Source: Fabrea salina (lineage: Eukaryota > Ciliophora > Heterotrichea > Heterotrichida > Fabreidae). From it: a DNA stretch of 64,000 bases. The notes beneath the pieces are model-generated. The model was given only the letters and a program-made list of their open reading frames with translations. It did not search any database and was not told where the DNA came from. The DNA is taken from NCBI GenBank assembly GCA_022984795.1, contig JALIHJ010000034.1:186001-250000 (forward strand), in the 5' to 3' direction. The translations under genes and the position numbers were made by a program. This document shows positions 1-64,000 of this stretch, piece by piece. Within the stretch, counting starts at the first letter, position 1. Each line of letters opens with the position of its first letter.

Positions 1-1
1 A

Positions 2-121
2 CTTGTACAGAGCAAAATGGAAGCTTTGGATGACGAAATCCAAGAAATTGAAGAAACTGAACGCAAAAGAACTTATGAGTACTATGCTGAAAAAAAGCCT
101 CCCTCCGAAAACGTTAGTTAA
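2..121 (+). CDS. 3' end of an unidentified gene (partial)
   Basis: This is an open frame entering from the left edge and ending at TAA. It encodes the last 39 residues of a protein whose start lies outside the window. The visible tail is highly charged and acidic, then basic (ALDDEIQEIEETERKRTYEYY...), as in a coiled-coil or disordered C-terminus. It converges on the RNF114-like gene with a 9 bp spacer. The other two forward frames do not stay open. No function can be assigned from the tail. The call rests on frame continuity and on the same tight convergent spacing seen elsewhere in the window. Confidence 0.6.
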   Translation, partial: LVQSKMEALDDEIQEIEETERKRTYEYYAEKKPPSENVS

Positions 122-130
122 ATATGTGTA

Positions 131-748
131 TTAAAACTCTTGCATAGAGGCTTCCAAAACCTGCTTAAGGATTTCATCGTCGTTTTTTTCAAAGTCAGTG
201 TAAGTGTCCAGGTCGTACTTGTGCCTTAAACTCAGATGAGCAAACAAGTTGTGACTCACATAGTTAGGGTTGCCCCAAGGCATCACTGCACAAATAGGAC
301 ACACAGCTGCTGATCCTTGGTGATTTTGGCCAAAGTGCGTGATTAAAGCACTCCTGTCTAAGTGGTTCAAGTCGCAGCAAGGACATTTGAAAGTACCCCT
401 GTTCACAGTGCGAGTGCTGGACTTTTTGGTGTTCTGGACAGCTTCTTGGATGGTTCGGTGCATATAAGCGCAGGAGTCTTGATGTGCGTTGTACCTTGAA
501 TACAACATAGACTCTCCGCATTTGCACAGGTACTCAGATCGCGATATTTGAGATTCAAGGCTTTGGTCCGTCAAAAGCGAGTCTTTATTTAGTTCACTTC
601 TGCAAACAGGACAAGAACTACTTACTTGCAAAAGACTGTTAATGCACTTTGAACAAAAATAGTTGTTACAAGCTAGGTGGAATTGGGGAGTTTCTAGAAC
701 ATAGTAACAGATTTTGCACTGGAATTCATGCTTGAGTTCGCTCTCCAT
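131..748 (-). CDS. RNF114/RNF138/RNF166-type RING E3 ubiquitin ligase
   Basis: The protein has 205 aa and the family's usual order: N-terminal RING (C11, C14, C27, C32, C35, C46, C49), a C2HC finger around 75-93, paired C2H2-like fingers at about 120-175, and a C-terminal ubiquitin-interacting motif around 187-204 (NDDEILKQVLEASMQ). Human relatives are about 230 aa with the same order, so this should be a ubiquitin ligase with its own ubiquitin-binding tail. The RING is odd: where the family has C-G-H-x-F-C it reads C-N-N-Y-F-C, so the usual metal-binding His is Asn29. His24 lies nearby and might substitute. The stop is TAA. The gene sits 20 bp downstream of the histidine kinase on the same strand. 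Confidence 0.82.
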   Translation of the reverse strand: MESELKHEFQCKICYYVLETPQFHLACNNYFCSKCINSLLQVSSSCPVCRSELNKDSLLTDQSLESQISRSEYLCKCGESMLYSRYNAHQDSCAYMHRTIQEAVQNTKKSSTRTVNRGTFKCPCCDLNHLDRSALITHFGQNHQGSAAVCPICAVMPWGNPNYVSHNLFAHLSLRHKYDLDTYTDFEKNDDEILKQVLEASMQEF

Positions 749-768
749 TTATGGTTATTTACAAATAT

Positions 769-2811
769 TTAAAGGCACTGAACTACACTGTTAACTATCT
801 CCGAAACAGTTGAAGGTTTAGGCAAGTACTTGTTCATTCCACTTTCAAAGCACTTTTTCACATCTTTTTCAGAGTTTAAAGCTGTGTATCCTATTATTTC
901 GGGTTTTGACTTTATTCTTCCTTGGAAAAACAACTTGTTAATAGTTCTTGAAGCTTCCCACCCGTCCATCACGGGCATTCCACAGTCAAGTATAATAACT
1001 TTAAAAGGCTTTTGGAGTTGGTCGCATTCAGTGACTTTGTCTACAGCTTCTTTGCCATTACAAGCTTCTTCGCAGTCTATGTTTTCTTTTTTCAAAATAG
1101 AACAAACAGCTAGTCTGTTGATTTCGTTATCATCCACTACAAGTACAGGAACGTACCTTTTCTTCTGAAAAGGAGTGAAAAAGTCAACTTTAACAGGAAG
1201 AATTTCCTCTGAAATGCCTATGCCTATGTCACTTCCACTGGAGTGCTCTTCGGTGGGCTCGCAGATTTGAACAGTAAACGTAAATTCACACCCTACTGAA
1301 GGTTTGGATTTCACTGAAAGTCCACCTCCTAGTTTTTCAATGAGTAGTTTTGTAATGTGGAGTCCTAGTCCAATACAAGTTAAGTCGGGGTTCAGGTCTT
1401 TTCTGAGTTCCAAAAGTATGTTTTCGGGCAGTCCGTAGCAGCTGTCTTTCACAGTAACTTTAAGTAGCTGGCGAGAGTCTATAAAAGCAGCTAACTCAAT
1501 TCCATTTGTTCTTGAAAACTTTACAGCGTTCCTCATCAGCTTAAGTACTACTTGCTTAAGTCGGTTTCTGTCTGTAAAAACAGTTTCAGGCAAGCTTTTG
1601 TGAAACCTTTTGCAGATTTTCAAGCCTTTCTTCTGAATTTGGACTTCTAAGAGCTCAAAGACTTCGTCTACTAAACTCAAAAAGTTAAATTCTGACTTTT
1701 GCAGATAAAAACTCCCTGAAACGATTTTGGAAAAATCCAGAAAATCGTTAATAATATTCATCAGAATGTTAGCTGACACATAAATCATTCTAAAACTAGT
1801 TTTTTGGTACTTTTCTTTGTTTTTGAGTTTGCTTGAAAAGGAGATGATAGGGTTCATAGGTGTTTTGAGTTCGTGTGAAATAGTTTTTGCTAGCAAAGAC
1901 TTACAGTGTTCTTGTGACTGGGCTTTTTCTGTGTCTAAAGAATACTTGATGTCAGTGAAACTTATGAAACCCTTAACTCCGTCCGAGTATTCTACTTTAA
2001 CCAGAGTTACTTGTAAAGAAGCTACCGAAGTTTCAGCTACCCCTAGTAAGTACTTTCCGTAAGGTTTCCCAGCTAAGCAGAACTCAACATCTTCTAAAAC
2101 AGAGTTTGAATTGGTTAGTTCTTGTGTGTACTTTTTGTTAGGTAAGTACTCTAGTTCCCAGAGTGCTTCTGAAACTCTTGCTTTTTCGCAGTCCAAAAGG
2201 TAGCTGAGCTTATCGTTCACTCTTAGAATCCTCATGTTCCTTGATAGTACTGCTAAGCCTTCTGAGCAACAAAACTCCAGTAGATGTTTTTGCTTCTGCA
2301 AGTGGCGTCTGAGTGACTTTTGTCTATCACATGCTTTATAAACTGAGAGTTTAGAAAGCATTTGAGTCAAGAAGAACTTGTACAAAGCACAATACAGCAA
2401 AGCACATTTCAAAATGTCTAGAGAGTCATTTAGAAGAAAGAGGTTCTGAATTAAAGATTTAACTGTGACTAGCGCTAAGGAATTCTTTGAGTAAGAAACC
2501 AAAGCTTGTGTACAAAAGGTAGACACCAACAGCAATTGGAGCTCCACATAGGAATTCCCAAAAACTAGGTTAGCAAGAGTAGCAGCCTCTGTTTGCAGCA
2601 AAATAAAAACTTTAGTTGTGTTATCAAAGGGATCTTTTAATGACACTGCCCAGTTCACTGCACCCGAACATAATGCAATCAATAAACATTTAGAACCAGA
2701 TGTCTCTCCACTTAAAAAGAACACAAAACACAGTAAGTTATACAACAAAAAGTTAGGTCTGTGCTGTGTGAATCTAGTCTCAAAAAGTCGTTTCTGATAA
2801 AAGCTTTCCAT
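769..2811 (-). CDS. Membrane-bound hybrid histidine kinase
   Basis: The protein has 680 aa. The first 160 residues hold several hydrophobic stretches, probably about five or six membrane spans. A PAS-like or linker region follows, then a HisKA domain with the H-box SHELKTP (His313), an ATPase domain (N-box Asn428, G1 near DSCYGLPE, G2 GLGLHITKLL at 481-490), and a C-terminal receiver with phospho-acceptor Asp609, acidic pair Asp560/Asp561 and Lys665. All catalytic residues are present, so it should autophosphorylate and pass phosphate from His to Asp within the molecule. Hybrid kinases of this kind occur in ciliates, fungi, plants and slime moulds but not animals. No phosphotransfer partner is seen nearby. 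The signal sensed is unknown. Confidence 0.9.
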   Translation of the reverse strand: MESFYQKRLFETRFTQHRPNFLLYNLLCFVFFLSGETSGSKCLLIALCSGAVNWAVSLKDPFDNTTKVFILLQTEAATLANLVFGNSYVELQLLLVSTFCTQALVSYSKNSLALVTVKSLIQNLFLLNDSLDILKCALLYCALYKFFLTQMLSKLSVYKACDRQKSLRRHLQKQKHLLEFCCSEGLAVLSRNMRILRVNDKLSYLLDCEKARVSEALWELEYLPNKKYTQELTNSNSVLEDVEFCLAGKPYGKYLLGVAETSVASLQVTLVKVEYSDGVKGFISFTDIKYSLDTEKAQSQEHCKSLLAKTISHELKTPMNPIISFSSKLKNKEKYQKTSFRMIYVSANILMNIINDFLDFSKIVSGSFYLQKSEFNFLSLVDEVFELLEVQIQKKGLKICKRFHKSLPETVFTDRNRLKQVVLKLMRNAVKFSRTNGIELAAFIDSRQLLKVTVKDSCYGLPENILLELRKDLNPDLTCIGLGLHITKLLIEKLGGGLSVKSKPSVGCEFTFTVQICEPTEEHSSGSDIGIGISEEILPVKVDFFTPFQKKRYVPVLVVDDNEINRLAVCSILKKENIDCEEACNGKEAVDKVTECDQLQKPFKVIILDCGMPVMDGWEASRTINKLFFQGRIKSKPEIIGYTALNSEKDVKKCFESGMNKYLPKPSTVSEIVNSVVQCL

Positions 2812-2817
2812 TTAGTT

Positions 2818-3927
2818 TTATTGATTATTGCTTTGGAACCCCCTCATGAATTCGACAAGCTTCTGACAACCCTCAACAGGCATTCCATTGTAGACAGAAG
2901 CCCTAAGACCTCCTACGCTCCTGTGGCCTGCAAGTGTAGTTAAGTTCTGTTTCTCAGCTTCAGACAGGAACTGTTTGTCTAGTTCGGGATTTCCCCCCTT
3001 GATGTGGAAAGGAATGTTCATCAAGGATCTGTAAGCAGGGTTCACAGGGTTTGAGTAGAACCCGTTTGAGCTTTCAATGAAGTCGTAAATCATATGTGCC
3101 TTTCTCCTTGCAACTTCGTTGAAGTGAGCAATTCCTCCGTTCTTCTTAATATAGTCAAAGTACAGTCCGCACATGTAAATGGACCAGCAAGGAGGAGTGT
3201 TGTACATGGAGTCAGCGTCAGCTTGAGTTTTCCAGTCACACATAGTAGGAGTGATTGGTTTGGCGTTTCCGAGAAGGTCTTCTCTGGCAATGACTACTGT
3301 CACTCCGGAAGGACCTGCGTTCTTCTGTGCTCCAGCGTACACAACAGAGTGCTTGCTCCAGTCAATTGGCCTGCTTAAGAAGTTAGAAGACATATCGGCT
3401 ACTACGGGCATGTCGCCTATTTTCTGCATCATTTCGTCATTGAGTTCGAACTCCAAACCTTGGATGGTTTCATTCGAACAGTAATGGAAGTAAGCACCTT
3501 CGGGGTTGATGTTCCAAGTGCTGGGGTCAGGGACTGTGGTGAAGTTTGTGCTTTTGCCTGAGGCTACTTCAGTGGGCTCACAGTACTTCTTAGCTTCAGC
3601 TATAGCCTTGGTAGTCCAGATCCCAGTAGTGAGGTAGTTAGCTGTTGTTTTGTCTTTGAGCAAGTTGAGAGGCACACAGGCGAACTGCAGAGAGGCCCCA
3701 CCCTGCATAAAGATAACTTTATAGTTATCAGGGATTTGAAGGATATCCCTAAGGTCCTGGGTAGCCTTTTTGTGGATTGAGTCGTAAGCTTTGGACCTGT
3801 GGGACATTTCCATAACACTCATTCCAGTGCCTTGCCAGTTAAGTAAGTCTCTGTTTGCAGCTTCTAGAACCTCGACTGGGAGTATTGATGGACCCGCAGA
3901 GAAGTTAAACACGCGTGCTTCAACCAT
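2818..3927 (-). CDS. PSAT1: Phosphoserine aminotransferase
   Basis: The protein has 369 aa, the normal full length. It begins with the family hallmark FNFSAGPSILP and carries MQGGASLQF (PLP phosphate binding), VVADMSSNFLSRP and the PLP-lysine segment YAGAQKNAGPSG, with Lys202 as the Schiff-base residue. It converts 3-phosphohydroxypyruvate plus glutamate to phosphoserine plus 2-oxoglutarate, the second step of serine synthesis, in the cytosol. The conserved C-terminal GHRSVGGLRASVYNGMP is intact. The gene lies 6 bp upstream of the histidine kinase stop on the same strand, with no functional link evident. Confidence 0.97.
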   Translation of the reverse strand: MVEARVFNFSAGPSILPVEVLEAANRDLLNWQGTGMSVMEMSHRSKAYDSIHKKATQDLRDILQIPDNYKVIFMQGGASLQFACVPLNLLKDKTTANYLTTGIWTTKAIAEAKKYCEPTEVASGKSTNFTTVPDPSTWNINPEGAYFHYCSNETIQGLEFELNDEMMQKIGDMPVVADMSSNFLSRPIDWSKHSVVYAGAQKNAGPSGVTVVIAREDLLGNAKPITPTMCDWKTQADADSMYNTPPCWSIYMCGLYFDYIKKNGGIAHFNEVARRKAHMIYDFIESSNGFYSNPVNPAYRSLMNIPFHIKGGNPELDKQFLSEAEKQNLTTLAGHRSVGGLRASVYNGMPVEGCQKLVEFMRGFQSNNQ

Positions 3928-3990
3928 TTATAATTAATCGAAACTGTTCATTAAAAGTATGGAATTTTAGGGATGAATCCTTAAAGTTAA

Positions 3991-4656
3991 TCACTGAAGT
4001 TTAACACATTGGTCGGAACCTGGGTAAGTAGGCAGTTCAAATTCGAGTTCTTGTTGCAAAGTAGGAGGCACAAACCTCCCCCCCACATAGTGGGTTCCAG
4101 AGTAGTTTTCCATGCACAGCTTAGGTGCAGTCAAGGAAACAACCATTCTAGGGCAGATTCCTTCAGAAACATTGCCTTGTTCCACGTCCCATCCACTAGG
4201 AATGTCCACACTCACTATGTCCTTCCCGCTGTCCTTCATATTTCGAAGCACGCTGTCGAAAGGCTCCCTTACTTGGCCTTTAAAAGAAAACCCAAACACA
4301 GCGTCTACCAGAAAAGAGTATTCTGAGTAGTTGATGTCAGATTCCAGAATCGGTATGTTCAAAGCTGAGCACTGCATCATGAGCTTCAAGTAAACTTGGT
4401 TTTGGGTGGGTTTAGGGTAAAAGATTGTGGGTACAAACCCGAAGTGGAACAGGTGTCTAGCTGCTACTAGCCCGTCGCCTCCATTGTTCCCTGGTCCGCA
4501 GATTACTAGAACTTTTGCTGGGCTGAATTCTTTTGCAATGCTTTGGGCTACTGAAAGTCCTGCCAGCTCCATTAACTGCTCTAGTGAAAAAGCTAGTGGC
4601 CCCATTAGCTTTTCGTCAACAAACTTCGCAGTTTCTTGAGAAAGAAACTTCTTCAT
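3991..4656 (-). CDS. NAXE: NAD(P)H-hydrate epimerase
   Basis: The protein has 221 aa with YjeF_N features: VICGPGNNGGDGLVAARHL (residues 51-69), a metal-binding acidic site FLVDAVFGF (Asp118) and VSVDIPSGWDVEQG. It interconverts R- and S-forms of damaged hydrated NAD(P)H so that the dehydratase can repair them. The C-terminus LPTYPGSDQCVKLQ resembles animal NAXE ends and is followed by TGA. This is one of the clearest signs that TGA means stop here. No dehydratase partner is in the window. There is no obvious targeting peptide, so cytosolic location is assumed. It is divergent from the AGC-like kinase across 47 bp. Confidence 0.93.
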   Translation of the reverse strand: MKKFLSQETAKFVDEKLMGPLAFSLEQLMELAGLSVAQSIAKEFSPAKVLVICGPGNNGGDGLVAARHLFHFGFVPTIFYPKPTQNQVYLKLMMQCSALNIPILESDINYSEYSFLVDAVFGFSFKGQVREPFDSVLRNMKDSGKDIVSVDIPSGWDVEQGNVSEGICPRMVVSLTAPKLCMENYSGTHYVGGRFVPPTLQQELEFELPTYPGSDQCVKLQ

Positions 4657-4703
4657 TTATAGTAAACTAAATGGTTAAAGGGTTAAAAAGCTAGTAGCTA
4701 TAA

Positions 4704-5678
4704 ATGGAAATTCAGAGTAAGGTTTTTTTAAGCGAGTTTAAGTTCCTTGGGGTGATTGGAGAAGGTAGTTTTGGCAGGGTTTACTTAGTGCAAAACAAAG
4801 CAAACTTAAACTTGTACGCACTCAAAACAATCAAAAAGCTTGAAAACCCCACAGAACACCAAGTCAACCTTATAGCTACTGAAAGGGATATTCTTATGCA
4901 TAATGAGAACCCTTTTATTATAAAGCTGTACGCCTTTTTCCAATCCAAGAATTATGTATACTTTTTACTAGAACACTGCTCCCAGGAGAATTTATCACAT
5001 TTAATTTTGAGAGAAAAAAAGTTATCAGAAGCAACAGCTAAGTTCTATGCTGGGTGTTTGGTGCTAGGCATCGAGTACCTACACAGCAAAGGCATCATTT
5101 ACAGAGACCTTAAGCCTGAAAATATACTGATAGACAAAAGGGGTTATGCTAAAATTGCTGACTTTGGACTCTCAGAAAAGGGTTTTTCCCTTGATACTAA
5201 GAGTTTCAAGTTTCGCGGTACAATTAACTACATGCCTCCTGAGATGGTAGCTGGAATAGGCTACGGTTTAACTGCTGACTGGTGGAGTTTAGGAGTTGTT
5301 ATCTACGAAATGCTAGTTGGAGTTCCGCCTTTTATCCGTCAAAAAAAGAAAAGGCTATTCAAAGCAATCATTAGAAGACCAGCAAGGCTACCTGATGAGT
5401 CAACAGTTGAGTTAATAGACTTACTCGACAAGCTTTTGCGCAAAAACCCCAAGAACAGAATAGGCTGTGAGTATGATTCAATGAAGATTAAGATTCATCC
5501 TTGGTTCAGAGAAATTGACTGGGAAAAACTCCAAAGATTAGAACTAGAACCCCCTATAGTGCCCATTCCACCTGAAATCATTCAAGAAGTTACTGGAATT
5601 GACGAAGAATTTTTAGGTGACGAAGTATATTTAGGAGAAGACTCTTACTCGAGTTTAACTCCGTATTTCATAATGTAA
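4704..5678 (+). CDS. AGC-family protein kinase lacking the usual T-loop threonine
   Basis: The protein has 324 aa and is almost all kinase domain: glycine loop GEGSFGRVY (19-27), ATP lysine YALK (Lys41), C-helix Glu60, catalytic loop YRDLKPEN (Asp135), DFG (Asp153), then MPPE in place of APE and DWWSLGVVIYEMLVG. The layout is PKA/S6K/SGK-like. The position equal to PKA Thr197 or Akt Thr308 is Lys169 (SFKFRGT), so activation by PDK1 at that site seems impossible. The C-terminal tail has FLGDEVYLGEDSYSSLTPYF but no clear FxxF hydrophobic motif. All catalytic residues remain, so it is probably active without T-loop phosphorylation. The next gene starts 4 bp after its stop in another frame. Confidence 0.88.
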   Translation: MEIQSKVFLSEFKFLGVIGEGSFGRVYLVQNKANLNLYALKTIKKLENPTEHQVNLIATERDILMHNENPFIIKLYAFFQSKNYVYFLLEHCSQENLSHLILREKKLSEATAKFYAGCLVLGIEYLHSKGIIYRDLKPENILIDKRGYAKIADFGLSEKGFSLDTKSFKFRGTINYMPPEMVAGIGYGLTADWWSLGVVIYEMLVGVPPFIRQKKKRLFKAIIRRPARLPDESTVELIDLLDKLLRKNPKNRIGCEYDSMKIKIHPWFREIDWEKLQRLELEPPIVPIPPEIIQEVTGIDEEFLGDEVYLGEDSYSSLTPYFIM

Positions 5679-5682
5679 ATAA

Positions 5683-6222
5683 ATGGAAAGTAATTGTTTT
5701 GGAGATATTAGTCAAAAACGTAAAGCTGAAAAGTTCTCTCAGCTCAAAGCAATAGTACAACAGATAAGGGAATTCAGTAACCAAAGCATCAGTATCTTAG
5801 AAGTAGCAACGCAAGACTTATACAACAGCATACATCAAGTATACCTTAGTATTGCAGAGGAACAGCGAACTATGAATGAAATGGTTACCAAACTAGAAAA
5901 AGACCTTGAAAAGACTCTAGAAATACCCCAACTAGACAAAACCAACCCTTTGCATAACTTGTTTTTAAAAACTGATGCTGAAATTGACGATTACAACTCT
6001 GACTGTTTTGAGTTATTTTCAAGCTTAAACGAGAAAAGGTTCAAAACTAAACTTGTTCACTTCGAAAACTTAAACAAAAAACTCTTTAAAATCTCGAAAC
6101 ACCTAAAAACAACCCTTAGAAACGAAAAGGCCGCCAACCTTTACTTAAAACTCGAAGAAGAAGCAGACGGTTTCTGGATCAAACTGCAAACCAAGAACTT
6201 TGATATATATTCTAACCAATAA
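5683..6222 (+). CDS. Short coiled-coil protein of unknown function
   Basis: The protein has 179 aa, is rich in Lys, Glu, Leu and Gln, and has heptad-like spacing over most of its length (for example QQIREFSNQSISILEV and MVTKLEKDLEKTLE). No domain is recognised. It starts 4 bp after the kinase stop, at an ATG in the context aataaATGG shared by many genes here, and ends 3 bp before the convergent START gene. It could be a B-box-less remnant of a coiled-coil family or a scaffold. A 16-nt intron joining it to the kinase was considered and judged unlikely because the segment lacks the branch A and pyrimidine seen in the confirmed introns. Confidence 0.65.
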   Translation: MESNCFGDISQKRKAEKFSQLKAIVQQIREFSNQSISILEVATQDLYNSIHQVYLSIAEEQRTMNEMVTKLEKDLEKTLEIPQLDKTNPLHNLFLKTDAEIDDYNSDCFELFSSLNEKRFKTKLVHFENLNKKLFKISKHLKTTLRNEKAANLYLKLEEEADGFWIKLQTKNFDIYSNQ

Positions 6223-6225
6223 CTG

Positions 6226-6951
6226 TTACTTTTCTTCTAAGTATTTACGGACGTTGTGCAGTGCGTTGTGTCTTCTAGCGTGGGCTTCTTTAATAACTGG
6301 GTTAGGAATCTTGCCTTTCATGTCAATAGAAGTGATGTAGGTCAGTTCTGTCCGGTCGGGTTTCTGTAAAGGGTGCTTGGCAATGAACCCAGCATAGTTC
6401 ATAAATCCTCTTACGGTGTCTTTCTCCTGGGGTTCTATTTCTAAGTCTATGCTTTTCAGGATGTAAGCATACCCGTCGTCAAGTTCTTTGACTGTCTCTG
6501 CTAACACAAACTCACGCGGACTCACAGGCCAACTTAAGCTTAGTTTGTAGTAAAGGATGCTGAAGTTCCCTAGTTTCTTCAGGTAGTGGCAGTCTAAACA
6601 GACTTCGTTCCACTTTTTCCAGTTCAAAGGGTCTTTTATGAACTTGATTACGTTGATCGGAGGAGCCATTATCATTCCTTGGCGCTTCCTTACTTCTCCA
6701 GCTTCGTGAGTTAGTTCTTTTTTTTGAATTAAGGTTTCGTACTTGTCATAGATTACTTGCCACCCAAATTCTGACTTATAGTCGTGCATGCATTTTTTCC
6801 AAGCTTGCTCTGTAGCTATTTCACATAGCTCAGTAAGCCCTGCTTCACTGGCATCTGGACTAAGCACAAGCTTCTTAGAAGAAGCTGAAATGTCGCTGTA
6901 GTTTCTAAGTAAGCAAGAAAGCCTTTTCCCCGACAGCATTTTATAAGCCAT
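6226..6951 (-). CDS. START-domain lipid-transfer protein
   Basis: The protein has 241 aa with a START domain over about residues 45-235. Typical segments are YDKYETLIQKK, the arginine- and methionine-rich strand VRKRQGMIMAPP, WKKWNEVCLDCHYLKKL, SLSWPVSPREFVL (family pattern WP.s.RDFv), and the last amphipathic helix EAHARRHNALHNVRKYLEE. START domains bind one lipid or sterol in a deep pocket. There is no signal peptide and no membrane span, so it is probably cytosolic, in the manner of PCTP. The ligand cannot be inferred. Confidence 0.85.
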   Translation of the reverse strand: MAYKMLSGKRLSCLLRNYSDISASSKKLVLSPDASEAGLTELCEIATEQAWKKCMHDYKSEFGWQVIYDKYETLIQKKELTHEAGEVRKRQGMIMAPPINVIKFIKDPLNWKKWNEVCLDCHYLKKLGNFSILYYKLSLSWPVSPREFVLAETVKELDDGYAYILKSIDLEIEPQEKDTVRGFMNYAGFIAKHPLQKPDRTELTYITSIDMKGKIPNPVIKEAHARRHNALHNVRKYLEEK

Positions 6952-6990
6952 TTCTGTCAGCTCAGACAGAATTATAGAAGCTTCGCATAG

Positions 6991-7380
6991 TTAATTAAGG
7001 GATAAAAGAACAGGCTCCTTAGGAGAAAAAGGCGTGAAGTCGTAGTACATAAGGTACTTTTCAGGCGACGACTTATCAGGGTTGCCAAAGGTTTGCAAAA
7101 GGTTCCCAATAGTTATGCCAGTGTCTTTGATTCGGTTGTGTTCTTGAGCGTATTCGCCTACGTACAGAAGCACCTCTTCAACCCTTCCGCACTCGTTTTG
7201 GACTTTCCTTACGACCCTATCTACTGCGTCATTGGTTCTGAAGACAAGTTGCAAATTAGCAAAGTTCCACAAACAATGTCTCAGTTCAAGCAACACCCAG
7301 CCTTCTTCGGGCACTTCTGAGTCTTGCCTGGGGTAGTTGTAAACGAGTTCGTTACTTTCTTTGTCGCGCTTTTTGCCCAT
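6991..7380 (-). CDS. Hypothetical protein, 129 aa
   Basis: This is a compact protein with an acidic N-terminal half and no signal peptide or membrane span. Visible blocks are GWVLLELRHCLWNFANLQLVFRT, VEEVLLYVGEYAQEHNRIKD and GITIGNLLQTFGNP. The predicted mix of strands and helices suggests a small folded domain, but I do not recognise the family. Its ATG is only 5 bp from the ATG of the KAP3 gene on the other strand, so the pair is very likely co-regulated. That makes a ciliary role possible, though this is only inference. Confidence 0.7.
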   Translation of the reverse strand: MGKKRDKESNELVYNYPRQDSEVPEEGWVLLELRHCLWNFANLQLVFRTNDAVDRVVRKVQNECGRVEEVLLYVGEYAQEHNRIKDTGITIGNLLQTFGNPDKSSPEKYLMYYDFTPFSPKEPVLLSLN

Positions 7381-7385
7381 AATAA

Positions 7386-9224
7386 ATGTCCGAGCTCACG
7401 CGCACACGAAACAGGCAGTACGAAACTATGCACTTAGCCAGCATAGAAAGGCTCGACGAGTACATAGAACAGCTTTACTCTGACTCAAGCGACGAAAAGA
7501 TCCAAGTAGCGAGGCAACTACTTTACTTGATGCACGAAGCAGAGTCTTTAGAAGTGATGATCAGTCACGAGTCCTTAGTAGGCATACTTGCCAGGACACT
7601 TAGAGACGAGTACAAAAAGAACACTGAGTTGTCTGTTTGCCTCTCTGCGTTCTTTTTTGTGATTTCGACCTACTCGCAGTTACACCCTATACTAATTCAA
7701 AACCAGATAGGCGACACTACTATGAAAATAATCGAGTTAAACATCGACAGGTACGAAGAAAGAAAAAAGGTCATTGAAAACATCAAGAAAAAAGATAACA
7801 ACGAAGAAGAACTCAAAAAACTTAAAATGCTTGAAAGGAAGCAAAACAGACTTTTTTGGCTGTGCTTCAGCATCCTGTACAACTTAGCTGAAGACATCTT
7901 CATTGAAAAGAAGATGAAGCGCAGAGGCATCATAGACTACTTAGTCACTATGCTTGACCGGGACAACCTTTCTTTGCTGCAAGTAGTGTTTAGCTTCCTC
8001 AAAAAGCTGAGTGTCTTTGCTGAAAACAAAAACGAAATGCACCAAGAAAAAGGCATAGTAACTCATCTCCAAAAATTCGTGCCTTGTCCCCACCACCAAG
8101 AACTCTGTGGAATGGTTCTGAGACTGGTGTACAACTTGAGTTTTGACCCTGAAATTAGAGAACAGTTCGATAGCCAAGGCTTCGTTCCACGAATAGTGAC
8201 TCTGCTTAAACACGCTCCTTTCAGAGGGATTACTATAAAGATCCTCTACCAGCTTTCTTACGACGATAAAATCAAGTCTACTTTTACCTACACAGAGTGC
8301 ATTCCTATAGTGTACATGCTTGTAGTTCAGTTCCCTGAAGAAAAGGTAGGCGAAGAACTCATAGGCCTAGCTATTAACCTAAGCACTAACCCTCGCAATG
8401 CCGAAATCATGTCTGACGGGAACCAGCTAGAAAACCTTTTGTACCGCGCTTTGAAGTACGGAGACGAACTCCTTATGAAGCTCGTCAGAAACATTTCCAA
8501 ACACGGAAAAACACAGACCATCCAAGAAGTCCTTGAAAAGCATATAAAGTCTTTTTTAAAGATACTTGAAGACAAAAACTCCAACATGGACTTCACAGTA
8601 GAGGTCCTAGGAACTCTTGTGAACATTGACTTGGACGAAAACTGGGCTAAGGTACTTTCCAACTCCAACTTGCTCGACTTCATACAAAGACATTTAGTAG
8701 TTGGCTACGCCGAAGACGACATTGTGCTAGAGTGCATTATGCTAGTGGGAACTGTAACTGCTTCTGAAAAAGCTGCTCGTCTAGTATCTAACACTCTAAT
8801 TATAAAGCTACTTAACACGCTCATCTCAGAAAAACAAGAAGACGACGAAATGGTGATGCAGATCATGTACACCTTCCACAAGATGCTTTACTTCAAAGCC
8901 ACTCGCAAAATAATACTTGACGAAACAAGGGCTGTGAACTACTTACTAGACCTACTTCCTGACAAAAACCCCCGACTGCGCAAAATGGCAGACTCAGTGC
9001 TGAGTGTAGTGCAGGAGTACGACGAAGAGTGGAGGGAAGAAATCAAACTTAAACGCTTCCAACTGCACAACGAGGAGTGGCTGAGTTTAATGGAACAAGC
9101 TGAACTGGGCGAAGAGTGGGAAGAGTCCAGTGAAGAAGAAGCAGACCAAATGCACTGGGCTGACTTGTCTGACTTAGACGCTCACATGTGGGAAGACCTT
9201 CAAGGCAGCATGATTTCTTACTAG
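7386..9224 (+). CDS. KIFAP3: Kinesin-II associated protein KAP3
   Basis: The protein has 612 aa made of armadillo repeats. It matches KAP3 along its whole length: IDEYIEQLYSDSSDEK near the start, FLKKLSVFAENKNEM, LRLVYNLSFDPEIREQ, AYTECIPIVYMLV-type blocks, LAINLSTNPRNAEIM, YAEDDIVLECIMLVGTV, QEDDEMVMQIMYTFHKM and EYDEEWREEI near the end. KAP3 is the non-motor subunit of heterotrimeric kinesin-II, which drives anterograde intraflagellar transport, fitting a cell covered in cilia. It is shorter than the animal protein (about 790 aa) because the Gly-rich tail is missing; it ends in an acidic segment. The stop is TAG. Confidence 0.93.
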   Translation: MSELTRTRNRQYETMHLASIERLDEYIEQLYSDSSDEKIQVARQLLYLMHEAESLEVMISHESLVGILARTLRDEYKKNTELSVCLSAFFFVISTYSQLHPILIQNQIGDTTMKIIELNIDRYEERKKVIENIKKKDNNEEELKKLKMLERKQNRLFWLCFSILYNLAEDIFIEKKMKRRGIIDYLVTMLDRDNLSLLQVVFSFLKKLSVFAENKNEMHQEKGIVTHLQKFVPCPHHQELCGMVLRLVYNLSFDPEIREQFDSQGFVPRIVTLLKHAPFRGITIKILYQLSYDDKIKSTFTYTECIPIVYMLVVQFPEEKVGEELIGLAINLSTNPRNAEIMSDGNQLENLLYRALKYGDELLMKLVRNISKHGKTQTIQEVLEKHIKSFLKILEDKNSNMDFTVEVLGTLVNIDLDENWAKVLSNSNLLDFIQRHLVVGYAEDDIVLECIMLVGTVTASEKAARLVSNTLIIKLLNTLISEKQEDDEMVMQIMYTFHKMLYFKATRKIILDETRAVNYLLDLLPDKNPRLRKMADSVLSVVQEYDEEWREEIKLKRFQLHNEEWLSLMEQAELGEEWEESSEEEADQMHWADLSDLDAHMWEDLQGSMISY

Positions 9225-9240
9225 TAAATTCAAATAATAA

Positions 9241-10707
9241 ATGTTAAAACAAGAAACTAGGTCTTGTGTGTGGGTGCTCCAGCACCTGTGGAAACACAAC
9301 TCAGACCATGCCCAGCTGCCTGTTCTGGACACTGTTTTTCTAGATCCAGGCTTTTCTTCTGGGTTTAAGTGGTAAGATTTACAAAGGCTTTTCACTGATA
9401 AAAGCGGCTTTGTTAAGAAGAAAACCAGCGAAAACTCTTCCGCTAAAGCTATACTCTCAAAGTTCACTTCTGCCAAACAAAGCAACTCTGACTTCGTTGC
9501 TCAGAAAATATCTGGAAACGAATTCACCATGCTGGACGAAACTGCACTCAGGAACCTTATGAGTTATGATTTGCTTTCGTCCGAAGAAGCTGTCCAGGCT
9601 TTCAGAATCCCTTACGCAGACGTAAGCACTAGGCTCTTTGCAGACTTTAAGCTGTCCGAAGGCACTCCGACTGTCCAGTGCTACAAAGAGTTCACAAGTG
9701 ACCTACAGTTAGCACAAGTTCAGATTTACGACGAAAACTTAACAGACCAACTCCACCAAATAGGAAACCGAACCATAGAAACCCTAGAAAAGTTTTCAGG
9801 CTTAAGAGTAGCCAGCATAAAGCTAGTTTTTTTGCAAGATATCAACAAAAAAGTCTGGGTCATGGGGAGTTCAGACTGTAAAGTCTACCAAACACCCAGC
9901 AAAGAAAACCAAACTGGAGTCCAACCAATCAGCATCAACAAAATCAAAAACATTCCTAAGAAAAACAAGTACTCCAGTGTGAAGCTAGACCTTATCTCCA
10001 GATCCCAGAGTTCAAGAAGGTCCTCTGTGACTTCCAGGAAAAAGCCTTGTCCTGGGAACTTCTGTGCCTACAAAGTAATCAACCACAACTTCACTGAGGA
10101 CTCCAAAATATCTCTGTGTTTAGTCCCTGAAACTGAGTCCAGTGCTAGTGACTTAAAAAGCACAGCTAGGGACCAAAGTAACCTCCACAAAGACTACGAA
10201 GTTCCTTTTAAGTACATCCACATGGCTAAGTCTCTGCTCAAAAACTCCAAGCACAACTTAACCTTCACTGTAGAAGACGTACTTAACCTAGACCAAAACC
10301 ACTCCAGACCCTCTGGAAAACCTCCTAACCCCCTTTTGCACCACTCAAGAGCTTACGACTCTATAAAGGTCTGTGAAAGGTGTTATGAGTTCTACAACAT
10401 GCTTATACTCATTAGAACTGGAGACAACCAGCCCAAACACTCCAAGTCCAACAAAAGCTCCACTCCTCTAAGGTCCATCAACAACTACTCCCAAGCCTCT
10501 GAAAATGTTTCTCAAGACAGCTCTGCTAAAAGACAGTTAGAAATCCTCAAAAAAGCAACCACTGGAAACTCCCAGAGCAGAAAAAGCTCTAAAGAAAGGT
10601 CTTTTACCAAGCTCAAAAGCAGAAGCAGCAGCCAAGAAGAAAAAAACCTTCAAACTTGGAAAGTTTATGTCAAGTCTCTTAAAAACAGACCTGGTCTCTT
10701 AATGTAA
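9241..10707 (+). CDS. Hypothetical protein, 483 aa, with one 15-nt intron
   Basis: The coding sequence is 9241-9371 joined to 9387-10707, with a 15-nt intron that carries a stop in frame. The joined start reads MLKQETRSCVWVLQ..., and the frame continues directly into the long downstream ORF. The N-terminal 200 residues look folded (SSEEAVQAFRIPYADVSTRLF, LDLQLAQ-type helices, VASIKLVFLQDINKKVWVMG). The middle and C-terminal parts are Ser/Lys-rich and probably disordered (SRSQSSRRSSVTSRKK, KSRSSSQEEK), with a conserved-looking VCERCYEFYNML near residue 375 where a CxxC could bind metal. I do not recognise the family. It lies 16 bp after KAP3 on the same strand. Confidence 0.82.
9372..9386 (+). 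other. 15-nt intron
   Basis: GTAAGATTTACAAAG interrupts codon TG|G. Without removal the frame hits TAA inside the intron. With removal 44 upstream codons join the long downstream ORF. It has GTAA at the start, A at position 10 and AG at the end, like the other five. Confidence 0.88.
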
Positions 10708-10730
10708 TACTAATGAGTTCTGATTAATAG

Positions 10731-11396
10731 TTAAAAAAGAACTTGGAGTACTGCTAGAATTAGGAGACTGCAGAGGTTGAAGGCACTGTCATTCGGTAGA
10801 GTGATTGTTGTATACCCTCTGTTTGCACTCTCGTGCTTCTGCATTACACCATTTTTATCAAGTTTTCCGTAAGCATAAAGTAAGGTGTATTTTTGACCTT
10901 CTTTTAGTGTGATGGTTTCATCGCTTGACACGTCTAGAGCTCTGGCCCAAGCTGCTATGATTCCTAAAGGAGGAACTGGTTGAATAATAGTAGCTTGAAT
11001 AGGGTTTTTAGTATCCTTATTGGGACGGCCATTACTTTTAGCGCCGAAGGTGTTCATAGCTTCGATAGTCGTGTTCCCAAAAACAACTACAGTAAAGTCT
11101 GCGTCAATCATCGAAATTGAGTCAGATTGTTTTTTCAGAGCAACTCCGTACCAGTCATAGTTATCCACTATGTTTTGTTGTATTTCAAGAGCGAATCCCA
11201 CCTCTTTAACGGTACTATTGACTACGGAAGAAAATTTCGCACCTTTCAGAGTGACATTACCCATATCTGACTGATAACTGTAGACTTCCTGAACTCCATA
11301 TCCTCTAATTGAACCGTGTTCAGACTCATAAGCCACTTGTGCTCCGGCAACAGCTAATACAGCCACTAAAAAGATACCTGAGAGGGGTCTTTCCAT
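10731..11396 (-). CDS. GPI-type surface protein with one DOMON-like domain
   Basis: The protein has 221 aa. The start chosen is the ATG at 11396, which opens a clear signal peptide (MERPLSGIFLVAVLAVAGA). One DOMON-like domain follows: YDWYGVALKK, SMIDADFTVVV, MNTFGAKSNGRPNKDT, AWARALDV, YTLLYAYGKL, MQKHESANRGYTTITL. The last 17 residues are hydrophobic with small residues just before (NDSAFNLCSLLILAVLQVLF), the form of a GPI-attachment signal. The Met after the first block and the His of QKHES occupy the places where cytochrome-type DOMON domains bind heme. It is a paralogue of the next two minus-strand genes and carries several N-glycosylation sites. The function on the cell surface is unknown. 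Confidence 0.82.
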   Translation of the reverse strand: MERPLSGIFLVAVLAVAGAQVAYESEHGSIRGYGVQEVYSYQSDMGNVTLKGAKFSSVVNSTVKEVGFALEIQQNIVDNYDWYGVALKKQSDSISMIDADFTVVVFGNTTIEAMNTFGAKSNGRPNKDTKNPIQATIIQPVPPLGIIAAWARALDVSSDETITLKEGQKYTLLYAYGKLDKNGVMQKHESANRGYTTITLPNDSAFNLCSLLILAVLQVLF

Positions 11397-12007
11397 TTTA
11401 TTCAACAACCTAATCAACGGCCTAAGAGTTAGTCAATATGGATGAACTGCCTGAATTCACTCAAGCTTTAAACAAGCACTTTGGTTAATAGCACTGCCAG
11501 ATAGCTGACAACTCACCAACTTGCAATATCCATCAATGAACTTTAATTTTAAACCAAATAACTTCCTAAAAGGCTTAAAGAAGTGACTTGGAAGCTTTCC
11601 AAGCATTCAAGCTTCTAAAAAGCCTTGTGGGGTTCGGTAGTAGTTGCGTCAAAAGGGGTTTTAAATTTTCTCAACAACCAAAATGGCTAATAAAAATAAA
11701 AGGTCAGGAGATTTTACCATTGCAAGCACGCTAACCCAAGCTTTAGAAGTCATTTGTGCTCCGACGGCCAATAAAGCCACTAAGCAGATACCTGAGAGCG
11801 TTCTTTCCATTTTCCTCAGCAAAACTTAGTTAGTTAAGAGTAAATTTAATTTCTTCTACAACCTAAAAACTGGGAGTTGGCAGACTTTTAGACACTTCTA
11901 TAGTGCTAGTTAAAGGTAACTAGAAACTCTGTTTTGAACACTGCCTAAGTTCACCAGAAAGAACCACTGCTGATAGAATACTACTCGATTCCTCTAAGCT
12001 TAATTAG
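11397..12007 (-). other. Longest spacer in the window (611 bp)
   Basis: Apart from the remnant at 11661-11810 I see no gene, repeat or RNA here. The sequence is AT-rich with scattered TTAATTA and TTAGTTAGTTAA motifs near both edges, and it is several times longer than any other spacer. It presumably holds the promoter of the single-domain gene, the 3' region of the remnant's former body, and the terminator side of the nine-domain gene. Confidence 0.5.
11661..11810 (-). pseudogene. Signal-peptide remnant of the DOMON-like family
   Basis: This is an ORF of 49 codons starting MERTLSGICLVALLAVGAQM, nearly the same as the signal peptide of the gene at 10731-11396 and close to that of the nine-domain gene. 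After residue 20 there is no DOMON sequence, only an unrelated stretch ending in a hydrophobic segment (LLFLLAILVV) and TAA. The simplest reading is a fourth family member that lost its body by deletion. A tiny secreted peptide is the alternative. Confidence 0.6.
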
Positions 12008-15000
12008 TTAAAAGAAGACTTCAAGAACTAATAAGAGTAGTAAAGTGCAGAAACTAGAAGCACTGTCGTCCTCAGGGAAAGTAGCTCTTCCGGAGAAATC
12101 ATTATTGAAAAGGATTGTTGCATTGCCCCTGTCAGTGTATTTGTGCTTCTGGATTACACCATCACTCATTTTTCCGTATGCAAAAAGCAAGGTGTACTCG
12201 CCCCTCTCAGTCAAGTTAAGGAAGCCATTTGACAGAGTTTGGGAGTCCATAGTCCAACTAAGCACTAAGTTTCCTTTTGAGTTGGTGAAATGCGAGAAGT
12301 ACTTGTAAGGGTTGCTGTTGTACTTTTGAGGACGTCCGTTTTCAGTGTAGTTAATGGTGTTCATAGCCACTAACTTCGGACTAGAAAGGTCTTCGACTAC
12401 AGTGTACTCTGCGTTGATCATTGAAAGGGTGTTAGAGGGTTCTTTCAGTCCTATTCCATACCAGTCATAATCACTAACTATTTCTGGGTCAATGCTGAGC
12501 TCGAAGTCAGCTCCGGTGTTTGAGACATGCCATTTGAAAGTAGCGTTTTTAAGTATTTCTTGGCCCATGTTTATGACCGGAACAGTAGCCTTTCCAGAGA
12601 AGTAGTTGGAAAGAGTAATGTTTCCATAACCTCTGTTGGAGCTTTCGTGCTTCTGGATTGTGCCGTCAGTCATTTTTCCGTAGGCAAATAGTACAGTGTA
12701 GTTGCTTTTGGCAGTTAGGTTCAGAGGTTGGTTATTGGTATTGTTCAGCGGCATAGTCCAGTTCACCACTAAGTTTTCGTTTGAGTCGGTGGAGCTAGAA
12801 ACTTTAGTAAAAGGACTTGGAGTGTAATCTTGAGGACGTCCGTTTTCAGTGTAGTTAATGGTGTTCATAGCCACTAACTTCGGGTTAGAAAGGTTCTCAA
12901 CTACAGCGTAAGTTGCGTTAATCATCGAAGCAGTGCTTGAGGGTTCCTTTAGCCCTATTCCGTACCAGTCATAGTTTTTAACTACAGCTGAGTTTACAGT
13001 AAGTTGGAACTGAACGTTATCTTCTGAAACAATCCATTGTAAGGTACCGTTCTTCAGAACTTCTTTGCCAGAGCTTATTGGTGGAATAGTAGCTTTTCCA
13101 GAGAAGCTGTTTGATAGAACGATGTTTCCGTAACCTCTGTTCTCACTTTCGTGTTTCTGGATTGTGCCGTTGCTCATCTTTCCGTAGGCAAAGAGTAGAG
13201 TGTACTCGCCACCTATTTCTAGATCAAGAGTGCTATTGGTAAAGACACCGAAGGGTAACTTCCAAGTAGCTACTAAGTTTCCACTTGAGTCGGTAGAATA
13301 TTTAAAGTCTTTATAAGGATTGAGAGTTTGGTTTTGAGGACGCCCACTTTGATCGTAGCCTACAGTGTTCATGGCTTGGAGAGTTGGGTTGGAAAGGTTC
13401 TTCACTATAGCATACTCTGCGTTCATCATAGAAACGATGTCTGAACGCTTTTTCAGTCCTATTCCGTACCAGTCATAGTTACTGACTACAGTCGAGTTAA
13501 TAGTGAGTTGGAATTCAACAGCTGTTTGAGAAACAAGCCATTCTAAATTTCCGTTTTTCAGGATTTCCTTACCCATCTTCTTAGCAGGAATAGTAGTGTC
13601 CCCAGAGAAGGTGTTTGATAGAACGATTTTTCCATAGCCCCTGTTGTTGCTTTCGTGCCTCTGGATTACTCCGTTGCTCATTTTTCCGTAAGCAAACAGC
13701 AAAGTGTAGTTGTTTCCTTCCTTCAACTTAAGGGTGGAGTTAGAGAAAGTATATAGAGGCAGAGTCCAGTTCATTACTAAGTTTCCAGTTGAGTTAGAGT
13801 ATGAAATGTACTCAAATGGATACGAGGTATCGTTTTGAGGACGTCCATTCTCGAGGTAGCCCATAGTGTTCATAGCTTGCAGGGTTGGGCTGGAAAGGTT
13901 CTTCACTACAGCATACTCTGCTTCAGTCATTGAATTTCCAGATGGCTCTCTCAGGCCTATTCCATACCAGTCATACTCATTAACCACACTTGAGTTTACA
14001 GTAAGCTCAAATGTAGCTGTGGCCCTTGCAACATACCACCGCAAAGTTCCACCTTTCAAGGTTTCATTGCCCATCTTGTCAGCTGTATAAAGAGCATACC
14101 CAGCAAAGTCATTCGAGAGAGTGATATTTCCGTAACCCCTGTTGGTGCCTTCGTGTTTCTGGATTGTGCCGTTGGTCATTTTTCCGTAAGCAAAGAGTAG
14201 AGTGTAGAAGCCTCCTGGAGTTAAGTTAAGAGTAGAGTTAGAGAAAGCACTGAATGGCAAAGTCCAACTGACCAGTAAGTTCCCTTTTGAGTCAGTAGAG
14301 TTTGAGAAGCTTTTGTAAGGATTGAGAGTTTGGTTTTGAGGACGTCCATTTGCAGTATACCCCACAGTGTTCATGGCTTGAAGAGTTGGGCTAGAAAGGT
14401 TCTTCACTATAGCATACTCTGCGTTGGCCATTGAAACAGTGCTTGAAGGTTTCTTTAGAGCAACTCCGTACCAGTCGTAGTCTTTGACCACACTAGAGTC
14501 AATAAAAAGGTAGAATTCAACAGCTTTTTGAGAAACAAGCCAATGTAAGTCTCCCCCCTTAAGTACTTCTTTACCCATCTTCTTAGCAGGAATAGTAGCT
14601 TTTCCATAGAAAGTGTTAGACAGAGTGATGTTTCCGTAACCTCTGTTCTCACTTTCGTGCCTTTGAATTGTGCCGTTGCTCATTTTTCCGTAGGCAAAGA
14701 GTAGAGTGTAGTTGCCTCCTTCAGTCAAGTTAAGAGTAGAGTTAGAGAAAGTATCCAATCCCAGAGTCCAGTTCACTAATAAGTTGCCATTTTCAATAGA
14801 GCTTGAAACATACCTAAAGGTTTTTTTAGTGTCATTTTGAGGAAGCCCGTTCGCAGCATACCCAACAGTATTCATGTCTTGCAAGGTTGGGTTAGAAAGG
14901 TTCTTTACCACAGCATACTCTGCATTAGCCATTGAGTTATCACCATGGGCTTCTTTCAAGCCTATTCCATACCAGTCGTACTCACTAACCACACTTGAGT

Positions 15001-16744
15001 CAACAGTGAGCAGAAAATCAACTACAGTTTGCGAAACATTCCATTTTAAGTTTCCATTTTTCAGGATTTCTTGTCCTAACTGAGGTGGAATAGTAGTATT
15101 TCCGTAAAAGTTGTTGGAAAGAGTAATGTCTCCGTAACCTCTGTTAGAAACTCCGTGCTTCTGAATTTGGCCACCACTCATTTTCCCGTAAGCGAACAGT
15201 AAAGTGTAGTTGTTCCCTTCCTTTAGGTTAAGAGTGCTATTGGAAATTTTACCTAGGGACAAAGTCCAACTCATTTGCATGTCTCCGTTTGAGTAGTATT
15301 TGTAAGAGACTCCACTGAAAAGGTTTCCGGTGTCGTTACGAGGACGCCCGCTTTCAGTGTACCCCATGGTGTTCATAGCTTGCAGGGTTGGGTTAGAAAA
15401 GTCTTTTACTACAGCATAGGTTGCGTTGATCATCGAGATCCCATCAGACCGTTCTTTCAAGCCTATTCCGTACCAATCAAAGTTACTAACTACGGTTGAA
15501 TTGATGGTAAGTTGGAATTTAACATTGTCATTTGAAACCTTCCACCTTAAGTTGCCGTTTTTCAGGTTCTCTTGTCCCATTTCATCAGGAGTAGTAGCCT
15601 TTCCAGAGAAGGTATTGGACAAAGTAATGTTTCCATAACCTCTGTTGGTGCCTTCATGCTTCTGGATTACTCCCTTAATCATTTTTCCGTAGGCAAAGAG
15701 TAGAGTGTATTGGCTGTCTTTGGTCAAGTTAAGTGTTTGGCCTTGAGTAGAGGTGTTCAGCTGTCTAGCCCAGATTACTGAAACTTTTCCTTCATTTCGA
15801 GAAGCCCAGTCATATGTGAGCTCATCGATAGAGTTGTTCTTAGGACGTCCATTTGCGTAGTAGCCAAAGGTATTCATGTGGAATAACCGCATTTGACTAG
15901 AAGAAAAGTTTTTGACTACAAAGTACTCTGCATCAGTCATCGAAACAAAATCAGAGGGCTCTTTGAGGGCAACTCCGTACCAGTCATAACCTTTAGTTGC
16001 TTCTAAGTCAATAGTCAGGTTGAAGATCACTCTGTCGTTCAAAACCTGCCACTGCAAGTCTCCTCCCTTAATTACTTCTTTGCCCATCTTCTTACCAGGA
16101 ACAGTAGCTTCTCCGGTGAAGTTATTGAAGAGGGTGATGTTTCCATAACCCCTGTTGGTGGTGTAGTGAGGCTGTATTTGGTAGTTTTTGATTGTTCCGT
16201 AGGCGTAAAGTAGAGTATAATTGCCTCCTTGAGTTAAGTTAAGGGTTTGTTCTTTGATGTTAGTGTTCAAGTCTCTGGTCCAGCTCACCCAGATTTCAAA
16301 AGTGCTCTTTGAATGACCTGAATTTACAGTGTCGAATACTTTGATAGTGTTGTTTTGAGGACGGCTGTTTTCTTTGTACCCAAAGGTGTTCATATGGGAC
16401 ACTACTGGGTTACTGATGATGGTGCTTGAAACATCAATATTCCTCACCACAGCAAAGTCTGCATCAGCCATTGAAACTGTGCTGGAGGGATGCTTCAAGC
16501 CAACTCCAAACCAGTCGTAAAGTTCGTGTATTTCTGGCTGAATAGTGAGATTGAAAGTAACTTTGCTGCCTGAAACTTTCCATTCCAAAGTTGCACGGTC
16601 CAGTTGCTCCTGACCCCAGCCTGTAGTTTGGTAGTCATAAACGTCCTGGACTCCATAGCCTCTGATTGAGCCGTATTTAGTCATTTGTGCTCCTGCAATA
16701 CCTAACAGGGCCACTACGAAAATACTTAAGCAAGCCTTATCCAT
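12008..16744 (-). CDS. Nine-domain DOMON-like GPI-type surface protein, 1578 aa
   Basis: The protein has a signal peptide (MDKACLSIFVVALLGIAGAQ), nine tandem domains of about 168 aa, and a C-terminal GPI-type tail (DDSASSFCTLLLLLVLEVFF). Each domain runs: MGxExLKxGxLxWxV, (Y/F)DWYGxGLK, SMxxAEYxVVKN, MNTxGYxxxGRPQN, a W-T/R-x-L strand, YTLLFAYGKM, QKHExxNRGYGNITL. The pattern fits DOMON, the beta-sandwich of cellobiose dehydrogenase cytochrome, AIR12 and dopamine beta-hydroxylase. The Met of the SM block and the His of the QKH block, the expected heme ligands, are kept in all nine. N-glycosylation sequons are very dense (NLT, NST, NIT). No membrane spans other than the tail. Heme or sugar binding at the cell surface is inferred, not shown. 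The frame is intact over 4.7 kb, so the gene is under selection. Confidence 0.85.
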   Translation of the reverse strand: MDKACLSIFVVALLGIAGAQMTKYGSIRGYGVQDVYDYQTTGWGQEQLDRATLEWKVSGSKVTFNLTIQPEIHELYDWFGVGLKHPSSTVSMADADFAVVRNIDVSSTIISNPVVSHMNTFGYKENSRPQNNTIKVFDTVNSGHSKSTFEIWVSWTRDLNTNIKEQTLNLTQGGNYTLLYAYGTIKNYQIQPHYTTNRGYGNITLFNNFTGEATVPGKKMGKEVIKGGDLQWQVLNDRVIFNLTIDLEATKGYDWYGVALKEPSDFVSMTDAEYFVVKNFSSSQMRLFHMNTFGYYANGRPKNNSIDELTYDWASRNEGKVSVIWARQLNTSTQGQTLNLTKDSQYTLLFAYGKMIKGVIQKHEGTNRGYGNITLSNTFSGKATTPDEMGQENLKNGNLRWKVSNDNVKFQLTINSTVVSNFDWYGIGLKERSDGISMINATYAVVKDFSNPTLQAMNTMGYTESGRPRNDTGNLFSGVSYKYYSNGDMQMSWTLSLGKISNSTLNLKEGNNYTLLFAYGKMSGGQIQKHGVSNRGYGDITLSNNFYGNTTIPPQLGQEILKNGNLKWNVSQTVVDFLLTVDSSVVSEYDWYGIGLKEAHGDNSMANAEYAVVKNLSNPTLQDMNTVGYAANGLPQNDTKKTFRYVSSSIENGNLLVNWTLGLDTFSNSTLNLTEGGNYTLLFAYGKMSNGTIQRHESENRGYGNITLSNTFYGKATIPAKKMGKEVLKGGDLHWLVSQKAVEFYLFIDSSVVKDYDWYGVALKKPSSTVSMANAEYAIVKNLSSPTLQAMNTVGYTANGRPQNQTLNPYKSFSNSTDSKGNLLVSWTLPFSAFSNSTLNLTPGGFYTLLFAYGKMTNGTIQKHEGTNRGYGNITLSNDFAGYALYTADKMGNETLKGGTLRWYVARATATFELTVNSSVVNEYDWYGIGLREPSGNSMTEAEYAVVKNLSSPTLQAMNTMGYLENGRPQNDTSYPFEYISYSNSTGNLVMNWTLPLYTFSNSTLKLKEGNNYTLLFAYGKMSNGVIQRHESNNRGYGKIVLSNTFSGDTTIPAKKMGKEILKNGNLEWLVSQTAVEFQLTINSTVVSNYDWYGIGLKKRSDIVSMMNAEYAIVKNLSNPTLQAMNTVGYDQSGRPQNQTLNPYKDFKYSTDSSGNLVATWKLPFGVFTNSTLDLEIGGEYTLLFAYGKMSNGTIQKHESENRGYGNIVLSNSFSGKATIPPISSGKEVLKNGTLQWIVSEDNVQFQLTVNSAVVKNYDWYGIGLKEPSSTASMINATYAVVENLSNPKLVAMNTINYTENGRPQDYTPSPFTKVSSSTDSNENLVVNWTMPLNNTNNQPLNLTAKSNYTVLFAYGKMTDGTIQKHESSNRGYGNITLSNYFSGKATVPVINMGQEILKNATFKWHVSNTGADFELSIDPEIVSDYDWYGIGLKEPSNTLSMINAEYTVVEDLSSPKLVAMNTINYTENGRPQKYNSNPYKYFSHFTNSKGNLVLSWTMDSQTLSNGFLNLTERGEYTLLFAYGKMSDGVIQKHKYTDRGNATILFNNDFSGRATFPEDDSASSFCTLLLLLVLEVFF
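12008..16744 (-). repeat. Nine direct repeats of about 500 bp within the gene
   Basis: The block encoding (Y/F)DW(Y/F)G recurs at about 12461, 12964, 13470, 13965, 14471, 14969, 15471, 15980 and 16511, a period of roughly 495-540 bp. The central units are the most alike and the outer ones the most divergent, as expected if the array grew by unequal exchange in the middle. Confidence 0.85.
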
Positions 16745-16793
16745 TTATTGAACAACAAAAGTCAATAACTCAAAGCTTCCACAGATTAAACTG

Positions 16794-17402
16794 TTAAAAA
16801 AAGACTTGAATAACTAACAAACCCAGAACACAAAGACCAGAAGCGCCTTCATCAGTAGCATTTCCGTAAAAGCCATTAGACAGTTTAATTCTTGCGTAAC
16901 CCCTGTCGGTGCTGTTATGTTTCTGAATAACACCTTTCTGGCTCTTCCCGTAACCCCAAAGCAAAGTGTAGTGACTCCCCTCAGCTAAATTAAGACTTTC
17001 ATTCTTAACACCTTTGTTCAGCTCTCTAACCCAACTCACAGACACCTCAGAAGAGTAAGTAAGCCCAAATGTTACTTCACTGAAGTCGTATTTAGTGCTT
17101 TTTTGAGGGCATTTATTTTTTTTATAGCCAAAAGTATTCATGTGGACCAAGTTTGGGTAAGAAAAGTCCCAAGAAAGACTTTGGATTATAGCAAAGTCTC
17201 CGTTGATCATTGAGCCCTCTGTAGAGTCTTTTAAGCCAACTCCGTACCAGTCATAGACCCTCCATATCTGGGGTTCGATTGTAAGATTAAACACCACTGA
17301 GTTGTTTGAAACCTTCCAGTACAAACTTGCGTGTTTCAAAACTTCCTGACTCCAGTCTTGGCCTGCAACACCTAGTGCCAAAAGAAGTCCCAGAAAAGCC
17401 AT
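16794..17402 (-). CDS. GPI-type surface protein with one DOMON-like domain
   Basis: The protein has 202 aa and is the third member of the local family. The signal peptide is MAFLGLLLALGVAG; the mature start DWSQEVLKHASLYWKVS matches the domain-start motif of the nine-domain neighbour. The single domain has YDWYGVGLKD, SMINGDFAIIQ, MNTFGYKKNKCPQK (Cys where the others have Arg), SWVREL, YTLLWGYGK and IQKHNSTDRGYARIKL. It ends with a GPI-type tail (DEGASGLCVLGLLVIQVFF). The candidate heme ligands Met and His are both present. It lies 49 bp upstream of the nine-domain gene on the same strand. Confidence 0.82.
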   Translation of the reverse strand: MAFLGLLLALGVAGQDWSQEVLKHASLYWKVSNNSVVFNLTIEPQIWRVYDWYGVGLKDSTEGSMINGDFAIIQSLSWDFSYPNLVHMNTFGYKKNKCPQKSTKYDFSEVTFGLTYSSEVSVSWVRELNKGVKNESLNLAEGSHYTLLWGYGKSQKGVIQKHNSTDRGYARIKLSNGFYGNATDEGASGLCVLGLLVIQVFF

Positions 17403-17425
17403 TATAAACTTTACTAGATTATGTA

Positions 17426-19792
17426 TTAATTAGCATTTATGAAGTTTGAAGTATTCACATAAGCAGCTAAGAAAGGAACCTCCAACTGTTCATAAACCTT
17501 GTTGTGCATAATTCCGAACACAAAACTCTTCTTAATAACACGGGAGTCCTTTTGAGGCTGAGGAGTGTAAGAACCAACAGGGTGCATGGGGGCTTTGACC
17601 TGGAGTTTAAGTGACTCGTAGCAAGCAGAGACTTGCTGGTCTTCGATGACTTTGCCTACAGCCTCTGAAACAGCTTTTTGGAATTCCACTTGAAAACTTG
17701 GAATCCAGATTTCACCAATGACTTCTTCGACCTTTTCAACTCCACTCATTATTTCTTGAGTGAACTTAAAGAGTTCTTTTGGCTTGTTTTCGTTTTCAAC
17801 TATCAGCACATTGAAGTTAGGGTCCTCAGTAGGCACCATGTACACTAAGTTACTTCCACAGCGCATAACGTTGATTTCGGAGTTAAAAACTCTGGTGTAA
17901 CTTAAGTCTTGGTAAACTGTTGGGTAAAAAGTGCCCCAAGAAATCCCTAAAGCAGAACAAGACACAGAGGTAACTGAAGCTTCTTGGTCAAGTCCTTCAG
18001 GCTGCAGCCCGAGCCCTACTAGGTCTTTCATAGCTCCTTCTAGCAACTCTTCTTTTCTGAACCTAAAAGCTGGAGGAACCCAGTTGTCAGGCATTTTCTT
18101 GATGAGTTCTCCTAAACTGCCTTCAGAGAAAGAACCCAGTGCTTTAAGAGCACAAGCCACTCCTATCATGCTTGAGCAGTCTTCGCTTTCTGTTTGTTTT
18201 GAAACTGAACCTATTTGGACTGTGCAGCCGTAAGCCAACTCCAGAGTGTCTCCAAACAAATCACTTGTAGAGGAGTTAGTGCACTCTATTTCTTGAGGTC
18301 TCCTCAAACCTAGTATTTGGGCTGGTCGGTTGTCTCCAGACTGTGTCATTTGCTTCCACCTGAACCCGAGGGCATCAAGTTTGCCTTTGATGTCTTTGTC
18401 GGACTCGTACTTGCCTTCAGAAGTAACCTGGGAAATCATATTGATTCGGACTTCTACGCAGGGGTAGTTCTCCCAGATGAACTCAACTGCGAACTTAAGC
18501 ACTTCCCCCAGTTCTTCTAAGGACACTGCAGAGAAGTGCGAAATGTGGAGTCGCTTTTGCAGGGACTTTTGAACTTCTAAGTTAAGTATTATGAGTCCTA
18601 CTCTTTTAGAGTCTCTTTTCACAAACAAAAACCCCGGGTACCTTAGGGACAGTGCATTGGTGTAGGCATCAGTAGGCTTGCCCAAACTGGCTTGGATTTG
18701 CTCCGGAACCTTTTCTGAGAACTTAGCAATTTGGTTTTCTATGTCTGAGTGAATGCTTTCCCAGTAAAGGGTGTCTTCACAAGGAGTCTTTGCACGCTCT
18801 GTGTTGTTGGCACTTTGAGACTCGGCGGTTTTCGAAGTCTTTTTTAAGTTGCGGAGTTCAAAAGGTGTCTGTCTTGACAAGTTAGACTGTTCATGATTTA
18901 TAAGGGCTTCACACTTGCGTATTCTTTTTAGGAGTGAAGAAGCAATGGGCAGTTCGAACTTTCCAGGAGCCCTGGCGTTGCTGTTGAAAGTACTTGGGTG
19001 AATCAAAAAGGGGTCTTCTTTGTCAGAGAACTCAAAAAACTTACCCAAGTTGGAGTCTTTCAAAAAGTTCTGGTCAGTTTTGATTTTTTCTAAGTAGTTT
19101 TGGTTCTGCCAAGTAATGACTGTAGGCTTCGAAGGGGACTTGGGGTCTAGGTTGATGAGCTTTTCTTTCCAAGCTTTTGCAGCCTCAACTACTTGGACAG
19201 TAAGTACTCTTAAGTTGCTGAGAAGTTCTATTGCGTGGGTTTTGACTTGGGAACTCAGCTGGCGAATGTGGGTGGAGAACTCCTCTATTTCGTGTAAAGA
19301 AGACTCCCTGGTGGAAATAGCGCTCACTAAGTAAGTTACTAAACTTTTTTCCTGTTTGATTTCCTGAAGTTCTTTCACTAGGAGGTTGGCTCTGGTTCTG
19401 GGCTGTAGAGACTGGAGTCTCTCTACAAAGGCACTTTGGAAGTCTTCAGGAATATCTGCGGCGGAGTAAGCTGCTTTCAAGTCTTCCATTAACTTCTTGA
19501 AGACCTGAGTTTTCACAACGGGAGGTTTGGCTGAGCGTATTCGGTGGTTAGAAGTTGACTTGTGGATGCTTTTGGGAGACTGCTCTTTTCTAGAAGGAGG
19601 CAGTAAGAGTTTCTTCTTCTTTTTTAAAGCTAGAAACTGGCGCAGGTGCTTGTCTGATTGGGGGTTGTAGTCAGGTATTCTGCCTAGGTGGAAACGGTTG
19701 TCCCAACTAGACTCCCTTTCTTGGTGGAGGTTTTTGGTCTGCCTGCGAATAGGCCTTGCTCCGGGGATGCGCAATAACCCTATGTCATTCAT
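17426..19792 (-). CDS. Large protein with a possible GNAT-like domain, 788 aa
   Basis: No sure family was recognised. The N-terminal 110 residues are basic and disordered (IPGARPIRRQTKNL, LKKKKKLLLPPSRKE). A helical region follows at about 110-340 (ELQEIKQEKSLVTYLVSAIS, IRQLSSQVKTHAIELLSNLR). Residues of about 390-520 resemble an N-acetyltransferase fold: YPGFLFVKRDSKRVGLIIL, ISHFSAVSLEELGEVLKFAVEFI, CVEVRINM, LDALGFRWKQM, ILGLRRPQ. The C-terminal 270 residues look globular but unfamiliar. There is no signal peptide. The GNAT idea rests on pattern only. The long basic N-terminus could bind microtubules or nucleic acid. Confidence 0.7.
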   Translation of the reverse strand: MNDIGLLRIPGARPIRRQTKNLHQERESSWDNRFHLGRIPDYNPQSDKHLRQFLALKKKKKLLLPPSRKEQSPKSIHKSTSNHRIRSAKPPVVKTQVFKKLMEDLKAAYSAADIPEDFQSAFVERLQSLQPRTRANLLVKELQEIKQEKSLVTYLVSAISTRESSLHEIEEFSTHIRQLSSQVKTHAIELLSNLRVLTVQVVEAAKAWKEKLINLDPKSPSKPTVITWQNQNYLEKIKTDQNFLKDSNLGKFFEFSDKEDPFLIHPSTFNSNARAPGKFELPIASSLLKRIRKCEALINHEQSNLSRQTPFELRNLKKTSKTAESQSANNTERAKTPCEDTLYWESIHSDIENQIAKFSEKVPEQIQASLGKPTDAYTNALSLRYPGFLFVKRDSKRVGLIILNLEVQKSLQKRLHISHFSAVSLEELGEVLKFAVEFIWENYPCVEVRINMISQVTSEGKYESDKDIKGKLDALGFRWKQMTQSGDNRPAQILGLRRPQEIECTNSSTSDLFGDTLELAYGCTVQIGSVSKQTESEDCSSMIGVACALKALGSFSEGSLGELIKKMPDNWVPPAFRFRKEELLEGAMKDLVGLGLQPEGLDQEASVTSVSCSALGISWGTFYPTVYQDLSYTRVFNSEINVMRCGSNLVYMVPTEDPNFNVLIVENENKPKELFKFTQEIMSGVEKVEEVIGEIWIPSFQVEFQKAVSEAVGKVIEDQQVSACYESLKLQVKAPMHPVGSYTPQPQKDSRVIKKSFVFGIMHNKVYEQLEVPFLAAYVNTSNFINAN

Positions 19793-19824
19793 CTTTAAAT
19801 TATTGTATATTGCCGGTTGATTAA

Positions 19825-20259
19825 TTAAAACCCTGTGCTGCCGAACCCGTTGCTTCCTCTACCTGTCAAATTTAAGTCTTGGACTTCTTGGACCTCAGGC
19901 ATACTAATTTTCTCTATTATGAATTGGGCCACCCTAGACCCTATTCTTATTGCAAACTCATCTTCAGATGTGTTGTACAAAATCACCTTGAGTTCTCCTC
20001 TGTAATCAGAGTCAACCACTCCTGCCAAAGTGTCTATGCCGTGGTTCAAAGCTAGTCCACTTCTCGGAGCTACCCGCCCATAATGCCCGGATTCGACCGC
20101 TACCGCTAGTCCAGTAGAAACCACTCCTCTTTGTTTAGGCCCAATAACTAACGATTCAGCTGAATAAAGGTCAAGGCCTGCTGAGTTAGCTGAACCTCTG
20201 GTTGGAAGCATTGCGTTTTCGGTGAGTTTTTTCACTAAGAGTTTGTCTACTTTGTTCAT
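19825..20259 (-). CDS. DUT: dUTP diphosphatase
   Basis: The protein has 144 aa, normal for the trimeric enzyme. All five motifs are present: AGLDLYS (27-33), PRSGLA (65-70), GVVDSDYRGE (80-89, catalytic Asp83), GSRVAQ (107-112) and the glycine-rich C-terminal arm RGSNGFGSTG (134-143). It hydrolyses dUTP to dUMP and pyrophosphate, keeping uracil out of DNA and supplying dUMP for thymidylate synthesis. No mitochondrial leader is visible, so a nuclear or cytosolic form is likely. Confidence 0.97.
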   Translation of the reverse strand: MNKVDKLLVKKLTENAMLPTRGSANSAGLDLYSAESLVIGPKQRGVVSTGLAVAVESGHYGRVAPRSGLALNHGIDTLAGVVDSDYRGELKVILYNTSEDEFAIRIGSRVAQFIIEKISMPEVQEVQDLNLTGRGSNGFGSTGF

Positions 20260-20282
20260 ATTATACCAATTAGGTTAATATA

Positions 20283-20900
20283 TTAAATTGGTTTGAATCT
20301 ACAGCCCAATAAACCATCCCCGTTCCAAGTATCTGGTCTTACTGTAAGAGTCATTTCGGTGTACTGGTTCAAAGAGTTCTTCCTAAGCACGTGAACTTTA
20401 ATGTCCCTTCCTTGGTTAGTTCGCACATACAAAGCAAGTCCTTGTAAGTTTTCTTGGTTGGTGTAGTCCACTCTTCCAAAGCGCAGTATCTTATCGCTAG
20501 GTTTCAGCCCTCCTTGACTGGCTGGAGAGGCGTCACTTACTTCTGTAATTTCTGCAAAAGGAGGAATTCTGGCCGACAAAGACGTCTCGACCGAAACAGG
20601 CACCCCGGAAGCCTGGCCAGAGCGGCTTTCTCGGGATTTGGTTTTGAAAAAGTAGTTTTGGAGTTCTGTTTCAATAGTTTTCATAAGGGAACAGTGGTCC
20701 TTGTTGAGTTTGTGAAACCTTTGACGTGCCTCCCTGATTGAGTACACATCAATTCCTGGAAGAGGAAATCCTTCCCTGTCAACTAGGTCTCCTTGAAGCC
20801 CCGGCATACCTTCTGCGTTTAAGAAGTCCGATATTTCTTTTAGCTCCTTTTCAATTGCTTGTTTGCGTCTGTCAAGCAAAGTTATTTCTTTTTTTGACAT
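20283..20900 (-). CDS. PSMD9: 26S proteasome assembly chaperone PSMD9/Nas2
   Basis: The protein has 205 aa with the Nas2 N-terminal helical domain (roughly 8-90; ALVDREGFPLPGIDVYSIREARQR-type block, KLNKDHCSLMKTIE) and a C-terminal PDZ domain (about 105-195; PPFAEITEVSDASPASQGGLKPSDKILRFG). Nas2 binds the base ATPase Rpt5 during assembly of the 19S particle and leaves before completion. The length and order match human PSMD9 (223 aa). It shares the minus strand with dUTPase, 23 bp apart. Confidence 0.95.
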   Translation of the reverse strand: MSKKEITLLDRRKQAIEKELKEISDFLNAEGMPGLQGDLVDREGFPLPGIDVYSIREARQRFHKLNKDHCSLMKTIETELQNYFFKTKSRESRSGQASGVPVSVETSLSARIPPFAEITEVSDASPASQGGLKPSDKILRFGRVDYTNQENLQGLALYVRTNQGRDIKVHVLRKNSLNQYTEMTLTVRPDTWNGDGLLGCRFKPI

Positions 20901-20932
20901 ACTTTATAGCTGAGTTACATTGTTAATTATAA

Positions 20933-21367
20933 TTATTTTTTCATGTCTTTCCTATCAAGTGGACAGTTAGCTTTCATTTGTAGCCACTTGTCAATGCACT
21001 TTCTGTGGAAGTAATGCCCACAAGGTAGTTCCCTCAAGGTTTGATTAGAGCAGATTTCAGACTTGCAAACTGAACAAAGTACTTTTTTGAGTACTATGTT
21101 GCTGGGAGTAACAGTTTCTAGTTCAAAAGGAGTGGACTGGTACGAAAACTCCCGGAAAGAGTTGATTCGGAAGGTAGTGATTCCGCTAGGCCAGACTTCG
21201 GACTTTTGTTCCTCTTCTAAGATTTCCATGAATATCGCCATTTGTTCCTCGCTTGAAAGACGCTCTGGGTTACCTGCCCCTTCCACTGGGGTTAGGATTA
21301 GTTCTTCTGGGCTTATGCGGGTTTTGCCTCTGTTTAGGATTTGCTCTAAAAGACTTGAGTATTCCAT
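20933..21367 (-). CDS. RING-H2 finger protein
   Basis: The protein has 144 aa: an acidic N-terminal 90 residues and a C-terminal RING-H2 with ligands C98, C101, C116, H118, H121, C124 and C135. The eighth position is Asp138 (CPLDRK), as in RBX1 where Asp replaces the last Cys. The rest is not RBX1-like, so this is probably a small stand-alone E3 ligase or an E3 subunit. There is no membrane span. Confidence 0.85.
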   Translation of the reverse strand: MEYSSLLEQILNRGKTRISPEELILTPVEGAGNPERLSSEEQMAIFMEILEEEQKSEVWPSGITTFRINSFREFSYQSTPFELETVTPSNIVLKKVLCSVCKSEICSNQTLRELPCGHYFHRKCIDKWLQMKANCPLDRKDMKK

Positions 21368-21526
21368 TTATGCCCCTTACGCAGTAACTTCTTAATCAGA
21401 TTGGTTTTTAAATGTCCAGACTTAATTATTAACTAAATAGCTAAAGTCCTGGTCTGCACTTAGATAAGAGCATTGAGTCCTGGCTTGTTTCACAATAGCA
21501 GCAACACTGAAAAACTCAATTTAAAT
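21368..21526. other. 159 bp spacer with no gene seen
   Basis: This AT-rich stretch lies upstream of the RING-H2 gene and downstream of the ankyrin-like gene. No ORF longer than a few codons fits the local gene style. It presumably holds the RING-H2 promoter. Confidence 0.4.
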
Positions 21527-21940
21527 TTACAAGAACTCTTCCACCATGTGTCTGTGAATGCTTTTAGGCAAGTTGTACTTAAGTTTTTGTGACTTAAGTA
21601 ACCACAAAAAGCCTTTTCTTCTGTTCCAAGGCTTCTTTGCTTCTATTTGTTGCAAAAGGAACTCATAAAGTTTACTGAAGTCAGGACTCCCTTTAGATAA
21701 GAAATGTGCAAGTTGCAAAGGCGAGAAGTTGTCCGCACTAAGTAAAAGTTACTCTGAGTAAGGTTTAGTAAGGGCTTTTTCGCCTTCAACTTCAATAAGC
21801 ACTTTTATTGCTTCAAAGTTAGAGTAAGCAATGCTGAAGTCCACGTAGTAGTGGCCCAAACCAACTTCTTTCCAGTACTTGTAGAGTTCGCTTAACTTTT
21901 TAGGATCTGATTCAGTTTTAAGAGTTAAGGCAAAATTCAT
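21527..21940 (-). CDS. Small ankyrin-like protein with one 15-nt intron
   Basis: The coding sequence is 21940-21753 joined to 21737-21527, giving 132 aa. The unspliced frame stops inside the intron; splicing gives KPYSDADNFSPLQLAHFLSK across the junction, where D-x-x-x-x-x-P-L-x-L-A is an ankyrin hallmark. The first half (YYVDFSIAYSNFEAIKVLIEVEG) fits another weak repeat. The C-terminus is basic (KPWNRRKGFLWLLKSQKLKYNLP). Role unknown. It is divergent from mL49 across 23 bp. Confidence 0.75.
21738..21752 (-). other. 15-nt intron
   Basis: On the minus strand this reads GTAACTTTTACTTAG. It splits codon GA|T, carries the TAA that ends the upstream ORF, and has A at position 10. Its removal joins two short ORFs in the same frame. 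Confidence 0.87.
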
Positions 21941-21963
21941 TTTTTAACGAAATATCAATAAAT

Positions 21964-22419
21964 ATGGGAAGAACTAAAGGTTTCAGGGTAACTAGAAAAG
22001 CGGCTGAAGACTTTCTAGGCTTCACTCCTCCAAAAGTCACTGATAAAATCAAAGCACACCCTAAGTTACTAGCCCTGCACAACGAACTCACAAAACCACT
22101 AGAACCCCTTAAGTATAAACTCCAAGACCTCCCTTCTCCAGACACTACTTTTGTAAAGCCTCTAGGAAACACCCAGCACCTGCCTTTCCAAGTCTTCAGA
22201 ACCCACTTAGGAAACCTGCCTGTCTACACAGAGTTTAGGAACAACCGCTCAAAAAAGGTCACAGTTCTGAGAAAAGTCATTGGGGACACTGAAGAACTCA
22301 AACAAGAGCTTGCCAAAGTAGTCAGTAACTCGCCTATTTCGGAAAAAGTTGGCAGACTAGAAATCAAGGGACTCCACTCTCAGGTTGTAAAGCTCTGGCT
22401 TAGAAGACTGGGCTTTTAA
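21964..22419 (+). CDS. MRPL49: Mitochondrial large ribosomal subunit protein mL49
   Basis: The protein has 151 aa with the Img2/mL49 domain over residues 75-151: LPFQVFRTHLGNLPVYTEFRNN, SKKVTVLRKVIGDTEELKQEL and the strongly conserved C-terminal VGRLEIKGLHSQVVKLWLRRLGF-type block. The basic N-terminus (MGRTKGFRVTRKAAEDFLGF) could serve as a mitochondrial leader. It is a structural protein of the mitoribosome. The end at the GF residues matches the family end exactly. Confidence 0.93.
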   Translation: MGRTKGFRVTRKAAEDFLGFTPPKVTDKIKAHPKLLALHNELTKPLEPLKYKLQDLPSPDTTFVKPLGNTQHLPFQVFRTHLGNLPVYTEFRNNRSKKVTVLRKVIGDTEELKQELAKVVSNSPISEKVGRLEIKGLHSQVVKLWLRRLGF

Positions 22420-22440
22420 CTAAGTGATGCCCGTAATTAA

Positions 22441-25347
22441 ATGGAAGAACTTGCCAAACTAACTCAACTCTCTACGCTGTCGCTGGTGCTTAAAGAGCTT
22501 AAGTACCACTTGGACTGCGAAGACAAAACTCTGGCAGAGTTCATTCTGCACTTAGCCAAACAGTCACACAGCGTCCAGGACTTCGAACAGAAACTAAAAG
22601 AAGTAGGTGGCGAGTTTCCTCTAGAACTCGTAAACAAGCTTTGGAAAATAGCAAGAAGGAACCGCAGCCGAAGTCCAAGACGCCTTGAAGCAGGCCAAAA
22701 AGCTTGGGGAAAGGTAGTCCAAGTAATGACTTACACAACCAAAGTTAAAACTCCTAACTTTGAAGGACTTATCTGCGGTTGCTCAGATCTAGACAGGGAC
22801 CAGAAAGTTTTAGTTAAAGTCATCAACACTTCGCCCCAGGTTATTTTGGAGCTCCTGGAAACAGAAACTTTCAAGTCAGAAGAAGAAAACGAATTCGGGA
22901 AGATCACCGGAGTGAGGGTGGAAACTGGCAACACTAAAAGCTCCAAAAGAGTAACTTCTCCTGAACGCTGGGAAGCTGCTAAGCTCAAAGCTGCCAACGT
23001 TTACGACCCCAGTTTGCACCCCCGCGTAGACGACATTGAGAGTAACGAGAGCGACATTGAAATAGAACTTACTCAGGACAAACCTGCTTTTTTAAAGGGA
23101 CAAAGTTCCTCTGAACCGCCTGCTCCCATCAGAGTCATGAGGAACCCCGACGGAACACTAGCTAAGAGCGCTTCAAACCAAAACATCCTAGCTAAGGAAC
23201 GCCGTGAACTCAGGGAACAACAAAACAAGTCCAAGCCCTCTAAAGAAGTGTCTAGAGCCTGGGACGACCCAATGGCTCAGAACCGAAACTTAGTAAGTGT
23301 CTCAAAAACCAACCTGCAGACTGAAAAACCTCAGTCTAGGCGCAGAGACCCACACAGCGTAACTAAGTCCCAAAAAGAGTCACTTCCTATCTTTAAGTTC
23401 AGAACTCAGTTGATGGAAGCTGTAGTGTCCCACAGAGTTTTAGTAGTGATAGGAGAAACTGGAAGTGGCAAAACTACACAGATCACACAGTACTTAGTTG
23501 AACAGGGGTTTTCTCGGAAGGGCAAAATAGGCTGCACCCAGCCCCGCAGAGTAGCAGCTGTAAGTGTTGCCAAAAGAGTTGCTGAGGAACAAGGAACTCG
23601 CTTAGGAAAAAAAGTAGGTTACTCCATAAGGTTCGAGGACTGCACTTCATCCGAAACAGTTATTAAGTACATGACGGACGGAATGCTGCTTAGGGAAGCC
23701 CTTTTAGACCTTGACCTAAAGGCCTACTCAGTTATTATACTTGACGAAGCCCACGAAAGAAACATCCACACAGACGTTTTGTTTGGGATACTAAAAAGTG
23801 CCCTTGAAAGACGAAAAAACCTTAGACTTATAGTGACAAGTGCTACTTTGGAAGCTGAAAAGTTTTCTTCTTACTTCAACGACTGCCCTATTTTCACTAT
23901 TCCGGGCAGAAACTACCCAGTTGAAGTCTTTTATACTAATGAACCTGAACCAGACTACTTAGAAGCTTCACTTGACACAGTGATGCAAATCCACCTTACT
24001 GAGCCTCCAGGGGACGTTTTGGTGTTTCTCACTGGCCAAGAAGAAATAGACACTGCTTGCCAAATACTTTCAGAAAGAATGCAGGCTTTAGGCGACTCAG
24101 CTCCTCCTCTTATAGTGCTGCCTGTTTACTCTGCCCAGCCCACTGAGGTCCAGTCTAGAATATTTGACCCTACTCCTGAAGGCTCTCGCAAGTGCGTCGT
24201 TGCTACCAACATTGCAGAGGCCTCTCTAACTATAGACGGGATTTACTTTGTGGTGGACCCTGGATTTGCCAAGATCAAGGTGTTCAACCCTAACTTGGGA
24301 ATGGACACCTTAGTAGTGAGTCCTATTTCTCAGGCTTCTGCCAAACAGAGGGCAGGTCGGGCTGGAAGGACAGGACCTGGAAAGTGCTTTAGGCTTTACA
24401 CAGAGTCTGCTTACACAAATGAAATGCTTCCCACCACCATACCTGAACTCCAAAGAACCAACTTAGCCAACACAGTGCTAACTCTTAAAGCTTTGGGAAT
24501 CAACGACCTAGTTAACTTTGACTTTATGGACCCACCACCTACCCAGACCCTTATGGCAGCTATGGAAACTCTGTTTGCTTTAGGTGCTTTGGACGAAGAA
24601 GGACTCCTCACTCGCTTAGGAAGACGCATGGCGGAGTTTCCTTTAGAACCCCAACTTGCTAAGATGCTGCTGACTGCAGTGGACTTAGGCTGCAGTGATG
24701 AAGTCATAACTATTGTAGCAATGCTTTCAGTGCCGAGTGTGTTTTACCGACCCAGAGACAAACAAGCCCAGGCTGACCAAAAACGGGCTAAGTTCCACCA
24801 GCCTGAGGGGGACCACTTGACTCTGTTGTGTGTGTACGACTCTTGGAGGTCGCACTCTTACTCAGCTTCTTGGTGTTACGAAAACTTCATCCAAGCCAAA
24901 AGTATGAAGCGGGCTTATGACGTCCGCAAGCAACTAATCCAAATTATGCAGAAGTACAACTTGGAAGTCCACAAGTCAAGAGGCAAGTACTCCAAAGTCC
25001 AGAAAGCAATATGTGCGGGGTTTTTCGCACATGCAGCCCGAAAAGACCCCAAGGAGGGGTACAGAACCCTTATAGACGGGCACCAAATCTACATCCACCC
25101 TTCAAGTTCGTTATTTAACAAAGCACCTGAGTGGGTAGTTTACCACGAGCTAGTTCTTACGACTAAAGAGTACATGAGGGAAGTCTGCACTATAGAGCCT
25201 AAGTGGCTAGTTGACGTGGCGCCTAACTTCTTCAACACAGTAGACCCCCACTCACTCAACAACAAAAAACGCTCCCAAAAAATAGAACCCCTCTTCAACA
25301 AATACGAAGAACCTAATGCTTGGCGCTTAACCCGAAGAAAGGGCTAA
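22441..25347 (+). CDS. DHX8: DEAH-box spliceosomal helicase DHX8/Prp22
   Basis: The protein has 968 aa. The DHX8-specific N-terminal helical domain occupies 1-75, a degenerate S1-like region about 88-145, a linker with the conserved [14 protein letters not shown]-type segment at 233-250, then the helicase core: motif I GETGSGKT (338-345), DEAH (435-438), SAT, QRxGRxGR near 650, followed by winged-helix, ratchet and OB domains. Prp22 releases mRNA from the spliceosome and proofreads exon ligation. Human DHX8 is about 1220 aa; the missing part is the RS-rich linker. Of interest in a genome whose introns are 15 nt, the spliceosomal core enzyme is conventional. Confidence 0.95.
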
Positions 25348-25357
25348 TGTAATTTAA

Positions 25358-26158
25358 ATGGAAACTGCTCGAAGCATCAGCGAAGTTACTCTTTACATGG
25401 CCAAAAACATACTTAACTCCCCAGTGTACTCATTTGCACAGCACAGAAACATCCCTGTAAAACCACTGAAATCAGAAAAGTACCACCCCAACTCAATACT
25501 GTTTTACCGCAGAACTACTTCAGGCCAGGTAACTGCCCCCAGTTTCCTTAAAGACTGGAAAAAAACCATAATGCTAGTTAACTTTAACTGCACGGACCTA
25601 GAAAACCTCCAAACCCACCTAAATCTGTACCAAGAAAAGGGCTTTAGAATAATACTAGTCCTTCAAGAAGTCAGAGATGTGCTTGAAAGTGCCCAGTTTT
25701 CCCAAGAAACCACTTTCAACAAAGAGTTCTACGAAGAGTGGATATGCCAACTAATGCTTAAAAACGTTTACTGCATTGAAACTGACTCTTTTAAAGAAAC
25801 TCAGGCCTACTTAAGAAGAATTGTGAGTTTTTTAAACGGGGGTCCCTACAAAACCCAGCACACTTCTTTCCAAACAACCACCAAAAAACTCTCAGCAGCC
25901 ACAACAATCCCTTTAGAAAGCCAAAGCTTTGCCAAGCAGTTAATATGCATTCCAGGAGTCTCCGAGACAAAAGCTGCCCAGATCGTTAACAAGTACCCCT
26001 CTGCATCTGCTTTGCTAGAGACCTACAACGACCCTCACTTGACCACTAAGCAAAAAGAAATGCTGCTAGCTAACTTAGGCAACAAAACCGAAAAAACCCT
26101 TTCGAAAAGAATTTACTTGTATTATACAGCTAAAGACCCCAGTGTAACTTTAACTTAG
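25358..26158 (+). CDS. ERCC4-like / helix-hairpin-helix protein of the MUS81-EME1 type
   Basis: The protein has 266 aa. The first 170 residues resemble an ERCC4 nuclease fold (IMLVNFNCTDLENLQTHL, GFRIILVLQEV) but the metal-binding ERKxxxD motif of active XPF/MUS81 is absent. The C-terminal (HhH)2 domain is clear (about 185-260): QLICIPGVSETKAAQIVNKYPSASALLETY, ending LSKRIYLYYTAKDPSVTL, closest in pattern to the ends of EME1 and MUS81. It is probably the non-catalytic partner of a structure-specific nuclease. ERCC1 or FAAP24 are alternatives. The stop is TAG; a 15-nt intron-like sequence overlaps the last four codons and the stop (see findings). Confidence 0.78.
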   Translation: METARSISEVTLYMAKNILNSPVYSFAQHRNIPVKPLKSEKYHPNSILFYRRTTSGQVTAPSFLKDWKKTIMLVNFNCTDLENLQTHLNLYQEKGFRIILVLQEVRDVLESAQFSQETTFNKEFYEEWICQLMLKNVYCIETDSFKETQAYLRRIVSFLNGGPYKTQHTSFQTTTKKLSAATTIPLESQSFAKQLICIPGVSETKAAQIVNKYPSASALLETYNDPHLTTKQKEMLLANLGNKTEKTLSKRIYLYYTAKDPSVTLT

Positions 26159-26161
26159 TAA

Positions 26162-26911
26162 ATGGCAGAATCCAAGTGGAAAAACCACCAAAGAACCCTT
26201 ATAGTGTGCTCGCGCGGAGTAACTCAGAACCAAAGACACCTAATCAACGACTTAGTCAAACTACTGCCTCACAGCAAAAAAGAAGCCAAAGTCGACAAAA
26301 TCAACCAAGTAGAAGCCATCCACGACTTAGCCGAAATGCACAACTGCAATAACTTCATTTACTTGGAGTCCAGACGCAAAATTGCTTTTTTGTGGATAGG
26401 CCACTTGCCCGAAGGTCCTTCAGCTAAGTTTTTATTACACTCAGTCCACACAAGTCAGGAGCTCAAGCTTTCTGGGAACTGCCTCAAAGGTTCGCGTCCA
26501 CTGCTTTCGTTTGACTCTTCATTCCAGAGCTCGCCTCACTTAGCCTTGCTGAAACACATGTTCACACAAACTTTGTCGGTTCCTCTTTACCACCCCAAGT
26601 CCATGCCTTTCTTCGACCATGTCTTCAGCATCACACACTCCAACAACCATATCTTCTTCAGGAACTTTGAAGTTGTGGAGCAAGACCAAGCCAGCATGGT
26701 TGAAATCGGACCAAGGTTCGTTCTGACGCCCATTAAGATCTTCGAAAAAGCCCTTAGTGGCCCAACTCTATACAAAAACGGAGCTTACAAAAAACCACAG
26801 AAAGAACCAAGGGTCAGTAGGTACCAAGAAAAACTCACTAAAAAACCCAAAAGGGAACCCAAAGTCGTAATCCAGACAGAAGATGCTTCCTTCAAGGACG
26901 TGTATGGGTAA
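26162..26911 (+). CDS. BRIX1: Ribosome biogenesis protein BRX1
   Basis: The protein has 249 aa with a Brix domain opening with the hallmark CSRGVTQNQRHLINDLVKLLPHSKKE-type block and continuing NCNNFIYLESRRKIAFLWIGHLPEGPSAKFLL and the FDHVFSI, IFFRNFEV, VEIGPRFVLTPIKIFE segments. BRX1 is a nucleolar factor needed for 60S subunit assembly. The basic C-terminal tail (KKPKREPKVV) is typical. The start codon is 3 bp after the previous stop. Confidence 0.96.
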   Translation: MAESKWKNHQRTLIVCSRGVTQNQRHLINDLVKLLPHSKKEAKVDKINQVEAIHDLAEMHNCNNFIYLESRRKIAFLWIGHLPEGPSAKFLLHSVHTSQELKLSGNCLKGSRPLLSFDSSFQSSPHLALLKHMFTQTLSVPLYHPKSMPFFDHVFSITHSNNHIFFRNFEVVEQDQASMVEIGPRFVLTPIKIFEKALSGPTLYKNGAYKKPQKEPRVSRYQEKLTKKPKREPKVVIQTEDASFKDVYG

Positions 26912-26925
26912 TATTCTAGAAATAA

Positions 26926-27339
26926 TTATTTAGCACTTTTCTGTTTAAAGTCCCTGATAGCTGCCTTAACGGCGTCTTCGGCAAGCATGCTGCAGTGAAG
27001 CTTGATAGGAGGTAGGTGCAAGTAACTGGCAATGTCGGTGTTCTTCAGCTTAGACGCTTCTTCTAGGTCCAGGCCTTTGATGTACTCAGTTGCGTAGGAA
27101 CTGCTTGCAATTGCCGAACCGCACCCAAAAGTTTTAAAGACCGCTTCTTGGATTTTGTTGTCCTTGACTTTGATTTGCAACTTCATGACGTCACCACACG
27201 CTGGAGCACCCACCACACCGGTCCCGATGTCTTCAGACTTGCGGTCGAAGCTGCCTACGTTGCGGGGGTTTTCGTAATAGTCAATTACCTTTTCGTGGTA
27301 CTTCCTAATGAGTGGTCTGATGCTTTTTAGGTTCAACAT
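26926..27339 (-). CDS. ISCU: Iron-sulfur cluster scaffold ISCU
   Basis: The protein has 137 aa with a short arginine-bearing leader (MLNLKSIRPLIRKYHE) suited to mitochondrial import. Scaffold residues are all present: C48 with D50 (APACGDVMKL), C73 (TFGCGSAIASSS) and H115-C116 in the LPPIKLHCSMLAEDA segment that also binds the HSC20/HSP70 chaperones. It assembles [2Fe-2S] clusters on the NFS1 complex in mitochondria. The length is that of the mature protein plus a short leader. Confidence 0.97.
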   Translation of the reverse strand: MLNLKSIRPLIRKYHEKVIDYYENPRNVGSFDRKSEDIGTGVVGAPACGDVMKLQIKVKDNKIQEAVFKTFGCGSAIASSSYATEYIKGLDLEEASKLKNTDIASYLHLPPIKLHCSMLAEDAVKAAIRDFKQKSAK

Positions 27340-27427
27340 ATTTATTATTACATGTTAGATCGCAAATAGAACTTAGCTTCAAATATGCTAGAAAATTCCA
27401 CCAAAAAGACCATTAATTATTCACTAT

Positions 27428-28423
27428 CTAATTGAACGACTTTTTAGGGGTTTTTGTTCTAGGAGGGGTCACAGGTCGGCCTACGTTCATTCCGCCGTAG
27501 TTGTTTTTTTGCTTCTTTTCGCTGGGTTTCAGAATCTGGAAGGAGCACATCAGAGTCTCGTCCACGCTCATCATCGAACCTGCGTTGTCAAACTCCCCAC
27601 AGTAGTTGGGCGCCGAAAACAGTGTGACCAGTTGCCTTTTTGCGAAAAACTCGTACCCGTCTTCAACTACTTGGTGTGCCCGGCAAATCAGGTCCAAGTC
27701 GTGCCTCCTAAGGAAGTTAGCCACAATGTCGGAACCAAATGTAAAGGATACGCCTCGGTCGTTCTCGCCCCAGCCCTGGACTTCTCTGTCAGGGTCTGAC
27801 CACAAAAGGTCGCACAGCAAACCTGTGTCTGGAACGTCGGTGGGTCTCATGAGTCGTCTGATCTGCTCCATGTTGGACAGTTCAGGGCTGAGTCCTCCGT
27901 GCATGCAAAGTATCTTGTCGTCAATGATTGCTGCCACCGGGAGGCAATTGAAGCAGTCTGTGAAGGTTTTCCAAAGCTTTATGTTGTATCTTCTTTTGCA
28001 CTCGTCGTAGAAGCCGTATATCCTGTTTATAGAAGCACACTCGTGGTTACCTCTTAACAAAAAGAAGTTTTCTGGGTACTTAATTTTAAAGGCTAAAAGA
28101 AGACAAACAGTTTCAAGGCTCTGCTTGCCGCGATCGACGTAGTCCCCCAGGAAGAGGTAGTTCGCCTCAGGGGGGAACCCTCCGTACTCAAATAACCTCA
28201 ACAAGTCGTAGTACTGGCCGTGGATATCCCCACATATTTTAAGAGGGGCCTCCAGCTCCAACAGTATGGGCTGGCTCATCAATATTTCGCGCGATTTTAT
28301 ACAGAGCCCGCGTATTTCTTGCTCGGTAAGGTTGACTTGCCTTCCAGGCCGCGATCCTCTTACCTCTAAGAGCTTATCTATTATACCATCAACGTCGAGG
28401 TCGGGAGGGCTGTTTGTTACCAT
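27428..28423 (-). CDS. PPP1C: Protein phosphatase 1 catalytic subunit
   Basis: The protein has 331 aa when started at the ATG at 28423 ([16 protein letters not shown]), which matches PP1 starts; a longer reading would need TTG. The motifs [67 protein letters not shown] and the toxin-binding loop region [13 protein letters not shown] are intact, so all metal ligands and the phosphate-binding Arg/His are present. It is a Ser/Thr phosphatase targeted by RVxF regulators. The C-terminal TPPR element, a CDK site in animals, is kept (VTPPRTKTP). The stop is TAG. Confidence 0.97.
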
Positions 28424-28455
28424 TTTCTTTCTGAAGAGTTTCAATTAGTTAAAGT

Positions 28456-29013
28456 TTACGTTAGAATTCCAGGACTAGGTGGGGCTTTTTCAGGTTGGGG
28501 TCTTTGAGGCTGGGCTCTCTGGGGTTGAGGTCTTTGAGGTCTTGGTCTCTGGACTTGGGGTCTTTGAGGTTGAGTTCTTTGGGGTTGCTGGTTGTTTGTA
28601 GCTCTCCTAGCAGGTGGGGGTTCTACCCTTCCAGTGGGAACAGTTGGTTGGATGTCATTGAACCGCCTAACAGGTTGGTTTTCAGCTCTCCAGTTACTAG
28701 GTATAAAGTCGCCCCTTCTATTGTCATCAACTACTCTTCTGACAGGTCTTCTGGGTTGATAGTAATCGATTTGCAGCCTTTCAACACTTCTGGGAGAACT
28801 TTGGCGCACTCTGCGAGGGCGGTCAAAAGCCTGCATTGCTCGGTGCATGTGCTGTTCCATTTCTTCAAACATTCGGTCAAAGTTCTGTGAAAATTCCCTT
28901 CCAAACACCCCAGGAGGCCCAAAGTCAGCAAAGAAATCGTCAAAGCTCCTAGGGGCACCAGTGTTTCTGTGAGCAGTTCTGTTGTTTTTGGAGTTTTCTG
29001 GAACTACAAGCAT
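28456..29013 (-). CDS. Arg/Pro/Gln-rich low-complexity protein, 185 aa
   Basis: The N-terminal third is acidic and aromatic with a possible helix (FDDFFADFGPP, FDRMFEEMEQHMHRAMQAF). The rest is disordered and very rich in Arg, Pro and Gln, ending in tandem PQRPQ-type units. There is no signal peptide, span or known domain. Such tails often bind RNA, SH3 or profilin-like partners, but nothing here allows a choice. It starts 3 bp after the TrpRS stop. Confidence 0.65.
   Translation of the reverse strand: MLVVPENSKNNRTAHRNTGAPRSFDDFFADFGPPGVFGREFSQNFDRMFEEMEQHMHRAMQAFDRPRRVRQSSPRSVERLQIDYYQPRRPVRRVVDDNRRGDFIPSNWRAENQPVRRFNDIQPTVPTGRVEPPPARRATNNQQPQRTQPQRPQVQRPRPQRPQPQRAQPQRPQPEKAPPSPGILT
28488..28600 (-). 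repeat. Minisatellite coding for PQRPQ-type units
   Basis: On the plus strand the motif TCTTTGAGG or TCTCTGGG with short GGTTG, GGCTG or ACTTG linkers repeats roughly every 9-18 bp, giving the Pro-Gln-Arg-Pro-Gln tail. The number of units probably varies between strains. Confidence 0.65.
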
Positions 29014-29016
29014 TAT

Positions 29017-30003
29017 TTAATTATAAAATCCCAAAAAATGTGAAATCTCATTTAAGTTTTTCTCAGCTAAGACTCCAGCTTTTTGGGATCCCTTTTGTAA
29101 GATGTTTTTTAGCTTCTCTGAGTCATTGTAAAGCTCCAGAGTTTTTTCCCTGATGGGTTTTAGGTGCTCAATGACTGCTTCTGCCAAAGCTTCTTTGAAA
29201 ACAAGTGTGTTATCCCAGTTCCTTTCTTCTAGTTGCTGGATGCTTTCACAGGTCACTCCTTCAAAGATTCTGAAGAGGTTGGCCAGTTCTTTGCGGTCTT
29301 CGTCGAACTTAATAACTGCTTCTGAGTCTGTTTTGGCTTTCCGAATCTTGGAAAGAATCAAGTCAGGTTCGTCTAACAAGTTAACTCGTGAGTTGTCGGA
29401 CTTGGCAGACTTACTCATCTTGTTAAGGGGGTTTCTAAGGTCCATGACGCGTGTGGCGTTTGTGTGGAGTGGCTCAGGCACAGGAAAAACTGTCTCAAAC
29501 AAACTATTGAATCTCACAGCAATGTCCCGAGCAAGTTCTAAGTGCTGGGTTTGGTCTTCACCAACTGGAACTAAGTCAGCTTTGTAGAGCAAAATATCTG
29601 CAGCCATAAGTGCTGGGTAAGAGAAAAGCCCCAAACTCGCTCCGTCAAGGGCTTTTTTCTTTTCTTTGAACTGAGTCATTCGCTGGAACCAAGACATAGG
29701 AGAAATGCAACCTAGAATCCACATAAGCTGAGTGTGGTGCTTCACTTGGGACTGCAAAAACAAAGGACTCACTCCTATAGCCGCCAACGTCGCAGCAGTC
29801 ATCTTAGAAGACTCGTAGAGTTCCTGGGCTAGTTTGTGTCCAGACGCAACTTGGAAGTATGAAGAAGTGATTGCGTGCATGTCAACTATGCAAAACAAAC
29901 ACTCGTAACTAGCTTGCAAGTGCACCCAGTTCTTGATGGCTCCCAAGTAGTTGCCTAGGTGTATCATTCCAGTAGGCTGGATTCCCGAAAAGACTTTTTT
30001 CAT
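29017..30003 (-). CDS. WARS2: Tryptophanyl-tRNA synthetase, bacterial/mitochondrial type
   Basis: The protein has 328 aa, the compact bacterial-type TrpRS. Class I signatures are seen: VFSGIQPTGMIHLGNYLGAI (HLGN 15-18), DMHAIT, LMWILGCI, MAADILLY, VGEDQTQHLELARDIA and KMSKS (195-199), followed by the usual LLDEPD and IRKAKTDS. It charges tRNA-Trp, presumably in mitochondria. An obvious leader peptide is not visible, since the Rossmann fold starts at residue 3. The first residues may double as an import signal. Confidence 0.95.
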   Translation of the reverse strand: MKKVFSGIQPTGMIHLGNYLGAIKNWVHLQASYECLFCIVDMHAITSSYFQVASGHKLAQELYESSKMTAATLAAIGVSPLFLQSQVKHHTQLMWILGCISPMSWFQRMTQFKEKKKALDGASLGLFSYPALMAADILLYKADLVPVGEDQTQHLELARDIAVRFNSLFETVFPVPEPLHTNATRVMDLRNPLNKMSKSAKSDNSRVNLLDEPDLILSKIRKAKTDSEAVIKFDEDRKELANLFRIFEGVTCESIQQLEERNWDNTLVFKEALAEAVIEHLKPIREKTLELYNDSEKLKNILQKGSQKAGVLAEKNLNEISHFLGFYN

Positions 30004-30023
30004 TATGACTGAATAAAATTAGG

Positions 30024-31658
30024 TTATTCATACTCCGCTGGAGCAAACACATCGTCTATTTTAAGGATCATCTTAACGACCTGCGTAGCTAAGAGCAACT
30101 GCTGCACTTTGCTGCTGAGTGACTCAAAGACCCTTAGTTGCCTCATGTCTTCTGTGCCTTTCCACAAAGCGTCCACTCCTAAGCGCTTGGAAGAGTCTTT
30201 GATCATTTCGGCCTTGAGTTTAGTGACTACGTCAATGGGTGAGTAGCCTGAGTTCTCAGCTAAGGCAGAAGGAATGTCTTCAAGTGCGTCGGCAAAGGCC
30301 CTCATGGCGTACTGTTCAATTGTAGGTTCTTTTTCAACTTCTTTGTTGATCGCAATAGCTGCAAGGAGTTCTGCACACCCTCCGCCGTAAACTACCTTAG
30401 AGTCCCTGATCATGTTCCTCACTACACAAATGGCGTCATGGATGCAGCGCTTGGCTTCGTCAATAATCATCTTGTTGCCTCCCCTGACCATCACAGTCAC
30501 TGCACTGGTGTTAGGACACTCTTCAATAACTATCATTCTGTCCTCTGCAGTGCCAAACCCGAACTCCCTAACTTTTCCAGCCTGGCCAAGTTTCTCAGGG
30601 GTAAGTTCTGAAAACCTAGGAACTATTCTTCCGTTGGTGGCCATAGCAATTAGTTCAATTTCTACACCACCTACCCACCTCACAGCTGGCAAGTGGTTGG
30701 CCATCAACAAGTGGTTAGCTTCGTCGTCAAATCCCCACTGGCACAACACCAAGTTGGCTCCGCTGTTTTTAACGTCTTCGATCATTTTCACAAAGTATTG
30801 TTGTTCTTGTGCGTAGAGTTCTCTGTACTGGTCAGCAGAGTTTATTTCAATCTTGTGTTTGGTTTTGGGTTTGGGAGGCTCAAAGGGACAAGTCAGAATG
30901 GCTATTTTGGCGTCTGTTACTTCTTTGGGCATTTGTGGGTGAGAAAAGTCTTTGTCAATTACGATCCCTCTTACAAGGCAACTTTCTGCAAGACTCCCTC
31001 CAGGCTTCCCTTCTACCTTGATGTGCTCAAAGTTCACGTCCCGCCTTTCCATGTCAGCTATATCTAGTACGGCTTCCACAGCTATTTCAGCAAGCTTGTC
31101 TTGTTGACTGGAAACTACTTTGCTGCACAAGGCAGTTCTGGCGGCTTCTTTGAGGATTTTGTGGTCCTCTTCAGCAATATCCAGTTCTTCACAGGTTTCT
31201 TGCAAGTGCTTCACAGCAATTTCACAGGCTCGTTCAAAGCCGTCACAGACTCTCAGGGGGTGGAGTCCTTTGTCCAGGAGGGTTTGGGCTTGCTCCAGAA
31301 GTGCGCCAGCCAACACCACTACTCCTGTAGTGCCGTCTCCGATTTCATCATCTTGGGACTTGCTCAGCTCTACAAGCAACTTGGCCATTTGGTGTTCAAT
31401 CTGCATCTTGTCCATGATGGTAGCTCCGTCGTTCGTCACAGTGACGTCGTTGTCAGGAGAGACCAAAATCTTGTCCATCCCTCTTGGACCCAAACTTGTC
31501 CTCAGCAATGTCGCCACTGAACGAGCAGCTTGGATGTTCATCTTCTGAGCTTCGGCTCCTTTGATTCGGGATTTCTTTTCTTGTTCTTTAACCACGATGT
31601 AAGGCCTCCCGAACTCGTCGAAGGCTAAGAATTGCCCTTGAGCAGCTTGTTGCGCCAT
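30024..31658 (-). CDS. CCT5: T-complex chaperonin subunit epsilon (CCT5)
   Basis: The protein has 544 aa, full length. The N-terminus [18 protein letters not shown] is specific to the epsilon subunit. Group II chaperonin motifs are present: [44 protein letters not shown] (nucleotide-binding Asp), and [13 protein letters not shown] in the third segment. It is one of eight subunits of the cytosolic TRiC ring that folds tubulin and actin, fitting a cortex rich in microtubules. The gene is divergent from the next across 72 bp. Confidence 0.97.
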
Positions 31659-31730
31659 TTATATGTTGATGCAGTTCCTAGAATACCTGAGCAGTCCCTA
31701 GCAAGCTAATTATTGTAATAATTTTTAACA

Positions 31731-32594
31731 ATGCAAACAAGCCCAAATCAATTTTTCAAAGAAGAAAGCCGGAAATTCATATGGGAGTCTGCTGCTCCAG
31801 AAAGACCCAAGTCACGAGTTAAAAGAGGTCAAAGTGCCGAGCCTAACCGACTTAACAACACTCAGTTTTCTAAAAGTGGATTTAACAGTGTTACGCCGGC
31901 AAACAGAAAGTTTTTTGCAAGTTACGCCACAAAAGAAACCCTACCTCCTAGCTACGCTATCCAGTACCTTGGAGTCACAAATGGCCAAATTGGAATTTGG
32001 ACTAAACGCACTACAATTCCCCAGCTGTCTCCACTTGAGTCCTGCAAAGACGTTCCTCTGCCCTTAATCTACTCCTCAGTTCCTGAAAAAAAGTCACCTA
32101 CTTTCATTGAAAAACTAGTAAAAAACAACCCAACCCCAGTTCAGGACGAGTACAACATTGAAGAAGTCAAGGACGGGTCCCAAGTTTCTACTGAAGAAGA
32201 AGCAATTATACAGCCTAACCCTGAACTCTACAACCAGTACATAATCCACACCTACGCAAGGCCCCGGTGCCTTTCTTCTTACAGAAAGTCTCGGGAACAA
32301 GTTGAGTACTGCAGACTCAACCCTGAGTTCCACAAAGTCCAAAACAGATTCCAGCTAAAGAAAAGCAAAGTAGTGGAAGCTCCTATGTACCGAACAGGTG
32401 TAAGTGGGTGGAAGTTAACTCGTCCTAAGTCTTCTATGAGTATCAAAAGAAGGAAGTCCAGAACTGCTCCCAAACAAAAGTCCTCAACTCCTTTAAAGTG
32501 CCAGGAAAAAGAGTCTCTTGAAAGCTACTACAACGAACCCTACTTAAAATTTTTAGCCCAAAAAGGATTCAATATTAAAAAATCTGCTTTTTAA
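31731..32594 (+). CDS. Hypothetical basic protein, 287 aa
   Basis: This is a Lys/Ser/Pro-rich protein with no signal peptide, span or known domain. Local blocks look like short binding motifs: NQFFKEESRKFIWES, YAIQYLGVTNGQIGIWTKR, IIHTYARPRCLSSYRKSR, CRLNPEFHKVQNRF. A C-terminal basic, disordered run (KSSMSIKRRKSRTAPKQ) is followed by YYNEPYLKFLAQKGF. The mix of basic linker and short aromatic blocks is common in ciliate cortical and axonemal proteins, but no family was recognised. Confidence 0.65.
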   Translation: MQTSPNQFFKEESRKFIWESAAPERPKSRVKRGQSAEPNRLNNTQFSKSGFNSVTPANRKFFASYATKETLPPSYAIQYLGVTNGQIGIWTKRTTIPQLSPLESCKDVPLPLIYSSVPEKKSPTFIEKLVKNNPTPVQDEYNIEEVKDGSQVSTEEEAIIQPNPELYNQYIIHTYARPRCLSSYRKSREQVEYCRLNPEFHKVQNRFQLKKSKVVEAPMYRTGVSGWKLTRPKSSMSIKRRKSRTAPKQKSSTPLKCQEKESLESYYNEPYLKFLAQKGFNIKKSAF

Positions 32595-32629
32595 CTGACT
32601 GTGTTGACCAAGTAATTTAGCATTAATTA

Positions 32630-33787
32630 TCATCTAAACATATTAGGGTTTCGTTTAAGAAAAAGCTCCAACAAGTTTTGCTTTTTCGAATTGCGCAGGG
32701 TTGTAGTGAACTGCTTAGCAGACTTATTCCGCACCCACTGAAAAAAAGTTATGTGGTCTTGAACGTCTCCAAAGTGCAGTAAGTGCTCCCTAGTTTGCTC
32801 TTTGTATGGAAAATTCTGGACACTGTGGAACTCTAAAGGGTCTTGGTTGTAGTGGTCTTTGAAAAACCCAGACAAGGACTCACTGAACTGGCCTGTGCAC
32901 AGCAAGTCCAGCCACTCACTAGTAGTGTCCAAGTCAGTGTCAAGGCACAAAGAATTAAGTTCCAAAAGCTCCAAGGGGACTTGGAATGTTTGGTTTTGAA
33001 CCAAAACAACACCAGTGCTTGCAGCTTTTAACTCCACTGCTTGTCCAAAGCTGTTTTGACTTGACTGGCAAAGACTGAGGGTGTTCAGTATTCTGTGGAG
33101 GTTGCCTTTGTAAATTCTGTATAAATTAGAAACTAGGTACTCAGGAACCTTAGGTGTGAGGTGGAGGATCCTCTCTAGTTGGGGTGCTTCAACTGTAAAA
33201 ACTTTAAGGTCTTTGTTAGACTGGAGTAAAGGCGGAATCCAGGTGCAGGCCATCAAAATAGGACTTCTGCTTTTAGTGACTAAGTCGTTTATGCACTTGT
33301 AGAAGCCTACGTCGGGTTCTAGGTGCAATTCAATGTCGTCTATAAACACTACAGCTCCTATGTTGGAGTTCTGTCCTAGGGTGTAAGTCTGTGTGGCTTC
33401 TTTAAGTAACTTGTTAATATTAGAAGAGTTCCTTTGACAAGAAACGTTCAGTTCTAGCAACTTGAACCCCATGTAAGCACATGTGTCTCTAATTAAAAAA
33501 GTTTTTCCGCAGCCTGGAGGTCCCTGGACAACAAAGGTCTTTTTGGGTTCTTTGAGTACAAAGGAGTCTTTACTCTGGACCTTAGCTTTGTAACTTTTGA
33601 GGTAAGACATCAAAGTAGACCTGATTTGCGGGTGCAGTGAGTAAGTAGGCGGGGATTCTGAACTTGTCAGGTCTGGCTTTGTTAAGTGCTTGAAAATTGA
33701 AGACTGTTCTTTTTGCAAAGAATTAGCTTTGGGCTTCTTGAGTTTAGGCTGGGAGTAAGTTTCGTTCCTGGTTTTCCTTTTAAGCAT
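32630..33787 (-). CDS. ATAD5/Elg1-like AAA+ clamp-loader protein
   Basis: The protein has 385 aa. Walker A is GPPGCGKT (89-96) and Walker B is VVFIDDIEL (Asp150, Asp151). The segment between them, GFKLLELNVSCQRNSSNINKLLKEATQ, closely follows the ATAD5/Elg1 pattern GFK..E.N.S.QR....I...LKEATQ, which separates it from RFC1 and CHTF18. A lid and C-terminal helices follow. Elg1-RFC unloads PCNA after replication. This copy is much shorter than animal ATAD5 and has almost no N-terminal extension. It ends in TGA. Its ATG abuts the previous TAA with no spacer. Confidence 0.78.
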   Translation of the reverse strand: MLKRKTRNETYSQPKLKKPKANSLQKEQSSIFKHLTKPDLTSSESPPTYSLHPQIRSTLMSYLKSYKAKVQSKDSFVLKEPKKTFVVQGPPGCGKTFLIRDTCAYMGFKLLELNVSCQRNSSNINKLLKEATQTYTLGQNSNIGAVVFIDDIELHLEPDVGFYKCINDLVTKSRSPILMACTWIPPLLQSNKDLKVFTVEAPQLERILHLTPKVPEYLVSNLYRIYKGNLHRILNTLSLCQSSQNSFGQAVELKAASTGVVLVQNQTFQVPLELLELNSLCLDTDLDTTSEWLDLLCTGQFSESLSGFFKDHYNQDPLEFHSVQNFPYKEQTREHLLHFGDVQDHITFFQWVRNKSAKQFTTTLRNSKKQNLLELFLKRNPNMFR

Positions 33788-34819
33788 TTAAGTGTTTATT
33801 ATGTTAGGCAAAACTCCTGCCTCTATGCTGAAGTTGAGGTTTGCAGTTACTAAGTTGGTTTCTAGGACTGGAAACTCCAACTCAAACCCTGTGGACTTTA
33901 GTTTTTGGTTTGAAATGCACAAGTGGTTCCCTTTGAGGTTTTCTTCTTCCACAAAAGGCGATATAGGCGACTCGAGTTCTCCACAGATTTCAGCCCAGGG
34001 CTGCATGTGGACAGAGTTGGCTTCTTCAGCTATAGTTTGCAAAGAAGCCAAACTAGTTAGGGTCTTGGAAAAGTAAGAGTACTTGATTCCAAATATTTCT
34101 TTAAGGAGTCTGTTGAGTTTTTCTTGAGTAGTGTCGTTGTCGTCCACCAAGTTAAACACTCCAGCTTGGTCTTTGAGGTGCAGCACAGAGTTGCACAGGT
34201 CAGTGATGTGCAAAGTGTTGATTCTAAGGTCTTTTCCCCAAAGAACTTTCATCTTTTTGTTGATGTGCTTGTACACTGCCGCCAAAACTGCTCTTGGAGT
34301 CACTGTCGAGGTGTCTCCGTTCCCGTAAACCAGTGCAGGACGCAGAATCAAAGCACCTTCAGGAAGCATAGCTTCAGCTTGGTGGGAGTACTGGGCTTCA
34401 ATGGTCCATGGCTCCACTTGAGCTTCTTCTGTAGAAGGTTTTTTGCTGCTTTTGTATACTTTGGCAGAAGAGATCTCTATCCACTTAGAACTTCCAAGGT
34501 GCTGCAAGCACTTTTCTACTACGCCAACTGTGCTGGTTTGGTGGTACCTTTCAGGCATTCCACTGCGGCTTTCTCCACAGCAGTTCACTATGTAGCTGTA
34601 GTTATCCGTAAAAGCTTTTTCAGCATTGCGACTTAAGTCAGTTTGTATCATGTTAACTTGGACAAATGCTTCTAAGTGAACTGGGTGCATAAAAGACATT
34701 TCAGGCAACTTTTTGTCAGCAACGGTGATTTTTTTAAACCCGTGGTCTTGCAAGTGCTTAACTAAGTTCCTTCCAATGTAGCCACACCCACCCAATATGA
34801 GCCAGGAGGTTTCTTCCAT
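33788..34819 (-). CDS. Extended SDR-like protein without the catalytic lysine
   Basis: The protein has 343 aa with a Rossmann fold (LGGCGYIGRNLVKHL; G10/G11, G13, G16), VNCCGE, EISSAKVYKSS (the Ser/Thr site) and a central RPALVYGNGD typical of 3-beta-HSD and epimerase relatives. The YxxxK active site reads Tyr144-S-H-Q-Ala148, so Lys is missing; the HTLHITDLCNSVLHL-type block that follows is normal. It may bind NAD(P) without redox activity, as in atypical SDRs that act as scaffolds or sensors. Divergent from CFAP57 by 19 bp. Confidence 0.85.
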   Translation of the reverse strand: MEETSWLILGGCGYIGRNLVKHLQDHGFKKITVADKKLPEMSFMHPVHLEAFVQVNMIQTDLSRNAEKAFTDNYSYIVNCCGESRSGMPERYHQTSTVGVVEKCLQHLGSSKWIEISSAKVYKSSKKPSTEEAQVEPWTIEAQYSHQAEAMLPEGALILRPALVYGNGDTSTVTPRAVLAAVYKHINKKMKVLWGKDLRINTLHITDLCNSVLHLKDQAGVFNLVDDNDTTQEKLNRLLKEIFGIKYSYFSKTLTSLASLQTIAEEANSVHMQPWAEICGELESPISPFVEEENLKGNHLCISNQKLKSTGFELEFPVLETNLVTANLNFSIEAGVLPNIINT

Positions 34820-34838
34820 TAGTTAATATTTCAAATAT

Positions 34839-37800
34839 ATGGAAACTAAACTTGAATTTTTGTATGCTTTTGGGTCAATGGGTTATAGAGGCATTAAGGG
34901 CGTAGTTAGCTTAACTGAAACAAACTGCATAGTATACCCAGTAGGAAGGCACATTGCAGTGAAGGACTTGGAAACCCATGACATAGACTTAATCAGAGAA
35001 CCTAGTCGAGTAACTAGAGTAACTGCTATGGCTCTTTCGCCAGAGAAAGCTCGGAGGTTCCTTGCAGTGGGGGAGTACGTTGAAGAACAAAGCACTCCTT
35101 TAGTTTCTGTGTTTGACTTGAAAAGCGGTGCTTATTTCAAAAGAATGAGGGAACTTGGGTCCTCAGAAATAGTCAATGTAGAATTCACCAGTGTAAGTTT
35201 TTCAAGTGACTCTAGACTCATTGCAGTGCTAACGGGGGCACCTGACTACACAGGCTTAGTTTGGGACTGGTACTCCCAAAAACTGATTGCAAAGCACTCT
35301 TTTGGAAGCAAAGTCACTAACCTAACTATTAGCCCTGAAGACGCTTACTGCTTGTGTTCAAGTGGCCAGAACCACTGGAGAATCTGGAAAGTTGAAGAGA
35401 AAGCATTCAAAGGCCAAAACCCTTTTTCTGGAATGGACAGAACCCAGAACTATCTAGACCATGACTGGATCGACCAAAACACTATAATAGCTATTTCTGA
35501 TGGGGGAGAGACTTATGTGGTGAGGCACTTTGAAGTAATTCAAATTATTGGAAATGTCCTTGGAAGGGGAGTGGACGCAAGCCTTACAGTAGTTAAGTGC
35601 ACTTCAAAGGGGTTCTTTGTAGGAAGCAGTTCAGGAGTAGTGGCTTACTGGACCAAACGTTCTGTGCACGAGTCAGCCCAGCTAGACAGTTTTAAGTTTG
35701 AGTTTTTGCGTTCCTTCAGCACAGGAAGGAATTCTAGTATTAACTGCTTAGCACTTTCACAATGCGGAAACAAGCTGGCTTTTTGTCACAAAAACAACGA
35801 CATAGGCTTATCTAACATTTCAGAAATAACTAACGAGGAACTAGAAGTACCTACTGAGGTGTTTTGCTCAGGGTTTCACGAAGGACCTATATCAGGTATG
35901 GACGTTGCTGTGCAAAGACCTTTGCTAGTGACTTGTTCTTACTCAGACTCAAGTGTACGGATTTGGAACTACACCACTTTCAAGTGCGAAGTGGCCAAAA
36001 AACTGAGCATGGAAAAAGAAACTACAGGGGACGTAGTGAACCGACCTATTTTGTCAGTGGCTTTCCACCCCTCAGGGTACTACTTGGCCATTGGGTTCGA
36101 AGACAAAGTAAGGATTTACCACGTTTTGTTTGAAGACTTAAAGTTCTTCAGAGAACTCAACATCAAAAACGCCACTAGTTTAAGGTTTAGCAACGGAGGG
36201 AACTTTTTAGCTGCAGGAGCTTACAAAGTAGTGTATGTGTACACGTGCTACACTCTAGAAAACATCCATATGCTCAAAATGCACACTTCTGCAGTCAACG
36301 AAGTTGGTTGGAGTTCTGACGACCAAAAACTAGTTTCTGTAGGACAAGACGGCGGGGTTTACGTGTTCGACATGTTCACTGGAGTGAAGGACCCTGAGCA
36401 CGTTTCCCGGAACACTGAGTTTACTTCTGTGACTTTCCTTGAAAACGACATGGTGGTGGCTGCTGGAATTGAAAGTGGCCATTCTTTTATTCTTGAGCAA
36501 AACAGTTCGGACTGGGTTGTACACAAAATTTCAGAGGGTGTTAGGGTGTCACAAGTACACTACTTCAAAAGCTTCCACGGACTGCCTTGTTTTCTAGGAG
36601 GGTCGCAGTCAGGAAGCATACAGCTTTTTGGAGAAGTGCCTTCTGAGTCCTTTGGAGAAGAAATAGTAGCTCACTTAGGCCCTGTGCGCAAGATCAGGAA
36701 CTCCCACGACGGCAGGTTTGTGTTTTCAGCAGGAAGTGACGGAGTGATATTTATCTACCATTTAATTGAACCAAGAGACCAACTAGTTAAGGAAGAAGAT
36801 CTGACTAAAGTAGTTGACGAAGCACTGGCAGAAGTAGTTATGGTGCCTAGGTCACAACTAGACCTGTTTAAAGTTGAAGAAGACAACATCAAACAACAAA
36901 TAGAGAACCTCCGTCAAAAAGCAGACTACTCTGTGAAGCAGAGAGAAATAAACTTTGAAGACAAACGCAAAGAAATCGAAGAAGAGCTGCTGGAAGAGTA
37001 CAACCAACTTGAGTCTGACTACGAAACCCTCAAAAACGAAAAAACCAACAGTGAAAAAAGATGGGTGGACAAAATTAGTAACTTGAAGAAAGCCCACTCT
37101 TCAGCCATAGAACACACAGAAAACCTGTACGAAAAAAAACTAAACTTAGAAGAAGAAAAGTACCTAAGTTTAGAAGACGAAAAAGCCCGACTCAAAAAAA
37201 CTTACGAAGACCAAATAACTGTGCTGCAGAGCCAAAACGAAGAAGCAGTTGAAAACTTAGCTTCAGTCTTCAAAGAGTCACTGAAAAAAGTCCAAGACGA
37301 CTACGAAGACACTAAAAAGACAGCAGACCACCTGAAACTAGTTTACGAAGAAAGACTTTCGCAACAAGAAGAAGAACACGAAACCGAAATCAAAGAAATC
37401 AAAGCTAAGTTCGACAAAGAAATCGAAGAAAAGTCCAGCGACAACATAAAACTCAGAAGAGACATTGAAATCATCACTAAAGAGCAACAAACCTTCATAG
37501 AAGAAAAAGAAACCCTCGAAAAGAAAGTCAGGAAAAAGAAAAGCACCATCAAAAACATCCAGGAAACCAAAAAAGAACTTGCCAAAACCAAAGAAAACTT
37601 AGAAGGCGAAAAAGAAGAACTCGAAGAAAGACTAATCCAAATCCAAAACCAACTCAACGAGTACAAGTCCGACATCCGAGGACTAGACAAGAAAAAACAA
37701 GTTCTTGACGCCAAGAAAAAAGAAACCTTAGAAGAAATCCAACCCAAAGACCAAGAAATCAACGAACTCAAAGAAGAACTCAAAAAACTCCACTACGAAT

Positions 37801-38588
37801 GCGACTACGAAATCAAACACAACGAAGAACTCCAAAAACGCAAAGAAGACCTAGAACAAATGCTCGACAAACACCGGAAAGAAGCTGCCAGCCTTAAGTC
37901 CAACACTCAAAGCAAACAACGCGAGTTGCGGGGCATGACCAACGAAATCTACAACATAGTTAAAGAAGGCGAACCCAAAAGTTGGATAGAAGGCATGAAA
38001 AAACTCTACCTCAAGTACGTCAAACACGAACTCAACAAAGTCAACAAAAAAGACCCCCAGTGCCTCAACGAAATGGAAGAACAACTCCAGTTCATGGAGA
38101 AGTCCATCAACTACCTCAAACACAACCAAGCCCAAACAGTCCAACGCACCAAAACTGACCTCCAAAAACGCACGGCTGAAAACTCAGAACTCATCCAAGA
38201 ACTCCACAAACTGCGCGAAGAACACGAATTCAAAGCTAAAGAAATCAAGGACAAAGAAAACCACCTCAAGTCAATGCAACAAGCTATCACAGCCAACCAA
38301 CGCCTTGAAAAGATGAACCGTAACACTAGCTCTGTCTCCATTGCCAGAAGCACCAACCCCCTTCCAGTGCCCCGACCCAACACTGCCAAAAGCAGAGCTG
38401 CACAGTCTGGAAAGATATACAAAGGACCTACTTTCGAAAGCAAAATAGTAGCTCTGCAGGACAAACAAAGAATAGCTGAACTCGTGAAGGACCTTGAAGA
38501 ACGGAAGCAAGAAAACTTCTACCTGAGGATGGAAGTCAACAAACTCAGAGACGACCTAGAAGGGGGCTCTTCTAACCTTGAGTATTAA
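34839..38588 (+). CDS. CFAP57: Cilia- and flagella-associated protein CFAP57 (WDR65)
   Basis: The protein has 1249 aa, nearly the same as human CFAP57 (about 1250). The first 650 residues are WD40 repeats making two propellers (YGIKGVVS-type start, VFDLKSGAYFKRM, ISGMDVAVQRPLLVTCSYSDSSVRIWN, LSVAFHPSGYYLAIGFEDKVRIYH, AVNEVGWSSDDQKLVSVGQDGGVYVFD). Residues of about 665-1140 and the C-terminus are a long charged coiled coil. In Chlamydomonas FAP57 spans the 96-nm repeat and holds inner dynein arms. The gene is intron-free. Its last 17 bp overlap the 3' end of the Nudix gene on the other strand. Confidence 0.96.
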   Translation: METKLEFLYAFGSMGYRGIKGVVSLTETNCIVYPVGRHIAVKDLETHDIDLIREPSRVTRVTAMALSPEKARRFLAVGEYVEEQSTPLVSVFDLKSGAYFKRMRELGSSEIVNVEFTSVSFSSDSRLIAVLTGAPDYTGLVWDWYSQKLIAKHSFGSKVTNLTISPEDAYCLCSSGQNHWRIWKVEEKAFKGQNPFSGMDRTQNYLDHDWIDQNTIIAISDGGETYVVRHFEVIQIIGNVLGRGVDASLTVVKCTSKGFFVGSSSGVVAYWTKRSVHESAQLDSFKFEFLRSFSTGRNSSINCLALSQCGNKLAFCHKNNDIGLSNISEITNEELEVPTEVFCSGFHEGPISGMDVAVQRPLLVTCSYSDSSVRIWNYTTFKCEVAKKLSMEKETTGDVVNRPILSVAFHPSGYYLAIGFEDKVRIYHVLFEDLKFFRELNIKNATSLRFSNGGNFLAAGAYKVVYVYTCYTLENIHMLKMHTSAVNEVGWSSDDQKLVSVGQDGGVYVFDMFTGVKDPEHVSRNTEFTSVTFLENDMVVAAGIESGHSFILEQNSSDWVVHKISEGVRVSQVHYFKSFHGLPCFLGGSQSGSIQLFGEVPSESFGEEIVAHLGPVRKIRNSHDGRFVFSAGSDGVIFIYHLIEPRDQLVKEEDLTKVVDEALAEVVMVPRSQLDLFKVEEDNIKQQIENLRQKADYSVKQREINFEDKRKEIEEELLEEYNQLESDYETLKNEKTNSEKRWVDKISNLKKAHSSAIEHTENLYEKKLNLEEEKYLSLEDEKARLKKTYEDQITVLQSQNEEAVENLASVFKESLKKVQDDYEDTKKTADHLKLVYEERLSQQEEEHETEIKEIKAKFDKEIEEKSSDNIKLRRDIEIITKEQQTFIEEKETLEKKVRKKKSTIKNIQETKKELAKTKENLEGEKEELEERLIQIQNQLNEYKSDIRGLDKKKQVLDAKKKETLEEIQPKDQEINELKEELKKLHYECDYEIKHNEELQKRKEDLEQMLDKHRKEAASLKSNTQSKQRELRGMTNEIYNIVKEGEPKSWIEGMKKLYLKYVKHELNKVNKKDPQCLNEMEEQLQFMEKSINYLKHNQAQTVQRTKTDLQKRTAENSELIQELHKLREEHEFKAKEIKDKENHLKSMQQAITANQRLEKMNRNTSSVSIARSTNPLPVPRPNTAKSRAAQSGKIYKGPTFESKIVALQDKQRIAELVKDLEERKQENFYLRMEVNKLRDDLEGGSSNLEY

Positions 38589-39132
38589 TTAACCCGTACC
38601 CCTCTGCAAAGGTAAACAGTCTGGAGTCTATTAAGTAGTTTTGTCTTTGTGCCAAGTCCTGGAGTTCACTTGCAAGGTTCTTCAGAGGAATCAGCTCTAC
38701 TTTGATGATTTCTTCTGAGTCAAGTGACTGTGCTGGGTTTGGGTTTTGAGCAGAATCAAGGTTCAAAACTATGTACCTCGTTGACTCAGTGCTTTTCCAA
38801 GAGTCAGTGTAAATCACAGGTCCTTCAAAAACTAAGTCTTGGGGCTTTGCAGAGTAACCTGTTTCTTCTTTCAGTTCCCTTAAAGCAGTTTCAAGGGGTT
38901 CAGAGTCTTCAGAGTCCATGAGTCCGGCAGGGAACTCCAGAACAAAGGCATCTACAGGGTACCTGTACACAGCTACTGCAACTAAAAACTTTTTGTCTAG
39001 AAAAGCCACTACTTCAACTCCGTCACTGCGCTGGGAAGAGTTGGTTCTCTTTACATACTCCCAAACGACTCCTTCTGAAACTTCGAGTTTGCGGATCTCT
39101 AGCCATTTGCCTGAGTAAATTAGTTCGTCCAT
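38572..39132 (-). CDS. Nudix hydrolase, ADP-ribose pyrophosphatase type
   Basis: The protein has 186 aa, like NUDT5. It has an N-terminal beta-region (KWLEIRKLEVSEGVVWEYVKRT) and a Nudix box AGLMDSEDSEPLETALRELKEETGY, with REL-x-EE intact for metal binding. The distance between Gly and REL is one residue longer than the canonical 23-residue box. The family cleaves ADP-ribose to AMP and ribose-5-phosphate. The stop is TAG and lies inside the CFAP57 coding region. Confidence 0.9.
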   Translation of the reverse strand: MDELIYSGKWLEIRKLEVSEGVVWEYVKRTNSSQRSDGVEVVAFLDKKFLVAVAVYRYPVDAFVLEFPAGLMDSEDSEPLETALRELKEETGYSAKPQDLVFEGPVIYTDSWKSTESTRYIVLNLDSAQNPNPAQSLDSEEIIKVELIPLKNLASELQDLAQRQNYLIDSRLFTFAEGYGLINTQG

Positions 39133-39134
39133 TA

Positions 39135-40235
39135 TTAGTTAGCATTAGTTTTCTTGAGGCAGTTTCTGAAAAACCTCTGGATTACTTTGACCTTTTTGAT
39201 TTTGTCCAAAATAGGTTTTACTGGGGCCCTTGCTTTGTAGCCCTTCCAAACAGTTTGGAGTTTTAGGGCTGCTGAGTCCAGGTTATTCTCATTTTTCATG
39301 GACTCACTAACTTTGTCTTGGTTCAAAATAGCTTCCCAAACGTAGTTTAAGTCTACTTTGGTTATTTCGCCAACAACTATGTTTGAAAAAACTTTGGGGT
39401 CTAACTTCAAACTAGGGATCTTTTTGTCTTTGCAGTCTTTAGAAACTCTTTTAAGGGCAAGTTTGAGTTCTTTCCAGTTGCTTCTGTAAAACTCCTTGAA
39501 AGTGATTAAGTTGGCGTCCTGCACAAGTTCTCCTTCGCGAATAGTTAACTTGTACTTAGGTGTTTTTCTTTTGGTGAAGACTTCTTTCTTAGGACTTTCT
39601 GGAGGTGAAGGACTGGGGTCTTGTTCTTGGTACTGAGTTTTGTTGAATAAAGAACAAGTCCGGGTTTTGGGTTTGTTTTTGTAAAACTCCCAGATGCGGA
39701 ACCTTTCTTGGAGTCTCATCTTTTTCGAGTTGAGTAACTCGTAGTTCTTAAGCAGTTGTTCTTGGTTGAACCTTTTGGGAACCATGCCTTTGTTAACTAT
39801 GTTGAAAGTTCCTTCTTCCAAAACTTGGTCAGTAATGGGAACAGGGTTAGTTTCTGGGTTGTCTCTAGTGGCCCTAGCTAGTACTTTGGGTTTAGCTAAG
39901 CTTTTAAACTTGGGTTTTGGAGAAAACTTAGGCTGTTTAATTCTGATTTTGGGTTTTTCTAAGTTAAGTTTTTCTCTAATAGCTCTGTTGGACAACTGGT
40001 TGTTGGGGTCTGAAAATATCCTTTCACGAAGAAGTTCGTTAGTTAAGCTTTTGAGTTTTAGAGTAGGGTGCACAGGAGACTTTCGTTTGGTTCTCTTAAC
40101 TAGTTCAGGTAACTTGTGAGGGCTGGTTTCTCTGTTTGATAACTGACTTAAAAAAAGACTTAAATCAACACTTTGGTGCATAGACTGCGACCTGCGCGAC
40201 ACAGCAGAACTCCTTTCGGGGTTGCTAATGAGCAT
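39135..40235 (-). CDS. IQ-motif protein, 366 aa
   Basis: A basic, largely disordered N-terminal two thirds (SKLKSLTNELLRERIFSDPNNQ region, runs such as KPKIRIKQPKFSPKPKFKSLAKPKV) is followed by a helical C-terminus with two IQ-like calmodulin-binding segments: ALKLQTVWKGYKARAP and VKVIQRFFRNCLKK. It is probably a calmodulin- or centrin-binding cytoskeletal protein. Family not recognised. It is 2 bp downstream of the Nudix start on the same strand. Confidence 0.7.
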   Translation of the reverse strand: MLISNPERSSAVSRRSQSMHQSVDLSLFLSQLSNRETSPHKLPELVKRTKRKSPVHPTLKLKSLTNELLRERIFSDPNNQLSNRAIREKLNLEKPKIRIKQPKFSPKPKFKSLAKPKVLARATRDNPETNPVPITDQVLEEGTFNIVNKGMVPKRFNQEQLLKNYELLNSKKMRLQERFRIWEFYKNKPKTRTCSLFNKTQYQEQDPSPSPPESPKKEVFTKRKTPKYKLTIREGELVQDANLITFKEFYRSNWKELKLALKRVSKDCKDKKIPSLKLDPKVFSNIVVGEITKVDLNYVWEAILNQDKVSESMKNENNLDSAALKLQTVWKGYKARAPVKPILDKIKKVKVIQRFFRNCLKKTNAN

Positions 40236-40247
40236 ATTTAATATTAG

Positions 40248-40517
40248 TTAAGCACTCTTGAAGAGAAGAATCCCTGTTTGCCCCACGTACATGTAAATAT
40301 AGTGTTTGGCTTCAAAAGTTACCTGGGCTCCAAAGTGCCTTCCCACTATGCAGTGCCAGTCAGTTTGGTAATGGCGCTCAAAAACTTCTTTAATGTAAGT
40401 GGCTATTTCTTTTTCCGTGCTTTTGTTTTGGATAGCAGTGAGGGCAGTTTCTTTGGCGAACTCCTTCATGGTTTCTTCCATCTCATCAATTTTAATAATA
40501 GGAGCAGGCTGCGCCAT
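40248..40517 (-). CDS. DYNLL: LC8-type dynein light chain
   Basis: The protein has 89 aa, exactly the LC8 size. Family blocks are intact: IATYIKEVFERHYQTDWHCIVGRHFGAQVTFEAKHYIYMYVGQTGILLFKSA. LC8 is a dimer that clamps short strands of partner proteins in dynein motors, radial spokes and many other complexes. The second helix differs from animal LC8 (NKSTEKEIA), which is common among axonemal paralogues, so it may be an outer-arm or spoke form. Confidence 0.96.
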   Translation of the reverse strand: MAQPAPIIKIDEMEETMKEFAKETALTAIQNKSTEKEIATYIKEVFERHYQTDWHCIVGRHFGAQVTFEAKHYIYMYVGQTGILLFKSA

Positions 40518-40714
40518 CGTTATTTTTATAAGTGCAAGTTGGTTCTGAGTAACTGAAATATGAGTCTTTGGAAAAAGAACTGTGCACTCAGACTGTTAAG
40601 TAGTTGTCAGAAACACTGCTTGACTCAAAGTCAGCAACTCAGTTGGATACCCCTACTGAGCAACGCCAAACTGAATAAGACATTAAATGGACAACTTCCA
40701 TAATTTACTTGGGA
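40518..40714. promoter_or_regulatory. 197 bp divergent spacer with a 13-codon upstream ORF
   Basis: This spacer separates the LC8 start (minus) from the cold-shock-domain gene (plus), and is longer than usual. An ATG at 40687 in the favoured context TTAAATGG opens a 13-codon frame ending at TAA, which overlaps the real start in another frame. It could act as a translational uORF. No intron would join the two frames, as no GT lies between them. Confidence 0.45.
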
Positions 40715-41458
40715 ATGGACCAATATAACAGTCTGATTTCAGGCCACAGCTACTCTGCGCCCAAAAAATTCGGGATAAAGACTGGCCCAGTCTTTAGTTT
40801 TGGGCTAGAAGACTACCAAATAGACACTTCTGACTCTAACCCCAATTACTACAATCAACCTACCAATCAGAATTACTTCTTCAATTCCAGACACACAAAG
40901 CCAAAGCACTTCGGGCTGGGCCAAACACAGCAGGATGCCCTTCTAAGTCCTAATTTCGGCAATCAGAATTGGGAAATAAACTCCAAAAGGTACGAAGAGT
41001 GGATGATGAACGGCAGAAACCATGGGAAGGATGAACTAGAACAGCCCAATTACTTAACTAGCACACCTCCTCCTCCAGGGTTCTGCAATACTCTCAAACC
41101 TGCTCCACCTCCGACTTTTGACCGCCCTGCTTTTAGGCTGCAACACCCTCCCAAAAAAAGCCTTGTAAAAAGAGAACTCAGAGGCACATTTGGCTTTGAG
41201 TACACTTGTCAGGACTTCTTCACAGGCAAGTTGAAGTTTTACCAACTCAAAAAAAGATTCGGGTTCATTACTTTGGACATAGACGAGTCTGACGTATTTT
41301 TGTGTGAAGATGACTTGGTACTCAGCAGCATCAACCTTAAGAAGTTCAAAGAAGACGTTATCAATAGGAAGCCTATTTACTTCACCTTCAACATGAAAAA
41401 GTACCTCGAAAACGGAAAGGAAAAACGCAAAGCTGTCAACGTCAAGATCATCGATTAA
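40715..41458 (+). CDS. Cold-shock-domain protein, 247 aa
   Basis: The start is the ATG at 40715 (MDQYNSLISG); a TTG two codons upstream is not needed. The first 155 residues are Asn/Gln/Pro-rich and disordered (NQPTNQNYFFNS, TPPPPGFCNTLKPAPPP). The C-terminal 75 residues fit a cold-shock domain: GKLKFYQLKKRFGFITLD (RNP1-like), ESDVFLCEDDL (RNP2-like), PIYFTFNMKK, KAVNVKII. It would bind single-stranded RNA or DNA in the manner of Y-box or LIN28 proteins. The key aromatic of the usual VFVH is replaced by L-C, so binding may differ. Confidence 0.78.
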   Translation: MDQYNSLISGHSYSAPKKFGIKTGPVFSFGLEDYQIDTSDSNPNYYNQPTNQNYFFNSRHTKPKHFGLGQTQQDALLSPNFGNQNWEINSKRYEEWMMNGRNHGKDELEQPNYLTSTPPPPGFCNTLKPAPPPTFDRPAFRLQHPPKKSLVKRELRGTFGFEYTCQDFFTGKLKFYQLKKRFGFITLDIDESDVFLCEDDLVLSSINLKKFKEDVINRKPIYFTFNMKKYLENGKEKRKAVNVKIID

Positions 41459-41512
41459 CTCGTTTATCTTATACATTAAATAACTATACATTCTTTAGCG
41501 GGATAATTCAAA

Positions 41513-42061
41513 ATGCCGAAAAGACTCAGAAAAACCTGCCAGATTGGCTTCCCCAGCCAAAAAATTTGCGACTCAAATGGAAACCTTTTGTCTAGGTGCT
41601 TAATATGCATGGAACTAATAGACCAGACCAAATCTAGAGGAAAACTCGACTGCTCTCACGACCAGTTTTGCTTTGACTGCATTTTGAACTGGTCCAAAGT
41701 CACTAACCAGTGCCCGCTTTGCAAAACTAGGTTCAAAAGCATCAGTGGAGAAGTTGAAGTGGAGGAAAAAGACCAAAGAGTCCCTTTCGTGGAGGACTGG
41801 ATTGTGGAAATCAGGTGTGTAGTTTGTGCATCGGACTTGGACGAACATATCATGTTGTTGTGTGACTCCTGCGACAGAGGCTTCCACACTAGTTGTTTGG
41901 GTCTCAGACACATTCCTGAAGTTGAGCACTGGTACTGTTGTGAGTGCTTAGTTATGCAGCCTTCTAGTGTTCAAAGTGACGTTTGGAACCAGATGCTGAG
42001 TGCCGCTCAAACCACAGAAAAAACTAGGAAACGCCTTAGACGCTTGAAACACTTAGAGTAA
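41513..42061 (+). CDS. RING plus PHD finger protein
   Basis: The protein has 182 aa. A RING lies at about 26-60 (CLICMELIDQTKSRGKLDCSHDQFCFDCILNWSKVTNQCPLC) and a PHD finger at about 99-145 (CVVCASDLDEHIMLLCDSCDRGFHTSCLGLRHIPEVEHWYCCEC). A short basic C-terminal helix follows (KTRKRLRRLKHL). The order RING-PHD is that of PHRF1, though the latter is ten times longer. It is a likely nuclear E3 ligase that reads histone tails. All eight metal ligands of both fingers are visible. Confidence 0.88.
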   Translation: MPKRLRKTCQIGFPSQKICDSNGNLLSRCLICMELIDQTKSRGKLDCSHDQFCFDCILNWSKVTNQCPLCKTRFKSISGEVEVEEKDQRVPFVEDWIVEIRCVVCASDLDEHIMLLCDSCDRGFHTSCLGLRHIPEVEHWYCCECLVMQPSSVQSDVWNQMLSAAQTTEKTRKRLRRLKHLE

Positions 42062-42064
42062 CAA

Positions 42065-42694
42065 TTAAAGATAAATAACAGCAATTAACAGTGTAACTGC
42101 TATCAGATGCACAGAGTGTGAGGGCTTGCTTGTTTTTCTGAAGCTTTCTTCCGTAAGGTTTCTCATGTAGTTCACGTCTTCAAAAAAGTCCTGGGTGCCT
42201 TCAGGCAGGTGATCTAGGTATGGGTGGAAGTGGATCCTCATGCTGCACTCAAGGAAGTAACTAACATTCATTGAATTGGTTAGGCTTTCGTATAAGTCGT
42301 CTCCTGGAGCCAATAGGCAGTATTTCAATCCGTCAAAGGCACACTCACAAAACCAATTATCTCTGCCTGTTAGTTTGCAGTCACTGTCCTGAGAGCACTG
42401 TCTTGTGTTTTGGTTCCGGCTTTTCTCAGAAGTAGTAATTCTATAGGGATTAGCTACAATATCAACAGTTTCTTTGTAGATGTGAAACTTGTTAGGTGGC
42501 TTGTAGTTGCAAGGAACAAGTGTGGTGTTTTCTCGGTAGGCCTGGATAATGGAATCTAAACTGCATCCGTAGTCTTTGCAGGTACCTAAAAGGATTTCGT
42601 TGTTTTCAAACTTAGCACAGTAATTCTCCTGAGTGCGGTTGGACCTCATCACAGGGCACGCAGAAGCACCTAGTGCTAGAATTATCAAAATCAT
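42065..42694 (-). CDS. Secreted, probably GPI-anchored protein, 209 aa
   Basis: The signal peptide is MILIILALGASA. The mature part is Cys-rich with N-glycosylation sites (RSNRTQENYC, RENTTLVPC, MRNLTEES) and a block CSQDSDCKLTGRDNWFCECAFDGLKYCLL that should be disulfide-bonded. A hydrophobic C-terminus (SHSVHLIAVTLLIAVIYL) fits a GPI signal. The family was not recognised; it is unlike the DOMON group. Its ATG shares one base with the TAA of the upstream MORN gene. Confidence 0.75.
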   Translation of the reverse strand: MILIILALGASACPVMRSNRTQENYCAKFENNEILLGTCKDYGCSLDSIIQAYRENTTLVPCNYKPPNKFHIYKETVDIVANPYRITTSEKSRNQNTRQCSQDSDCKLTGRDNWFCECAFDGLKYCLLAPGDDLYESLTNSMNVSYFLECSMRIHFHPYLDHLPEGTQDFFEDVNYMRNLTEESFRKTSKPSHSVHLIAVTLLIAVIYL

Positions 42695-44601
42695 TATAAG
42701 TTATTTTTTAAGTAATTCATACGTCCCTTTCCGTCAGGGGCGTCTTCGTCCCAATGTCCTTCGTAAATAACTCTTCCAAAGGAATCTTTCAACACTCCGT
42801 TTCCTTCTCGCTTGTCGTCCTTCCACTCTCCCTGGTAAACTTCTCCGCTTAAATACACCATAACTCCGTCTCCGTACCTAACTGAGTCCCTCCACTCGCC
42901 TTCGTAAGCTTCTCTGTTGCTAAACACCATTTTGCCCCTGCCTTCTATTTCGCCCTCTGAAAACTCTCCTAAGTAGATACTTCCATCAGGAAACCACATT
43001 TGGCCTTTGCCGTCAGGCACAAACTTAAACAAGTCTCCTTCGTACTTCCTTCTGTCTGGGTACTCAAGTGTTCCGTAGCTTTCACTCTGTCCCTTTTCAA
43101 ACTTGCCTTTGAACACCAATCCCTTTTTGGTCTTGTAAACTCCTATCCCGTGCATGCTCTCTGAAACCCAACCTCCTTCGAAGTAGTCTCCGTTTGAAAA
43201 CCACATTTTACCTGAAACGTTGTGGCGTTTGTCGTTGCTGAACCTGCCTTCGTACTTGGACCCTTCGTTCCAGTGCATAATTCCTTTCCCGTGCCTTTTG
43301 TCGTCTTTCCAGAACCCCAGGTACTCTCCTTCTTTTTCGTTGAACCACTCACACACTCCCTGAGGGTCTCTGTAAACCATTTGGCCCCAACCTTCCCTTT
43401 TGCCATTTGAGAAGTTCCCAACGTAGTACCCGTAGGCTCCGTAAATAGCTACTCCTGCTCCTTGCAACTTCCCACTCCAAAAACTTCCTTTTTTTGTGTT
43501 TGCAGAAAGGGTTTCGCAGTAGCACTTGCTGACTGAAAAGTAAACTATATCGCTAGGACCTAGTTCCATCTGGGTAATCTTTTCAAACTTAGAGTCTGGA
43601 AGGAGTTCTTTAGGAAAGCACCTGGAGTCCTTTTTAGTTAAAATGTCTCTTCTGAGAAGCATGCCTTCTCCGTCTGTTGAATCGTTTGCAAAGTGCCCCT
43701 CGAAAAAGATTGAGTTGCTGCAACTCAAAAACCCAGCACCCCTTCTTTTGTTTTGGAGGAACTCTCCTTGGTACTTGCCCCCCGTTTTGTATTCAAGTTT
43801 CCCCACTCCTTCCATTTGGAGTTGGTTGAAATTTCCCTTGTAAACTTCTCCTCCCAAAAAGCACAGGGTAACTGAAGTCTCACTAAGAAAGTCTTCTTCC
43901 CATTTACCGTGCAAGATGTCTCCGTTCTTGAAAGTAAGCTTACCTTTGCCGTGCTTCTTATCAGCCTGCCACTCGCCTTCATAAGTAGCTCCAATACCTG
44001 AGTAAAAGTACACTCCTTCTCCTTGTTTAAGGTTTCCCACCCAATCTCCAGTGTAGGTGTCTCCATTGTACAAACTAGACTTGCCTTGACCGCTTTTCTG
44101 GCCTGCATTGTACTCGCCTTCGAACTTCTCTTCAATTTCTGTTTGACAAAACTTAGGTACTACAAAGTTACTGCGCAGTAAAGGCTTAACAGAGTCTAGT
44201 GAGGCAAGCCTGGAAGTTCTGTAGTTAGGCCTTTGAACGCTGCTAGCTCTAGTAGAGGTTCTTTGGTGTCTGTGAACTCTGGCTGCTCCAGAGTTAGTTG
44301 ATTTTTTTGGAAGTTGCTGAGGTTTCTGTGTGTGGGTTTGGGAGTTAAGTGTTTGCGAGTTAGGTTTGACTTTGTAGTTTTGAATAGACTTTAGTTCTTC
44401 AAAGTGGTAGCTGAACCTGTGGGACTTTCCCAAGTTAAAAGGAATAACTCCTAGTGGCCTTACAGTAGCAGTTTTGATCAAGCTCTTCATGAAGACTTTT
44501 CCAAAGCTGATTGGGGAGTTTTGGGTTTTGTTTTTCAAGTTTTTGGGAGAAGCAGACTTTCTGCCCTGGTTCTTGGTAAAACCTGCTAGCAGGGCTTCCA
44601 T
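42694..44601 (-). CDS. MORN-repeat protein, 635 aa
   Basis: The start is the ATG at 44601 (MEALLAGFTKNQG); the longer reading would need TTG. After a basic 165-residue N-terminus there are about 17 MORN units in two blocks: GEYNAGQKSGQGKSSLYNGDTYTGDWVGNLKQGEGVYF and onward, and a second block from about residue 385 (GYYVGNFSNGKREGWGQMVY) to the end. A non-MORN segment lies between them. MORN arrays form rigid twisted sheets and link membranes and cytoskeleton; in ciliates they occur in basal-body and cortical proteins. No kinase or other enzyme domain is fused to it. Confidence 0.9.
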   Translation of the reverse strand: MEALLAGFTKNQGRKSASPKNLKNKTQNSPISFGKVFMKSLIKTATVRPLGVIPFNLGKSHRFSYHFEELKSIQNYKVKPNSQTLNSQTHTQKPQQLPKKSTNSGAARVHRHQRTSTRASSVQRPNYRTSRLASLDSVKPLLRSNFVVPKFCQTEIEEKFEGEYNAGQKSGQGKSSLYNGDTYTGDWVGNLKQGEGVYFYSGIGATYEGEWQADKKHGKGKLTFKNGDILHGKWEEDFLSETSVTLCFLGGEVYKGNFNQLQMEGVGKLEYKTGGKYQGEFLQNKRRGAGFLSCSNSIFFEGHFANDSTDGEGMLLRRDILTKKDSRCFPKELLPDSKFEKITQMELGPSDIVYFSVSKCYCETLSANTKKGSFWSGKLQGAGVAIYGAYGYYVGNFSNGKREGWGQMVYRDPQGVCEWFNEKEGEYLGFWKDDKRHGKGIMHWNEGSKYEGRFSNDKRHNVSGKMWFSNGDYFEGGWVSESMHGIGVYKTKKGLVFKGKFEKGQSESYGTLEYPDRRKYEGDLFKFVPDGKGQMWFPDGSIYLGEFSEGEIEGRGKMVFSNREAYEGEWRDSVRYGDGVMVYLSGEVYQGEWKDDKREGNGVLKDSFGRVIYEGHWDEDAPDGKGRMNYLKNNL

Positions 44602-44621
44602 GATGATTATTGAAACCAAAA

Positions 44622-45608
44622 ATGGAGGGATATTCAAAAGCACAGAGTGACGCAAGAAGAAGGTTCGAGGAAAAGTACCAAGCCAATCGTAATGTCTAAT
44701 CAGTCAATGAACTCCAAAAAACCCGAGAAGAATTTCAACGCCAAAGAACTGAAATCAGACCTCCTGAAGAGTCTGCAAACGACTTTGACAAAAAGTTCGC
44801 AGAAGAGCTCGGAAACATTCGTTCTGAACTAGAGACTCTAAGCAGTTCTGACCAAATCCAACAAAAAGCAGAAACACTCAAAGAAAAACTACTAGAAGTG
44901 TCTAAGTTCCTTAACGCAAGTGTCCACTTCTTGAACCCCTACACTATCATGCAGGCCCAAAACTCCATTTCCCAGCTTTACGAAGAAATCGAAAACAGAC
45001 ACAAAGCCTTGGCCCCCAGGAAACGGTTTGCTTTTTCTAAGAAGCAAACTCGCAAGCAACAAGCAACTACTTCGCTCACTGTTCCCGAAGACTTCCAAGT
45101 CCACTTAGAAGGCATTAAGGACTCTAAGTCCCAAACCTTTTTTAAGTCAGACCAGGAACTCAGAGACCTCAACTGCTACCAACTCAAAAACCTTGAAGAC
45201 TGCGAAGTAGTTTTAACTGGCAGACTCAAAGCTATCCACATTCTTAGCTTGCGTAACTGCAGAGTTTACTGTGGGCCTGTAGCAGGGGCTGCCCACATCA
45301 CTGACTGTTTTAACTGCGTGATCAATGTGGCTTCACACCAACTAAGAATCCACGAGTCAACTCAGTGCCAGTTTTACGTACACGCTTCCACAAACCCCAT
45401 AGTGGAAAAGGTTTCTGAAGTTGGTTTTGCGCCTTACGCCTTTGAGTACCCCGACATCAAAGACCACTTCAGGGACTGTGGTCTTGAGAGTCCTAACACT
45501 TGGAACCAAGTCCAAGACTTCAAGTGGCTCAAAAAAGAACCCTCTCCTAACTGGTATGTCATTCAAGAAACTTCTCGACTACCTTTAAAGTCATTACACT
45601 CTAATTAA
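44622..45608 (+). CDS. TBCC: Tubulin-folding cofactor C, with one 15-nt intron
   Basis: The coding sequence is 44622-44688 joined to 44704-45608, giving 323 aa. An N-terminal three-helix tubulin-binding region (ARRRFEEKYQANLNELQKTREEF at the spliced start) is followed by a linker and the C-terminal beta-helix TBCC domain (about 175-300): DLNCYQLKNLEDCEVVLTG, CRVYCGPVAGAAHITDCFNCVINVASHQLRIHEST. The Arg in QLRIHES matches the arginine finger that makes TBCC a GTPase-activating protein for beta-tubulin. Human TBCC is 346 aa. The stop TAA is followed at once by the ATG of the ankyrin gene. Confidence 0.92.
44689..44703 (+). other. 15-nt intron
   Basis: GTAATGTCTAATCAG interrupts codon C|TC near the start of TBCC. 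The unspliced frame stops at a TAA inside it. Removal restores a continuous TBCC N-terminal helix. A is at position 10. Confidence 0.9.
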
Positions 45609-47633
45609 ATGAAACCTGACTCAGTACAAATCAGGTACTCTCGTCCTAAGTTGTCCCAGTTTCCTGAAAGGGACGCTTTTGAAGCAGTTAGCAAAGGAAA
45701 GTTAAGCATGCTGCACAAACTAGTTGAAAGTTTAGACAGCGAAGAGGTTCTTTCTGCAAAGGACTCCTCAGGCAAAACGCTCATTCACTACTCTAGTTAC
45801 TTAGGTTTGCAAAACTTAACTTTTTACTTGCTGGACCACGCAGTAGACCCTTTCCAAACAGACTCTAAAAACCAAACAGCTTTTCACGCATTAGCTTTTA
45901 AAGGCCACTACTCAACTGCAAGGCTCATTTTGAATTTTGAAATGAACAAACTCAGACAGCAACTTAACGAGTCTGTAAATCACATGAAAACTAGCCTTGG
46001 AATGAGCACCATGAACCTGCAAAACACAGGCAACTTGAACTTAACTGCAAGCATTGAAGCGGACCTTAGAATTCAAGCTGAAAAGCAAAAGTTCGACCTA
46101 AAACTTTTAGAGAGCCTAGATAACTTTTTCAAATGCACCTGTGATTTGTTTAACCAAGTGCTCAACACCTATGATGAGTATCAACGCAACCCTCTTCACT
46201 ATACTTCGCTTTCTAAGTTTACTTGGAATGCCAAAACAGCACACTCGTTACTAAGTGTAGAGTTTGTTGAAGACTTGGAAGAGTTCCTTGAAATTCACTA
46301 TAAAGTCCAAGAACTAGAATGGAACCCCCAAAAAAAGTCTAATCCCAAACAGTTTGTTCATATTCTAGACACCCTTCAAAGAATCCTTCCAAGTCAACTC
46401 TTCGAGGGTTCTTTAAACAATTTCAGAAAAAACTACAGAAAAGTATTGAGAGAATCCCTTAACTCAGTTGACCAAGACGGAAACTCGCCCTTGCACATTG
46501 CTTCTTGGAGTGGAGATGTTCAAGCTGTTAAATTATTTATTCAAAACGGAGCTGACAAAAAGGCCAAGAACCTAAAAGGAGAAACCCCTTTAGAGATGGC
46601 TAGCACCAAAATAGTGATGAAGTACCTTAGTTCTTTAGAAGAAATGGCCAACCAAGGGGACGAGGAAGGCTACACTCACCTTGTAAACTCAGGCTACGAC
46701 TCTAACCTTTGCCAAAACGAATTTATGCTCAGCAGTTTGCACACTGCAGTGATTGAGGGCAAAATGCTTGAAACAGTACTTCAGAGCCAAGCTAACCCTA
46801 ACTTGATTGAGTGGAACCAATACACTCCTTTGCATTACGGAGCCATTGTTGGGAACTTAGAAGAGTGCAAAATCTTGCTGAAGCAAGGAGCTAACCCAAA
46901 CGCTTTGTCTCAGTACAAGTACACTCCTCTCCATTTAGCAGCTCAATACAACCAACCCCTAGTTTTAGAACTGCTTTACCAACAACCTTCCATTAAAGTC
47001 AACCCCAAAGACAACAAGCTAAGAACTCCTTTGATGCTTGCCGCCAAAACAGGTGCCCTAAACAGCGTGAAAAAACTCCTGCAGTTAGGATGCGACATTT
47101 ATGCCTGCGACAAAAGACACTGGACTGCATTGCACTTTGCAGGGTTTAACAGTAATGGTTAAGCAGACCACCACAGTGTAGTTTCAGCCCTTGTAAAGTT
47201 TGACTCTGATTCACAAGTACTTGCAAACATGAAAGATACTGGAGACAAAACTGCTTTGGGAATTACTTCAAGTTTGAAGTGCAAAGAAGCTTTCAAAAGT
47301 AAGAACTAATTAGCTTTGTGGCATGCAGCAGAGTTAGGAGACTTAGACATGGCAAGAGTCCTTATAAAAAGAGGAAGTGACCCTAATGAACCTACTCCCC
47401 ACAACTACACTACTCCTTTGATGTTTGCAGCTAAAGGAAATCACATTCTGATGTGCATGCTTTTAGTTAAGCACGGTGCAAGTCTGGAAGATTCTGACAA
47501 AAACGGCAAAACTGCAAAAGACTTTGCCACTTCAGAAAAAGTAGTTGAGTTTTTGAGTTCTAAAGAAGTACCTAGACAAGAACCCAAGAAGGACCCTGAA
47601 GAAGACGACTACGAAGAAGACTTTGAAGAATAA
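45609..47633 (+). CDS. Ankyrin-repeat protein with two 15-nt introns, 664 aa
   Basis: The coding sequence is 45609-47151, 47167-47298 and 47314-47633. Ankyrin units cover most of the protein: GKTLIHYSSYLGLQNLTFYLLDH, DGNSPLHIASWSGDVQAVKLFIQNGA, YTPLHYGAIVGNLEECKILLKQGANPN, KYTPLHLAAQYNQPLVLELL, LRTPLMLAAKTGALNSVKKLLQLG and, after the introns, LWHAAELGDLDMARVLIKRGSDPN. Both introns contain stops in frame, and removing them gives smooth repeats (ALHFAGFNNHHSVVSAL). A long insert (about 110-280) splits the array. The C-terminus is acidic (DDYEEDFEE). The partner is unknown. Confidence 0.88.
47152..47166 (+). other. 15-nt intron
   Basis: GTAATGGTTAAGCAG splits codon A|AC of the ankyrin gene. It has TAA in frame. 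Removal gives GFNNHHSVVSALVKFD, a normal ankyrin helix pair. Confidence 0.92.
47299..47313 (+). other. 15-nt intron
   Basis: GTAAGAACTAATTAG splits codon A|CT, 132 bp after the previous intron. It has TAA in frame. Removal gives FKTLWHAAELGDLDMARVLI. Confidence 0.92.
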
Positions 47634-47638
47634 TCACA

Positions 47639-48799
47639 TTACTTAGTTTTAGCTTCTAGTTGCTCAAAGTAGTCACTTAAGTCGTCCTCTTCGCCCTCAG
47701 AGTCCTCAAGGCGGTGCTTGTACTTTTCCATAAGTTCAACATCTAGCTTTTCTTCCTCTTCGTCTTCAGAAGCAGGTCTCCTCACTACACTGTTCCACAA
47801 CTGCTCAACTGCTTCTTCAGAAACTCTCTGACTGCTGCTGAAGAACAAGTCCATCATAAAGTCGTCAGGGAATCTAGAGTCCCCACTTGCAAAGTCTAGT
47901 TGCTCTTTGGCTAGTCTCAGATTGAAGTCGTGTGCAAAAGCTGTGTTAAACATGCACCTGAAAAGAGTAATTCTTTTATTGTCTTTGGAAATGTGCCTGC
48001 ACCTTATGAGAACGTCCCCCTCTATTTCCGTGCCCACTTCAAAGGATATTGACATGTCTGACTCGTAGTAAGAAAGCACTGGTCCTTGACTTGCAGAGGA
48101 GTATATCATGTTTGGACCTTTAAAAATCTGGAAGTAAGGCCTGACCACTGGACCTTCTTCTTCCATAACTGGAATGCCGTCTAAAATCACCCTTTCTAAG
48201 TAAAGTTTCTTGCTAACTGGTTTTTCGCCGTTTATCACTCTGCTGAAGTACTCTAAGTACCTGTTTTGTGAAGGAAAGAGAATGTCCACTGACAGTTTAA
48301 GGTTCTTGGCTACCTCGCAAAAGGCAAGGTGCGGAGAAGGGTAGTCATTTGTGTACCAAGCTAAGAAGCAAGACACTATCATCAAACTCCTAGACCTGTT
48401 GCCCTGACAGTGCGCCACAACAATATTGTCAGGGTCAGTCTCTAGCCAACCCTTCATGGAGTTGCACACTCCAAATATCGCTTCTAGGGGAGGATTCGGG
48501 TAACCTACAAAAACAAATTCTAGCACCTGCGAGTTAAACATTTCAGTGTCGTAAACGTGCTCGCCTAAGTTCCAAACCATGTACCTTCTTCCAAAGTGAG
48601 TGTTAAGGTACCCTGCAATGTGCTCTTGCAATTCAGGCGTTGGAAAAGGAGTCGCCAGTATTCTGGGAGTCACAAAACAACAGTTAGAAGGAAGTGTGTC
48701 TTGGGTTGTCAGAACTGCAACGTTGTCATTAGAGTCGGGGTCAGTAATTTGGTCATCAATGAAGTTAAACTTCTGGAGAAGCGAGATTAGCCTTGACAT
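47639..48799 (-). CDS. Tensin/PTEN-type phosphatase with C2 domain
   Basis: The protein has 386 aa. The phosphatase domain (about 25-190) carries RYMVWNLGEHVYD and the P-loop VVAHCQGNRSRS (Cys131, Arg137). A PTEN-type C2 domain follows (about 195-335; KLYLERVILDGIPVM, PYFQIFKGPNMIYSS, DVLIRCRHISKDNKRITLFRCMFNTAF). An acidic C-terminal tail ends it. The catalytic Cys and Arg are present, so activity is possible, but the residue three after Cys is Asn rather than the Gly of PTEN (HCKAGKGR). The closest pattern is the tensin/auxilin group, which binds phosphoinositides. Confidence 0.85.
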   Translation of the reverse strand: MSRLISLLQKFNFIDDQITDPDSNDNVAVLTTQDTLPSNCCFVTPRILATPFPTPELQEHIAGYLNTHFGRRYMVWNLGEHVYDTEMFNSQVLEFVFVGYPNPPLEAIFGVCNSMKGWLETDPDNIVVAHCQGNRSRSLMIVSCFLAWYTNDYPSPHLAFCEVAKNLKLSVDILFPSQNRYLEYFSRVINGEKPVSKKLYLERVILDGIPVMEEEGPVVRPYFQIFKGPNMIYSSASQGPVLSYYESDMSISFEVGTEIEGDVLIRCRHISKDNKRITLFRCMFNTAFAHDFNLRLAKEQLDFASGDSRFPDDFMMDLFFSSSQRVSEEAVEQLWNSVVRRPASEDEEEEKLDVELMEKYKHRLEDSEGEEDDLSDYFEQLEAKTK

Positions 48800-48817
48800 T
48801 ATTTATAAACTAGGCAT

Positions 48818-49312
48818 TTATAAGTCTTCTTTGGGCTGGCCTTTAGACCTTGACTCTGAACTCTCAGGCCCCCAATGCATTAGCTTATACATTTTGTAAG
48901 TGAAGCCGTAAAGAGGAGGGTCCCTTATAACTACACTCAGCCACAAGTCGTCCTTTTCGTCTTGCCCAAACCCTGACTCAGTGAGAAGGGCCACCCACAT
49001 GTCGTTCCTCCACTTTCTGAAGTATCTCATAAACTCTCCAGAACTTATCCACTCCTCCACCTCTTGCAAGCTCACTGACTCTCCTAAGTCCTTTTGCTTG
49101 TGCTTTTCGTAAAAGTCCCAAGCTATGTCTTCTACCATCTTCTTGTCCTTTTCAATTCCCTAATTTGGCTTTACAGCTTTAGGAATAGCAACCATGCAAG
49201 CATCTATGAAGTCGTCTCCGTTTATCTTGCCTTCTTTGCTTAGCTTGGAAAAGTGCACTAGGTCTATGGAGTCTTCTGCCTCCACCAAAGCAACAAGTAG
49301 AATCAAAAACAT
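48818..49312 (-). CDS. Small secreted protein with one 15-nt intron, 159 aa
   Basis: The coding sequence is 49312-49175 joined to 49159-48818. The spliced protein starts with a signal peptide (MFLILLVALVEA) that the unspliced reading would separate from the body. The mature part is acidic and helical (IDLVHFSKLSKEGKINGDDFIDACMVAIPKAGIEKDK...), then WISSGEFMRYFRKWRNDMW and VIRDPPLYGFTYKMYKL. A degenerate EF-hand is possible in the first helices, but no canonical loop is seen. There is a single Cys and no C-terminal anchor. Family not recognised. Confidence 0.78.
49160..49174 (-). other. 15-nt intron
   Basis: On the minus strand this reads GTAAAGCCAAATTAG, between codons (GCT | GGA), with A at position 10 and a TAG in frame at its end. 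Removal joins a signal-peptide exon to the acidic body. Confidence 0.82.
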
Positions 49313-49323
49313 ATTATTAAACA

Positions 49324-51567
49324 TTAAGGATCAGTACAGTTACACACATGGTCACTTCTTTGCTGGGGCAGTTCGTTCAGTCTGTTGAGCAGACTACCTA
49401 CAAAACTAGGCTTTGGCAAATAGCTTTGTTTCCGAATCAAAAACCTGTGAGGAATGTCTAATTCTTTCAAGCATCGCGGAACGTAACACACTAGTTCCGA
49501 ACCATAAGGGTACTTACCTTCCATCTCTTCAAAAACCCCAGCTACTCCTTGTCCCCACCCGTATATGCTGCCTGTCTGTGTTAAGCATATCAGACTGCTT
49601 TCTCCGCAAACCAAGTCGATAATGAACTCTTTACTGAGTCCCTCCACCAACAAAGGAAAGTCTGAAAACTTCAAACCACTGCCATTTCCAAGCTGGCCCT
49701 GCTCTCCGTTTCCCCAAGTGTAAATTTGTCCCATGTCATTGAGTGCTGCTGAGAACAAAGCCCCAGCTGCAACCTTAACTATTTTTTGGCGACTCAAAAT
49801 CTGGATTTGGTGAACTGATCCAGTCATCATATTGTTCTTCAGTTTGTTTGAAGGCAGGCCTAGTTGTCCGTCTTCAGCCCACCCAAACCCGTAAACGCAC
49901 CCTTCAGAATCCAGGACTAGCGTGTGAGCTTCTCCGCATGCCACACCCCTTACCTTTCTTCTCCACTTACTGAAATACTCCACTTTTCTCGGCCTCAGGC
50001 TTAAAAAGCCCTGGCTGTCTTTTGCTAAGTACTTAAAAGGTATTCCGATTTGATGGACGTCTCCGCGTCCCCAGGTGTAAAGCTCGCAGTCCCCTGTAAT
50101 AGCAGCTGAGTGGTAAGCTCCGCACTCTACGTAAACCACTGAGTGTTTCTTGAGAGCTGGAATCACTGTGGGCAATGTGTACGAGTAAGTGTTTCCCTGT
50201 CCTAGACAGCCTGCTGCTCCGTACCCCCAACTCATGCAGCTTCCCTCTACAGTGACCAAACAGCAGTGCTCGAACCCACAAGACACCCAAGCTACTTTTT
50301 GCTTCATAAGAGTTTCAGCTACTCTTAAAGAAAACAGCTTAGCTAGTGGAATTGACTTGCTGACTAAGTAGTTTACAAACCCTTTGCTTTTTCCTTCTAG
50401 GTTGGAAAACTCTAGCTCAGGGGTTGAACAAAACCCACTGACTGCACAAGAACTAACTAGTTCTACGTTGTTGGAGCTTTCTTCTGAGTTTTCTCGGCAA
50501 AGCACTAGTTTTCTGTACAAAGGCGAATTTACGTCTGGAAGATCTACTCCGGCAATCATTGAAAACGAAGAGATCTGGAGTGACTCTGTTTCTTTACTGG
50601 TTTTTTTGGGCACTTCTTGGATCTTGGGGTTTCCTTCTAAAACGTGTTTGCTGGCTCCTTCTCCCAAAACTAAGCGGTTAGGGAGTTGGAGAGTTCCTTC
50701 TTCAGCAGAAGAAAAACTTTCTTCGGAGGAGGACAACAGTTTCTGGCCAGCTTTCTGGGCCTGAGTAAGAGCTTCCATCGACTGGAAAAAGTTGTTTGAA
50801 GAGTCGTAAGAACGTTCAGGCAGTAGTTCTGCTATGTTGGAAGGTCCGTCTTCGTGAATGGAGATTTCAGCTTCTTCGCTGCTTGAAAGTTCAGAAAAGT
50901 CCTCTGAGATCTTTTCAACGGGGTTCCAGCCCAGTTTGGGTTTGGGCTCAAAGTCGAACTCGCTGAAGTCACTGGGACAAGAATCTGGCTGGTAAAGAAT
51001 AGAACCACTACTCATAGAGGAAATGCTGCAAACGTTGGACTTGGGAATGTTAGACTCACTGAGTTCAAGGTTGACAGAAGAGTGCTTTTCTCCTTTGGCT
51101 TCTGAAGAAAACTCAAAGGAACTGCAATGCATAGAAATGTACTGACTTCCTTCAGAAATTTCAGAATTCAAAGGCACTGGAACATCCCCGATGAGTTCTG
51201 GGTTATCCTGTTTGAAGGGACTTGTGGCAGAGTATTGCTGGAGTGTTTGAGTCAGATCCCAAGTGTTTACATGGGTGAATTCTTGAGTTGCAAGGACTGC
51301 TTTGTTTTCAGGAAGTCTGCCAGTAAAAGCCACACTGTTCAAAATAGGAAAATTGTACAAAGGGTCGCAGCCGAAAGAATTGAATCTGGAGTACTCTTTG
51401 GGAATACTTGGAAACAAGTCTACTGGATGTGGTCCTGAATAAGTAGCGCCTTTTTGCAAGATTAAGGAAGAGTGTGAACTGGTCTCTGGAGTTGTTGCAC
51501 GTTCAGATATCGCTAGCGAGTTTCTTTTAAGTGCACTTTCTTGGTGTTTTTTGGGGTTTATTTCCAT
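49324..51567 (-). CDS. RCC1-repeat protein, 747 aa
   Basis: The first 400 residues are Ser/Glu-rich and disordered (many SSEE and SSS runs). Residues of about 415-690 hold five to six RCC1 repeats: VAWVSCGFEHCCLVTVEGSCMSWGYGAAGCLGQG, VVYVECGAYHSAAITGDCELYTWGRGDVHQIG, GVACGEAHTLVLDSEGCVYGFGWAEDGQLG, VAAGALFSAALNDMGQIYTWGNGEQGQLGNG, LVCGESSLICLTQTGSIYGWGQG. This makes a seven-bladed propeller, perhaps incomplete. RCC1-like proteins act as exchange factors or scaffolds; without other domains the role is open. Confidence 0.88.
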   Translation of the reverse strand: MEINPKKHQESALKRNSLAISERATTPETSSHSSLILQKGATYSGPHPVDLFPSIPKEYSRFNSFGCDPLYNFPILNSVAFTGRLPENKAVLATQEFTHVNTWDLTQTLQQYSATSPFKQDNPELIGDVPVPLNSEISEGSQYISMHCSSFEFSSEAKGEKHSSVNLELSESNIPKSNVCSISSMSSGSILYQPDSCPSDFSEFDFEPKPKLGWNPVEKISEDFSELSSSEEAEISIHEDGPSNIAELLPERSYDSSNNFFQSMEALTQAQKAGQKLLSSSEESFSSAEEGTLQLPNRLVLGEGASKHVLEGNPKIQEVPKKTSKETESLQISSFSMIAGVDLPDVNSPLYRKLVLCRENSEESSNNVELVSSCAVSGFCSTPELEFSNLEGKSKGFVNYLVSKSIPLAKLFSLRVAETLMKQKVAWVSCGFEHCCLVTVEGSCMSWGYGAAGCLGQGNTYSYTLPTVIPALKKHSVVYVECGAYHSAAITGDCELYTWGRGDVHQIGIPFKYLAKDSQGFLSLRPRKVEYFSKWRRKVRGVACGEAHTLVLDSEGCVYGFGWAEDGQLGLPSNKLKNNMMTGSVHQIQILSRQKIVKVAAGALFSAALNDMGQIYTWGNGEQGQLGNGSGLKFSDFPLLVEGLSKEFIIDLVCGESSLICLTQTGSIYGWGQGVAGVFEEMEGKYPYGSELVCYVPRCLKELDIPHRFLIRKQSYLPKPSFVGSLLNRLNELPQQRSDHVCNCTDP

Positions 51568-51648
51568 TAAATATTAGATTCATAATGAGTAAATGAACGA
51601 TTAAGAGATCCGAGCACTTCTAGAACACCCAAACTGCAAGTATTATAA

Positions 51649-52113
51649 ATGGAAAACCTCAGACTTCAAGTTGAAAAGTACAACAAAGCCAACGTCAAGC
51701 TCAAAGAACTGCTGAAGCAGTCTGAAGAAGACTTAGAAAAAGTTACCAAAGACTCAGAACAAGAAACTGCTAAAATTAAGCAACTCTACGAGTACTTTAT
51801 TGAAACACTAAAGAGTCCAAACAACTCCAAATTATCCAGAGCAACCCAAACCAAAACTCCAGAAAACTTCGTTAGTTTGATGCAACTAGAACAGTCAATA
51901 AACTTTATTGCAAACTCCTACAACCAGTCCAGAAGCTCCAAAAAGCTGCAAACACTCACCAAAGAACTCCAAAGTGCCCAAGACAAAATCTCAAGTTTGC
52001 AAAGCGAAAAAGAACTACTGGAGACCCAAATAACAGTTATAAACGAAAAAAAGAGCCTGGTTTTGAAGGAACTAAAGCACAGAGGAGGATTTGACATTTG
52101 GAAGTTGTTATAA
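51649..52113 (+). CDS. Short coiled-coil protein, 154 aa
   Basis: Two long amphipathic helices (1-60 and 85-150) flank a short Ser/Thr/Asn hinge (KSPNNSKLSRATQTKTPENF). Heptads are clear in VEKYNKANVKLKELLKQSEEDLEKV and KLQTLTKELQSAQDKISSLQSEKELLETQ. No named family. It ends 1 bp before the convergent membrane-protein gene. Confidence 0.7.
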   Translation: MENLRLQVEKYNKANVKLKELLKQSEEDLEKVTKDSEQETAKIKQLYEYFIETLKSPNNSKLSRATQTKTPENFVSLMQLEQSINFIANSYNQSRSSKKLQTLTKELQSAQDKISSLQSEKELLETQITVINEKKSLVLKELKHRGGFDIWKLL

Positions 52114-52114
52114 G

Positions 52115-52972
52115 TTAAAATTCTTCGTCGTCCCAAGCTGAGTAAGAAGAAGCAATTATTTGGATGTCTTCTTGAGGAGCACTCGCTGCAACAGGCAGCT
52201 GAGGTTCAGCTGGACCTTCTTGTCTGAAAAAGGCAAGTTCGTTAGCTCTGGGGAAAGGGGAAGCTTTTAGTTCAGGGGGGACTTTTCTAGGGTCGTTTGG
52301 TTCTTGCTTGCTTGGAACTTCTTTTTTTTGGGGGATTTCTTTAGGACTTTCGTTGTTTATTATTTCGGCTTCTGAAGAAGAGTTGGATGAACTTTCTTTT
52401 CTCTTTTCAGGAATTTCACCTTCTATCTTTTTCTGGGGAATTCCTAACTGAGGCACTTCGCGTCTTTGGAGTTCTGAGTAAGTTGGTGGTTCTTGGAACT
52501 TAGGCAACCTACTGGGTTGCTGTTCGGGTTCTTTGTAAGCTTCACTCCTAGTGTTGACTTGGGGCTTTTCAGGTTCTTTTTCGTTTTTAAAGTTCACTTG
52601 GGGTCTAGGTTCGGGGATTTTGTAAACTCCACCTAAAAAGTTTGGTTTTTCTTGGACTCCAGTGGGTTCTTGGTCGAGTTTTTCTGGTTTAAAGGAGTTT
52701 TGGAAAAGGGGGTTATTTCGAGCTGGGTCGCTGGGATTCCTTGGATGGTCAGGACCACCAGCCCTTACTTGTTCCTTCAGTTCAGGTTCTTTTACAGTGT
52801 GTTCTTCTGATTCCTTCAGTTTTTTCCTGTACAAATAAAATATAAACACGCCCAAACCAATCATAGTGATGCATACAAACGTTGCTAAAATGCCCAGGGC
52901 TACTCCTGCATTGGTGTCACTACTTTTGTGGTCTACTCTGAGTTGGGAGTCACTTGTCTGGGCAGATGCCAT
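52115..52972 (-). CDS. Single-pass membrane protein with a disordered cytoplasmic tail
   Basis: The protein has 285 aa. A 22-residue N-terminal segment without a classic signal peptide precedes one span (VALGILATFVCITMIGLGVFIFYLY), then a basic stop-transfer (RKKLKESEE). The remaining 230 residues are Pro/Glu/Lys/Gln-rich, disordered and full of PxxP-like and KEP runs (KEPELKEQVRAGG, KIPEPRPQVNFKNEKEPEKP). It is probably type III with a short outside part. It may tether cytoplasmic partners. The family is not known. Confidence 0.72.
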   Translation of the reverse strand: MASAQTSDSQLRVDHKSSDTNAGVALGILATFVCITMIGLGVFIFYLYRKKLKESEEHTVKEPELKEQVRAGGPDHPRNPSDPARNNPLFQNSFKPEKLDQEPTGVQEKPNFLGGVYKIPEPRPQVNFKNEKEPEKPQVNTRSEAYKEPEQQPSRLPKFQEPPTYSELQRREVPQLGIPQKKIEGEIPEKRKESSSNSSSEAEIINNESPKEIPQKKEVPSKQEPNDPRKVPPELKASPFPRANELAFFRQEGPAEPQLPVAASAPQEDIQIIASSYSAWDDEEF

Positions 52973-52988
52973 TTATACAAGTTTCATT

Positions 52989-53999
52989 TTAAATTTGAAT
53001 TACTAAATTAACTCTTTCAAACTTGTTGTTTGTTGGGTCATAACTTACTAAGTTTGAGTAGTAGTCTAAGTAGTACACTTTGTCCTCAAACAAAATACTG
53101 TGGCTTCCAGTTTTCAGAGTGAAAAGTTTGTCCGTTGCAAACCTTTCAATGGAGTTGTTGCTTATCTTAAAGTGACTGGGGTCTGAAACTAACAAAGCTG
53201 AGTCAAATGCTTTGACAAGGGCTTTGTACTTAGATGTTTGGTTCATTTTTAGTTTCCAAGAGTCCTCATAAGGCAAGTAACTAAACACTTGGGAACAGTG
53301 CACTGAAGTCACTAGAATCTCGTCCAAAAAAGCAACGCAAGAAGTCCTTGAAAGTGGGTTTGGCAAAATAAGAGCATCAGACTGTTTAGAGTAGGAATTA
53401 GGAGGCCCAGACACCCCCTCCCACTCTTTTTTGACCAAACTGAATCTGTAGCAACTATCCGAAAACCCTCCTTCAGTGATTTCTCCAAAAGCGTACACAT
53501 ATTGTCCCCAGTAAACACAACAAAAAGCAGTGCTTGCCAAACTAGGACACTCCTCTACACTCAAAGTATCAATGCTCAAAATGTAGCACTTGGAACCTTG
53601 GTGCAGCCTTTGCTCACCAAGAATAAATAGTTGCTTTCCAGGCAACATGCACTCACAAAGCAACCTGGACATCTTAAAGTCGCAAGACAAGTTTTGTTTC
53701 TTAAGTGTTTTAGTTTGAACCTGAATCTCATACAAAAAGTTAACTTCGCAACAAAAAGTATACAGCACTCCAGATTCATGTAAAGATGTGTAGTTACTCT
53801 TTACTGCAGCTTTGTAACTCTTGAAGTTAGTTGCTTTCACACTGAGGCCTGTGTATTGTTTGAAGCTCATGAGTAAAAACCCAGTGTTTTTGTTGAGAAT
53901 TTCCTGAAAAGTCTTGCTGACAGTTTCCAAAGCAACTACCTCTGAAGGCTTTAGAAAAGACAGAACTTCAGCAATAGGACTGCCTAGGTTTTCTAGCAT
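52989..53999 (-). CDS. F-box / kelch-like protein, 336 aa
   Basis: An N-terminal F-box-like segment (SPIAEVLSFLKPSEVVALETVSKTFQEIL, residues 7-35) is followed by weak kelch blades (GKQLFILGEQRLHQGSKCYILSIDTLSVEECPSL, WGQYVYAFGEITEGGFSDSCYRFSLVKKEWEGV, VSYDPTNNKFERV). It would be the substrate adaptor of an SCF ubiquitin ligase. Kelch double-glycine signatures are eroded, so the propeller call is moderate. Confidence 0.75.
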   Translation of the reverse strand: MLENLGSPIAEVLSFLKPSEVVALETVSKTFQEILNKNTGFLLMSFKQYTGLSVKATNFKSYKAAVKSNYTSLHESGVLYTFCCEVNFLYEIQVQTKTLKKQNLSCDFKMSRLLCECMLPGKQLFILGEQRLHQGSKCYILSIDTLSVEECPSLASTAFCCVYWGQYVYAFGEITEGGFSDSCYRFSLVKKEWEGVSGPPNSYSKQSDALILPNPLSRTSCVAFLDEILVTSVHCSQVFSYLPYEDSWKLKMNQTSKYKALVKAFDSALLVSDPSHFKISNNSIERFATDKLFTLKTGSHSILFEDKVYYLDYYSNLVSYDPTNNKFERVNLVIQI

Positions 54000-54001
54000 A
54001 T

Positions 54002-55066
54002 TTATGACTTATGTAAAGACAACTTCTGATGAGTACTGGCAGAGTCCACATAAGACATCAGGCATTCATGGAAGTTGGTTAAGGTGCAGGGGTCACAGTA
54101 GGAGAGCTTCACAGGGTGTTCATTGTAGTAAATTTTGACTTCTTTGTTTCTGTACAACTCAAAAACTAGGGTTGAGGCGTAGGGTGGTTGCTGGCTTAAT
54201 CCGTACTTCAAAACATTCGAAAAGGCTATGATGGTGTTGTCGTGAGCCACGTAAGACTTGAGTTTAGGACCTTTTCCCTCCAAAGCAGTGTACATGTTTT
54301 CAATTAACTCTGTGAAAAACCCTGAACAAGAAGACTTCAGGGCTTCAGCATCAGAAAAGGGAGTGAAGTGCATTGCCCAAGCGTGAAGTCTGTCGAGAAA
54401 CTCATAGTCACCTCTTGAGAGTCCCTTCGGAAGGGAGTAGCCGTGCGCAATGTCAGAGTAAACTACTCCGTGGAAGCTAGAAGCCTTTTTTATAGAGTTT
54501 AAGTTCACTCCTATCTTTTTAGAGAGCCCAGGCAAGTACTCTTTTTTCAGGGACTCTTCTTTAGAAAGGTACTCTTTTGAGCTTTTGAGTCTGCGCCTTA
54601 TTAAGTTGATTTTGCAGTTGGTAGAAGGTTTGTAGCCGTGCAGAATCTTTTCGTTTCCGAGTTTTTCGGACTGAATTGGAACTTCAGGCAATGCTAAAGT
54701 ATTTGCCTTTTCTCTAAGGACCTTTTGGTCTTTTGAATCGAAAACTAAAGAATTACTCACATGAGCAAACGGGTTGTGGTCTAGGTACAAACCAAGTGCC
54801 TGTGCCCAGGCGCTAGCAACAGTTCTGGTTTTGCTCGTGGTCAGAAAAGCTACTTCTTCTTCTAGCTTTTTGGGACTGAGTAAGGGGAAGTGGTTTATGT
54901 ATTTGTTTCTGAGGGTTTGTCCCAGAATGAAGTGTTGCTTGATTCCTAAACCTGTGACTTGAGTCAAGGTTTCTGGGTCCCATAAGTGCCTGTTGAAGTG
55001 GTAGAGTTTCTTTGGTGTGCGGGCTCCGTGCCTAGCAACTTGTGCTACAAATACCAGTTCGGACAT
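54002..55066 (-). CDS. Histidine acid phosphatase family protein
   Basis: The protein has 354 aa. The active-site motif RHGARTP (Arg12-His13-Gly-Ala-Arg16) lies right at the N-terminus and the proton-donor motif is AHD (His275, Asp276). Most members (lysosomal or secreted acid phosphatases) begin with a signal peptide; here MSELVFVAQVARHG leaves no room for one unless MSELVFVAQVA is itself weakly used, so a cytosolic location or cleavage-free targeting is possible. The substrate may be phosphomonoesters, lysophosphatidate or inositol phosphates. Confidence 0.88.
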   Translation of the reverse strand: MSELVFVAQVARHGARTPKKLYHFNRHLWDPETLTQVTGLGIKQHFILGQTLRNKYINHFPLLSPKKLEEEVAFLTTSKTRTVASAWAQALGLYLDHNPFAHVSNSLVFDSKDQKVLREKANTLALPEVPIQSEKLGNEKILHGYKPSTNCKINLIRRRLKSSKEYLSKEESLKKEYLPGLSKKIGVNLNSIKKASSFHGVVYSDIAHGYSLPKGLSRGDYEFLDRLHAWAMHFTPFSDAEALKSSCSGFFTELIENMYTALEGKGPKLKSYVAHDNTIIAFSNVLKYGLSQQPPYASTLVFELYRNKEVKIYYNEHPVKLSYCDPCTLTNFHECLMSYVDSASTHQKLSLHKS

Positions 55067-55069
55067 GAA

Positions 55070-56983
55070 TTATGTTAGTTTAAAGTCAGGGGTTAGGAAG
55101 GACACTTGGGGGGACTCTTCTTCTTCACTTGAGTCTGCCAACACCTTTGCGTAGTTCTGTTTAGCACTTTTTTCCTCAGGAGCTCTTTTAGAGGGAACTG
55201 GATCTTTCTGTGCAGGCACAAAAGTCTCCTGGGGTTCCCTAGGAATTCCTAAGATATGTCTGGAACTGAAAGAAGTTTTTCTTTGAGGGTTTTTGCTTCT
55301 TCTGATTGTTGGAGGAGTTTCTAGTGCCATGGGGTTCACGTGCTTGCAGTGTTCGCTGCGTAACTTGACCCAGTTATCTTTTATTGCTTGGTGGTCTACA
55401 AAAAGAACGTTTTCTTTGCACTTCAAAGCAACGTGGCCTGACTTTTTGCACAAGTAACACCTCACTCCTAGAACAGCAAACTCGTTGTTTTGGCAGCGCT
55501 GTTGCACAAGGTTAGTGAGGCTCTTTGCTTCAGGGTACTTTTTCAGAAGAGTGTCTAGGTCTTCTCTGTCCAGCATCAGTAAGTTTGCAAACTCCAAGCA
55601 CCTAGCAGATGCTTGTCTCGGAAGCATTGTGAAGAAGGCTATTTCCCCGAAGTAGTCTCCTTTTTTGAGCACTTTGAAGATACTGTTGGTTTCTTTTTGG
55701 AACACTTCCACACTTCCTGATGAAATCATGTACAGTCTAAAGGAGTTTTCGTTCTCGTAAAACACTACGTCGTCAGGGGCCAAAGTGCTTTGTTTGATGT
55801 TGTTGCTGATCTTGCCAATCAGTTTGGAGTTGTAGAGTTGTTTAAAAACCTTGCAGCTCTTAACTATTTTTCCACGTGTTAGTCTGAACACCTCGTTTTT
55901 AAGGGGCTCCGACAACAACTGGGTGATTTCTTCTTCGTTCAGTTTGTCGTACTTAATGCTGCCCAAAATGTGGTCTAGGTACCTTCTGACTCTAAACCTT
56001 AGGTTGTAAGGCAGGTTTGCGTTTTTCATGTATATATTCAGAGTTACCTTTTGATTCCTGATTTTGTAGTTCCTTTCATCCAGCTCCGAAACCCACTCAG
56101 CAATTGTGCTAAGTATGTTGCTGAAAATCACACTAGAAACCACTAACGCAAGAACTCCTACAACAAGTTCGTTATTAGTAACTGGGTTGAAGTCTCCGTA
56201 GCCCACTGTAGTTGAAGTAGTTACTGCAAAGTACAAAGCTTTAATGTATAAGTTAGGTTTTTGGTTATGAGAAAGTTCGTAAGACACCCAAGTGTTTGGG
56301 AAACTAGTAGAGTCTAAGTCCGAAACGTAAAACCACAAACACCCAGTCCAGTGCGCAATGATAAACCCAGTTACTAAAAGCTTCAGGAACTTGAATGCTT
56401 TAGTTACAGAAGAAAACACACTTTCTACCTGCAAAAGCAGCTTCTTAACTTTAAGAACCCTGAAAAGTCTCAGCAGTTTAAGCAAAGACCCTTCAGAGCT
56501 ACTAAAGTAGAAAACTGGGAAACTCCCCAACAAGTCCATCCAAAACCAAAACTTTAAGTACCTTTTGGCAATGAGTCTTCTGGACCTTACTAAGTTGCCT
56601 CTGTAGAAAAAAGCAGTGTTGAAATTCAACAAAATATCAGTTATGAAAAATACATTCACGAAAAAGTCTAAAAGCACCCAGAACTCAATGGACTCGAACT
56701 CAAAAGAAATCAAGTAGGGCAGAACAACCACTTGAGTAAGTATCAGAAGCAAGTTCAGCAAGTCCCATCCTAGCCTCAAAGGGTTTTCAGGGTGCAGAAC
56801 TAAGAAACTCGAGTGTTTGTTTTCGAAGAAAGAAGAAGAGTTGGTTTCTTGGGATGTTTTGGTCCTGGCCGGGAAAAACTCCTTTTCGAAGGTTTGTGTT
56901 TTCAAGGTTCTGGAAGACTCAGCTACCTGCAGCAGGGAAGCGTTGTTCCACTTGCGTTTGCTCAGAAGCAAGCTATTTTTCAT
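55070..56983 (-). CDS. Cyclic-nucleotide-binding voltage-gated K+ channel with CCHC zinc knuckle
   Basis: The protein has 637 aa. Six spans lie between about 72 and 300. S4 is short of charge (LLKLLRLFRVLKVKKLL). The pore carries TTVGYGD (259-264), a K+-selective filter. A C-linker follows, then a cyclic-nucleotide-binding domain (about 400-490) with the phosphate-cassette motif GEIAFFTMLPRQASARC. Beyond it a CCHC zinc knuckle CYLCKKSGHVALKC fits C-x2-C-x4-H-x4-C exactly (509-522). A disordered tail ends it. EAG/CNG-type channels set membrane potential and ciliary beating in ciliates. The zinc knuckle is an unexpected addition. Confidence 0.9.
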   Translation of the reverse strand: MKNSLLLSKRKWNNASLLQVAESSRTLKTQTFEKEFFPARTKTSQETNSSSFFENKHSSFLVLHPENPLRLGWDLLNLLLILTQVVVLPYLISFEFESIEFWVLLDFFVNVFFITDILLNFNTAFFYRGNLVRSRRLIAKRYLKFWFWMDLLGSFPVFYFSSSEGSLLKLLRLFRVLKVKKLLLQVESVFSSVTKAFKFLKLLVTGFIIAHWTGCLWFYVSDLDSTSFPNTWVSYELSHNQKPNLYIKALYFAVTTSTTVGYGDFNPVTNNELVVGVLALVVSSVIFSNILSTIAEWVSELDERNYKIRNQKVTLNIYMKNANLPYNLRFRVRRYLDHILGSIKYDKLNEEEITQLLSEPLKNEVFRLTRGKIVKSCKVFKQLYNSKLIGKISNNIKQSTLAPDDVVFYENENSFRLYMISSGSVEVFQKETNSIFKVLKKGDYFGEIAFFTMLPRQASARCLEFANLLMLDREDLDTLLKKYPEAKSLTNLVQQRCQNNEFAVLGVRCYLCKKSGHVALKCKENVLFVDHQAIKDNWVKLRSEHCKHVNPMALETPPTIRRSKNPQRKTSFSSRHILGIPREPQETFVPAQKDPVPSKRAPEEKSAKQNYAKVLADSSEEEESPQVSFLTPDFKLT

Positions 56984-57005
56984 TCTTTACATTTAATAAT
57001 CTGGC

Positions 57006-57602
57006 ATGAACTCCCAAGCCAACCTCCGTCTCGAAAACATACTTGTGATGCCCGTCAACGCTATCTTTCCCAAGAAGCACAGAAAGTCTGTCCAAGAAAC
57101 TGTGTACTTGCTTGCAACTCTAGGTTCCCAAAAGCAGTCTGCAGAAACTAGCACAACTGATGGGCTTTTCTACTCCTGGTCGGAGACTCTAAAGTTTGGA
57201 GAAACCGCAGCTAAAAAGCTTAAATTGGCACTGTACAAAAAAAACACTTCAACAAGTGACGACTTAATTGGGGAAGCAGAAATGGACGTAGAGAAAATCC
57301 AGGAACTGGGGTTCTTCCAAGACTCCATTTGCTTAACTAGAAACAAACAACCCTCTGGAACCCTAACCGTGTCTATGCAGTGCTTTTTCAAGAACCAAAA
57401 ACCAAAAAGACCCCCCAACGCAATTGACGAGTACGTGCCTCCTCCTGACGACTACGAACCTTTGGTGGAAGTGCCTGAACCAGAAGAGTCGGAGCTTTCG
57501 AACTACTTCGTGAAGGGCATAATTCTGGGCAACTACCCTCCTGGATCAATGATTCCACAGCACCACTTGCAGTCTTTTGAAGCTTACAACCCTCGTTATT
57601 AA
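57006..57602 (+). CDS. C2-domain-like protein, 198 aa
   Basis: Residues of about 5-125 fit a C2 beta-sandwich: LRLENILVMPVNAI, FYSWSETLKFGETAAKKLKLALYKKNTSTSDDLIGEAEMDVEKI, SGTLTVSMQCFF. The Asp loops that bind calcium are weak, so it may be a calcium-independent lipid or protein-binding C2. The C-terminal 70 residues are acidic and Pro-rich (DEYVPPPDDYEPLVEVPEPEESE). It shares 4 bp with the EF-hand gene at the 3' end and is 22 bp from the channel gene at the 5' end. Confidence 0.78.
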   Translation: MNSQANLRLENILVMPVNAIFPKKHRKSVQETVYLLATLGSQKQSAETSTTDGLFYSWSETLKFGETAAKKLKLALYKKNTSTSDDLIGEAEMDVEKIQELGFFQDSICLTRNKQPSGTLTVSMQCFFKNQKPKRPPNAIDEYVPPPDDYEPLVEVPEPEESELSNYFVKGIILGNYPPGSMIPQHHLQSFEAYNPRY

Positions 57603-59356
57603 ATAAGGTTTTTACTTGAGTTTATAGAAGGTTTAAAGGTGCAGCCAGCAATTTCAGAAACTTCTTTTTCTTTTCGGTAGTGTTCAAGTTTGATTTGGGT
57701 CATTTTCTTTTCTTCCTGCATCCTTTCATAAATGTCCTGGGGCTGTCCTGCTCGTTTTCTCTGTGCTAGTTTTGCAGACAAGTCTGATATCACAGAAGAG
57801 TTTTGTCTGGTTTCTTCTTCTTTAGGTTCTCTTTTGAGCAAAATGGCTCTTTCTTCAACAGAGAGTTTCTTCCTGAGCTGTTCCATGAGTTCAGAAAACT
57901 GTTGGAAGTTCACTTCTCCTTTGGACTCTTCTAAGTACTCAAAAAAGGGAGTCATTACTTCTAAGGCTCTGTTTTCTAGTCCGTCTATGTTGATGCTTGT
58001 GTGGGAAACTTTGCCGTCCTTGTCAGAGTCCAAAAGGCTAAAAAGTCTTCTGAACTGCCTTTCTCTGAAGTTTTCGTAGATTTTGTTGGAAGTCTCACTG
58101 GCTTTTTGGCTTACAGAAGCAGTTTCCCAGTACTTGTTCATTTTGTTGCTTTGTTCTTCGACCTTTTTGGTCTTTGCTTGGCTTAGTTTGTGGAGGTAGT
58201 TCCAGACCTTTTCTTCCCTTTTGGTTTTGGGTTCTCTGCAGATTTCGGGGTGGAAAATATTTACACTTTTTTTCTCGAGTTCTTCTTTTTCCTTCCGGAT
58301 TTGTTCGAGTTCCTTTTCCTTTTCCTTTTTGAAGTTGGTCAGTCTGTTCAGGAACTCCTCTTCAGTTTCAGAATTCCTCTTTTTGGCACTTTGGAGTTTG
58401 GGTTTGAATGAGTAGTTTTTAAAGTTCTCTTCGCTGAGGTTCATCAGGCGTTCTTTCCTTTTTTCGGCGTCCAAAAACAGTTCTTGGTGCACACTTTTCC
58501 TAGAGTCTTCTTTGCTCAGGTTCCCCTTAATGCTGAGTTTGGGCACGAACGAACACTCTTTGAGTTCGTCTTCCAGGGCTTGTTTCCTTCTTTGGTCTAG
58601 TTGGTCTTTGTAGTCTTGGTGTTTCCTCAGCAGCATGTCTTCAGTTTTCTCAAAGTACCTCTCACTTAAAGTGCCCGACACCTTATTTATTTGGGGCTTG
58701 AAGCTGTAGTGGTTCTGTTCTTCTCTTTCTTGTTTTTCTTTGAATTCCTGACCTTTCTTCTGGATGTTTTCTTTCATCTTTAGTCCTCTAATGTAAAGCC
58801 ACTCCCCGTAGTTTATTTCCGACGGCGACTTCTTGACTGTGCTTGAGTTGGAGTCTTTTTCCTTGCTGGGCTTCTTTGACTGGTTGTAGAGTCTTTCGTG
58901 CACGTTCCCCATCGAAGTTCTTTTTGAAGCTAGCTCTTTAGAGTGGCGGTTGATCTTCGGAGTGTACTTTTTGGGGTATTTCTGAGGTTCCTCGAAGTAG
59001 AAGTCGTGGTTAACGTTTGAGTCTGGGTTAGAGCCTATTAAGTCGGCCCACTTAGCCAAGTCAGGAGTTATTGACCCAGCTCTTTTCTCAACGAGTTCTT
59101 TGTTTTGTCTGATTAACTTAGTCAGGGAGTCCTGCACGTTTCGAGTTAAAGAGTGCTTCTTCGCAAACTCTTGAGCAAGAACTGCAGGGTCGTCGTTAGC
59201 ATAAACGCTTATCACATCTTGGCGCCCATCTCCAATTTCTACTGTCATCACTAAAAGTTCCTGGTCTGCGCTTTGCTTGCCAGAACTCACTAGTATTGGC
59301 GAGGCGTTTGGAATTGTGTATTCTTCTTCGTCTGACAAACTTATGGGATCTTCCAT
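57599..59356 (-). CDS. EF-hand / coiled-coil protein, 585 aa
   Basis: The start is the ATG at 59356 (MEDPISLSDEEEY); a longer reading runs into the ferritin gene and is not supported. Acidic N-terminus, then charged helical stretches with repeated SFKPQ, CSFVPKLS, SFKPKL and TFKPS blocks, each a (S/T)F(K/V)P motif spaced along the protein. A single EF-hand (DSDKDGKVSHTS, about residue 465) has the right loop residues at the start, though a second half (SKGEVNFQQFSELM) is degenerate. The (S/T)FxP-rich layout occurs in ciliary and basal-body proteins. Calcium control of a coiled-coil scaffold is a reasonable guess. Confidence 0.78.
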   Translation of the reverse strand: MEDPISLSDEEEYTIPNASPILVSSGKQSADQELLVMTVEIGDGRQDVISVYANDDPAVLAQEFAKKHSLTRNVQDSLTKLIRQNKELVEKRAGSITPDLAKWADLIGSNPDSNVNHDFYFEEPQKYPKKYTPKINRHSKELASKRTSMGNVHERLYNQSKKPSKEKDSNSSTVKKSPSEINYGEWLYIRGLKMKENIQKKGQEFKEKQEREEQNHYSFKPQINKVSGTLSERYFEKTEDMLLRKHQDYKDQLDQRRKQALEDELKECSFVPKLSIKGNLSKEDSRKSVHQELFLDAEKRKERLMNLSEENFKNYSFKPKLQSAKKRNSETEEEFLNRLTNFKKEKEKELEQIRKEKEELEKKSVNIFHPEICREPKTKREEKVWNYLHKLSQAKTKKVEEQSNKMNKYWETASVSQKASETSNKIYENFRERQFRRLFSLLDSDKDGKVSHTSINIDGLENRALEVMTPFFEYLEESKGEVNFQQFSELMEQLRKKLSVEERAILLKREPKEEETRQNSSVISDLSAKLAQRKRAGQPQDIYERMQEEKKMTQIKLEHYRKEKEVSEIAGCTFKPSINSSKNLI

Positions 59357-59391
59357 ATTATTAATCAGTGCAATAATTCTGATGCTAGAAG

Positions 59392-59874
59392 TTAAATTAT
59401 TGAGTCTAAGTGCCAAATAAGGCCGTGGAAAGTGCTGAAGCTCTTGACTTGCTCTACAAGTTTTTCCCACTCTTCTACACTTCGGATTTGTTCATCCAAG
59501 TAAGGCCCTAAGAATCTTTCAGTATCAAAGTCGTTGGTTTCTCGTGCTTGCGAGTACAGTTGGTGCAGGTCGCCATGGACTTGCCTTTCCAGGTCCAAGT
59601 AAAACTGGAAGGCTTGGACTTCATTCCCAAACTCAGTACTTGGGATTTGAGGTGGTTCAATTTTCACAGGCTCTTTTCTGAGCACCAAGTAGTCAAGGAT
59701 TGACTCAAAATGTTTCTTTTCTTCTTCAGCTTCTTGCTTGAGTCTCTTAGATATTCCGTCTAGGTGGCGGTGACTGAACCAGCAAGAGCCCTGCTGGTAC
59801 AGAATGTAAGCCTTGAGCTCAGTTGAGGCTTGTCTCAGTAGTCCAGTTTTGAGCGATGAAGCTAAACTTGCCAT
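59392..59874 (-). CDS. Ferritin
   Basis: The protein has 160 aa, a four-helix bundle. The ferroxidase site can be traced: Glu19 and Tyr26 (STELKAYILYQQ), Glu51/Glu52 and His55 (EEEKKHFE), Glu in LDLERQVHGDL, and Gln in LDEQIRSVEEWE. It therefore keeps the H-type catalytic site and resembles bacterial and protist ferritins more than animal L-chains. It oxidises Fe(II) and stores iron as a 24-mer. No leader peptide, so cytosolic. The C-terminus is short (GLIWHLDSII). Confidence 0.93.
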   Translation of the reverse strand: MASLASSLKTGLLRQASTELKAYILYQQGSCWFSHRHLDGISKRLKQEAEEEKKHFESILDYLVLRKEPVKIEPPQIPSTEFGNEVQAFQFYLDLERQVHGDLHQLYSQARETNDFDTERFLGPYLDEQIRSVEEWEKLVEQVKSFSTFHGLIWHLDSII

Positions 59875-59916
59875 TTATATCAGAAAGTTAGTCAAAACTT
59901 ACTTATAAGACTTTTG

Positions 59917-60654
59917 TTAAATAAAGCTTAAGGCACTTTCAAGGAAGTGCTCGTTGTCGTCCCCGACCATACAAAAGTCAAAGGGTTCTGAATTCGGCTC
60001 ATTAAAAGATTCAGGAGGAGAAGCGCAACTAAGGGGCGAACCACCTAGGGGCGAACCTTCCTGAGGCCGGTAGTTTATTAGTTCTTTTGAAGCATAGTCG
60101 TGGTATACAAACCATATACTTGAACCTGGTTCGTACTTTTTCTTTAGTTCCACTTCGCCATACTTCAAAAACCATTTTGTAAAGTAGTACACAAAGGAGG
60201 AGTTTGAAAATAAGTAATTTTTGTATCTCTTCCCAAAGGAAAGAAACCTATTTCCCTTTTTAGGGGCCCCAGCCGGCCCTAAGTACTCTTCCCAGAACTC
60301 AATGTCCTTAGGAGACATTTCGCTTCTGAAGTCCGGAAAACAGTCTTTCATGTAACCCCGGAAAGCACGAAGCCAGTACTTGTCTTTTTCTTCAGTCTTT
60401 TTCTTTATGGGGTCGTGAGGCCTTACTGGTTTCCGACCTCGCCTTTTGGGAGGAGGTTCGGTCTTTTTTGACTGCAAATGCTTTTCAAGTACTTCATCCA
60501 TCGTTTCTTCTAATGCTAGGCACAAATTAGGAGGAGAGTCTGTATAGCTATCTTTTGTTGAGTTTCTAGAAAAGGTTTTTGTAGAGTCTTGGTAGTCTTC
60601 TTCATCAAGAAAGTGATTTTTGTCAAGGAAAAATCCTGGAGGGTTGAGCTCCAT
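59917..60654 (-). CDS. AT-hook-bearing protein, 245 aa
   Basis: A DNA-binding AT-hook core (PPPKRRGRKPVRP) lies near residue 68-80. A compact helical block follows (KDKYWLRAFRGYMKDCFPDFR, DIEFWEEYLGPAG, FLSFGKRYKNYLFSNSSFVYYFTKWFLKYGEVELKKKYEP) that looks like a folded domain, unidentified. The C-terminus is acidic with Ser/Pro (SPLGGSPLSCASPPESF), as in activation domains. It is a plausible transcription factor or chromatin protein. It is divergent from the PLC gene. Confidence 0.72.
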   Translation of the reverse strand: MELNPPGFFLDKNHFLDEEDYQDSTKTFSRNSTKDSYTDSPPNLCLALEETMDEVLEKHLQSKKTEPPPKRRGRKPVRPHDPIKKKTEEKDKYWLRAFRGYMKDCFPDFRSEMSPKDIEFWEEYLGPAGAPKKGNRFLSFGKRYKNYLFSNSSFVYYFTKWFLKYGEVELKKKYEPGSSIWFVYHDYASKELINYRPQEGSPLGGSPLSCASPPESFNEPNSEPFDFCMVGDDNEHFLESALSFI

Positions 60655-60803
60655 TTAATTTATATAACTCATAGTCTATTTGGTCATTTTTATGAAATTT
60701 CAATGCTTTAAGTATTTTAGTAAATAGCAAGTTCTGTGCTTCCGAATTATTATATTTACCATTAAAAAATGTTAAAGGAATGCTTGTTTCAAAGTATAAT
60801 TAA
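60655..60803. promoter_or_regulatory. 149 bp AT-rich divergent spacer
   Basis: This very AT-rich stretch lies between two divergent genes, with TTTAATTTATATAA next to the AT-hook gene and TATAATTAA just before the PLC ATG. It is one of the longest divergent spacers here and is the likely promoter region of both genes. No conserved element beyond AT-richness was identified. Confidence 0.45.
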
Positions 60804-61829
60804 ATGGTGAAAATATTTTTATTACCTTTGTTGATTTTTATTGCTTCGTGCTCCAACCTAAGACTTCCGAGCGTCAATCCCTCCACTTGGATATCAGACT
60901 CACTTAGTGTGTTGTCAGGTAAAACCCTAAAAGAAATAACCCTCCCGGGCACTCATGACAGTGGATCCTATAAGCTCACTTGGCTTCCAATGCCCGGCGC
61001 GGAGTCCGCAAAACTAGAAGCAGCTGCCAAAGTAGCTGAAGAGTTATTTGTTCCCACTGAGTGGGTCATCAAAGACTGGGCTAGATCACAAGATGAAGAC
61101 TTTTATTCCCAGATGCAAGGAGGCATCCGGTACTTCGACTTGCGTTGCGGATGGGATAACTCCACACAGCAGTGGAGGACCTTCCATTTCCTAATTGGTA
61201 ACCCCATAGATTCGCTACTCCAAGGCATCAGTAAGTTTTTAAAAGACTACCCAAAAGAGATTGTTGTTGTTGAAACTTCCCATTACGATGGAAGTCCATC
61301 TGAAAGCAACGTTAAGGTACTTAGAGACTTAGTTTTGGAACACCTGGGAGAGTACTTGTTTCCAGTCAACCTCAGTTTTAACTTCACAGTAGGGGATATG
61401 ATCTCTTCAGGCAAAAGGGCCATAGTCACTATGGACCATAAAGATTATAAGGCCTACAATATTTGGCCTGGAGATACTATCTACAATACCTATGCCGACT
61501 CAGACAACTTAGAAACTATGATTTCTTATAACAATAAAACAGTTGAGTACTTTGAAACAGGAAAGTGGGGCAAGGGCTTGTTTAAAATAAGTTGGACTCT
61601 GACGCCCAACGAAGAAACAATCCTTGAAACCCTGTTGTTCTGGAAGCCCCACAGTCTGATTGAGCTGGCAGACACTGCTAACCCAGCACTGCCCCAGTTT
61701 GTGAAAAGCATTACTTCTAAAAACTGGAGGACAGGCAACATTTTGATCATCGACCACTACGACAAGTCCTCCATTCTAGAAGTTGTTTTGGAAATGAACG
61801 GAATCCACTCCCCACTAATGGTTAATTAA
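60804..61829 (+). CDS. Secreted PLC-X-domain phospholipase
   Basis: The protein has 341 aa with a signal peptide ([17 protein letters not shown]). A PI-PLC X domain follows: [14 protein letters not shown] (catalytic His51), [43 protein letters not shown] (second catalytic His candidate). No Y, C2 or EF-hand domain is present, so it is of the bacterial/GPI-PLC type that cleaves phosphatidylinositol or GPI anchors without calcium. It would act in the secretory path or outside the cell. The last 4 bp overlap the Rab11 stop. Confidence 0.88.
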
Positions 61830-62461
61830 CTCTTACTACAGCATTTCTTCTTGGCTTTCCTGTCAGGAGTTAACTTCACAGTTTTATTGGAAAGGTTAAC
61901 TTTTTCAGTTCTCGAGTCAAAAGTAGAGTCCACGCTTCTAGCGATGCTAACTAGGAGTTCCCTAAACACTTTTTCAACGTTAGTGCAGTCTAAAGCACTT
62001 GTTTCAAAAAAGGGGATGTTTTTGTCCTTCGCGTACTTTATGGCTTCTTCCTGAGGCACTTCGCGCATGTAGTCCAAGTCGCACTTGTTCCCCACAAGGA
62101 TTATTGAAATTTCAGGTTGAGTGAAAGCTCTAACTTCATTTAGCCATCTGTCTAAGTTGCTGAAAGAAGCTCTTTTAGAGATGTCAAATACTAATAAAGC
62201 CCCCATAGCTCCTTTATAGTAAGATGATGTAATTGCGCGGAACCTTTCCTGGCCTGCAGTGTCCCAAATTTGTGCTTTAATAACCTTCCCTTCGTGCTCT
62301 ATGCATTTTGGCGCAAACTCAACTCCTATGGTGGCTTTTTGTTCCAAGTTAAACTCGTTTTTGGTGAACCTAGAAAGCAGGTTAGACTTACCTACTCCGC
62401 TTTCGCCCACCAAGACTATTTTAAACAAGTAGTCGTACTCTTCTTCTTCCATGTAGCTCAT
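61826..62461 (-). CDS. RAB11: Rab11-family GTPase
   Basis: The protein has 211 aa when started at the ATG at 62461 ([16 protein letters not shown]). The P-loop GESGVGKS, switch I ATIGVEFA, switch [26 protein letters not shown] and ETSALD motifs are intact. [34 protein letters not shown] and the AITSxYYKGA block mark Rab11. The C-terminal CCSKS supplies two cysteines for geranylgeranylation. Rab11 controls recycling endosomes; in ciliates it also works in contractile-vacuole and exocytic traffic. Confidence 0.95.
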
Positions 62462-62500
62462 TCTTATAATCAATTATTAAACCAATATGACTCTATCAAA

Positions 62501-64000
62501 TTAATCGACAATGTCACTTAAAAACTTGGATTCTTCTTCTTCTTGGACAGTGAGTTTTTGTGAGTAGTTCTTAGAGCTCATGAATTCGCCCTTTACTTCA
62601 GAGGGGTCAACTGCCTTGTCAGCTTCAATTGAGATAATCGAGGAAATCTCACTTTCAGTAGTTTCGTAGGCAAAGGGGTCAAATTCTTTAATTGGAGTTT
62701 CAAGTTCGAAGTTTTCGCAGTTTTCAGAGTCCTCCACGTACTCCACTTCAGTGTTTTTTTCAAATTCAAAAACTTCGTGAGGAATGGGAAAGGCTTCTTC
62801 CAGAACTACTTCGAATTCTTCTTCTTTAAACATCTCAATTTTAAAGTTGAGCACGTTTTTGAACTTGGTTTTGATCAGCATTGACTTGTGCATCCCGTTC
62901 GAAAGGTGCTGTTCTGCCAAGCGGTTAACTAGTTCTTCAAGTGCCACAAAACTGTAAACTGCACCCAGTCCTTTCAACAAAGCAAAGTTCAAAATGCTCA
63001 GACAGTACTTGTGGTAAGTGTTGTTTATTTCGCTTATTAGTTTTTTGATCTTAAGCACCACTGACACAGTCCTAGCTACAGTCACTTGTTTTCTTTGACT
63101 CAGTAAGTAAAGCCATATTTTCAAGCACCTATTGTATATCAAAAGGTTTTCTTTGGTGAAATGCTTGCTGTTAGTGTACAGGTACTTCAGAAGCACGTAG
63201 TTTATCTGGATTTGTTCATTCTTTTTAGGAAAAAACTTGCGACGTGTTTTGTAAAGAAGAAAGCACAAAGCTTTAAGCAGAAACACCGAGTCTCGGGACT
63301 GCATTGCTACGGAGACTTCGTATATTATTTCAATGGTTCCTTGCAGAAACGCTAGTTGCAACCTGCCTTCTCTAAGTTCCCTGTTAAAGGCTTTTTTGAT
63401 TCTTTTATAGATCTTCGTGTGCTCACTTGAAATGTTTTCGTCCAAAATTATGCTTTTAGCGAACTTTATGAAGCTTTGGCAGTCTGTTCTGTGACTCCAA
63501 ACTTCTATTAAGTCTTCGTACTGAGGAGTTAAGTTCAACCGTGCAAGGCTCAGCATGACTTCTTTCAAAGTGTCATTGTAAAACAAAGTTGGAATGGACT
63601 CGCTTGAATTCCTGATTACAATCACCAAACACTCTATTGGGTGCACAGAAACTGGGTCTCTCTTTAAAAAGTTTTCTAAGTAGTAGATCATCTTTTTGCT
63701 GATTTCTGAGTAGAGTATGCTGGAGTTTTTCGGTCTTGCGTTTAAAATTGCTGAAAACACCTTCAGCGTCTTTTCACTCCATAATTTATTACTGTCTATG
63801 TAGTCAATGATGTTTTCTATAAACAAGTGCACTAGGTTTGCGTTAGTAGTCATAAAGCTTGAGTAGTTTGTAATCAAATTCAGCTCCTCAATATGCTCTC
63901 CTTCTTCCATGCATAAAACTCTGTGGAGTGCTAAGTCAACTGCGTTTTGCCAGCGAATGTTTGTGCCAGAAACTATTTCTTCTTTCAGCACATACCCCAA
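62501..64000 (-). CDS. Unidentified helical protein, 5' end cut by the window
   Basis: This is an open frame of 499 codons running off the right edge; the start is outside. The N-terminal 390 visible residues are all-helical with HEAT/ARM-like spacing (HRVLCMEEGEHIEELNLITNYSSFM, IIYYLENFLKRDPVSVHPIECLVIVI, LLKYLYTNSKHFTKENLLIYNRCLKIWLYL). The last 110 are acidic and disordered (EEEFEVVLEEAFPIP, YVEDSENCENFELETP). No family was recognised; a scaffold or adaptor is likely. The stop is TAA. Confidence 0.7.
   Translation of the reverse strand: MGYVLKEEIVSGTNIRWQNAVDLALHRVLCMEEGEHIEELNLITNYSSFMTTNANLVHLFIENIIDYIDSNKLWSEKTLKVFSAILNARPKNSSILYSEISKKMIYYLENFLKRDPVSVHPIECLVIVIRNSSESIPTLFYNDTLKEVMLSLARLNLTPQYEDLIEVWSHRTDCQSFIKFAKSIILDENISSEHTKIYKRIKKAFNRELREGRLQLAFLQGTIEIIYEVSVAMQSRDSVFLLKALCFLLYKTRRKFFPKKNEQIQINYVLLKYLYTNSKHFTKENLLIYNRCLKIWLYLLSQRKQVTVARTVSVVLKIKKLISEINNTYHKYCLSILNFALLKGLGAVYSFVALEELVNRLAEQHLSNGMHKSMLIKTKFKNVLNFKIEMFKEEEFEVVLEEAFPIPHEVFEFEKNTEVEYVEDSENCENFELETPIKEFDPFAYETTESEISSIISIEADKAVDPSEVKGEFMSSKNYSQKLTVQEEEESKFLSDIVD

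Follow-up and report, generated by a model that had tools for sequence, protein, structure and literature searches.

A nine-unit DOMON protein of the ciliate Fabrea salina with a heme-type Met/His pair in every unit

The window, a stretch of 64,000 nucleotides from the 18.33 Mb genome of the heterotrich ciliate Fabrea salina (103 contigs; contig C31, positions 186001-250000), carries on its minus strand an ORF (12008-16744) that is open throughout in the standard code and encodes a protein of 1578 amino acids, identified from the ORF, its translation and Pfam as a nine-DOMON protein and hereafter called P0001. Stop codons were checked for 30 of the 49 ORFs of the window (TAA, 25; TAG, 4; TGA, 1), and the use of all three as ORF stops is consistent with use of the standard code in a ciliate. 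Scanning the window with Rfam and for tRNAs gave no hits. The hydrophobic N-terminus of P0001, as read from its sequence, forms a putative signal peptide (residues 1 to about 19; 16688-16744, minus strand), and the C-terminal tail (12011-12070, minus strand) resembles a GPI signal, with small residues followed by a hydrophobic run to the end of the protein; tails of this type recur in many paralogs. The only two Cys residues, at positions 5 and 1566, both lie inside these end signals. Residues 41-1558 contain 60 N-x-S/T sites, as compared with 28.0 ± 4.5 in 2000 shuffles (maximum 45). P0001 is probably N-glycosylated and, from its tail as judged by eye, probably GPI-anchored. The Peptidase_C13 family, which includes the GPI transamidase, has three matches in the genome (PF01650), a count in which the transamidase and other family members are not distinguished.

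DW(Y/F)G anchors recur in P0001 at spacings of 177, 169, 167, 167, 168, 166, 168 and 168 residues and delimit nine units, which bears out the nine tandem domains of about 168 residues proposed in a preliminary description of this DNA. All encoded on the minus strand, these are D1 (residues 41-217; 16094-16624), with Met92 and His193; D2 (218-386; 15587-16093), with Met269 and His363; D3 (387-553; 15086-15586), with Met438 and His530; D4 (554-720; 14585-15085), with Met605 and His696 and with the best Pfam stretch, at residues 565-686; D5 (721-888; 14081-14584), with Met772 and His864, the unit that was modelled (see below); D6 (889-1054; 13583-14080), with Met939 and His1030; D7 (1055-1222; 13079-13582), with Met1106 and His1198; D8 (1223-1390; 12575-13078), with Met1274 and His1366; and D9 (1391-1558; 12071-12574), with Met1442 and His1534. 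In the comparison with the DOMON model that the same description had proposed, P0001 scored well above the curated cut-off of PF03351 (126.7 versus 32.7 bits); NCBIfam gave no match for P0001 or for its neighbour P0002. The units are mutually 43-72% identical, and the pairwise dN/dS between them (NG86) is 0.13-0.49 in all 36 pairs.

P0001 belongs to a large family. Searching the genome at the protein level gave matches at 45 places, 11 inside the window. The architectures comprise one to nine DOMON domains, some with Cys-rich N-terminal modules; P0001 is the longest multi-DOMON protein among the genes retrieved, the next having four domains. Two neighbours on the same strand are single-DOMON proteins that have a similar tail and keep both Met and His: P0002 (202 residues; 16794-17402) and P0003 (10731-11396; the translation used begins one codon upstream of the ATG). 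Both score under the Pfam cut-off of PF03351 (19 bits, E=0.0017, and 25.6 bits, E=1.5e-5, respectively). A signal-peptide relic of the family, with no DOMON behind it, was recognised from its sequence at 11751-11813 (minus strand). In a tree built without P0010 to P0014 and without rows of fewer than 120 filled columns, the nine units do not form a single clade: D1 clusters with a domain of L047, and D2 does so with domains from both L046 and P0004. As read from this tree, the units arose by duplication, not all of it within the P0001 gene.

The Cys-rich hybrids (L041:4011-9401, L043:2990-6079, L044:680-3226 and L014:1339-2928) have a Cys-rich part of about 330-670 residues (EB/Dickkopf-like, below cut-off) ahead of the DOMONs; over their N-terminal parts, the L043 and L044 genes appear almost the same. 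Within the window, 42065-42694 (minus strand) encodes a Cys-rich protein with hydrophobic ends, some of whose Cys positions recur in the module of these hybrids (identities of 24% and 22% in an alignment of three rows). The window also encodes a ferritin-like protein (59392-59874, minus strand; E=1.6e-24), a hybrid histidine kinase with a receiver domain (769-2811, minus strand) and a protein whose N-terminus is hydrophobic and which weakly matches PI-PLC-X (60804-61829, plus strand; E=0.0052, below cut-off), a type of enzyme of which some members act on GPI anchors.

Five further genes of the genome, two on contig C43, two on C37 and one on C65, join a DOMON to cytochrome b561, cytochrome b5 and a flavin reductase (L051:2201-4432 and 4632-6749; L052:1953-3900 and 4979-6922; L056:3479-5491). 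The DOMON, b5 and FAD-binding domains were detected in all five. The b561 domain exceeds the Pfam cut-off in three (L051:2201-4393, L052:2638-3900 and L056) and falls short of it in two (L051:4632-6746 and L052:4982-6922), and the NAD-binding model matched below its cut-off only. Four of the five are single open frames; the L052:2638-3900 gene has its FAD part in a second, overlapping frame. When the genome was searched with PF03188 (b561), its three matches all fell within these fusion genes; P0001 had no match to this model at E≤10. From their domain content, the fusion genes likely specify a path for electrons from NAD(P)H to the outside of the cell.

The preliminary description placed the same Met, in SMxxAEY, and the same His, in QKHE, in every domain of P0001. 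The two residues are indeed present in 9/9 units each, 101, 94, 92, 91, 92, 91, 92, 92 and 92 positions apart in D1 to D9, but the wording of the motifs fits some units only: D1 has SMADADF and QPHY, D3 has SMINATY and QKHG, D4 and D6 have QRHE, and D9 has QKHK. His is scarce in P0001, with 18 residues in the whole protein, half of which occupy the candidate ligand position. Because the units have diverged yet the pair never changes, and because His is rare, the constancy of Met and His goes beyond chance. Invariance among the 11 domain rows of the window would not be special by itself, since 26 columns are invariant there; with 16 more diverse DOMONs, chosen by us, the invariant columns came down to five (W, G, M, G and H). 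A second Met, in an MNT motif that had gone unmentioned, does not vary among the 11 window rows either; it sits 19 residues past the ligand Met in D3-D9 and is found in 36 of 45 domains of the genome.

Those 45 full-length domains were recruited from retrieved stretches of the genome (L numbers) with a profile made from the 11 domains inside the window, so that distant DOMONs are under-represented among them, and were obtained after 9 of 54 rows were dropped as less than 75% filled; in one alignment, the L015 and L006 rows were omitted as duplicates of L046 and L059. Met and His are both present in 41 of the 45 and both absent from four, and in no case (0/45) does one occur alone; outside the 11 rows of the window the figures are 30/34 and 4/34. 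The four domains lacking the pair sit in two genes, L045 (three) and L049 (one). Joint loss suits a shared ligand, the domains being related and not independent; on the best tree the four need two label changes and their branches are long, so the pair may have been lost once or repeatedly. Three frame-split domains, read piecewise, have both residues (L041 and L048) or neither (L049). Among eight further domains, aligned with another profile, six read as having both residues; for L052B, whose His region stayed unaligned with that profile, His was read from a plain alignment, and in L056 and both L052 domains the open frame has the Met as its first codon, the upstream part lying outside the data. 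Domain 1 of L058 has the His, with its Met out of register, and domain 2, distant and outside the 45-domain set, has Met without His and is the exception. L058:3713-5083 is a two-DOMON protein that holds both of these irregular domains.

The paralogs at L045:2051-3703 and L049:1063-2246, in which the domain is retained and both ligands are gone, are natural negative controls. The L045 gene, with three DOMONs, is still in frame, as would be expected if the family were now mainly a structural or variable coat, a glycosylated surface layer whose heme site was inherited from a redox ancestor. The many copies, in the genome and in the window, and the many glycosylation sites of P0001 would suit such a coat as well. 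For P0001, however, we regard this explanation as unlikely, given that amid other changes both residues are kept in all nine units, and again in 9/9 units of a relative 94.1% identical to it.

The model predicted for D5 is a DOMON fold, an Ig-like beta-sandwich, the outcome that the preliminary description had looked for in the structure prediction of one unit. Only three Foldseek rows reached E≤0.001 (DBH twice, and 1pl3); later rows were mostly antibodies, the background to be expected with such a fold. The structural alignment of the unit with 1d7b, the cytochrome domain of cellobiose dehydrogenase (CDH), whose heme ligands are Met65 and His163, runs from 1..159 on 13..178, and from these ranges we infer that His144 of the modelled unit would fall on CDH position 163 and Met52 within one position of 65. 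The DOMON of a fusion protein aligned its own Met on Met65 of 1d7b (weakly, E=0.069), and in hhalign (99.8%) the Met and the His of the unit profile each fell on their counterparts in canonical DOMONs, and likewise in the fusion DOMONs. The CDH cytochrome model PF16010 had no match at E≤10 in P0001, P0002 or P0003; it matched the DOMONs of two L051 fusions, searched as whole proteins, one above the cut-off and one just below. Profile positions 32-171 of this model align with 35-168 of the fusion DOMON, and positions 48-90 with 55-97 of a CDH fragment. Sequence searches of the PDB with P0001 or with profile A2 found no DOMON structure; the fusion DOMON found CDH weakly (E=0.069) and DBH (E=1.3), and profile A3 found 4qi3 (E=0.41).

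In the structural alignments heme domains scored 11-13, the carbohydrate-binding CBM9 7.5 and unrelated antibody rows 6.8. These values bear on the view that P0001 is a sugar-binding coat protein or adhesin, its tandem DOMONs binding carbohydrate as do their CBM9-type relatives and the Met/His pair having a structural or other role. CBM9 stands below the heme domains and near the antibodies, the joint loss of the pair in 4/45 domains suits a shared ligand, and in the part of PMC10691727 available to us the pair is described as not conserved in sugar-binding DOMONs. Sugar binding, formerly put forward as the main alternative, is therefore disfavoured, and we hold it to be improbable. The nine DOMON units of P0001 are real, and each of them has heme-type ligands; the proposal that Met and His are candidate heme ligands draws support from Pfam, the fold, the alignment to the CDH ligands, conservation, joint loss and the literature.

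We think it very likely, from the sequences, that most units of P0001 bind heme, and a nine-heme chain is the best reading of the protein. Each unit would hold one heme b between the Met of the SM motif and the His of the Q-x-H motif. Tandem NEAT or CFEM hemophores offer an analogy for another use of such sites, in which the surface units would take up heme from prey or from the water and then pass it to others. A surface protein with nine heme sites would suit capture, and the same conserved ligands would be expected; on the other side, the genome has a ferrochelatase gene, so that the cell probably makes its own heme, and CDH uses such a site for electron transfer (available text of PMC11112829). 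We give heme scavenging little credence and, if heme is bound, consider a redox role likely. Taken as a whole, the reading of P0001 as a secreted, GPI-anchored chain of nine DOMONs with a heme b per unit, acting as an electron carrier or buffer at the surface, is somewhat favoured. The chain would carry or store electrons outside the cell, at its surface, and pass them singly to iron, copper, oxidants or partner proteins. The DOMON-b561-cytochrome b5-reductase fusions would be the likely electron source, moving electrons from NAD(P)H to their outside DOMON heme, from which, by a link that we infer, the multi-DOMON proteins would take them up. A model of two units had a pTM of 0.56 and a pLDDT of 61 in the junction block, values that leave a fixed arrangement of units and a directed flow along the chain without support. 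We offer only as a tentative suggestion that P0001 is a flexible wire or capacitor outside the cell, its nine b-type hemes carried on one GPI-anchored chain and its charge drawn from cytosolic NAD(P)H by way of the fusion proteins.

AIR12 of plants binds heme b through Met and His ligands. Like P0001, it is a secreted DOMON protein with a GPI-type tail and without a membrane cytochrome of its own (available part of PMC10784544); it differs in having one DOMON instead of nine, and in being a plant and not a ciliate protein. The cytochrome domain of CDH (PF16010; PDB 1d7b and 1pl3) has no direct sequence match to the units of P0001 and, unlike them, is a single domain fused to a flavin dehydrogenase. 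For a CDH, a Soret band near 420 nm, shifting to about 429 nm upon reduction, has been reported. In the CYBDOM proteins (HYP1, CRR and CG8399/SDR2) a Met/His DOMON faces the outside, with M90 and H174 the candidate ligands of HYP1, according to the accessible portions of PMC10691727 and PMC10784544. Such DOMON-b561 fusions are represented by five genes in the genome of P0001, which itself, unlike CYBDOM, is without a membrane domain. Among insect CYBDOMs, those with multiple DOMONs are reported to have two (19/888), and DBH does not conserve the Met/His pair (both from the available text of PMC10691727); the DBH DOMON (PDB 4zel) is without heme ligands and has too narrow a pocket, as far as the accessible text of PMC4846438 goes. 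No DOMON protein of ciliates was found described in the titles and abstracts searched, which took in few subscription papers, and the titles among the matches listed, again with subscription papers mostly outside the search, named neither chains of many DOMONs nor a DOMON-b561-b5 fusion. If the proposed reading is right, Fabrea would be a eukaryote with a multi-heme surface protein built from b-type DOMON cytochromes, where bacteria use c-type multihemes; and if the chain were indeed a wire, it would parallel, in a eukaryote and with non-c-type hemes, the multiheme surface conduits of bacteria, reached through tandem duplication of DOMONs.
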